From positions 1 to 34,579 of the forward strand of contig JABDIY010000106.1 of the NCBI GenBank assembly GCA_013003535.1: a DNA stretch of 34,579 nt, in the 5' to 3' direction. The notes under the pieces are model-generated. The model ran no database searches and was not told the origin of the DNA. It worked only from the letters and a program-made list of their open reading frames with translations. The number at the start of each line of letters is the position of its first letter. Position 1 is the stretch's first letter. Positions 1 to 34,579 of the stretch are shown piece after piece. The stretch is from Acidimicrobiales bacterium. GTDB lineage: Bacteria; Actinomycetota; Acidimicrobiia; Acidimicrobiales; SZUA-35. Position numbers and translations under genes: made by a program.

Positions 1-1431
1 CAGCAGCTGCTCCTGGGGGCCTACCAGGCCCTCATGCGCCAGGTCCACACCGGCAAAGTGACGCTGCACACCCGTATGGAGATGCTGGATCTGGTGAAGA
101 ACGCCGAAGGGGAAGCTGTCGGAATCATTTGTCGCAACCTCACCACCGGCGAGGTTTCCAGCCACTCCGCCCACGCCGTCGTGCTGGCAACCGGCGGGTA
201 CGGCAACGTGTTCTACCTGTCCACCAACGCCATGAGTTGCAACGTGACCGCCGCCTGGCGGGCGCATCGCAAAGGTGCCTATTTCGCCAACCCCAACTTC
301 ACGCAGATCCACCCCACCTGCATCCCTGCCGCCGATGAGTTTCAGAGCAAGCTCACATTGATGTCCGAGTCGCTTCGCAACGATGGTCGCATTTGGGTTC
401 CGCGCGATCGCGACGAAACCCGCCGGGCCCGAGACATCCCCGAGGCCGAACGCAACTACTACCTCGAAGAGAAGTATCCGGCTTTCGGGAACCTGGTGCC
501 TCGTGACGTGGCTTCCCGGAACGCCAAAACCGTCGTGGATGAAGGCTTCGGGGTAGGTCCACAAAAGAACGGCGTGTATCTGGACTTCAAAGACGCCATC
601 GCCCGCGACGGCGCCGACAAAATCGCCGCCAAGTACGGGAACCTTTTCGAGATGTACGAACGCATCACCGGCGAGGACCCTTACACCACCCCCATGCGTA
701 TTTACCCGGCCACGCACTACACGATGGGGGGGCTGTGGGTGGACTACAACCTGATGACCACCGTCCCCGGTCTCTACGCCACGGGCGAAGCCAACTTCTC
801 CGACCATGGCGCCAACCGGCTGGGCGCATCAGCGTTGATGCAGGGTCTGGCCGATGGCTACTTCGTCCTGCCCTACACCATCGGCGACTATCTGGCGCCC
901 CGGCTCAACCAGCCGATCGTGTCGACGTCCGACGAGGTTTTCAAGACCGCCGAGGCCGAGGTGAAAGACCGCCTCCAGGGCTTCCTGGACACCAAAGGAA
1001 CCAAAAGCCCGGACTATTTCCATAGGGAACTCGGCAAGCTGGTGTGGGACTACATCGGTATGGCCCGAAACAAGAACGGCCTCGAAAAGGCGATCGGCGA
1101 GATCCGAGCGCTGCGGGAAGAGTTCATCAAGGACCTGAAAGTGCTCGGAACGTCCGACACGCTCAATTCGAGCCTCGAAAAGGCCGGCCGCATTTACGAC
1201 TTCTTCGAACTCGCCGAACTGATGGCCCGTGATGCCCTTGATCGTGAGGAGTCTTGCGGTGGTCACTTCCGAGAGGAGCACGTTCTGGGCGACGGCGAAG
1301 CCAAGCGGGACGACGAGAACTTCCAGCATGTCTCGGCCTGGGCCTGGAACGGCGAAGACACGCCTCAGACCAAATACAAAGAAGAGCTGGAATTCGAATA
1401 CGTCATCCCCTCTACCCGTAGCTACAAGTAG
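1..1431 (+). CDS. sdhA: Succinate dehydrogenase/fumarate reductase flavoprotein subunit (5'-truncated)
   Basis: Catalytic flavoprotein of complex II; it oxidises succinate to fumarate and passes electrons to the iron-sulfur subunit at the inner face of the membrane. The reading frame is open from base 1, so the N-terminus with the FAD-binding Rossmann motif and covalent-FAD histidine lies outside the window. What remains shows the family landmarks in order: [16 protein letters not shown] (substrate-binding His), [18 protein letters not shown] (the Arg that shuttles a proton), HYTMGG and [20 protein letters not shown] (FAD and substrate contacts, including the active-site Arg). The wording, especially [23 protein letters not shown], fits the b558/TIGR01811 class rather than the E. 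coli class. It ends 9 nt before sdhB, so the two are surely cotranscribed. A cytochrome b subunit would be expected upstream, outside the window. Confidence 0.96.
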
Positions 1432-1440
1432 GCAGAGCCC

Positions 1441-2217
1441 ATGAGCGAGACACTGAACCTTAAACTGCGAATCTGGCGCCAGACTGGTCCCGACGATTTG
1501 GGCGGCTTCGCCGAGTACGACGCTCCCGGCGTCCCAATCGACGCCAGTTTCCTGGAAATGTTGGACATGGTCAACGAGCGGTTGATCGAGAACAACGAAA
1601 TCCCGATCGAGTTCCCCCATGACTGTCGGGAAGGTATCTGCGGCACGTGTGGCATGATGGTCAACGGCCAGGCCCACGGTCACGAGAAGAACACGGCGAT
1701 CTGCCAGCTGCACATGCGCAAGTACAACGACGGCGACCTGATCGAGATCGAGCCGTGGCGCGCCACGGGTTTCCCCGTAATACGAGATCTCGTAGTGGAT
1801 CGGTCTGCACTGGATCGGATCATCGAGGCCGGTGGCTACATCAGCGCCGCTACTGGTAACGCTCGCGATGCCAACGAGATCCTGATTCCCCAAGAGGTCG
1901 CCGAGTCCTCCATGGACGCGGCCGCCTGTATCGGCTGCGGCGCCTGTGTTGCCGCATGTCCCAACTCCGCCGCTCAGCTCTTCACCTCGGCCAAACTCTG
2001 GCATCTCAACTCGCTCCCCCAAGGACAACCCGAGCGCTATAAACGCACTGAAGAAATGGTGGAAACCATGGAGGAGTTCTTCGGTTCCTGCACGAACCAC
2101 GGAGAATGCACCGAAGCCTGCCCCAAGAGCATCAGCCAAGATTTCATTGCGTTCATGAATAGGGACTACATCAAGTCGAAGATCTACAACCGCAAACTGG
2201 CTGGCCAGAAAGGCTGA
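1441..2217 (+). CDS. sdhB: Succinate dehydrogenase iron-sulfur subunit
   Basis: Electron-transfer subunit of complex II, 258 aa. It carries an N-terminal plant-ferredoxin-like domain with a [2Fe-2S] site at C62, C67, C70 and C88 (DCREGICGTC, then ICQLH). A C-terminal bacterial-ferredoxin domain has C163, C166, C169 and C173-P, then C217, C223 and C227-P. By analogy with E. coli SdhB, C163/C166/C169/C227 would hold the [4Fe-4S] cluster and C173/C217/C223 the [3Fe-4S] cluster. All ligands are present. The N-terminal LKLRIWRQ and the EIEPWRATGFPVIRDLVVDRSA stretch match the TIGR01811-partnered SdhB of Bacteroidetes and Actinobacteria. The ATG at 1441 lies 9 nt after the sdhA stop, consistent with translational coupling. 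No membrane subunit gene follows. Confidence 0.96.
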   Translation: MSETLNLKLRIWRQTGPDDLGGFAEYDAPGVPIDASFLEMLDMVNERLIENNEIPIEFPHDCREGICGTCGMMVNGQAHGHEKNTAICQLHMRKYNDGDLIEIEPWRATGFPVIRDLVVDRSALDRIIEAGGYISAATGNARDANEILIPQEVAESSMDAAACIGCGACVAACPNSAAQLFTSAKLWHLNSLPQGQPERYKRTEEMVETMEEFFGSCTNHGECTEACPKSISQDFIAFMNRDYIKSKIYNRKLAGQKG

Positions 2218-2278
2218 GCCACGCCCTCTCCGACGGCCACAATACCGGACGAGAGGTGCTGGGCCGGATGGCTCACGA

Positions 2279-2297
2279 AACCTGACGACGTCAGGTT
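2279..2297. promoter_or_regulatory. 19-bp perfect palindrome, candidate operator
   Basis: AACCTGACG-A-CGTCAGGTT is a perfect dyad with 9-bp arms around one central A. It lies 62 nt after the sdhB stop and 6 nt before the TTG start chosen for the DUF368 gene. As RNA it would give a 7-bp stem with a 5-nt loop and no U-tract, so it is a poor intrinsic terminator. A binding site for a dimeric regulator, or a stem that hides the start region, is more plausible. No regulator gene is adjacent. Confidence 0.4.
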
Positions 2298-2303
2298 GTA
2301 GTC

Positions 2304-3248
2304 TTGCCAGTCGTGCTCCCTGAACCCCTCGTCCAGCTGTTCCGTGGCTTCTTCATGGGCGCAGCCGATATTGTGCCAGGCGTTTCGGGCGGCACCGTTG
2401 CACTGATCCTTGGGATCTACCGCCGTCTCGTCGACACGATCCACGACGGTGCGCACGCTCTCAAACAGTTGGTTACCGGCGACTTCAAGGGGGGCTTCGA
2501 ATCGCTGAAGGCGGTGGATTGGCTGTTCATCATTCCTCTTGGCGCGGGAGCACTTTCCGCTTTCATCGTTCTGCGCGGGCCGATGAAGGTGGCGCTGGAG
2601 GAACACTCCGAGACCACTGCGGCGGTATTCTGCGGCCTCGTTCTCGCCAGCTGCTGGTTGGTGTGGAACGAGATGAAACTGAAAGACCCCATCCGAATCG
2701 CAATCACGGCAGGTGTGGCCATCCCGGCGTTCGTTCTTTTGGGTTTCCAGAACGGCGCGGTATCCAACCCCAACATTTTCTTCTTCTTCGGAACCGGGGC
2801 CATCGCCATCTGCGCCATGATCTTGCCAGGCATCTCGGGCAGCTTCATCATGCTCATGCTGGGGATGTATGCGTCGATTCTCGGCGGTTCGGTTCCTGAG
2901 CTCGCAGTGTTTCTGTTGGGAGCCACCATCGGACTGGGGCTGTTCTCCACCGTGCTCACCTGGCTACTGGCGAACTACGAACAGACCGTGTTGGCTGCAC
3001 TCCTGGGCCTCATGCTGGGGTCATTCCGGGTCCTCTGGCCCTGGCCGAACGGCGTGGGCTACACGATCGAAGAAGGTGAATTGGAAACAGTAGTACGCGG
3101 CACCGGCCTGGAGCTGTGGCCCGACGTCGGTTCGTTGGTAAGCGCAGCAGTCGTAGCCGTTGTGGCCGCGGCCCTAACGGTCGTCATCGTGCACGTGGCG
3201 GCCCGCCTCAGTCCCGAGTTGAATGAACCTGTCGTCCTGGCCAGCTGA
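2304..3248 (+). CDS. DUF368 membrane protein, PopT-like polyprenyl-phosphate translocase candidate
   Basis: Integral membrane protein of 314 aa with about eight hydrophobic segments. It carries the DUF368 (PF04018) signature twice, as PGVSGGT near residues 25-31 and PGISGS near 175-180, each followed by a hydrophobic helix ending in LGIY or LGMY. This is the inverted-repeat look of the family. DUF368 proteins (PopT in Vibrio cholerae) were reported to return undecaprenyl phosphate across the membrane, so a role in recycling the lipid carrier for wall and glycan synthesis is inferred. The TTG at 2304 was chosen because it leaves a short N-terminus before the first motif. It has no clear ribosome binding site; GTG 2313 is an alternative. 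The next gene starts 11 nt downstream. Confidence 0.85.
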   Translation: MPVVLPEPLVQLFRGFFMGAADIVPGVSGGTVALILGIYRRLVDTIHDGAHALKQLVTGDFKGGFESLKAVDWLFIIPLGAGALSAFIVLRGPMKVALEEHSETTAAVFCGLVLASCWLVWNEMKLKDPIRIAITAGVAIPAFVLLGFQNGAVSNPNIFFFFGTGAIAICAMILPGISGSFIMLMLGMYASILGGSVPELAVFLLGATIGLGLFSTVLTWLLANYEQTVLAALLGLMLGSFRVLWPWPNGVGYTIEEGELETVVRGTGLELWPDVGSLVSAAVVAVVAAALTVVIVHVAARLSPELNEPVVLAS

Positions 3249-3259
3249 GCACAACGGAC

Positions 3260-3946
3260 ATGATTCCGCCAGCCCACTACGAACGGCGTCGACCAGTCCC
3301 TTCCGACACTGCAGCGTGGTCCGAGGCCCACCTCACCCTGGCGGTCACAGAGGCAGCCTCCATCCTGATCTGGGCCGCCATCCACCCCGAGGCCGACCAC
3401 GCGGAGCAGGTCTGCGTAGTGTGGCCCTTTGGTGGCCTGCCCGTGGTGATGGTGGAGGCCGACATCCCCATTCCAGCCGATCGTTGGGAGTTCCGCACCA
3501 GCGGGTTATGGGCCGAACAGGTCTGCGAGACCCCTCACCAACATTGGTCCTATGGTCTCGAAGCCTTCGCATTGGAACTGGACGACAGCGCCGAACTGAC
3601 CCGCACGGGTTACGGCACCCGAGTGCCCCTGGGATGGGAACTGGACTTCGAAGCAGACGGCAGACCCGCATGGTTGCTGACCGATTCCGCGCCGCTCGAG
3701 ATCGCCGGTGCCTACACCCAACCCGGCTCGCTCCATGGCCTGCTGTTGGACGCCGCTGGCGAACATTCCACCGAGGGGGCGGCGCAACGCTGGCACTGGT
3801 GGGGCACCAAACCGCTCAGCAACGCCGGAATCGGTCATTCGAACGACCAACCGGAACACCTGCAACTCCCACTTTCTGCCGGGCTCTACACCCTGACCCG
3901 TTGCACGGCGTCACTCCACCTCGCCCTGATGCCCGCCCTCGGTTGA
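3260..3946 (+). CDS. Conserved-looking hypothetical protein, 228 aa
   Basis: I do not recognise this family. The frame has strong high-GC third-position bias typical of a real actinobacterial gene, unlike the overlapping +1 frame over the same stretch. The product is soluble, acidic, rich in Trp, and apparently mostly beta-strand, with no signal peptide or membrane segment. Features include a WPFGGLPVV segment, QHWSYGLEAFALELDD and PLGWELDFEADG. The alternating wide strands suggest a lipocalin-like or CrtC-like barrel, but that is only an impression. It starts 11 nt after the DUF368 gene and probably shares its transcript. The last base of its TGA stop is the first base of the nested inverted-repeat array at 3946-4050, so its C-terminus may have been set by that element. 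Confidence 0.7.
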   Translation: MIPPAHYERRRPVPSDTAAWSEAHLTLAVTEAASILIWAAIHPEADHAEQVCVVWPFGGLPVVMVEADIPIPADRWEFRTSGLWAEQVCETPHQHWSYGLEAFALELDDSAELTRTGYGTRVPLGWELDFEADGRPAWLLTDSAPLEIAGAYTQPGSLHGLLLDAAGEHSTEGAAQRWHWWGTKPLSNAGIGHSNDQPEHLQLPLSAGLYTLTRCTASLHLALMPALG

Positions 3947-4050
3947 AATTCCTGTCAGGAGCCACAAACCCCCGAAATTCCTGTTGATAGCCACAGTTAT
4001 TGTGGCTATCAACAGGAATTTGCGTGGAATGTGGCTGGGAACAGGAATTT
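3946..4050. repeat. Nested inverted array of four 21-nt units (possible abutted IS21-like ends)
   Basis: Four copies of the unit AAATTCCTGT-N4-AGCCACA are present: forward at 3946-3966 (N4 CAGG) and 3975-3995 (TGAT), reverse at 4001-4021 (TGAT) and 4030-4050 (TCCC). Within each half the copies start 29 nt apart with an 8-nt spacer. The two inner copies form a perfect 21-bp inverted repeat around the 5-nt centre GTTAT. Read outward from the centre, each half begins with TGTGG and carries two direct subrepeats, the layout known for IS21-family ends (5'-TG...CA-3' with multiple internal repeats). The structure therefore resembles a right end joined to a left end across 5 bp, but no transposase gene is present. 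As RNA the inner pair would form a very stable hairpin and could also stop transcription from either side. Confidence 0.75.
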
Positions 4051-4079
4051 GACCAGGGGGCGGCGACAACAGGGACCAG

Positions 4080-5813
4080 GTGGTGGGAGTATCCTCACCC
4101 GGAGTGTCTGATGCGCCCAACAACCTTGACGGCACGGAGGCCGCATTACGCCGGCTGAGTCAATCGCTGTCCGACCTTCCGTTGGTCTTTGACCTGGAAG
4201 GCTCCGATTATGCCCGCGCTGTGGCCACCGAACTGCGCGATCAGATCGATGACTACCTCATCCCTCGGATGAAGCGTCTCGACGCCCCTCTCCTCGCAGT
4301 CATGGGCGGCTCCACAGGCAGCGGCAAATCCACCATCACCAACACCTTGGCCGGTGCGGTGGTCTCCCGGTCCGGGGTGATCCGACCAACCACCATGGCC
4401 CCCACCCTGATCTGCCATCCCGAAGATGCCAGCTGGTTTGCTTCCGACGACGGCGGCGTTCTCGCCGGACTGCCGCGGGTTACCGGAGACGGCGAACCCA
4501 GCGGCCACGTGCTCAAGATCACCGAGGTGGGCACCATGACGCCCGGGCTCGCCATCATCGACGCCCCCGACATCGACTCGGTAGCCCAAGCCAACCGGGA
4601 GCTAGCGACCCAGCTGCTGGCCAGCGCCGACATGTGGCTGTTTACCACCACCGCCGTTCGGTACGCCGATGCCGTCCCGTGGGACTTCCTGCGCCGGGCC
4701 CGCGAGCGGGGCACGGCACTCAGTATCATCATCAACCGGATCCCCAACGGCGCTGCGGTAGAAGTCGTTCCTCACCTTGCGGAGATGATGGCCAAAGCCG
4801 GCTTCACCGACGTTCCCATCTTCCCGATCGAAGATGCCGACCTCACCCCCATCGGACTCCTTCCGGAGTCAGCGGTCACCGAGATCCGTGAACAGCTAGA
4901 GGGTTTGGCAGCCAGCGCCGACGAGCGGGCTGAGATCATTCGTCAGACGCTCGATGGTGCCCTTCGGTCCGTGCCCGCCCGGGCCGCCGTCGTCCACACT
5001 GCGGCGCGCAATCAAGATGCTGCCGTTGCGGAACTTAAGGGCGCTGTTGACCACCACTACAGCGAAGCTCGAGAGGACCTCCAGCGGGCCCTCACCGGCG
5101 GCACACTGCTGCGAAACGAAGTGCTGGATCGTTGGCAGGAACTGATCGGCGTCAACGAGATCCTCGGCCGGCTCCAGAGCTTCCTTGGACGAATTCGGGA
5201 TCGTCTGACCGCCGCCGTGACCGGCCGGGTGGCCGACACCCAGACCGTGCAAGGCGAAATCACCAACACCCTCGAACAGCTTCTGGTGGATCTGGCTGAC
5301 AACGCCGCCCTAGGCGCAGTGGGCTCGTGGCGGCAACTTCCCGGCGGGCGACAAACGCTGGCCGCCGACACCAACCTGGAACGTTCCTCGCCGGAGTTCC
5401 GTGACCGCGCTGCGGCCGAGGTGCGGGCTTGGCAAGAAGAAGTCTTGGAACTGGTTCGCACAACAGCACAAGGCAAGCGCAACCTGGCCCGAGGTCTAGC
5501 CTTCGCCGTCAACAGCGTGGGAATCGCCCTGATGATCGTGATCTTTGCACAGACCGGAGGAGTGACCGGCGGCGAAGTGGCCGTCGCGGGTGGAACCGCC
5601 ACCGTCAGTCAGACGCTCCTCAACGCCATATTCGGCGAACAGGCCGTACGGGACCTGGCCCAAACCGCTCGGAAAGGGCTGCTGGCCCGCGCCGGCTCCC
5701 TGCTCGACACCGACTCCAACCGATTTCTCGAGGCGCTCTGGTCCCAAGCCGGGCCGCCAGAACAGACGATGGAGCTGGAGAACGCCATCGAGACGTTCGA
5801 GGCGAGTCTGTGA
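4080..5813 (+). CDS. Dynamin-like membrane GTPase (first of a pair)
   Basis: GTPase-type P-loop protein, 577 aa. It has a Walker A/G1 motif GGSTGSGKS at residues 76-84, a switch-I-like RPTT at 102-105 and a G3-like DAPD at 161-164 (in place of DxxG). The segment where G4 would lie reads IINRIP (about 217-222) rather than NKxD, so base recognition is non-standard. A long alpha-helical middle region follows. Around residues 473-525 a hydrophobic segment and a Gly/Ala-rich stretch suggest membrane insertion. The sequence style (DAPDIDSV, then WLFTTTAVRYADAVPW) matches actinobacterial dynamin-family proteins encoded beside YfjP-like GTPases, as here. GTG 4080 gives the longest protein; GTG 4104 is also possible and neither has a strong ribosome binding site. 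Membrane remodelling is inferred. Confidence 0.8.
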   Translation: MVGVSSPGVSDAPNNLDGTEAALRRLSQSLSDLPLVFDLEGSDYARAVATELRDQIDDYLIPRMKRLDAPLLAVMGGSTGSGKSTITNTLAGAVVSRSGVIRPTTMAPTLICHPEDASWFASDDGGVLAGLPRVTGDGEPSGHVLKITEVGTMTPGLAIIDAPDIDSVAQANRELATQLLASADMWLFTTTAVRYADAVPWDFLRRARERGTALSIIINRIPNGAAVEVVPHLAEMMAKAGFTDVPIFPIEDADLTPIGLLPESAVTEIREQLEGLAASADERAEIIRQTLDGALRSVPARAAVVHTAARNQDAAVAELKGAVDHHYSEAREDLQRALTGGTLLRNEVLDRWQELIGVNEILGRLQSFLGRIRDRLTAAVTGRVADTQTVQGEITNTLEQLLVDLADNAALGAVGSWRQLPGGRQTLAADTNLERSSPEFRDRAAAEVRAWQEEVLELVRTTAQGKRNLARGLAFAVNSVGIALMIVIFAQTGGVTGGEVAVAGGTATVSQTLLNAIFGEQAVRDLAQTARKGLLARAGSLLDTDSNRFLEALWSQAGPPEQTMELENAIETFEASL

Positions 5814-5868
5814 TTCCCGGGGGGCGTTCAAACGGCACGCACGTCCGGCGCGCCTGTCGGAGTAGGTC

Positions 5869-7497
5869 ATGAGCGAACGCCAGTCGTTGTTGGACCGCGG
5901 CCGCACCGTTGCCGCCTTACCGGAGCGCATCGATCACCTGCGGGAAGCCGCCGCGCTGGCCAAGGGACGCCTCGACCCCGACGTCGTCGCCTACGCCGAA
6001 CACGTCATCTCCAAGGCCACCGAACGGCTCACGTTCGGCACCCACTTCTCGGTTGTGGCCATGCTGGGTGCAACCGGCAGCGGCAAATCCAGCATGACCA
6101 ACGCCGTGGTCGGCAGCGATATCGCCACCACCGGCGCCCGCCGCCCAACCACCAACTCCACCCTCGCTTGCGTCTGGGGCGACGAAGATGCCACTGCCCT
6201 TTTGGACTGGTTGGAGATCCGAAACCGCCACCGGGTGGATTCCGATGACCCGCTGCTGAACGGGCTGATCGTCCTCGACGTTCCCGATCACGACTCGGTC
6301 AAAGTGGAGCACCGGTTGGAGATGGAACGGGTAGCCGAACACGCCGACCTCCTCCTGTTCATCACCGACCCCGAGAAGTACGCCGACGCTGCTCTTCACC
6401 ACTACCTTCGGTTGCTGAGCCGTCATGGCGCCGTGACGGCGGTCGTACTCAACAAGGCCGACACCCTTACCAACGACCAGCTTCAAGCCTGTCGGACGGA
6501 CCTGGCCAGACTCCTGCTGAATGATGGCGTTGGCAACGCCACGGTGCTCACCGCTTCGGCAACCGCCGGCCTCGGGATCAAAGAACTTCGCTCCATGCTG
6601 GCCGACGTAGTGAACGACAAACAACTCGCGTTGGCCCGGCTCGATGCCGACGCCACAGTGGCCGCTTCTGACCTGGCGGCCGAAGTCGGCCCTCCGACAA
6701 AGAAGAAACTTCCCAAGCATGTTGCGGAGGAGTTGGCAACGGAACTGGTGAATGCGTCCAGCCTCAAGGAGGTCAGCGAAGCGGCCGCGAAGGGTTACCG
6801 TCGTGACGCCGCCGCGGCCATGGGTTGGCCCGTGACGCGCTGGGTGCGCAAACTTCGACCGCACCCACTTCGCCGACTCCACCTGGGTAGCGGTTCCAGC
6901 GGACCTATTTCGACGCCGGCATTGAATCCCGCCAATGCGGCCCGGGTCAATGCCGCCATTCGAAACGCCGCCGAACATGCCACCGGTGAGATTCCCGAAC
7001 CGTGGCCAACTCTGGTGCGCACCGCCGCCCTCGCCAACCTCGGTCAACTCCACACCGGGGTGGATTCCACCATCGCCAAGGCCGTTCGCGACCGGAGCAA
7101 GACCGACCCCAAGTGGTGGACGCCAGTGAAAGCGCTGCAAGGACTGTTGTTCGTCGCCATGTTGGTCGGACTGGCCTGGTTGCTGGTGCTGGCTGTTGCC
7201 GGGTTCTTTGCTCTAGGCGACATCCCGGTTCCGATGGTGGGACCCGTCCCAGTGCCCACCGGGCTCGCGCTTGGGGGTGCCCTGCTCGGATGGTTGCTGG
7301 CGATCGTGGCCGGGAGACTCGCCAGAGTCGGCGGCGACCGACGATCCAGAAGAGTGCATAAAGATGCATCACAGGCGATGGTGACCATTGCTCGCACCTA
7401 TGTACTGGACCCGATCGAGATGGAGCTTTCGTCCCGCCACCAACTCACCGATGCACTGAAAAAGGCCGGGGCACGCTGGCCCGAGGGGTTGGTATGA
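5869..7497 (+). CDS. YfjP-like/dynamin-like membrane GTPase (second of a pair)
   Basis: 542-aa GTPase with a full motif set: G1 GATGSGKS at residues 67-74, G2-like RRPTT at 91-95, G3-like LDVPDHDS at 136-143 and a true G4 NKAD at 195-198. The C-terminal part has two strong transmembrane segments, about residues 420-449 and 462-487, separated by a short Pro-rich loop, followed by a basic patch. It is most like the actinobacterial YfjP-type partner of the preceding gene. A good ribosome binding site (GGAG at 5859-5862, 6 nt before the ATG) fixes the start. It lies 55 nt downstream of the first GTPase and overlaps the next gene by ATGA, so the three are probably one transcript. A hetero-oligomeric membrane GTPase is a reasonable inference. 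Confidence 0.85.
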   Translation: MSERQSLLDRGRTVAALPERIDHLREAAALAKGRLDPDVVAYAEHVISKATERLTFGTHFSVVAMLGATGSGKSSMTNAVVGSDIATTGARRPTTNSTLACVWGDEDATALLDWLEIRNRHRVDSDDPLLNGLIVLDVPDHDSVKVEHRLEMERVAEHADLLLFITDPEKYADAALHHYLRLLSRHGAVTAVVLNKADTLTNDQLQACRTDLARLLLNDGVGNATVLTASATAGLGIKELRSMLADVVNDKQLALARLDADATVAASDLAAEVGPPTKKKLPKHVAEELATELVNASSLKEVSEAAAKGYRRDAAAAMGWPVTRWVRKLRPHPLRRLHLGSGSSGPISTPALNPANAARVNAAIRNAAEHATGEIPEPWPTLVRTAALANLGQLHTGVDSTIAKAVRDRSKTDPKWWTPVKALQGLLFVAMLVGLAWLLVLAVAGFFALGDIPVPMVGPVPVPTGLALGGALLGWLLAIVAGRLARVGGDRRSRRVHKDASQAMVTIARTYVLDPIEMELSSRHQLTDALKKAGARWPEGLV

Positions 7498-7916
7498 GCG
7501 TTACCTACCTCAGCCCAGAGTGGCTCGAGGAAGCGGCTCTAGCATTGGCAACCGCCGACCTCAGCCGGCTCCCCGCCGGGGAAGCCATTCGATTCGGCTA
7601 CACAATCACCGAAGTCCCGAAGTCATTGGCAGCCGACGGGTCGGTCCGGTACTCGATCACCCTTGACGCCTCCGTCCCCGAGGCGAAGCTGGAAGCAGGA
7701 ACGGGTGAAGGCGATGTGCGTTTCACCATGAGTCACGACATTGCACATTCGGTGGCGACGGGACTGCTGAATGGTTCGAAGGCGTTCCTGAACGGCGAGG
7801 TGCAAGTAGGCGGTGATGTTGCTCTTCTCATCAGCAGAGCCCGCGAGCTCGCCTACCTTGACGGGCTGATGCCCAAGGTGACGAACACCACCTCGGCCCG
7901 ATCGGAGAATAGGTAG
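7494..7916 (+). CDS. SCP2 sterol-carrier-like protein
   Basis: 140-aa soluble protein. Its C-terminal half reads like the SCP2 fold (PF02036): a beta-strand with DVRFTMSHDIAHSVATGLLNG, then FLNGEVQVGGDVALLI and a final helix. SCP2 domains bind lipids or acyl chains in a hydrophobic tunnel, or serve as helper domains of other enzymes. The start ATG overlaps the TGA of the upstream GTPase (ATGA at 7494-7497), a sign of translational coupling. A lipid-binding partner for a pair of membrane-remodelling GTPases would make sense but is only inferred from position. The gene ends 4 nt before the glycosylase gene. Confidence 0.65.
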   Translation: MSVTYLSPEWLEEAALALATADLSRLPAGEAIRFGYTITEVPKSLAADGSVRYSITLDASVPEAKLEAGTGEGDVRFTMSHDIAHSVATGLLNGSKAFLNGEVQVGGDVALLISRARELAYLDGLMPKVTNTTSARSENR

Positions 7917-7920
7917 ACCG

Positions 7921-8760
7921 ATGCCCGAGTTGCCCGAGGTCCAGGCCCACGCCGACCGAATGACCGCAGCGCTGGCGGGCAAGATGTTGGTGAAGTTCCA
8001 GCTTCTCAACTTCGCTTCCTTGAGAACGTTCGACCCGCCCGCCGATGGCGCAGTGGGCGCCAAACTCATCGAGGTGGACCGGCGGGCCAAAACCATGCTG
8101 ATGCGCTTCGACAACGGCGACACCCACGTGATCCACCTGATGCAGGGCGGGCGGCTCCGACCGGACCCCAAACAATCCAAGAAGCCCCGTTTCGGCATCG
8201 CCCGCTGGGTGTTCGAGGACGATGATGCCTGGCTGTTCACCGAGGCAGGAACAGAACGCAAGGCTGGTGTATGGGCCGTTCGCGGCGACCCCTCGTCCCA
8301 GCCGCCATTGGACCACTTGGCGCCGGACGCAACCGAGTTCACCGTTGGTGATCTGACCAAGATGTGCCGAAACCATTCCGGCCGGATCCACGGGCTCCTG
8401 CGAGATCAACGCAAGATCGCCGGGTTGGGTCGGATGTTAACCAACGAGATTCTCTTCGACGCCGGCATCTCCCCGTTCGCCAACGCGTCGAAGCTGACCG
8501 ACGAGCAATTGGGACGGTTGCACACTTCCATGCAGGCGGTGATCGTTTCGTCGCTCGAACACGAGCGGACCCTGGACGACATCGGCAAGAGCGCCGACCG
8601 GCCCAGCAAAGTCCACAACCGTTCCGGGGAACCGTGCCGAAACTGCGACGACACCATTCGCACCGTGGAGTACCGCAGGTACACCGTCTACTACTGCCCC
8701 ACCGAACAGACCGACGGCAAGATCCTGGCCGACAACACCACCAGCAAGTTCCTCAAATAA
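7921..8760 (+). CDS. Fpg/Nei-family DNA glycosylase with altered zinc finger
   Basis: DNA base-excision repair protein of 279 aa. It begins with MPELPEV, so after Met removal Pro is the Schiff-base nucleophile and the next Glu is catalytic. A Lys in RRAKTMLMRF occupies the beta-hairpin position that contacts DNA. The helix-two-turn-helix segment DQRKIAGLGRMLTNEILFDAGISPF is well preserved. The C-terminal zinc finger reads CRNC, then YYCPTEQTDGK, so three Cys are present but the usual fourth (CPxCQ) is Glu. Otherwise the length and layout are normal for Fpg/Nei; which damage it prefers (8-oxoguanine or oxidised pyrimidines) cannot be told from sequence alone. It starts 4 nt after the SCP2-like gene and is the last gene of this run, ending before the 61-nt hairpin repeats. 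Confidence 0.88.
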   Translation: MPELPEVQAHADRMTAALAGKMLVKFQLLNFASLRTFDPPADGAVGAKLIEVDRRAKTMLMRFDNGDTHVIHLMQGGRLRPDPKQSKKPRFGIARWVFEDDDAWLFTEAGTERKAGVWAVRGDPSSQPPLDHLAPDATEFTVGDLTKMCRNHSGRIHGLLRDQRKIAGLGRMLTNEILFDAGISPFANASKLTDEQLGRLHTSMQAVIVSSLEHERTLDDIGKSADRPSKVHNRSGEPCRNCDDTIRTVEYRRYTVYYCPTEQTDGKILADNTTSKFLK

Positions 8761-8767
8761 CCGGCTA

Positions 8768-8934
8768 ACCGGCAGCCCACAATCGCGCCAGCGCGAACGT
8801 CCGCTGCCACGTTGACGAAGCAACGCGTACCGGCAGCCCACAATCGCGCCAACGCGAACGTCCGCTGCCACCTCAACAAAGCATCGCGTACTGGCAGGCC
8901 AGAATCGCGCCGACGCGAACGTCCGCTGCCACCC
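8768..8934. repeat. Three tandem 61-nt repeats, each a double-stem hairpin
   Basis: Direct repeats start at 8768, 8829 and 8890 with a constant 61-nt period; the third is truncated near 8934. Each unit has an outer dyad GGCAG...CTGCC and an inner dyad TCGCG...CGCGA around a variable 4-nt tip (CCAG, CCAA, CCGA). In the first copy the inner stem extends to TCGCGC-CA-GCGCGA. Stem bases are kept while the tips vary, which suggests the fold matters. The array sits between two convergent genes (glycosylase + and mdh -), the classical location of REP/BIME-like elements, and may also act as a bidirectional terminator. There are no T-runs and no unique spacers. Confidence 0.85.
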
Positions 8935-8949
8935 CGGCGGACAGAGGTC

Positions 8950-9939
8950 TTAGAGCAGGCCGAGTTCCTTTACGGTGTCGCGCTCGCTTACGAGTTCATC
9001 GGCGGAGGCGTCCATCTTGGAGCGGCTGAAGTCGTCGATATCCAGTCCCTGCACGATGCTGAAATCACCACCGGAACAGGTGGAGGGGAAGCTATAGATG
9101 ATTCCGTCCGGAATACCGTAGGAGCCGTCGGACACGGTGGACATGGAAACCCAGTCGCCGTCCGGGGTTCCCAGAGCCCAGTCGTGCATGTGATCGATCG
9201 CGGCGTTTGCGGCCGACGCCGCCGACGACGCACCTCGGGCTTCGATGATTGCGGCACCGCGCTTGGCGACCGTGGGAATAAACTTATTCTCCAACCAGTC
9301 CTGGTCGTTGATCATTTCGGCAGCATTCTGACCGTTTACCTTGGCGTGAAAGAGATCCGGGTACTGCGTGGTGGAATGATTCCCCCAAATGGTCATGTTG
9401 GTGATGCTGGTGACTGGTTCACCGACCTTCTCCCCCAGTTGGCTGAGGGCTCGGTTGTGGTCCAGGCGAGTCATGGCGTGAAACTGCCGGGGATCGATGT
9501 CGGGAGCCGAGTGCATAGCGATGAGGGCGTTGGTGTTGGCCGGGTTGCCCACCACCAGCACCTTGATGTCCTTGTTGGCGCTGGCGTTGATGGCCTTGCC
9601 CTGTGGGCCGAAGATCCCGCCGTTGGCCTGCAACAGGTCGGCCCGCTCCATGCCGGCCTTGCGGGGCATGGCGCCGACGAGGAGCGCATAGTCCGAATCG
9701 CTGAAAGCCACGTTGGCGTCGTCGGTCTTCACCGTGCCGGCGAGCAGCGGAAAGGCGCAGTCGTTCAGCTCCATCTCCACCCCGTCAAGGGCGCCAAGTG
9801 CCGGGGTGATCTCCAACATCTGGATGATCACGGGCTGGTCGGCGCCAAGCATCTCACCAGATGCGATCCGGAAGAGCAGGGCGTAGCCGATTTGGCCAGC
9901 GGCGCCGGTGACGGTTACACGAACAGGGGTTTTTGCCAT
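8950..9939 (-). CDS. mdh: Malate dehydrogenase (NAD-dependent)
   Basis: Cytosolic enzyme interconverting malate and oxaloacetate with NAD; 329 aa from the preferred ATG. It shows the nucleotide-binding GAAGQIG at residues 12-18, an acidic residue (E43) closing the second strand as expected for NAD preference, the mobile-loop arginines R93 and R99 in [21 protein letters not shown] around 131-138, the Asp of the catalytic relay in TRLDHNRA and the catalytic His in IWGNHSTTQ (H188). The length and wording fit the cytosolic-type bacterial Mdh (TIGR01759). A GTG nine bases upstream (9948) is an alternative start, but the ATG matches family N-termini ([15 protein letters not shown]). It is transcribed in the same direction as the Opp operon, 124 nt downstream of it. 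Confidence 0.96.
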
Positions 9940-10024
9940 AGGCCCCACAGTATGCCCGCTGCTCGGATGGGGTCAAAGCTCAGCTAACCCCGTCGCCGAA
10001 ATGAGCCCCGCACACCTGACCTGG

Positions 10025-10060
10025 GGCCGTTTAGGGCTCTGGACCGCCGTGGGAACGGCC
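10025..10060 (-). terminator. Weak candidate terminator after oppF
   Basis: Inverted repeat GGCCGTT (10025-10031) and AACGGCC (10054-10060) with a 22-nt spacer, starting 3 nt after the oppF stop on the minus strand. It lacks a U-tract. It is the only stem I see that could separate the Opp operon from mdh. Confidence 0.25.
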
Positions 10061-10063
10061 TCT

Positions 10064-11065
10064 CTAGGTACGGACTCGGCCCCAGTCGGCTTCCTTGGGC
10101 GCTCGCACATGGCAGGCGGCCTCGTGGGCGGATCCGACCGAAACGAGCGGCGGCTGCTCACTGACACACGAGGTGGTGTTGGCAACCGGGCAACGGGGAT
10201 GAAAGCGGCACCCGCTCGGCGGGTTGAGTGGGCTGGGGACATCGCCTTCCAGGATCACCCGATCCTTGCGGCGGGTGGGATCGAGCACCGGAATCGCCGA
10301 CATCAGCGCCTGCGTGTACGGATGAACGCAGGAGTCGAAGAGGTCATTGCGGCTGCTGGTTTCGGCGATACGACCCAAATACATGACCGAGATCCGGTCA
10401 CACAGATGTTCCACCACACCCAGGTTGTGGGCGATGAACAACATGGTGAGACCCAGTTCAACCTGAAGATCTTTCAGCAAGTTGAGAATCTGGCTCTGAA
10501 TACTGACGTCCAGCGCCGAAACGGGTTCATCGAGCACCAGGAACGACGGGTTCACGGCGAGCGCCCGGGCAATGCCCACGCGCTGGCGTTGACCGCCGGA
10601 AAACTCGTGCGGGAAGCGACGGGCGTGGTAGCTCTCCAAGCCCACCAGTTCCAACATCTCATTCACTCGTTTGGCACGCTGATCGGGATCGAGGCCCTGC
10701 ACGCGGAGCCCTTCGGCGATGCTGCCGCCCACGGTGGTGCGGGGGTCGAGAGAGCTGAACGGGTCTTGGAAGATCAGCTGCATCTTGGCTCGGAGCGGAC
10801 GCATCTCCTTGGTGGACAGGTTGGTGATGTCTTGCCCGTCGAAACGAATCGTTCCCCGGTCGGGATCTTCCAGTCGTAGGATCGCTCGTCCCAGGGTGGA
10901 TTTACCGCACCCGGACTCCCCCACCAGGCCCAGCGTTTCGCCCCGTTCGATCGTGAGGCTCACTCCGTCCACCGCTCTCACCAGGCCGCCCTTGGAGCGG
11001 AACCCGCCCCCTGAGACAGCGTAGGTTTTCACCAGATCGGTGACCTCCAGCAGCGGATCACTCAT
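10064..11065 (-). CDS. oppF: Peptide/nickel-type ABC importer ATPase (OppF/DppF-like)
   Basis: Second ATPase of the importer, 333 aa. Walker A GESGCGKST is at residues 49-57, the Q-loop sits in LIFQDPFSSLDPR, the signature FSGGQ is at 155-159, Walker B FLVLDE is at 175-180, and the switch His lies in IAHNLG. The C-terminal oligopeptide-ABC extension has four conserved Cys (SGCRFHPRCP, then TSC and AAC). Some relatives have been reported to bind an iron-sulfur cluster there; whether this one does is unknown. Its ATG overlaps the oppD stop by 4 nt (ATGA). It is the last gene of the five-gene opp unit. Confidence 0.93.
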   Translation of the reverse strand: MSDPLLEVTDLVKTYAVSGGGFRSKGGLVRAVDGVSLTIERGETLGLVGESGCGKSTLGRAILRLEDPDRGTIRFDGQDITNLSTKEMRPLRAKMQLIFQDPFSSLDPRTTVGGSIAEGLRVQGLDPDQRAKRVNEMLELVGLESYHARRFPHEFSGGQRQRVGIARALAVNPSFLVLDEPVSALDVSIQSQILNLLKDLQVELGLTMLFIAHNLGVVEHLCDRISVMYLGRIAETSSRNDLFDSCVHPYTQALMSAIPVLDPTRRKDRVILEGDVPSPLNPPSGCRFHPRCPVANTTSCVSEQPPLVSVGSAHEAACHVRAPKEADWGRVRT

Positions 11066-12114
11066 GATGCTCCGTCTGCCGTCGGATCGGGTTCTTCAAA
11101 GAGCCAGCACCGCACCTTGCGACCGGGCGAGATTTGCAGCAGATCGGGCTCCACCTCGGTGCACTTGGTGAGGTTGTGAGCGATGCGAGCCTCACAGCGG
11201 GGTGCGAACCGACAGCCCGGCGGCATGTCCACCAGATTGGGAACCCGGCCCGGAATCACGGTGAGCCGTTCCCGGCGCTCCCCCGGCATGGGGATCGAAC
11301 CGATCAGACCCTGGGTGTAAGGATGTTGGGGATCCGCGAAGAGCTCGTTGGTTGGAGATTCCTCGACGATCTGGCCGGCGTACATGACGGCAACGCGGTC
11401 GGCGGTTTCGGCAACCACACCGAGGTCGTGGGTGATCAGAAGGATGGCAGTGCCGAGCTCGTCCCGCATGCTGACCATGAGATCAAGGATCTGCGCCTGG
11501 ATCGTGACATCGAGAGCGGTGGTGGGTTCGTCGGCGATCAGCACGTCCGGTTTGCTGGCCAATGCCATGGCGATCATGACGCGCTGGGCCATACCGCCGG
11601 ACAACTCGTGCGGGTAGGCCTTGGCCCTGCTGGCCGGATCGGGGATCCCAACCTTCTCCAGCATCTCCACGGCCCGCTCGTTACGAACGGCCTTCTTCAA
11701 TGCCGTATGGGCGGCGTAGACCTCAGCGATCTGCTCACCGGCGCGAAAGACGGGGTTGAGCGAGGCATTGGGCTGTTGAAAGATCATGGAGATCCGATCG
11801 CCACGGATGTTCCGCATTTGCCGCTTGCTCATCTTGTCCAGACGCTGGCCGTCGAACATCACCTCGCCGGCGACGATCTTGCCCGGATCACTCACCAGCT
11901 GGAGTATGGACATCGACGTGACCGATTTCCCGGAGCCCGACTCGCCGACCAGGCCAACGATCTCGCCAGGTTTCAAAGACAGATCCACTCCGTCCACCGC
12001 CCTCACCTCGCCGGCTCTGGTGAAGAAGTAGGTCTTGAGACCGGTGACGTTGAGGATCGGCTCCTGTTGATCGCGCCGTTGCGTCGAGTCGGTGCTCACC
12101 GAGGTGTCGGTCAT
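11062..12114 (-). CDS. oppD: Peptide/nickel-type ABC importer ATPase (OppD/DppD-like)
   Basis: First ATPase of the importer, 350 aa. Walker A GESGSGKS is at residues 57-64, the Q-loop in [11 protein letters not shown], the signature LSGGM at 171-175, Walker B VLIADE at 191-196 and the switch His in ITHDLG. The C-terminal extension carries the paired-Cys pattern GCRFAPRC followed by two more Cys, as in oppF. The frame is open 50 codons further upstream, but that stretch lies over oppC and is Arg/Pro-rich, so it is antisense-type noise. The ATG at 12114 overlaps the oppC stop as ATGA and gives a normal family N-terminus. It should pair with OppF to power transport through OppB-OppC. Confidence 0.93.
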
Positions 12115-13046
12115 CGGTTCAACCGTGGGTCCATGGCGTCTCGGAGCCCGTCGCCGAGGAGGTTGAACGCCAGCACGTTCCACATGATGGCGATACCCGG
12201 GAAGAAGACGAGGTGGGGCGCGGTGAACACCTGGTTGCGTTCCGAAGCCAACATGGAACCCCACTCCGCCTGGGGTGGTTGGACGCCGAGCCCAAGGAAG
12301 GACAATGCGGCGATCTCCAGCACAGCACTGGCGATTCCGAGTGTGGCTTGCACAACCAGCGGCGTGAGCGAATTGGGGAGAATCCGACGGGTGAGGAGTC
12401 GGAAGGTGCTGACCCCCAGCACCCGGTCCGCCTTCACGAAGTCAGACTCGCGGACCGTGAGAACGCTGGAACGGACCACGCGCGCATACCCGGGGATTGT
12501 GACCACGGTGATGGCCAGGACGGCGTTGGTGAGGCCGCGCCCGAAGACGGTGACGATGAAGATGGCGAGAAGCAACGAGGGGAACGCCAGCAGCACGTCC
12601 ATCAGCCGCATCAGCACATTGTCGATCCAGCCTCCGAAGAAGCCAGCGATCAGACCCACCACCACGCCTACGAGCACGGCGAAGGTTACGGCTGCAACAC
12701 CAGCGGTCAACGAAACCCGGGCACCGTAGAAGATACGGCTGAGTACATCACGCCCGTTCCCGTCTATTCCAAGGATGTGCTGAGGCTGCTCACTGTCGCA
12801 ACCGAGAATATGGATGCACGGCGATTCTCGAGGCTGAACTCCTTCGGTGGAGAGCAGCACCTCGGTGGGGTCATATGGGGAGATGAGCGGGGCGAACAGG
12901 GCGATGAACACCAGAATCCCGAGCATCACTGCGCCCACCACCGCCGCCCGTTTGCGGAACAGTTCCTTGACCAGGTTGATGCCCAGTCCGCCCGAGGATG
13001 ATTGGGAGACCTCCAGCGGGTTGATGTCAACGGTCAGGTCGGTCAT
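12111..13046 (-). CDS. oppC: Peptide-type ABC importer permease (OppC/DppC-like)
   Basis: Inner-membrane permease of 311 aa. A cytoplasmic N-terminus is followed by a first membrane helix (about residues 34-55). An extracytoplasmic segment with two Cys (SPCIHILGCD) comes next, then HILGIDGNGRDVLSRIFYGARVSL, a hallmark of OppC/DppC, and five further helices. The ATPase-coupling EAA-like loop is in DFVKADRVLGVSTFRLLTRRILPN. The ending with WGSMLASERN and MDPRLNR is normal for the family. Both ends overlap neighbours by 4 nt (oppB upstream, oppD downstream), so production is tightly coupled. Confidence 0.93.
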   Translation of the reverse strand: MTDLTVDINPLEVSQSSSGGLGINLVKELFRKRAAVVGAVMLGILVFIALFAPLISPYDPTEVLLSTEGVQPRESPCIHILGCDSEQPQHILGIDGNGRDVLSRIFYGARVSLTAGVAAVTFAVLVGVVVGLIAGFFGGWIDNVLMRLMDVLLAFPSLLLAIFIVTVFGRGLTNAVLAITVVTIPGYARVVRSSVLTVRESDFVKADRVLGVSTFRLLTRRILPNSLTPLVVQATLGIASAVLEIAALSFLGLGVQPPQAEWGSMLASERNQVFTAPHLVFFPGIAIMWNVLAFNLLGDGLRDAMDPRLNR

Positions 13047-14104
13047 GACACTCTCACTCGGGGATCCAGATAGGTGTAGAGAACGTCGACCAGCAGGTTG
13101 ACCAACACGAACACGAAAGCGATGAACAAGGTGAAGCCCTGGACCACCGGGTAGTCGCGGGCCTCGATGGCATCGAACAAGGTCTTACCGACCCCGCTGA
13201 GGTTGAAAATCGTCTCGGTGAGAATGGCGCCGCCCAGAAGCGCACCCAGCGAGAGACCGATAACTGTGATCACCGGCAGGAGGGCATTGCGGAGGGCGTG
13301 ACGAAGGATGACCACATTTTCCTTCAAGCCTTTGGCTCGAGCGGTTCGTACGTAATCCAGACCCAGCACGTCCAAGAGGCTGGATCGGGTCATGCGTGCA
13401 ATGATGGCCATTGGAATTGTTGCCAGCGCCAGCGCAGGAAGAATCATATGCGACGTTGCACTCCAGAATACCTCCCAGTTGAGCGTGAGCATCCCGTTGA
13501 GAATCTCCATGTTGGAGATGAACTCGAAGATCCCGATCTCGGGTAGCCCCCATTTTTCATAAAACGGTTCGGGGATCATTCCGGCTTTCAACCGACCTGA
13601 CGGTGGCAGGAACAACGGTGTGTCCTGAAGGACAACGGCAAAGAGATACTGCAGCATCAACCCCAGCCAGAAAACGGGCATGGAGACGCCGGTGTTGGCG
13701 AACACCATGGTCACAACGTCCAACTTGGAGTTGTGGCGGTACGCGGACATCACCCCCAAAGGAATCCCGATGAGGACTGCGATGAACAGGGCGGCCAGCG
13801 TCAGCTCCACCGTGGTGGGCAGACGTTCTTTCAGCAACGTGGTGACCGGCTTGCTGAATCGCAGCGAGTCGCCCAGGTCCCCCTGGGCGACATCGCCAAG
13901 ATAAATCCCTAGCTGCGTGACGATCGGTTCGTCCAAACCGAACCGTTCGTTGTAGGCATCACACAATTCCTCGGTCGCCCGCTCCCCCAGCGCCAGCAGG
14001 CACGGATCCCCAGGGATCAAGCGAGCGATAGAGAAGACCAGCAGCAGGATGCCCAGCAGAACCGGGACAGCCGACAGCAGGCGGCGGGCTATGAACCTAC
14101 CCAT
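13043..14104 (-). CDS. oppB: Peptide-type ABC importer permease (OppB/DppB-like)
   Basis: Inner-membrane permease of 353 aa, starting with the typical MGRFIARRLLSAVPVLLGI first helix and the RLIPGDP motif. Helices follow at about residues 100-125, 135-160 and further on. The EAA loop lies in DYVRTARAKGLKENVVILRHALRNALLPV, and the end VLYTYLDPRVRVS is normal for OppB/DppB. The loop between helices three and four is long (roughly residues 165-215), within the range seen for this group. The gene starts 20 nt after oppA and overlaps oppC by 4 nt. It forms the translocation pore with OppC. Confidence 0.93.
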   Translation of the reverse strand: MGRFIARRLLSAVPVLLGILLLVFSIARLIPGDPCLLALGERATEELCDAYNERFGLDEPIVTQLGIYLGDVAQGDLGDSLRFSKPVTTLLKERLPTTVELTLAALFIAVLIGIPLGVMSAYRHNSKLDVVTMVFANTGVSMPVFWLGLMLQYLFAVVLQDTPLFLPPSGRLKAGMIPEPFYEKWGLPEIGIFEFISNMEILNGMLTLNWEVFWSATSHMILPALALATIPMAIIARMTRSSLLDVLGLDYVRTARAKGLKENVVILRHALRNALLPVITVIGLSLGALLGGAILTETIFNLSGVGKTLFDAIEARDYPVVQGFTLFIAFVFVLVNLLVDVLYTYLDPRVRVS

Positions 14105-14124
14105 GAGCTAGGTGGACGTTTCTT

Positions 14125-15867
14125 CTATTCGGCGTTCAGGAAGGCTCCGAAGTCGGCGTTGAAGTAGGTGAAGTTTCCGTCCCGACCGGTGTGCAGCGGG
14201 CTGGATGCATCCCACTGGGCGGACCAGGTGGTCACCACGTCGTTGGCATCGAAGGCAGAGCCATCGTGGAAGGTGACGCCAGGACGCAGGTTGAAGGTCC
14301 AGATCGTTCCGGTGTCGTCGGCAGACCACGTCTCGGCCAGGGCGGGCTGCACGGCGGTGCCGCCAACCTCGTAGGCCAGAAGTGATTCATTGACCTGCTC
14401 ACAAGCCCGGAGGGACTCGCCGTCGGTCTCATCGGCGCAATAGAGGCTGATGGGTTCGGCGTTCTGCATCCACACGATGGTGTCCCGACCGCCCGGATCC
14501 ATCACCGCAAAGACTTCGTTGCCGAGGGGGCTGGCCTGAGCGTTGGTGACGTCGGCCCGGAACGCTGTTCCCGAACCACCATGAGCCACCGGGATCATCG
14601 GCACGTGGGTCTTCAATGCTTCAGTGGCCTGCTCGTAGAGGTCCAGCCGGGTGTCAGCGTCCACCACCTGGCCGGCCTCGCTGAGGAGGTCGGTGATGTC
14701 GGAGAACTTTTCACCGAACTGATCGGAAGCGCCGATACCAAAGTGGAAGTCCAAGAAGTTGGTGGCGTCGGGATAGTCAGCGCCCCAGCCGAGGAGGTAC
14801 ATGGGGAGTTCACCAGCGTCAGAGGCATCCAGGAAGGCTCCTGATTCCATTTCCTCGATGTTCAGCGTGACCCCGATATCGGCCATCTGGGCCTGGATGT
14901 CGGTGGCGACGGTGGCCGGGTCCGGCAGGTAGCTGCGGACCACGTTGCGGTAACTCACCGTCACTTCAAATCCGTCCGGATAGCCGGCTTCAGCGAGAAG
15001 TTCCTTGGCGGCCTCGGGATCATAGTCATACCACGTGGGTTCGGGCGTGTAGCCGAAGATCGAGGACGGCAGGAATTGGTCTGCAACCTTGGAGCCCGGG
15101 GGGTAGAAGTTGTCTACCAAGCGCTGACGGTCGAGGCCCAGCGCCATCGCTTGGCGAACCTGCTCGTTGTCGAACGGTGGGAACGTGTTGTTGAACCCGA
15201 CATAGAAGATGTTGGTGCCCTCACGCTCGAGAAGCTGAAGATCACTGTCTGCTGCGATCACTTCGAAATCATCACGCCCGGGGTTGTCGATGCCGTCAAC
15301 CTGACCGGACTGCAGCTCCACCAGACGCTGAGCGGACTCTTCGCTCCAGCGGAACACCAAGGTTTCCGCATTGGCCGGCTCACCCCAGTAGTTGGGGTTG
15401 GCCGTATAGACCAGCTGGTTGCCACGTTCCCACTGGGCCACTTGGTAGGGACCGGTGCCGACCGGGGATTCCAGCAACTCAGTGCCGGTGCCGCCGGTTG
15501 CTTCCAGCACCTCGGAGGGGTGGATACCGAAGGCGGAGAATGCCACCTTGGACTCGAATGCCACGTCAGGGAAGCAGAGCTCGAACTGCACGGTGAGTTC
15601 ATCCACTGCGGTAATGCTCTTGAGTTCGCCGCCGTAGTCACAAGACTCTGCTGCGAGGCTCATGCCCTCGAAGTCCGATGGCGCGGCACCGTCATCAGTA
15701 GAACTGTCGTCAGCTGAACTGTCATCGGCGGAAGAATCATCTGCGGAGTCATCTGTTACCGCGGAATCGTCGGCGGTTCCATCTGCAGCCTCATCGCTGC
15801 CACCGCAAGCCGCGGCGACGAATGACAGTGCAAACAAAATCGCCAGTAGCGCTTTCGTACTTTTCAT
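14125..15867 (-). CDS. OppA/DppA-type solute-binding lipoprotein, circularly permuted
   Basis: Peptide-binding-type protein (SBP_bac_5) of 580 aa. Residues 1-20 form a lipoprotein signal peptide ending VAAA-C21, and residues 22-65 are a flexible Asp/Ser linker. The following order is unusual. Residues 66-460 match what is normally the middle and C-terminal part of DppA (TAVDELTVQFEL, SPVGTGPYQV, NPNYWG, VRQAMALGLDRQRLV, the final VPMIPVAHGG). Residues 462-580 match the normal mature N-terminus (DTIVWMQNAEPISLY, PALAETWS, FNLRPGVTFHDGSAFDANDVV, ending FTYFNADFGAFLNAE). Joining the end of this tail to residue 66 restores the usual order, so nothing is missing. It heads the opp operon behind a strong ribosome binding site and presumably feeds OppBCDF. 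Confidence 0.93.
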   Translation of the reverse strand: MKSTKALLAILFALSFVAAACGGSDEAADGTADDSAVTDDSADDSSADDSSADDSSTDDGAAPSDFEGMSLAAESCDYGGELKSITAVDELTVQFELCFPDVAFESKVAFSAFGIHPSEVLEATGGTGTELLESPVGTGPYQVAQWERGNQLVYTANPNYWGEPANAETLVFRWSEESAQRLVELQSGQVDGIDNPGRDDFEVIAADSDLQLLEREGTNIFYVGFNNTFPPFDNEQVRQAMALGLDRQRLVDNFYPPGSKVADQFLPSSIFGYTPEPTWYDYDPEAAKELLAEAGYPDGFEVTVSYRNVVRSYLPDPATVATDIQAQMADIGVTLNIEEMESGAFLDASDAGELPMYLLGWGADYPDATNFLDFHFGIGASDQFGEKFSDITDLLSEAGQVVDADTRLDLYEQATEALKTHVPMIPVAHGGSGTAFRADVTNAQASPLGNEVFAVMDPGGRDTIVWMQNAEPISLYCADETDGESLRACEQVNESLLAYEVGGTAVQPALAETWSADDTGTIWTFNLRPGVTFHDGSAFDANDVVTTWSAQWDASSPLHTGRDGNFTYFNADFGAFLNAE

Positions 15868-15874
15868 TACATTT

Positions 15875-15880
15875 CCCTCC
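15875..15880 (-). promoter_or_regulatory. Strong ribosome binding site of the oppA-type gene
   Basis: GGAGGG on the minus strand, 7 nt before the ATG at 15867. It is one of the best Shine-Dalgarno matches in the window and fits the high expression expected for a binding protein. Confidence 0.7.
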
Positions 15881-15953
15881 AGTGGGGCGTCATTGGAATA
15901 CTCGGAAACTAACCCCGATCAGGGACCGTGTGGCCGGATTGCTCCAAGTTGTA

Positions 15954-15966
15954 ACACTCTGAGTGT
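15954..15966. promoter_or_regulatory. 13-bp palindrome in the divergent oppA/dienelactone-hydrolase region
   Basis: ACACTC-T-GAGTGT is a perfect dyad with 6-bp arms around one base. It is 86 nt upstream of the oppA-type start and 108 nt upstream of the hydrolase start, in the 207-nt divergent gap. It could be an operator for either or both genes. No convincing -35/-10 pair was found next to it, and a dyad of this size can arise by chance. Confidence 0.25.
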
Positions 15967-16074
15967 CCCCCAACAGGGACGAACTGAGTGCCAGACCACC
16001 CACCGTGCGGGCGGCACAGCACCGGGAAATCCGGCCAAATTGATGGTCTGCGGCCGGCCCACTACCGTTTCCCC

Positions 16075-16767
16075 ATGACCACCTCCGAAGATATCGAATT
16101 CGCCTCGAACGGATCCACTGCGGCTGGTTATCTGGCCCTACCGGACGGCCCGGGGCCCGGTGTTCTGGTGATTCAGGAGTGGTGGGGGCTCAACTCGCAG
16201 ATTAAGCGCGTCGCCGACCGTTTGGCGGCGGAAGGTTTCGTGGCCCTGGCGCCAGATCTCTACCACGGCGAGTTGGCGGGGCACGATGAGATGGACAAGG
16301 CCGGCGAACTGATGAACGCCCTGCCGCCCGATCGTGCCGCCCGAGATATGAGCGGCGCCATCACCGCATTGCTGGATCGACCCGAAGTCACCGGCTCTGC
16401 CATTGGCGTGGTGGGGTTCTGCATGGGTGGAATGCTCAGCCTGATGATCAGTGCGCTGGAGGGGGACCGGGTAGCTGCGGCCGCCCCTCATTACGGCGCA
16501 CCGTTGGGCGACGGGGCACCGGACTGGTCCGGCCTCACTGCCAAGGTCCGCGGCCACTTCGCGGAAAACGACGACTTCTTCCCACCCGGGCCGGTGAAAG
16601 CGCTGGAGGACGAGCTGCAGGCCATGGGAAAAGACGTTGAATTCAAGGTCTATCCCGGCACCGGCCACGCGTTCGCCAACGAAGAAAACCCGCTGGGCAC
16701 ACACAACGCCGACGCGGCTGCCGCGGCTTGGACGCAAACATTGGAGCTGCTCCGCTCCAGCCTCTGA
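16075..16767 (+). CDS. Dienelactone hydrolase family protein
   Basis: Alpha/beta hydrolase of 230 aa, the normal length for the family. The nucleophile elbow GFCMGG places the catalytic Cys at 116. The acid is in HFAENDD (Asp 166 or 167) and the base in GTGHAF (His 198). The Glu that activates the Cys is in IQEWWGL (Glu 35). Family members open dienelactones in the chlorocatechol branch of aromatic breakdown, but many act on other esters, and no aromatic pathway genes are nearby. The frame is open 29 codons further upstream, but the ATG at 16075 gives the normal N-terminus. No Shine-Dalgarno is visible, so the message may be leaderless. It converges with the ABC exporter genes across a 37-nt gap. 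Confidence 0.9.
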   Translation: MTTSEDIEFASNGSTAAGYLALPDGPGPGVLVIQEWWGLNSQIKRVADRLAAEGFVALAPDLYHGELAGHDEMDKAGELMNALPPDRAARDMSGAITALLDRPEVTGSAIGVVGFCMGGMLSLMISALEGDRVAAAAPHYGAPLGDGAPDWSGLTAKVRGHFAENDDFFPPGPVKALEDELQAMGKDVEFKVYPGTGHAFANEENPLGTHNADAAAAAWTQTLELLRSSL

Positions 16768-16804
16768 ATTCCGCTGGGTCCATGGCGGCTGTCGCACGCC
16801 GGCC

Positions 16805-18625
16805 CTATCTCGTAGCGCCGATCCAAGCCTTGTGGAGGCCCTGGTAGATACCGGGTTCGGCCACCAGAACCGCATGGGGGCCCATCTGTACCAACCGCCC
16901 GGCGTCGAACACCATCACCGTGTCGGCCGATTCGGCGGTAGCGAGACGGTGAGCGATCGATACCAAGGTGCGCCCCTCGGAGAGCCGTCGGATCGCGGCG
17001 GTGAGTGCGGCATCGGTCTCGGGATCCACGGCGCTAGTGGCCTCGTCCAGAATCAACAAGCCGGGGTCGGCCAACGCCGCCCGAATCAGGGCAACGAGCT
17101 GTCGTTCGCCCACGGAGAGATTGCCGCCCCGCTCCCCCACCTCGGTGGCCAATCCTTGGGGCAACTTGGCCACCCACCAGTCCAGTTTCAGAAGGCGGAT
17201 CGCGGCAGCGATGTCGGCATCGGTTGCGCCAGGCCGACCGAAGCGAAGGTTCTCCTTTATCGAAGTGTCGAACAGAAAGCCGTCCTGGGGGACCATCCGC
17301 ACGGTGTCATGCCGAGATTCGGGCGACAATTCCCGGAGCTCGATGCCGTTGAGACGGATTGAACCCGCCTGCGGATCGGCCAGGCGGCACAGCAGTTTGG
17401 CGAAGGTGGTTTTGCCGGATCCCGTCTCGCCCACGATCGCAACATTGCTGCCCGCCGGTATGTGGACCGTGACATCCCGTAGCACCACGGGACCCACCCG
17501 GTAGGAGAATTCGAGGCCTTCGACATCCACACGAACGGGCCCCGGGTCTGCGGTCGATCCGGTGGTCGGCTCGGGTACGTCGGTCTCCGAGTCGATCAGG
17601 TGCAGGATTTTCCGCCAGGCCGACACCGCTCCCTGCGTTTGGTCGAGCGTCTCGCCGAGGCGGGCGATGGGGCTGGAGAGCAGCGTGATCACGAAGAGCG
17701 ATGCTGCCAGTTCACCCACCTCCAGGCTCAGGGCGTCCCGGTAACGGATCCCCAGTACGAGCACGAGGGCGAACGCCATGACAGCTAGGAGGTCGGTGAT
17801 CACGAAGGTCATGGCCACGTAACGATTGGTGCGAATCTTGGTGCTGTATCGAAGGTCGATACTGTCGCTCAACTGGTTGGACATGCGCTGCTGGGCCCCA
17901 TAAGCCCTGATCACGGCGGCCCCGGTGACCGCCTCGCTGAATGTGCTCAGCATGGTCCCCACCGCGGTGCGGTGGTCATCGTTGGCGGCGAGCTGGCGGC
18001 GCTGGACCGTCCGGATCAGTGGAAGCGCAGGGATGAAACTCACGATCACGATCAGGGTCAGCGGCCAAGAGTAGAAGGCCAGCAGCCCGAAAAACCCCAT
18101 GATCAGAATCGGTTCGGTGACCCAGGCGAAGAACCCCCAGTTCACAAAGAGTGCCAAGGCCTCGACGTCGGCGGTCACCCGGGCCAGCAAGATTCCTTTG
18201 CGGGTCTCATTGTGGTCCGCCACCGACAACTCGTGGACCTTGGCGAATGCGCTGGTCCGAAGATGGAAGAGGGTTTCCTCGGCTCGATGAACAAGTCGGC
18301 GTTGGGTGAGCCAGCTAGCGACTCCCGATGCCAGCACGATCGTTATGGCCAGGATCACCTGCCCCGTGACTGCGCCAACGTCGATCAGTTCCGGATCGGC
18401 CAAGCCACCAACATCGATAGCCCGCTGAATAAGAACGGGAATCACCAGGCGACCCAAGGCCACCGACAGTCCCATGGACGCGGTGATCCACAGCCCTCGG
18501 CGTAGCGCCGGCGATGCGGCCATCCCTCGACGAACCACGCTGATGGCACCCTCGGATTCATCTGGTTCGTAAGGACTGCGGGCCGCTTCCTCCTCCAGGG
18601 GCAGGTCTGGTGCCAAGGCGGTCAT
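16805..18625 (-). CDS. Heterodimeric ABC exporter subunit with catalytic Walker B Glu
   Basis: Half-size ABC exporter of 606 aa: a six-helix transmembrane domain (about residues 45-340) and an ATPase domain. Walker A GETGSGKTT is around 398-406. The signature is non-canonical, LSVGE (about 502) instead of LSGGQ. Walker B LLILDEATS keeps the catalytic Glu, and the switch His is present in IAHRLAT. In heterodimeric exporters such as TM287/288 this is the pattern of the subunit providing the active Walker B site. Its start overlaps the stop of the partner gene by 4 nt. The substrate is unknown; drug, lipid or peptide export are all possible. Confidence 0.9.
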   Translation of the reverse strand: MTALAPDLPLEEEAARSPYEPDESEGAISVVRRGMAASPALRRGLWITASMGLSVALGRLVIPVLIQRAIDVGGLADPELIDVGAVTGQVILAITIVLASGVASWLTQRRLVHRAEETLFHLRTSAFAKVHELSVADHNETRKGILLARVTADVEALALFVNWGFFAWVTEPILIMGFFGLLAFYSWPLTLIVIVSFIPALPLIRTVQRRQLAANDDHRTAVGTMLSTFSEAVTGAAVIRAYGAQQRMSNQLSDSIDLRYSTKIRTNRYVAMTFVITDLLAVMAFALVLVLGIRYRDALSLEVGELAASLFVITLLSSPIARLGETLDQTQGAVSAWRKILHLIDSETDVPEPTTGSTADPGPVRVDVEGLEFSYRVGPVVLRDVTVHIPAGSNVAIVGETGSGKTTFAKLLCRLADPQAGSIRLNGIELRELSPESRHDTVRMVPQDGFLFDTSIKENLRFGRPGATDADIAAAIRLLKLDWWVAKLPQGLATEVGERGGNLSVGERQLVALIRAALADPGLLILDEATSAVDPETDAALTAAIRRLSEGRTLVSIAHRLATAESADTVMVFDAGRLVQMGPHAVLVAEPGIYQGLHKAWIGATR

Positions 18626-20523
18626 GTCGACAGCTCCTCGTACGCTTCGACCAACGCCTGATAGCCCGGGTGCGCAAGGAGCTCAGCGTGAGTGCCATCG
18701 GCGACCACCCGACCGCCGTCGAGATACACCACCCGGTCAGCGAGCTGAATGGTGGAGAGCCGCTGCGCCACTATCACGGCGGTGATACTCATCTGGGTGC
18801 GAAGAGCATCCAAGATTTGCTGCTCGATCACGGGGTCCACGGCGCTGGTTGCATCATCCAAGATGATGAGATCGGGCTGCCGATAAAGGGCTCTGGCCAA
18901 GGCGATGCGCTGGCGCTGACCACCGGAGAGCGTGACGCCGCGCTCGCCGACCACTGTTTTGAATCCCTCCGGCAGTTCGCCAACGAACTTGTCTGCAGAA
19001 GCCATTTCGGCGGCTCGTCGAACAGCCACCGGATCGGGGTTTGCCAACGCGATGTTCTCGGTAATTGAATCCGCGAAAAGGAAGGATTCCTGGAAGACCA
19101 GAGCGATCTGGTTTGCTCGCTCCGCATCAGTGAGGGCGGTGGGCGGCTGACCTTTGAATGACACAGTCCCCGTGGTTGGTTCCACCAGCCCGGCGAGCAA
19201 TGAACACAGCGTTGACTTTCCGGCCCCGGTACTCCCCACCAGTGCCACCACCTCGCCGGAGCGCACTTCGAAGGAGACATCGGCGAGCGTGGCAACCGCA
19301 GGAGCGGTGGACACGGAGCGGACAACCGCCGTTCCCGAGAGGAGTGCCTCGTCATCGTCCAGGCGTTCCGCCGACGGGTACGTGTACCCCACGGAATCCA
19401 CCCGAAGCAGCGGCGTGTCATCGGGCGGCGAGACAGACACGAACGATCTCACGTTCGGCTCGGGTAGGGGTTCGCGCCAAATCGTTTGGAGGCGCCGGTG
19501 GGACACCACCGATCGGGGAATCATCTCGAGGAAGTAGCCGAACACCGCCATCGGAACGGCGAGCAGCGTGAAGAGCGACGCCACCTGTACGAGGTCGCCC
19601 GAGGTCATGGCACCGGCTTGAATCCGGTAGGCCCCGATGAGGACCACGATGGCGATGCCCAGGTTGGGAAGCGACTGGAGGACCGCTTCGAAGACGGCCC
19701 GGATATTGCCTACCTGGATCCGGTTGTCCCGCAGTCCGGCGCTGGCGGTGTCGAATCGCTCGCTCTCCTCGTCTGCCCGCCCCAGCGTCTTGACGATGAG
19801 GGCGCCGTCGAAACTCTCGTGCGCAATACTGCTCACCCGACCGACGCCGGCTTGCACCAGCGCCGTTGGGCGCTCCACCCGAGAGGTGTAGATCTTGTTG
19901 ATCCCGTACATCGCCGGGAAGATCAGCAACGCCACCGCCGCGATGAGCGGGTCGACCGCAAAAAGGGACAGAGCGGAGAACACCATGAGGAAGATGACAC
20001 CCAAGCTGAACGGGACGGCATCCAGCACGCCCGTTGCCATGATCGTGTCGTTGTCAGCGTGAGCGAGCAGGCGGCCGGACATCGCCCGCTGATGGAATTC
20101 AAGCGGGAGACCGAGGTAATAGCGACCCAGGCGTTCCCGCAAGCTGCGCTCCACGCGCTGGGTTGTCATTGCGGCGAAGTAGCGACGCATCACGTTGCCA
20201 GCGAGGCGCAGTATCGCAACTGCGAGGACGCCGGCGATACCCAACAGGATCTGAGCTGCACCGATGGTGGAACTGTCGGCGAATGCCGGAATCACTACGT
20301 CATCCACAACCGATCCCACCACGATCGTGGAGCCAACGATCCCGAGCGCGGTGAGCAATGCACCGAACACCGCTACCGCCGCCGTGAGCGGGTGCATCCG
20401 ATACATGCGGTAGACCAGGCGCAGACCGAGACCCAGCATGGACTGGTTCGGTCGGTCGAGAGGGACATCCACTTCAATCACGGTAGCCCGGGCCCACCGG
20501 TCCACCGGAGGGATTTCGGACAC
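18622..20523 (-). CDS. Heterodimeric ABC exporter subunit with degenerate ATP site
   Basis: Half-size exporter of 633 aa from the preferred GTG, with a six-helix membrane domain and an ATPase domain. Walker A GSTGAGKST is near residue 429 and the signature is canonical (LSGGQRQR, near 531). Walker B reads LIILDDATS, so the catalytic Glu is Asp, and the switch His is replaced by Gln (VAQRLST). This complements the partner gene exactly. Between the aromatic A-loop (YTYPSAERL) and the LADVSFEV strand there is an extra segment of about 25 residues, rich in Asp, Ser and Val. GTG 20523 has AAGGTGG at 20528-20534 as ribosome binding site; a TTG at 20574 would add 17 residues with no such support. 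Confidence 0.88.
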   Translation of the reverse strand: MSEIPPVDRWARATVIEVDVPLDRPNQSMLGLGLRLVYRMYRMHPLTAAVAVFGALLTALGIVGSTIVVGSVVDDVVIPAFADSSTIGAAQILLGIAGVLAVAILRLAGNVMRRYFAAMTTQRVERSLRERLGRYYLGLPLEFHQRAMSGRLLAHADNDTIMATGVLDAVPFSLGVIFLMVFSALSLFAVDPLIAAVALLIFPAMYGINKIYTSRVERPTALVQAGVGRVSSIAHESFDGALIVKTLGRADEESERFDTASAGLRDNRIQVGNIRAVFEAVLQSLPNLGIAIVVLIGAYRIQAGAMTSGDLVQVASLFTLLAVPMAVFGYFLEMIPRSVVSHRRLQTIWREPLPEPNVRSFVSVSPPDDTPLLRVDSVGYTYPSAERLDDDEALLSGTAVVRSVSTAPAVATLADVSFEVRSGEVVALVGSTGAGKSTLCSLLAGLVEPTTGTVSFKGQPPTALTDAERANQIALVFQESFLFADSITENIALANPDPVAVRRAAEMASADKFVGELPEGFKTVVGERGVTLSGGQRQRIALARALYRQPDLIILDDATSAVDPVIEQQILDALRTQMSITAVIVAQRLSTIQLADRVVYLDGGRVVADGTHAELLAHPGYQALVEAYEELST

Positions 20524-20650
20524 CCCGCCACCTTGACGGCGCCCGCCCGGGTCGCGCGCTCGGCGGAAGGACAACCACCCTTTGTTATAGGTGAGAACAC
20601 ATCCCCATCGGGGTGCTGGTCGCCGACGATATGAGGATAGGTTGCACCAA

Positions 20651-22180
20651 ATGCGTGCCCTGCTTTCGGTCTATGACAAGACAGGAATTGTCGAACTGGC
20701 GGCAGTCCTCCACTCGCTCGGGGTGGATTTGGTCTCCTCGGGCGGAACCGCAACCGTCATTGCCGACGCCGGTATCCCGGTTACCGACGTTGCCGACTTC
20801 ACCGGCATGAAACCAATGCTGGGCCACCGGGTGGTCACTCTCCATCCCTACGTACACGGTGGACTCTTGGCCGACCGACGAGACCCGTCGCACCTCACCG
20901 ATCTCGAGAACCACGGCATCGAATTCATCGACATCGTGGTTGGCAACCTCTATCCCTTCAACTCCGATCCCAGCATCGAACTGATCGATATCGGCGGTCC
21001 GGCCATGATTCGAGCGGGAGCGAAGAACCATGCATTCGTCACCGTGCTGGTTGACCCAAATGATTACCCGGTCGTGATCGAAGAACTCCGTGAGAAGGGC
21101 GAGACCAAGGCCGCCACTCGCCGTCGATTGGCTCGCAAAGCGTTCGCCCACACCGCCGTGTACGACGCCAGCATCGTTCAGTGGCTGGATGACCAAACGC
21201 TAACCGTGATGGAAGGTGAGGAGACCAAACCGCTTCCCGATCTCGTGCCGATCGGGTTGGAAAAAGTCACCGATCTTCGGTACGGCGAAAATCCCCATCA
21301 GCGAGGTGGTCGCTACCGTGTCAACGGCCAGCCGTCGTGGTGGGATTCAGTGAAACAGCACAGCGGCGTCGGGCTTTCCTATCTCAACATCTTCGATGCC
21401 GATGCGGCATGGTCGCTGGCCCACGCCATGGGGGGTGACGAGCCCGCCGTCGCCATCATCAAACACGGCAACCCCTGCGGCTACGCCGTAGCCGGCACAT
21501 TGGCAGAGGCCTATGAACAAGCCTTCGCCTGCGATCCTCGTTCGGCGTTCGGCGGAATCGTGGCGCTCAACCAGCCGATCGACGCTGCAACAGTCACAGC
21601 CATGGAGACGGCGGCCCAGGCTGACGTGGTCATCGCCCCCGGCTATGACGAGGGTGTCGTCGACCGCCTCATCGAAAAGCGAAAGAACACCCGCCTTCTC
21701 GAAGCAAGCGTCAGCAGCACGTATGAATTCCATGTCCGGCAACTCTCGGACTCGTTCCTGGTGCAAGACCACGCTCGTTTCGTCACCGCCCCCGACGAAT
21801 GGAAGGTCGTCACCAAACGTCAACCCAGTCCCTCCGAGCTGGTGGACGCAGTGATCGCATGGCGCGTGGCGGCCGCAGTCTCCTCAAACGCCATCGTCAT
21901 GGTGAAGGACCGCACAGCCTACGGGATCGGCGCTGGTCAGCAGAACCGGGTGGAATCCTCGATGCTGGCAGCAGCCAAGGCCGACGGTCGAGCAAAGGGC
22001 GGCGCTTGCGCATCCGATGCCTTCTTCCCCTTTCGCGATGGCATCGACGCTGCCGCCGACGCGGGGGTGGTCATCGTGGTGCAACCGGGCGGATCGGTGA
22101 AAGATGACGAAGTAATCGAAGCAGCAAACGAACGAGGCGTCACAATGATCTTCACCGGCGAACGCCAATTCCGTCACTGA
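20651..22180 (+). CDS. purH: Bifunctional AICAR transformylase/IMP cyclohydrolase
   Basis: Last two steps of purine synthesis: formylation of AICAR with 10-formyl-THF and ring closure to IMP; 509 aa. The N-terminal MGS-like cyclohydrolase domain (1-140) has SSGGTA, NLYPF (Tyr 101), IDIGGPAMIRAGAKNH (Asp 113, Lys 125). The transformylase domain has LRYGENPHQ, IKHGNPCG (Lys 271, His 272), SAFGGIVA, KDRTAYGIGAGQQ and the C-terminal FTGERQFRH. In the cyclohydrolase motif normally GRVKTLHP, this protein has HRVVTLHP, so the usual Lys is Val 62. The ATG at 20651 gives the normal start MRALLSVYDKTG; the 20 codons open upstream are basic and unlike the family. It is divergent from the exporter genes (127-nt gap). 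Confidence 0.96.
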   Translation: MRALLSVYDKTGIVELAAVLHSLGVDLVSSGGTATVIADAGIPVTDVADFTGMKPMLGHRVVTLHPYVHGGLLADRRDPSHLTDLENHGIEFIDIVVGNLYPFNSDPSIELIDIGGPAMIRAGAKNHAFVTVLVDPNDYPVVIEELREKGETKAATRRRLARKAFAHTAVYDASIVQWLDDQTLTVMEGEETKPLPDLVPIGLEKVTDLRYGENPHQRGGRYRVNGQPSWWDSVKQHSGVGLSYLNIFDADAAWSLAHAMGGDEPAVAIIKHGNPCGYAVAGTLAEAYEQAFACDPRSAFGGIVALNQPIDAATVTAMETAAQADVVIAPGYDEGVVDRLIEKRKNTRLLEASVSSTYEFHVRQLSDSFLVQDHARFVTAPDEWKVVTKRQPSPSELVDAVIAWRVAAAVSSNAIVMVKDRTAYGIGAGQQNRVESSMLAAAKADGRAKGGACASDAFFPFRDGIDAAADAGVVIVVQPGGSVKDDEVIEAANERGVTMIFTGERQFRH

Positions 22181-22220
22181 CCCCCTTTGGGGCCGTGATC
22201 GGTGGGAGACTAGGAGATCT

Positions 22221-23222
22221 ATGCAGAGGAGAGAGACGCGGAGTTCATTTCGCCCCCGCGCCCTGTCGGTAGTGGCGGCGCTCGGCCTGGCTGCGTCGGC
22301 TTGCGCCAGCGATGACCGACCGTTCCTCCTCCCCGCCGACGTGGTTCAAGCCGCTCCCGCAACCACGTCCACCATCCCTCCTCCGTCTACCACGCTGGAC
22401 CCCGGCACGCCCTTGGCTCTTCTCACCCCAACCGGTGTGGTGGTCCCCATCCTGGACATCACCCCAACCGCCTACCTGGTGCAGAGTCCCTGCCAGGCGG
22501 AGGTGGAGATCGTCTACGGAACCCCGATCTACCAGGTGGATATCGTGCTTGATCCCGGCCACGGTGGAGAAGTGGAGACTGGCGCCGTAGGCCCAAACGG
22601 TCTAACCGAGAAAGACCTGAACCTCCGCCTGGCAAAGTTGGCGGCTCGAAAGCTGGAGGCTCGTGGCATCTCGGTCGCCCTCACTCGCACCGCCGATTAT
22701 CGCCTCCCGATCCAGACCCGCTCGCAGATCGCTGACACGCTGAAGGCGCAAGCACTCATCTCCATCCATCACAACGCCCCAGTGTTAACTGCCAGCAGCG
22801 AACCGGGTAGCGAGGTTTTCTACCAGTCGCGATCGCTCCAGTCGGCCCGGCTGGGTGGGCTGGTTCAGGAGGAGATCCTGGACGCCCTGCGTCAATTCGA
22901 CGGCATCAACTGGGTCGCGGCCCGCGATGCCGGGGTGGTGGCGGTGCTCAAACCCGACGGGACCGAGTCCTACGGCATGATCCGACGGCCCGACACCCCG
23001 GCTGTCCTGGCTGAGTTCGGCTATATCGCCAACCAATCCGAAGCCGACCTTTTCGACACGCCCGAATATCTCGATGCCGCCGCCGAAGCCATAACCGCGG
23101 CGGCCGAACGTTACCTCACCACGGACGACACCGGGGTGGCCCCCAACCCGGTGAACCGGACGTTCACGCCAACCGGTGGCACCGGCGGCGTTGACAACTG
23201 TGAGGACCCGGCGCTCGAATAA
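22221..23222 (+). CDS. N-acetylmuramoyl-L-alanine amidase (Amidase_3) lipoprotein
   Basis: Cell-wall hydrolase of 333 aa cleaving the amide between MurNAc and the stem peptide. Residues 1-27 form a signal peptide ending LAASA-C28, a lipoprotein-type cleavage site. A Thr/Pro-rich linker (about 44-62) and a small beta region precede the catalytic domain (about 105-295). Zinc ligands are visible as H114 (DPGHGG), E130 (GLTEKDLN) and a His of SIHHN (183-184); the catalytic Glu is E265 in LAEFGYIAN. The AGGAG at 22212-22216 supports the ATG. An insertion with SRSLQSARLGGLVQEE and a Cys-containing C-terminus are variable parts of the family. It lies 40 nt after purH and may be cotranscribed or have its own promoter. 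Confidence 0.92.
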   Translation: MQRRETRSSFRPRALSVVAALGLAASACASDDRPFLLPADVVQAAPATTSTIPPPSTTLDPGTPLALLTPTGVVVPILDITPTAYLVQSPCQAEVEIVYGTPIYQVDIVLDPGHGGEVETGAVGPNGLTEKDLNLRLAKLAARKLEARGISVALTRTADYRLPIQTRSQIADTLKAQALISIHHNAPVLTASSEPGSEVFYQSRSLQSARLGGLVQEEILDALRQFDGINWVAARDAGVVAVLKPDGTESYGMIRRPDTPAVLAEFGYIANQSEADLFDTPEYLDAAAEAITAAAERYLTTDDTGVAPNPVNRTFTPTGGTGGVDNCEDPALE

Positions 23223-23243
23223 CGGCAAACAAACTGGCGCGGT

Positions 23244-24338
23244 CTAGGCGGGGAGGGTCTCACGGAGCCAATCGGCCATGAGTGGATCGGTCAACTCCAA
23301 AGGACCGCCGTCGCGTTTTCGAAGATGCCCATGGTCGAGAAGCGAATCTCGGGCATGCTGGGCACTGCCGCTGGCGAGGTCCAATAGAACTGCCGCCGAG
23401 CCAAAGATGCTTCCGCCCGATGCCACGATGCGCAAAACCGCTCGCTCCGGACCCCGAAACGAGGAAAAGAGCCGTTCCAGTCCGCCGGCCACTTCACTTC
23501 GGACGCTCGTGACGGCTCGTTCCCACGTTGGAGTAGTGGCGTCTTCACCGGGTTCTGTGAGGCGCCAAACCATATCGGCCATCTGCATCGAGCGTTGCGG
23601 ATGGCCACCGGTCAAGGCGAAGATGCGCGACGGAATGTCGCCGCTGCGCCGACCCGTTCGTTCGAATCCGGTAGTCACGATTTCTTCCACCTCCATCGCC
23701 GAGAACGGCTCGATATGTATGAGTTCGGCCTGGCTATAGAACGGCTGGTTCTGGTCGGTGAACATGCCGAGCATCATCGATGGCTCCGAGCCGGCAAAGA
23801 CCAGACCGATCTCCTGATAGTGGTTTTGAAGATGGGTTCGGAGTAGACCGGGGGCACCATCGACCGAGGCGAGGCTGGAGAACTCATCGAAGATCAACAC
23901 CAGCGGGCTGCGCTTCGAGAGTTCGATCAGAGCTTGCAGTTGGCCGTGCACCACAGCGCTCGGATCGGGACGTTGTGCGCTCGGACCGGTGAGATTCAAT
24001 CTGACGAGGCCGAGATTGAGATTGGCGCCTATCGCGACCTTGCGGAGGGTCGCGCCAACCTCGGAACCAACGTCTGTCATTCCGTCATCGAGCCGGATCG
24101 CCAGATCGGCCATTGATTGCACCTCGTACAGGTCGAACCACAGCACCGTGCCGCCACCCGCGCCCAGGTCTGCGGCCACCCGCCGAAGGAGGCTCGTTTT
24201 CCCATACCGCCGGGGACCCAAGAGCGCCGTCACCCGCCGGGCAGAAATTCGGGCGGTCAGATCGGCGATCAGTTCATGGCGGCCCTCTACTTGGTCAGCA
24301 CGGAGCGGTCCAAAAAAGGGAAACGGGCTCACTTCCAT
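23244..24338 (-). CDS. Stand-alone STAND/archaeal-type P-loop ATPase
   Basis: 364-aa ATPase of the PF01637/AAA type. Walker A reads LGPRRYGKTS (about residues 40-49), Walker B LVLIFDEF, a sensor-like FAGSEPSMM follows, and a lid region contains RIFALTGGHPQ. The C-terminal 90 residues look like a winged-helix domain (RAVLRIVASGGSIFGSAA, then LLDHGHLRKRDGGPLELTDPLMADWL). The GPRRYGKTSLL and ALTGGHPQ phrases are hallmarks of the family. The cellular role is unknown; relatives occur next to toxins, regulators or alone. It lies 65 nt downstream of sucD on the same strand, with its own possible promoter in that gap, and converges with the amidase gene. No obvious partner is adjacent. Confidence 0.8.
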   Translation of the reverse strand: MEVSPFPFFGPLRADQVEGRHELIADLTARISARRVTALLGPRRYGKTSLLRRVAADLGAGGGTVLWFDLYEVQSMADLAIRLDDGMTDVGSEVGATLRKVAIGANLNLGLVRLNLTGPSAQRPDPSAVVHGQLQALIELSKRSPLVLIFDEFSSLASVDGAPGLLRTHLQNHYQEIGLVFAGSEPSMMLGMFTDQNQPFYSQAELIHIEPFSAMEVEEIVTTGFERTGRRSGDIPSRIFALTGGHPQRSMQMADMVWRLTEPGEDATTPTWERAVTSVRSEVAGGLERLFSSFRGPERAVLRIVASGGSIFGSAAVLLDLASGSAQHARDSLLDHGHLRKRDGGPLELTDPLMADWLRETLPA

Positions 24339-24344
24339 CCCATG

Positions 24345-24362
24345 ATGGTACCATGAATTGTA
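24345..24362 (-). promoter_or_regulatory. Candidate promoter and dyad of the ATPase gene
   Basis: On the minus strand TACAAT (24362-24357) is a good -10 match 18 nt before the ATG, which would give a very short leader. The palindrome ATGGTACCAT (24345-24354) overlaps the expected start of transcription. No TTGACA-like -35 is seen at the right distance. Confidence 0.3.
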
Positions 24363-24403
24363 CCTTTTCCCTGCGATTCAGTGTAGCATCCGCGGGAGCG
24401 GGC

Positions 24404-25294
24404 CTAGGCGGAGAGTTCCGCCACAATCTGAGCCATCAGTTCCCCGGCCTCGGTGGGGTTCTGCCCAACTCGCACCCCGGCGTCGTGAAGAGCTTCCATT
24501 TTGGCCTTGGCCGTGCCCTTACCGCCGGACACAATGGCACCGGCATGGCCCATCTTCTTTCCCGGTGGAGCGGTAACGCCGGCGATGTAGGAGCTGACGG
24601 GTTTGGTCATGCTGTTCTTGATGAACTCGGCCGCTTCCTCTTCGGCCGAGCCACCGATCTCGCCGATCATCATGATCGCCTTGGTGTCGGGGTCGGCTTC
24701 AAAGGCCTGAAGACAGTCGATGTAGCTGGTGCCCGGCACCGGATCACCGCCGATACCAACACAGGTGGTGACGCCGATGTCCTTTTGCTTCAGCTCATAG
24801 AGCGCCTGGTAGGTGAGCGTGCCAGACCGGCTCACGATGCCAACCGGTCCCCCCGCTTTGGCGATGTGGCCAGCGGTGATGCCGATGTTGGCTTTCCCGG
24901 GGCTGATAATGCCAGGGCAGTTGGGGCCCAGCAGCCGGGTGTTCGGGAAGTCTCGCTTGAGAACGTTGTAGAAGTACGCCTCGTCATGAGCGGGGACGCC
25001 TTCGGTAATGCAGACCACAAGCTCCATGCCGGCTTCGGCAGCCTCCAGAACCGCTGATTGCACGCCGGCCGCCGGAATGAAGACGCAAGTGGCGGTAGCA
25101 CCAGTTGCTTCTGCCGCCTCCTTCACCGTGGTGAAGATCGGTATGCCATCGACGTCGGTGCCGCCCTTCTTGGGATGGGTTCCGGCAACAACCTGGGTTC
25201 CGTACTCACGGTTGAGGAGGCCGTAGTAGCGACCCGTGGAGCCGGTGAGGCCTTGGTAGATGACCTTGGTGTTCTCGTCTACGAAGATGCTCAT
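24404..25294 (-). CDS. sucD: Succinyl-CoA synthetase alpha subunit
   Basis: Alpha subunit (296 aa) of the enzyme converting succinyl-CoA, phosphate and NDP to succinate, CoA and NTP in the TCA cycle. The CoA-binding Rossmann part begins GLTGSTGRYYGLLNREYG, followed by VAGTHPKKGG. The stretch LLGPNCPGIISPG and the phosphorylated histidine (H250 in KKMGHAGAIVSGGKGTA) are intact. Somewhat unusual is GSTGRYYGLLNREYG, where many SucD have GKQGTFHAEQM; the motif still keeps the glycines. The ATG follows the sucC stop with no gap (TAAATG), so the two subunits are translationally coupled. Confidence 0.96.
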   Translation of the reverse strand: MSIFVDENTKVIYQGLTGSTGRYYGLLNREYGTQVVAGTHPKKGGTDVDGIPIFTTVKEAAEATGATATCVFIPAAGVQSAVLEAAEAGMELVVCITEGVPAHDEAYFYNVLKRDFPNTRLLGPNCPGIISPGKANIGITAGHIAKAGGPVGIVSRSGTLTYQALYELKQKDIGVTTCVGIGGDPVPGTSYIDCLQAFEADPDTKAIMMIGEIGGSAEEEAAEFIKNSMTKPVSSYIAGVTAPPGKKMGHAGAIVSGGKGTAKAKMEALHDAGVRVGQNPTEAGELMAQIVAELSA

Positions 25295-26446
25295 TTATTT
25301 CTGCCCTTCCGAGGCGAGTTCTACTGCTTTGGCGGCGGCACTCAACATTGTTTCTTCCATCATCAGTCGATCGCTCAACTTTGGTTTGAGGATCGCACGG
25401 CCCTCTGCGGCGTTGGTGCCGTCGAGCCGGACCACGATTGGGGAATCCAGTTTCACCCGGCTCATGGCCTCGAGAATTCCGTTCGCCACCTCTTCGCCTC
25501 GGGTGATGCCACCGAAGATGTTGATGAAGATGACCTTCACGTTCTTGTCGTCGTTGATGACTTCGAGTGCCCCGGCCATCACGTCAGCGTTGGCGCCGCC
25601 GCCGATGTCGAGAAAGTTGGCAGCTGATCCGCCCACCTGGTTTACGACATCCAGCGTGCTCATGGCCAGACCGGCACCGTTGGCGATCACGCCGACGTTG
25701 CCGTCGAGGCCCACGTACTGAAGGCCTCGCTCGTGAGCTGCCATCTCTCGCTCGTCACGGGGCTGAGTCTTATCGTATTTAGCGTATTCGGGATGCTCAT
25801 ACAGCGCATTGGCGTCGAGGCTCACCTTGGCATCGAGAGCGTGCACCTCGCCAGTGGGCTTGAGGATGAGCGGGTTGATCTCGCAGAGATCAGCATCGCC
25901 TTCGGTGTACGCGGTGTACAGCTTGAGGAGGATGTCCACGGCACCGTCGGTGGCCTTGGGGTTGAGCTTGGCGGCTTCCACCCACGCTCTACATTTCGCC
26001 TCCGAAAGGCCCTCGGCGGGGTTGATGTGGATTTTGGCGATGGCGTCAGGGTTGTTCTCGGCCACGGTCTCGATCTCGACGCCGCCCTCGGCGCTGAGCA
26101 TTCCGAGGTGCTGCTTGGCTGAACGATCCAGAGTGAAACTGGCGTAATACTCCTCGGCGATATCACTGGCTTTTTCAACCCAGATGGTCTGCACTATGTG
26201 TCCCTTGATGTCGAGACCGAGGATGTTGCCGGCATGGAGCCGAGCCTCGTGGGCATTCTCAGCCAACTTCACCCCACCGGCCTTGCCGCGGCCTCCGGTG
26301 TGCACCTGAGCTTTCACCACCACCGGATATCCAACCCGGTCGGCGATGGCTACGGCCTCGTCGACATCTTGTGTTGCTTCGCCGTCGGACACCGGGATGC
26401 CATAGGTAGCGAAGAACTGCTTGCCTTGAAATTCGAGCAGATCCAT
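25295..26446 (-). CDS. sucC: Succinyl-CoA synthetase beta subunit
   Basis: Beta subunit (383 aa), with the ATP-grasp domain that binds the nucleotide and the domain that meets the alpha subunit. The N-terminus MDLLEFQGKQFFATYGIPV and VVKAQVHTGGRGKAGGVKL are diagnostic; the metal-binding acidic pair lies in CEINPLIL and HALDAKVSLD; the succinyl-CoA/phosphate loop is NGAGLAMSTLD and NIFGGITRGEEVANGI. The frame is open 12 codons upstream, but the ATG at 26446 gives the family start. Whether ATP or GTP is used is not decided by sequence. It is the first gene of sucCD and divergent from the giant secreted protein gene across 100 nt. Confidence 0.96.
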   Translation of the reverse strand: MDLLEFQGKQFFATYGIPVSDGEATQDVDEAVAIADRVGYPVVVKAQVHTGGRGKAGGVKLAENAHEARLHAGNILGLDIKGHIVQTIWVEKASDIAEEYYASFTLDRSAKQHLGMLSAEGGVEIETVAENNPDAIAKIHINPAEGLSEAKCRAWVEAAKLNPKATDGAVDILLKLYTAYTEGDADLCEINPLILKPTGEVHALDAKVSLDANALYEHPEYAKYDKTQPRDEREMAAHERGLQYVGLDGNVGVIANGAGLAMSTLDVVNQVGGSAANFLDIGGGANADVMAGALEVINDDKNVKVIFINIFGGITRGEEVANGILEAMSRVKLDSPIVVRLDGTNAAEGRAILKPKLSDRLMMEETMLSAAAKAVELASEGQK

Positions 26447-26546
26447 GACCCATGACTCTATTCCCACCAGGACAAAACGCATGGCACGATCACCGGAGGT
26501 GTACTAGGTTCAAAATTGCGGGTAGCGACCAAGAGGGGCAAATCAG

Positions 26547-29500
26547 ATGATTCCTTCGAAGAGAAGAACAGAACGACGGAGCGTGGTTCTGCGTCGGCTG
26601 CTGGGTGCGGCGGCTCTCGCAGTGCCAATGTCCCTTGTTGGGACGCTTCCCGTAAGCGCGGACACGCAGACGGTCGCGGTGTCTATCGCAGCGAGCGACG
26701 ATGACGCCGAACAGCGCGCCGACGGATCCGTCACCCTCACCAGTTCCGACCTCGAACTGACCGGAGAAAACGGTGCGGCGCAGACCGTCGGAATGCGTTT
26801 CGCCAACCTCATCGTGCCCGCCGGGGCCTTGGTTGTGAGCGCGGAGATCCAGTTCACCGTGGATGAGGCCACCAGCGGGACAACCTCGCTTACCTTCCGG
26901 GCCGAAGCCACCGACAACGCTGCGCCCTTCACCACAACCGTCAACAGCATCACCGCCAGACCGGTTACCACTGCGGCAACCACTTGGGCCCCAAGTCCGT
27001 GGCCGACCGTGGGAGAACGAGGCTCGGCGCAGCGCACCCCAAACCTGGCGCCAGTCGTGCAGAGCATCATCAACCGTCCCGGTTGGCAATCTGGCAATGC
27101 GCTTGCGATCATCGTGACCGGGACCGGATCGCGAGTGGCGGAGTCATTCAACGGCAGTGCGGGATCAGCGGCCACGCTCCATGTGGAGTTCGATTTCTCG
27201 GCACCGGCACCGCCGGTCATCACTTCGTTCGCTCCATCGAGCAGTCAAGTCGGCGGTGAGGTAGTGGTCACGGGGTCGGGATTCACCGGGGTGACGGCGG
27301 TCCAGGTAAACGGGGTGTCGGCAGCCTTTTCCGCAACGTCCGACACATCGATCACCGTCACTGTGCCTGTTGGTTCCACCAACGGTCCGATCTCGGTCTC
27401 AAACTCGGCCGGGACTGCTGTCAGTTCTGTAGATCTCACCATCGACCCCACTCCCCCGCTGCGGGTGCCGTCTGACTTCCCAACAATTCAGGGGGCAATC
27501 GACGCGTCCCAAGACGGCGATGTGATCATCGTGGCCCCCGGCACCTACCACGAGAGCGTCGTGATCTCGGGCAAGAACATCACGCTGGCCTCCCAATATT
27601 TGGAAAACCCCGACCCGTCGCTGATCGACGCCACCGTCATCGACACAGATGGGACCGAAGACGCGATTATCGTCAGTAACACCGACGGAACAGGGCCCAC
27701 GATCATGGGCCTGAAACTCCTGAACCCAACTTCGGCGCGACTGGACGGAATTCGCCTCGACGGCAGCGCCAGCATTCTCGACAACCACATCGTTCAGTTC
27801 GACGATGCCGTGGACACTGACTCCCCCATCGGATCTGTGACCTCGAACTGTATTTGCCTACGGAACATCCTCGAGCTCGGCACCGACGACGGCTTCGACC
27901 TCGATGGTGCCAGCGGCGGGATTTACGAGGACAACATCCTAAGAGACAACCGAGGCGACGGTGTCGAGATTCGCCTCGGCGACGCCGCTCAGCAGATCGA
28001 TTTGGTCTTCCGTAACAACCACATACTCCGCAATCGTCAGGACGGCATACAGATCATCGATGAACCCGGTGCGTCGAACCGGGTCTTCACCATCGAGCGC
28101 AATCGGTTCATCGACAACGGGCAGGCGGGCATTGGCCTCATGGACAACTCCGAGACCACGGAGGACTACCGGGCGGCCAGCCTCACCGATCGGATCAACC
28201 TCTTCAACAATACCTTCTACATCAATGACCACGGCTTCAGCGGCGGCGACAACGTCATCGCACTCAACAACATCTTCGCCAACTCCTCGGACATCGCAGT
28301 CAAGAATGTGGACGGCGGCAGTCAGCTCGCCCACAATCTCTTCTGGAACAACGGGACCGACAACTCCGGGTCAAACCTGGACCCGGTCACCACGCTGTCG
28401 AGCGATCCGTTGTTCAACACCGAGTATGGCCTCTCCGCGGGCAGTCCAGCGATCGACGCCGGCGTAGCCAGCTACACCTGGAACGGTGAGCTGGTTCTGG
28501 ACCTGCCGCCCACCGCCTACGACGGATCGGCTCCCGACCTCGGCGCGGTCGAATTCGATACAGTCGGACCTCAGACCACGATCACGTCTGGCCCGGAAAG
28601 TCCGTCCGGCTCGCCCGACGCGTCGTTCGGTTTCACGTCGTCGATTGGCGGGTCCACGTTCGAATGCAGGCTCGACGGAGCGAGCTTCAGCGACTGCACC
28701 TCACCTACCCCATACACGGGGCTTGCCGATGGCACGCATACGTTCGAGGTCCGGGCTATCGACCCCGGTGGGAATCAGGACAACTCCCCCGCCTCCGCTA
28801 TGTGGACGATCGACACAACCGCCCCACTCGCTCCCACGATCACCGAGCCGGCCGAAGCGGCAGCGGTCACGAACGGCACATTCACGGTGAGGGGCGCCGC
28901 CGAGGCAGGATCCACCGTCACCGTCTTGGTCGGCGGGATCCAGCAATCTGTCACAGTGGCGAATGGCAACGGCGCGTGGGCCACGGTGGTGAACGGCCTG
29001 AGTGTCGGCGCTCATGTCATCACCGCCACGGCAGCTGATGCCGTGGATAATCAATCGCCGTCATCACCCGGGCGGTCAATCAGCGTGGTCGCCTCCACAC
29101 TCAGTCCCGTGATCGCAAGCGCCGGCGACATCGCCTGTGATCGCGTTGGGACCACCGACTGCCGCCAGATCGCCACATCGGACCTGATCCTGGCCGGGAA
29201 TTACGATGCAGTGCTCACCCTGGGTGACCACCAATACGAGTGCGCCAGCACGAGCGAGTTCGCCATCGGATATGAACCGAGCTGGGGTCGGGTGAAGTCG
29301 ATCACTCGCCCCGCAGTGGGGAACCACGAGTACCTCACGACGGGAGGCATCGATTGCGATCCCACCGGCACTGCTGCCGATTACTTCAACTACTTCGGTG
29401 CTGCGGCGGGCTCTCCTTCCGAAGGCTGGTACTCCTACGACCTCGGCGACTGGCATCTCATCAGCCTCAACTCCAACTGCTCCAAGATCGGCGGTTGCGG

Positions 29501-31814
29501 GCCGGGCTCACCCCAAGAACAATGGCTACGGGCGGACCTGGCGGCCAACCCCACAGCTTGCTCGGTGGCCTACTGGCACGATCCGCGTTGGTCCAGCGGC
29601 GCCGCCCACGGCAGCAACACCGCCACCGCCGCACTGGTCGATGCGCTCTATGAGAACGGTGTAGACCTGATCCTGGCCGGCCACGATCACCACTACGAAC
29701 GCTTCGCTCCCCAAGCACCCGATGGCACGGCCGACCCGCAATACGGAATTCGGGAGTTCGTGGTCGGAACCGGAGGGCGCTCCGTCCGAGCGCTCGGCCC
29801 AATCGAGGCAAACAGCGAGTTCCAGTGGGCAACCGAGTTCGGGATCTTGGAGCTGACGCTCGGGACCGGATCGTATGACTGGGCCTTCCTGACCGAGAGC
29901 GGCGCTACCCCGGACAGTGGGTCAGCCCCGTGCCACGGGACACCGGGAAGTGAAACGCCACCGGAAACCACGATCAGCTCCGGGCCCTCTGACCCCTCCC
30001 CCTCGCCGGATGCCACGTTCGTCTTCAGTGCGAACGAGCCGGCAACCTTCGAGTGTTCGCTGGACGGTGAGACCCCAACTGCTTGCGCCTCCCCTGCCAT
30101 GTTCACCGGATTGAGCGATGGGCCGCACACGTTCTCCGTCACCGCAACCGACAACTCCGGCGAGCTGGATCCCACGCCTGCCACGTGGGAGTGGTCGGTA
30201 GACACGGCAGTGCCGGTGACCGTCACGATCGCGGCTACCGATCCCGACGCCGGTGAATCTGGAACCGACCCCGGCCAGTTCACCATTAGTCGAGACGGGG
30301 CAACCGGGGGTCCGCTGACGGTGCAACTGGACATCGATGGAACGGCCACTTCGGACAGCGACTACGCAGCCCTGCCAACCAGCATCGAGATCCCCACCAG
30401 CCAAAGCAGTGCCGTGATCACAGTCGAGCCGATCGACGATTCCGAGTCCGAGAGCACCGAGACGGTGATCATGTCGATTGTCGCAGATGGCGCCTACACG
30501 ATCGGCACGCCCGGCTCCGAGACCGTTTCGATCGCCGACAACGACGACCCGCCAGCTGGTCAAGAGATCACCCTCGTACCTGTGGCCGATACCTGGGTTG
30601 ACGAGTCCAGTCCCACAACGAATTTCGGGACCGACCAAACTCTCAACGTGGATGGCAACGCCAATCGAGCCGAGGAGGCACTGCTGCGCTTTGACGTAAA
30701 TGGGATAGCGGGGTCGGCTCAGAGCGCAAAGCTCCGGGTCTTCGTGACCAACGCCACGAGCAATGGACCGACCGTCGTTCTCACCGAGACAACATGGTCA
30801 GAGTCAGCGGTCACTTGGAACACGAAACCGAATCCGATTGGTGGCATCATCGACGACGCTGGCTCCATCCCATCGGGCGCCTACTTCGAGTTCGACGTCA
30901 CAGCCGCGATCACCGGACCGGGGACCTACAGCTTCGCCCTTCTCCCCCAATCCACCAACGGTCTTGGCTTCCGGTCAAAGGAGGCTGCAACAAGTCCACC
31001 GGAATTGGTGATCACCGCTCCGGTCGGCCCAGACACCGAACCACCATCGGTCACCTCGCTCAACCCGGCCGACGGCGCCAGCGATGTTTCGCCCTCGGCA
31101 CCGGTCCAGGTGGTGTTCAGCGAGGCCATGGACCCGGCCACGATCACCAACACCAGCCTCTCGCTGTCCACCGGAGGTCAGCCAGTCACCGGCGCCGTCT
31201 CCTATGCAGCGAGTTCCCGGACAGCCACCTTTACTCCGTCCTCACCACTGGTGCTCGGGCAGACCTACGATGCGAACCTCGCAGTTACGGTCACCGACAC
31301 CTCCGGCAACCCCCTGGCCAACCCGGTCTCCTGGTCATTCTCGGTCATCAGCAGCCTGCCCACCGAGGTGACCCTGACCCCCGAGGCCGACACCTATGTG
31401 AACGGGAGCCGCGTCACCACCAATTTCGGTTCGCTCTCCACGATCGAATCCGATGGGGCATCCCAGGTGGAGCAACCACTCCTGCGGTTCGATGTGAGCG
31501 GCGTTGCTTCGGTGGAAAGCGCAGTCCTGCGAATATTCGTGAGCAACTCCACCTCCAACGGGCCCGAGGTCTATCTCGCCGATAACAACTGGGACGAGAA
31601 CACTGTGACGTGGGCTACTCGGCCTGCTCAGTTGTCCGGTCCCCATGTGGATTCGGGCGTCATCGGTTCAGGCTGGTACGAGCTAGATGTGACTGCGGCT
31701 ATCACTACGCCGGGGGTGTACACGCTCAACCTCGTATCGGTTTCCAGCGACGGTCTGCGTTTCAGTTCCAGGGAAGGTACCGACCCACCCCAACTGGTGG
31801 TGACGAGCGGCTGA
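26547..31814 (+). CDS. Giant secreted mosaic protein with purple-acid-phosphatase-like domain
   Basis: Extracellular protein of 1755 aa. A signal peptide (1-38, ending VSA-D) contains an early RRSVV that may be a Tat motif. In order: a beta-sandwich domain (about 40-215), an IPT/TIG domain (221-300), a right-handed beta-helix starting PTIQGAIDASQDGD (305-671), two Ig-like domains (677-757 and 762-850), a metallophosphatase (852-1125) with AGDIACD, LGDHQYE, GNHEY, AYWHDPRWSSG and GHDHHYERFAP, a third Ig-like domain (1140-1218), a Calx-beta domain (1223-1333), a DNRLRE/CBM96-like domain (1342-1491), a Big_5 domain (1497-1602) and a second DNRLRE-like domain (1607-1755). The metallophosphatase motifs look intact. 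No sorting signal or membrane anchor is seen at the C-terminus. GAGGGG at 26533-26538 supports the start. Binding and cleavage of a phosphorylated polymer or nucleic acid outside the cell is inferred. Confidence 0.88.
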   Translation: MIPSKRRTERRSVVLRRLLGAAALAVPMSLVGTLPVSADTQTVAVSIAASDDDAEQRADGSVTLTSSDLELTGENGAAQTVGMRFANLIVPAGALVVSAEIQFTVDEATSGTTSLTFRAEATDNAAPFTTTVNSITARPVTTAATTWAPSPWPTVGERGSAQRTPNLAPVVQSIINRPGWQSGNALAIIVTGTGSRVAESFNGSAGSAATLHVEFDFSAPAPPVITSFAPSSSQVGGEVVVTGSGFTGVTAVQVNGVSAAFSATSDTSITVTVPVGSTNGPISVSNSAGTAVSSVDLTIDPTPPLRVPSDFPTIQGAIDASQDGDVIIVAPGTYHESVVISGKNITLASQYLENPDPSLIDATVIDTDGTEDAIIVSNTDGTGPTIMGLKLLNPTSARLDGIRLDGSASILDNHIVQFDDAVDTDSPIGSVTSNCICLRNILELGTDDGFDLDGASGGIYEDNILRDNRGDGVEIRLGDAAQQIDLVFRNNHILRNRQDGIQIIDEPGASNRVFTIERNRFIDNGQAGIGLMDNSETTEDYRAASLTDRINLFNNTFYINDHGFSGGDNVIALNNIFANSSDIAVKNVDGGSQLAHNLFWNNGTDNSGSNLDPVTTLSSDPLFNTEYGLSAGSPAIDAGVASYTWNGELVLDLPPTAYDGSAPDLGAVEFDTVGPQTTITSGPESPSGSPDASFGFTSSIGGSTFECRLDGASFSDCTSPTPYTGLADGTHTFEVRAIDPGGNQDNSPASAMWTIDTTAPLAPTITEPAEAAAVTNGTFTVRGAAEAGSTVTVLVGGIQQSVTVANGNGAWATVVNGLSVGAHVITATAADAVDNQSPSSPGRSISVVASTLSPVIASAGDIACDRVGTTDCRQIATSDLILAGNYDAVLTLGDHQYECASTSEFAIGYEPSWGRVKSITRPAVGNHEYLTTGGIDCDPTGTAADYFNYFGAAAGSPSEGWYSYDLGDWHLISLNSNCSKIGGCGPGSPQEQWLRADLAANPTACSVAYWHDPRWSSGAAHGSNTATAALVDALYENGVDLILAGHDHHYERFAPQAPDGTADPQYGIREFVVGTGGRSVRALGPIEANSEFQWATEFGILELTLGTGSYDWAFLTESGATPDSGSAPCHGTPGSETPPETTISSGPSDPSPSPDATFVFSANEPATFECSLDGETPTACASPAMFTGLSDGPHTFSVTATDNSGELDPTPATWEWSVDTAVPVTVTIAATDPDAGESGTDPGQFTISRDGATGGPLTVQLDIDGTATSDSDYAALPTSIEIPTSQSSAVITVEPIDDSESESTETVIMSIVADGAYTIGTPGSETVSIADNDDPPAGQEITLVPVADTWVDESSPTTNFGTDQTLNVDGNANRAEEALLRFDVNGIAGSAQSAKLRVFVTNATSNGPTVVLTETTWSESAVTWNTKPNPIGGIIDDAGSIPSGAYFEFDVTAAITGPGTYSFALLPQSTNGLGFRSKEAATSPPELVITAPVGPDTEPPSVTSLNPADGASDVSPSAPVQVVFSEAMDPATITNTSLSLSTGGQPVTGAVSYAASSRTATFTPSSPLVLGQTYDANLAVTVTDTSGNPLANPVSWSFSVISSLPTEVTLTPEADTYVNGSRVTTNFGSLSTIESDGASQVEQPLLRFDVSGVASVESAVLRIFVSNSTSNGPEVYLADNNWDENTVTWATRPAQLSGPHVDSGVIGSGWYELDVTAAITTPGVYTLNLVSVSSDGLRFSSREGTDPPQLVVTSG

Positions 31815-31827
31815 GTAGCAACGAGGG

Positions 31828-32316
31828 TCAGCTGTCGGCCGTGACGATCGTGGCGACCACCTGACCGTCCACGACCTCCACACCGTATTGACGGAGTCCA
31901 TCGCCGTCGTCGGGATACACGGTTCCATTGCAGGAATCCACGAACGTTGAAGAATCTCGCTGCCATTCGGCAACGCAGTTCCGGGGAGCGTCATCGGGCC
32001 GGACTGCGAAAACCAACCAACCGGTCTCGGCATCGTCTCCGATGTGCTGCACCCAGACATCGCGGTCATTCCCGAGGCCGGATATGAGGAGCGGGTCGCC
32101 GCCGAAGACATCTTCGTCGTCGATCTTGTCGGCGAGGTCCTGCGCATTGCCGATGAAAAACTTGTCGTCGCCGAGGTTGAGCTGGACATCACCCCGTTCG
32201 GCCTGCTGCGATATGCGGGTGATCAGAAAGAAGATTGCAAGGAACCCGAGGATCCCGGCCACTGCGATGGCGGCCGCCTGGGTCCCAGGATTGTTTCGAT
32301 TCGGTGCCACAGGCAT
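31828..32316 (-). CDS. Membrane-anchored small protein with cluster-less Rieske-like end
   Basis: 162 aa from the preferred ATG. A short polar N-terminus, one transmembrane helix (about residues 14-33, AAAIAVAGILGFLAIFFLI), then an acidic extracytoplasmic domain. The end (RNCVAEWQ, FVDSCNGTVYPDDGDGLRQYGVEVVDGQVVAT) has the cadence of the second half of a Rieske domain, where CxH...CxxH would hold a [2Fe-2S] cluster, but the His residues are missing, so no cluster is expected. The two Cys could form a disulfide. The frame is open 22 codons upstream of ATG 32316; the shorter start places the helix normally. Function unknown. It converges with the giant gene (13-nt gap) and is divergent from the phosphodiesterase gene (79 nt). 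Confidence 0.65.
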   Translation of the reverse strand: MPVAPNRNNPGTQAAAIAVAGILGFLAIFFLITRISQQAERGDVQLNLGDDKFFIGNAQDLADKIDDEDVFGGDPLLISGLGNDRDVWVQHIGDDAETGWLVFAVRPDDAPRNCVAEWQRDSSTFVDSCNGTVYPDDGDGLRQYGVEVVDGQVVATIVTADS

Positions 32317-32395
32317 GGGTGAAGTATTCCAGCAGCGAAACTCAACTCCATCTGCCGATAGATAATCCGTTACCCTTATCAATGCGGGAGGTGAA

Positions 32396-33232
32396 GTGGT
32401 GCGTGCAGAACAGGTAGTTATCGCTCAGTTGACAGACACCCACATCAGCGTGGGCGATCACGGCCTCGGTCAGGCCTACTGGGACGAGAACACGCGCCGA
32501 CTCCGCAGCGCCGTCCGCTCGCTCAATGCCGAGACCGAACCTCCAGCGGTTGTCATTGGCACCGGCGACCTCGTTGAGTGCGGATCAACGGCGGCATATG
32601 AGATCCTCACCGAGATCACGAGCCAACTGAACATGCCGTTCTGGCCGCTCCCCGGCAACCACGACTCCCGAGTGAACATTCGCAAGTCATTTCCGGAAAT
32701 GCCCTGGGAAGAAAACCATGCGAGCTGGTCTCAAGAGGTCCCCGATACCGACATTCAAGTCATTGCCTTGGACACAACCCAAGCCGGCAGGCAAGGGGGG
32801 TTCGTAGACGCGGAACGCCTCGAATGGGTGGCCGATCAAATCGATCAGGCCACCTGGGCCCGCAAACCCTGCGTGGTAGCCACGCATCACCCACCGTTTC
32901 TCACCGGAATCGACTGGATGGACGCCATGGGGTTCGAAGGTTTCGACGAACTCCGGGCCGTCTTCATCGAGCACCCGCCAACGCAGATCATCAGCGGCCA
33001 CTTCCATCGCAACATCACTGCACAGGTAGGAACCACCGTCGCATCAGTGGGGATAGCCACCACCATGCACATCAACCTGGACCTCAGCAACGCTGCGGTT
33101 CCTTCGATCATCAACGATCCCATTGGGTATCAGTTGTTGAGCATCCCGAACGACGAGGAACCTCAGGTCATCACTCATACACGCTTCATCGATCGGGCCT
33201 CGGTAGCCAGGCCGATCCAAGTGCAAATCTGA
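32396..33232 (+). CDS. CpdA-like cyclic-nucleotide phosphodiesterase/metallophosphoesterase
   Basis: Calcineurin-like phosphoesterase of 278 aa with the complete two-metal motif set: LTDTHIS (D14, H16), GTGDLVECG (D58), PGNHDSR (N88, H89), ATHHPP (H164, H165) and SGHFHRN (H202, H204). The overall layout is that of CpdA/Icc-type enzymes that cleave cAMP or related phosphodiesters in the cytosol; substrate cannot be fixed from sequence. No signal peptide. GGGAGGT at 32386-32392 is a strong ribosome binding site; GTG 32396 or GTG 32399 could both serve, the second with better spacing. It converges with pcrA across 60 nt. Confidence 0.88.
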   Translation: MVRAEQVVIAQLTDTHISVGDHGLGQAYWDENTRRLRSAVRSLNAETEPPAVVIGTGDLVECGSTAAYEILTEITSQLNMPFWPLPGNHDSRVNIRKSFPEMPWEENHASWSQEVPDTDIQVIALDTTQAGRQGGFVDAERLEWVADQIDQATWARKPCVVATHHPPFLTGIDWMDAMGFEGFDELRAVFIEHPPTQIISGHFHRNITAQVGTTVASVGIATTMHINLDLSNAAVPSIINDPIGYQLLSIPNDEEPQVITHTRFIDRASVARPIQVQI

Positions 33233-33292
33233 GGCGACGCCACCAGGAAGCTGCATCATCAGGATCAGCTAACCCGGAGCGATCGAATCGGT

Positions 33293-34579
33293 CTAGATCT
33301 TCTCCAGCGGGGTCCAGGAAAGCAAAAGCTGCTTCTCGCCAAACCCGGGGAAACGGATGACGGCCTGAGCCTTCTCCCCCGCCCCGTTGATGTCCAGAAT
33401 CACGCCGTCGCCGAACTTGCCGTGGCGCACATCGTCACCCACCCGGAACTGCTGCTCGGTATCAGCCTCTGCGCCAGCCTTGAGGGCGGAGTTGACTTGG
33501 TACTCACGACTACTGAACATGCCCGGGCCGGTGCCGGCCACCGAATCGCTGAATTGGCGAGCGTCATCAGTGGAACCTATTCGTTTCCCGAAGCTGGTGG
33601 AGAGCTTGCGCTTCTTGCCCCTGCTGCCCTCAGCGGACTGAATGACAGATGCGGGAATCTCTTCGAGGAAGCGGCTGGGAGGGTTGTATTGAGAGGAACC
33701 AAAAAGCATTCGGTGCTGGGCGTTGCACAAGTACAGCCGTTCCTGGGCACGAGTAAGCGCAACGTAGCAAAGGCGACGTTCCTCTTCCATCTCCTTGGGT
33801 TCGGTGAGCGCACGAATATGGGGGAAAACACCGTCTTCTAGACCGATGACCGCAACCACAGGGAACTCGAGACCCTTGGCGGCGTGGACGGTCATGAGCA
33901 GAACGCCCGCATCATCTTCGATTCCGTCGGTGTCGGCCACCAGGGAGACCTGCTCGAGAAATTCGTCGACGGTGTCGAAATCACGGGCGACGCCGATGAG
34001 CTCTTGAAGGTTCTCGAGCCGACTCTCGGCCTCTACGGAACGCTCTTCTTCCAACTCCGCCACATAACCGCTGTCATTCAATACGCGCTCCAGCAGTTCC
34101 ACCGGCCCCTTTTCCGCTTCGAGCGTTGAAGAATGATGGAGCTGAAGGAAGCGGGCGATCCCTTTGATCGCTGATCCCGAAACGCCAGCTTCATCGGCCC
34201 GCTCCAGCGCATCGAAAAAGGTGAGGTTCCGCTGCTGGGCGAAGGCATCGATCTTGGCAACGCTCGTGTCACCGACGCCGCGCTTGGGTGTATTGAGGAT
34301 TCGTTTGACACTCACCTCGTCGGCCGGGTTGACCGCCGCCCGCATATAGGCCACGGCATCCTTGATCTCGCGCCGGTCATAGAAGCGAGTGCCGCCGATC
34401 ACCTTGTACGGGATCCCCACGCGCATCAGGTATTCCTCCATCACGCGGGACTGGGCGTTGGTGCGGTAGAAGATGGCCATCTCATCCCAGCGGTACTCGC
34501 CGTAGGATTGGAGTCGGCTGATCTCATTGGCAACGATTTGCGCCTGGTGCTCTTCGTCTTCAGCAACGATGTGTTGTAT
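33293..34579 (-). CDS. pcrA: PcrA/UvrD-type DNA helicase, C-terminal part (truncated by window)
   Basis: The last 428 residues of a superfamily 1A helicase; the frame remains open to the window edge at 34579, so the N-terminal motifs I-III lie outside. Visible motifs are IV (MAIFYRTNAQSR), V (LLMTVHAAKGLEFPVV) and VI (EEERRLCYVALTRAQERLYL). The C-terminus has a linker rich in Ser and Lys, then a small Tudor-like domain (VGDDVRHGKFGDGVILDINGAG, ending LLLSWTPLEKI) that in PcrA contacts RNA polymerase. It acts in repair and in clearing the replication path. In M. tuberculosis, as I recall, pcrA (uvrD1) sits close to sucCD, as here. Confidence 0.94.
   Translation of the reverse strand: MQHIVAEDEEHQAQIVANEISRLQSYGEYRWDEMAIFYRTNAQSRVMEEYLMRVGIPYKVIGGTRFYDRREIKDAVAYMRAAVNPADEVSVKRILNTPKRGVGDTSVAKIDAFAQQRNLTFFDALERADEAGVSGSAIKGIARFLQLHHSSTLEAEKGPVELLERVLNDSGYVAELEEERSVEAESRLENLQELIGVARDFDTVDEFLEQVSLVADTDGIEDDAGVLLMTVHAAKGLEFPVVAVIGLEDGVFPHIRALTEPKEMEEERRLCYVALTRAQERLYLCNAQHRMLFGSSQYNPPSRFLEEIPASVIQSAEGSRGKKRKLSTSFGKRIGSTDDARQFSDSVAGTGPGMFSSREYQVNSALKAGAEADTEQQFRVGDDVRHGKFGDGVILDINGAGEKAQAVIRFPGFGEKQLLLSWTPLEKI

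Follow-up and report, generated by a model that had tools for sequence, protein, structure and literature searches.

A circularly permuted DppA-type binding lipoprotein of Acidimicrobiales and evidence for repeated rotation of cluster C binding proteins at one loop

A gene for a putative solute-binding lipoprotein in an Acidimicrobiales genome raises the question of whether its product is a member of the DppA family whose chain has been opened at a new place and closed at the old one. Natural circular permutations are uncommon. The gene lies at positions 14125–15867 on the minus strand of the window (the whole stretch of 34,579 nucleotides that was analyzed); it begins with ATG, is preceded immediately upstream by a GGAGGG ribosome-binding site, and encodes 580 amino acids. 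A preliminary description claimed that the conserved blocks of this protein stand in rotated order and that joining its end to its start restores the order of Escherichia coli DppA, with no block lost or doubled. Both claims were borne out. The only Pfam match, PF00496, scores 300 bits against a gathering cut-off of 32.4, placing the protein in SBP_bac_5 (cluster C), and the cluster B sugar-receptor homology that marks cluster Bc (the MglB-2 type) is absent from the Pfam result. PF00496 is matched in two stretches, profile positions 61–362 first and 2–52 after them, so that the usual block order of cluster C, which lies outside its formal definition, is not kept. Among solved structures, phmmer aligned residues 84–453 with residues 126–501 of E. 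coli DppA (1dpp) and residues 494–570 with residues 34–116, and similarly swapped double matches were found on HbpA, GbpA, and Yersinia pestis DppA. Compared with an unrotated homolog, the order is rotated and nothing is duplicated or missing, as a circular permutation requires at the level of sequence. Chance is excluded because both pieces far exceed the family cut-off and full-length colinear homologs occur in other genomes. There is also no hidden N-terminal block ahead of the start, since the reading frame closes 17 codons upstream of the ATG.

The chain can be divided into five parts, all encoded on the minus strand. A lipoprotein signal peptide (residues 1–21; 15805–15867) ends in a lipobox at Cys21, and its A20–C21 pair is invariant among 25 rotated homologs. 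It is followed by a low-complexity Asp/Ser linker (residues 22–66; 15670–15804), and both elements are as first described. Residues 82–455 (about 124–503 of E. coli DppA; 14503–15624) supply the middle and the C-terminus of the canonical fold; this part was delimited by phmmer and structural alignment and leads into the junction of the old C-terminus with the old N-terminus (residues 455–463, AVMDPGGRD; 14479–14505), which was placed from alignments and the sequence. The relocated N-terminal block (residues 463–580, about 1–116 of DppA; 14128–14481) then runs to the loop break, as judged from phmmer and a loop comparison with unrotated sisters. The preliminary description had put the block boundary at about residue 110; a rotation is present there, although the break falls slightly later, between E. 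coli DppA residues 116 and 126.

Structure prediction is consistent with a complete binding-protein fold. AlphaFold2, given the window protein and 24 rotated homologs, returned a model with a pLDDT of 84.4 and a pTM of 0.80, in which residues 21–63 alone fall below a pLDDT of 50, in keeping with a flexible linker. The moved block is well predicted across most of its length and is weakest at about 471–490 and 561–570. The best chains, DppA and GbpA, align with model residues 78–460 at Z ~30 and an rmsd of 1.8–2.4, which identifies the two-lobed DppA/OppA fold; residues 78–459 superimpose on 1dpp 120–507 with a Z of 30.2 and an rmsd of 2.4, and 382 residues align with GbpA with a Z of 30 and an rmsd of 1.8. 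The structural aligners used are sequential, and their coverage comprises about residues 68–460, with the moved block outside it. In DppA and OppA, both natural termini and the break site lie on lobe I. From pLDDT, pTM, and homology, the moved block would complete lobe I and not form the separate domain that the preliminary description named as a refuting outcome, because a pTM of 0.80 is hard to reach with a fifth of the chain unplaced. In this arrangement, the short turn MDPGGRD would connect the former N- and C-termini, neighbors on lobe I, and the chain would be opened instead in a lobe I surface loop (E. coli DppA 117–125) that separates the N-block from the next strand, with the fold, the cleft, and the dipeptide-contact residues presumably retained.

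How widely the rotated form occurs, and whether unrotated sisters exist, were questions raised by the preliminary description; the form proved to be widespread, and such sisters exist. Full-length colinear homologs of the window protein show 73% (G089), 50% (G016), and 49% (G037) identity. In a profile search of 395 sampled Acidimicrobiia genomes, about 54 (~14%, counted by hand) had a rotated match over the full length, and a hand count gave the rotated form in 33 of 251 sampled Chloroflexota genomes (~13%); among ~270 sampled genomes of Actinomycetota outside Acidimicrobiia it was found in one (G806). GTDB contigs were scanned with two junction motifs, [MV]Q[NG][AN]EPI[SG]L and DE[TS]DGESL, and 372 of 394 matches encode relatives, the best 80 of which are recorded as Actinomycetota or Chloroflexota. 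The rotated arrangement is common to many bacteria of these two phyla. Each of eight genomes searched whole carries one rotated copy alongside many canonical paralogs. Among 238 open reading frames with the middle part, a set that includes redundant loci, the N-block follows it in 168 and precedes it in 64, and intermediates with an N-block at both ends number zero.

Some members of the rotated family are unusual in themselves. One rotated type 1 gene (G472:C1:860490-862175) contains a single internal TAA stop, reflecting a pseudogene, a sequencing error, or recoding. Genome G570 has a normal type 1 copy and a second, very divergent one on a long branch (L201; G570:C23:49735-51285), for which a new function is possible. 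Two Ardenticatenia metagenome-assembled genomes (L089:4741-7533 and L088:4684-7533, both plus strand) encode a lipoprotein of ~940 amino acids in which the rotated family 5 binding protein is fused to a heme c domain (CTKCH, PF09098) and a family 3 amino-acid binding domain (PF00497); it is odd for a single chain to combine two binding proteins with a cytochrome-like domain.

The rotated proteins fall into two types. The window gene belongs to type 1. Type 2 comprises 13 sequences (L013, L016, L163, L164, L193-L200, and L204) with ~26% identity to the window protein; its closest solved relative is Mycobacterium tuberculosis DppA, in canonical order (35–140, then 150–534), and an AlphaFold2 model of type 2 (pLDDT 76, pTM 0.74) aligned best with DppE and M. 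tuberculosis DppA. The nearest relatives of type 2, L165 and L166, are unrotated and share 53–54% identity with L013 over the middle part and 60% over the N-block. In a tree of 70 proteins with both parts restored to canonical order, type 1 (support 100/100) and type 2 (100/98) each form one clade nested among canonical proteins, type 1 beside unrotated proteins resembling E. coli DppA and type 2 beside unrotated relatives of M. tuberculosis DppA. Careful trees of the type 2 set, built from the middle part, the N-block, or both, recovered type 2 as one clade, placed beside L165/L166 where resolved, with support of just 92/94 in the N-only tree. A reversion within type 2, hinted at by a split in quick single-part trees, was rejected, as the split is absent from the careful trees.

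The same loop is broken in both types. Type 1 proteins end in ...FTYFNADFGAFLNAE and start with ...ESCDYGGELKSITAVDELTV, and type 2 proteins end in ...FFANVVGYGDINEAEEGE and start with ...DGGLSGLALVDANTF, while unrotated L165 runs unbroken through this loop (...FYSIIAGYDEVNPAEGDPTAETLSGLAVVDDLTF). Likewise, the canonical sister L205 reads continuously as ...FGAYAGEEGSLWKGIEAVDEYTV, compared with a rotated end of FGAFLNAE, followed by the stop, and a rotated start of FEGMSLAAESCDYGGELKSITAVDELTV. The loop of the close unrotated sisters is thus the join of the two ends of the rotated protein.

Explanations that dispense with two permutations account poorly for these observations. An error of assembly, or a local rearrangement of the contig, was named in the preliminary description as an outcome that would overturn it, and the window is indeed a single contig in a draft assembly of 221. 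The identical order recurs, however, in independent genomes, in the isolate Ilumatobacter nonamiensis YM16-303 (L067), and on megabase-sized contigs such as those of L074 and L228; with these colinear homologs the error was rejected, and its probability is negligible. The protein might instead be a fusion, in which an N-terminally truncated binding protein acquired the N-block of another gene as an extra domain. The N-block does lie outside the sequential structural alignments, and for MglB-2 of Treponema the possibility that the moved part came from a foreign source has been weighed (PMC4990184). Against a fusion, trees of the N-block and of the middle part agree, with type 1 forming one clade in both and type 2 keeping the same canonical sisters; the moved block is the protein's sole N-block, leaving the canonical fold incomplete without it; and the pTM of the model would be hard to reach with 110 residues unplaced. 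This makes a fusion highly unlikely. The shared break site would fit a single ancient rotation, inherited by both types and followed by reversions to canonical order. Such a history has very little credibility: forcing all rotated proteins into one clade costs 252 log-likelihood units (AU p ~1e-109), and each type sits within its own canonical grade. With a single origin rejected under the model used, a verdict that only failure of that model or an unsampled bridge could overturn, there were at least two independent rotations, those of types 1 and 2, both at the same loop. The window gene itself is supported as a circularly permuted class C binding protein by sequence order, unrotated sisters, trees, and structure prediction. 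Taken with the predicted function discussed below, it is highly probable that this is a complete, functional cluster C binding protein with a circularly permuted chain that has arisen at least twice at one loop.

Circular permutation is commonly explained by tandem duplication, fusion, and trimming. For the rotated proteins, too, the simplest route would be duplication of a canonical gene in tandem, after which the copies were fused in frame and the outer pieces lost, twice or more. Genome G434 contains two canonical type 2 sister genes (L239:1323-3125 and 3129-5060, plus strand) that are 74% identical and arranged head to tail; they share a reading frame, and a single stop codon separates the two open frames. 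This pair could represent the raw material, or state, from which a permutation arises; no fused or half-trimmed intermediate of such a duplication was found. Type 1 would then have spread between Chloroflexota and Actinomycetota. It crosses the phylum boundary at least three times in a FastTree tree with phylum labels that were partly assigned in this analysis. An origin of type 1 in Chloroflexota, with later transfer, is likely, because most of the canonical proteins closest to type 1 on the tree were obtained in the Chloroflexota search.

The surroundings of the gene point to a role in peptide uptake. Downstream on the minus strand lie genes for a DppB-type permease (13043–14104), which retains scoop-loop residues Glu41 and Arg42, a DppC-type permease (12111–13046), a DppD-type ATPase (11062–12264, the true start probably near 12117), and a DppF-type ATPase (10064–11065), the last three being supported by operon order in relatives. 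Adjacent DppB, DppC, DppD, and DppF genes constitute a DppBCDF-type importer. Of 80 rotated loci, 72 have DppB as the next gene and most have DppC as well, with several of the others stopping at a contig edge. In E. coli DppA, the dipeptide is bound at its two ends by precursor residues R383 and D436, which then meet the DppB scoop loop (PMC12136057). By alignment, Arg311 (14935–14937, minus strand) corresponds to Arg355 (precursor Arg383), which binds the dipeptide carboxylate, and Asp364 (14776–14778, minus strand) to Asp408 (precursor Asp436), which binds the amino group; the ligand pair of DppA is thereby present, and both residues are invariant in 25 rotated type 1 homologs. The window protein scores 236.5 bits against the cut-off of 1005 of the DppA equivalog NF043070 and so falls outside it, though it probably works like DppA. 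Because R311/D364, DppB E41/R42, and the order of binding protein, DppB, and DppC are conserved, the rotated protein very probably takes part in the same transport cycle. Lipid on Cys21 and the flexible linker would tether it at its new N-terminus, and it would capture di- or short peptides, close, dock on DppBC, and release its ligand to the scoop for import by the DppB-DppC-DppD-DppF transporter of its own operon.

It is conceivable, with perhaps the best claim among the alternatives, that the same fold binds another ligand, such as glutathione, heme, or a different small molecule, given that GbpA and HbpA are among the closest solved structures and that cluster C ligands vary widely. Against this stands the invariance in type 1 of the Arg/Asp pair by which both ends of a dipeptide are recognized. 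Somewhat less likely is that the rotation was selected because it shifts where the protein is tethered to the membrane, a reason suggested for MglB-2 of Treponema (PMC4990184). A lipobox and linker were found by a strict pattern in 135 of 168 rotated proteins, the window protein included, but at least 18 Chloroflexota type 1 loci encode plain, cleavable-looking signal peptides and almost no linker, and canonical sisters are themselves often lipoproteins with similar linkers (median 53 versus 45.5 residues). Rotation needs no lipid tether, since these Chloroflexota proteins lack a lipobox and have almost no linker. Tether length was also rejected as a signature of rotation, as linkers are nearly alike and many rotated proteins are not lipoproteins. 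Rotated type 1 proteins with ordinary signal peptides and no lipobox include L076, L080, L091, L093, L096, L110, L117, and others from Chloroflexota. Most likely, then, the protein is a normally functioning dipeptide receptor that serves a DppBCDF importer and that originated through tandem duplication followed by trimming.

Comparison with known systems places the rotated proteins close to E. coli DppABCDF (NF043070; PDB 1dpp and 8z1y). Both parts of the chain are homologous to DppA, the R355/D408 pair and the DppB scoop E41/R42 are shared, and the operon order SBP-DppB-DppC-DppD-DppF is the same, whereas the window chain is rotated at 117–125 and belongs to a lipoprotein, E. coli DppA being a free periplasmic protein. 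The nearest relatives, i.e., the canonical sisters of type 1 (L205, L208, L209, L206-L213) and of type 2 (L165, L166), are unrotated, as is the type 2 relative M. tuberculosis DppA, Rv3666c (PDB 6e3d and 7jls). Permuted binding proteins are already known in cluster B. MglB-2 of Treponema pallidum (Tp0684), of "cluster Bc", is likewise a tethered ABC binding protein naturally permuted within its N-lobe and, like the window protein, has relatives in several bacteria; it differs in being a sugar receptor of an unrelated family, in needing a fourth hinge crossing, and in having a moved part barely recognizable by sequence (13%) (PMC4990184). Open-license papers on permuted solute- or oligopeptide-binding proteins yielded MglB-2 and engineered sensors only, and no report of a natural permuted cluster C binding protein was found among them, with an earlier report elsewhere being possible. 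The phmmer list of solved structures likewise contains no PDB chain that is colinear over both parts.

The case is of greater interest than first expected because the event is repeated and close unrotated sisters exist. A broader reading, favored with some reserve, is that cluster C proteins have repeatedly been permuted at one preferred loop, forming a "cluster Cc" by parallel permutation under selection, with no one-off accident involved. If so, the selected property could be the site of the tether, the order of folding, or an N-terminus freed for fusions. Permutations that recur at one site and have close unrotated sisters are of great use for direct tests. Unrotated L165 and rotated L013, for example, are 54–60% identical over their shared parts, and comparing such pairs would show how permutation affects folding, ligand affinity, transporter coupling, and the opening and closing of the protein. 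The loop also represents a naturally tolerated site for building permuted peptide sensors. For annotation, a plain SBP_bac_5 profile match hides the rotated topology, and any analysis trimmed to N-terminal blocks will misread these proteins.

Elsewhere in the window, beyond a dienelactone-hydrolase-like gene ending at 16767, two adjacent genes for ABC half-transporters (16805–18625 and 18622–20574, minus strand) overlap at their ends and probably encode a heterodimeric exporter.
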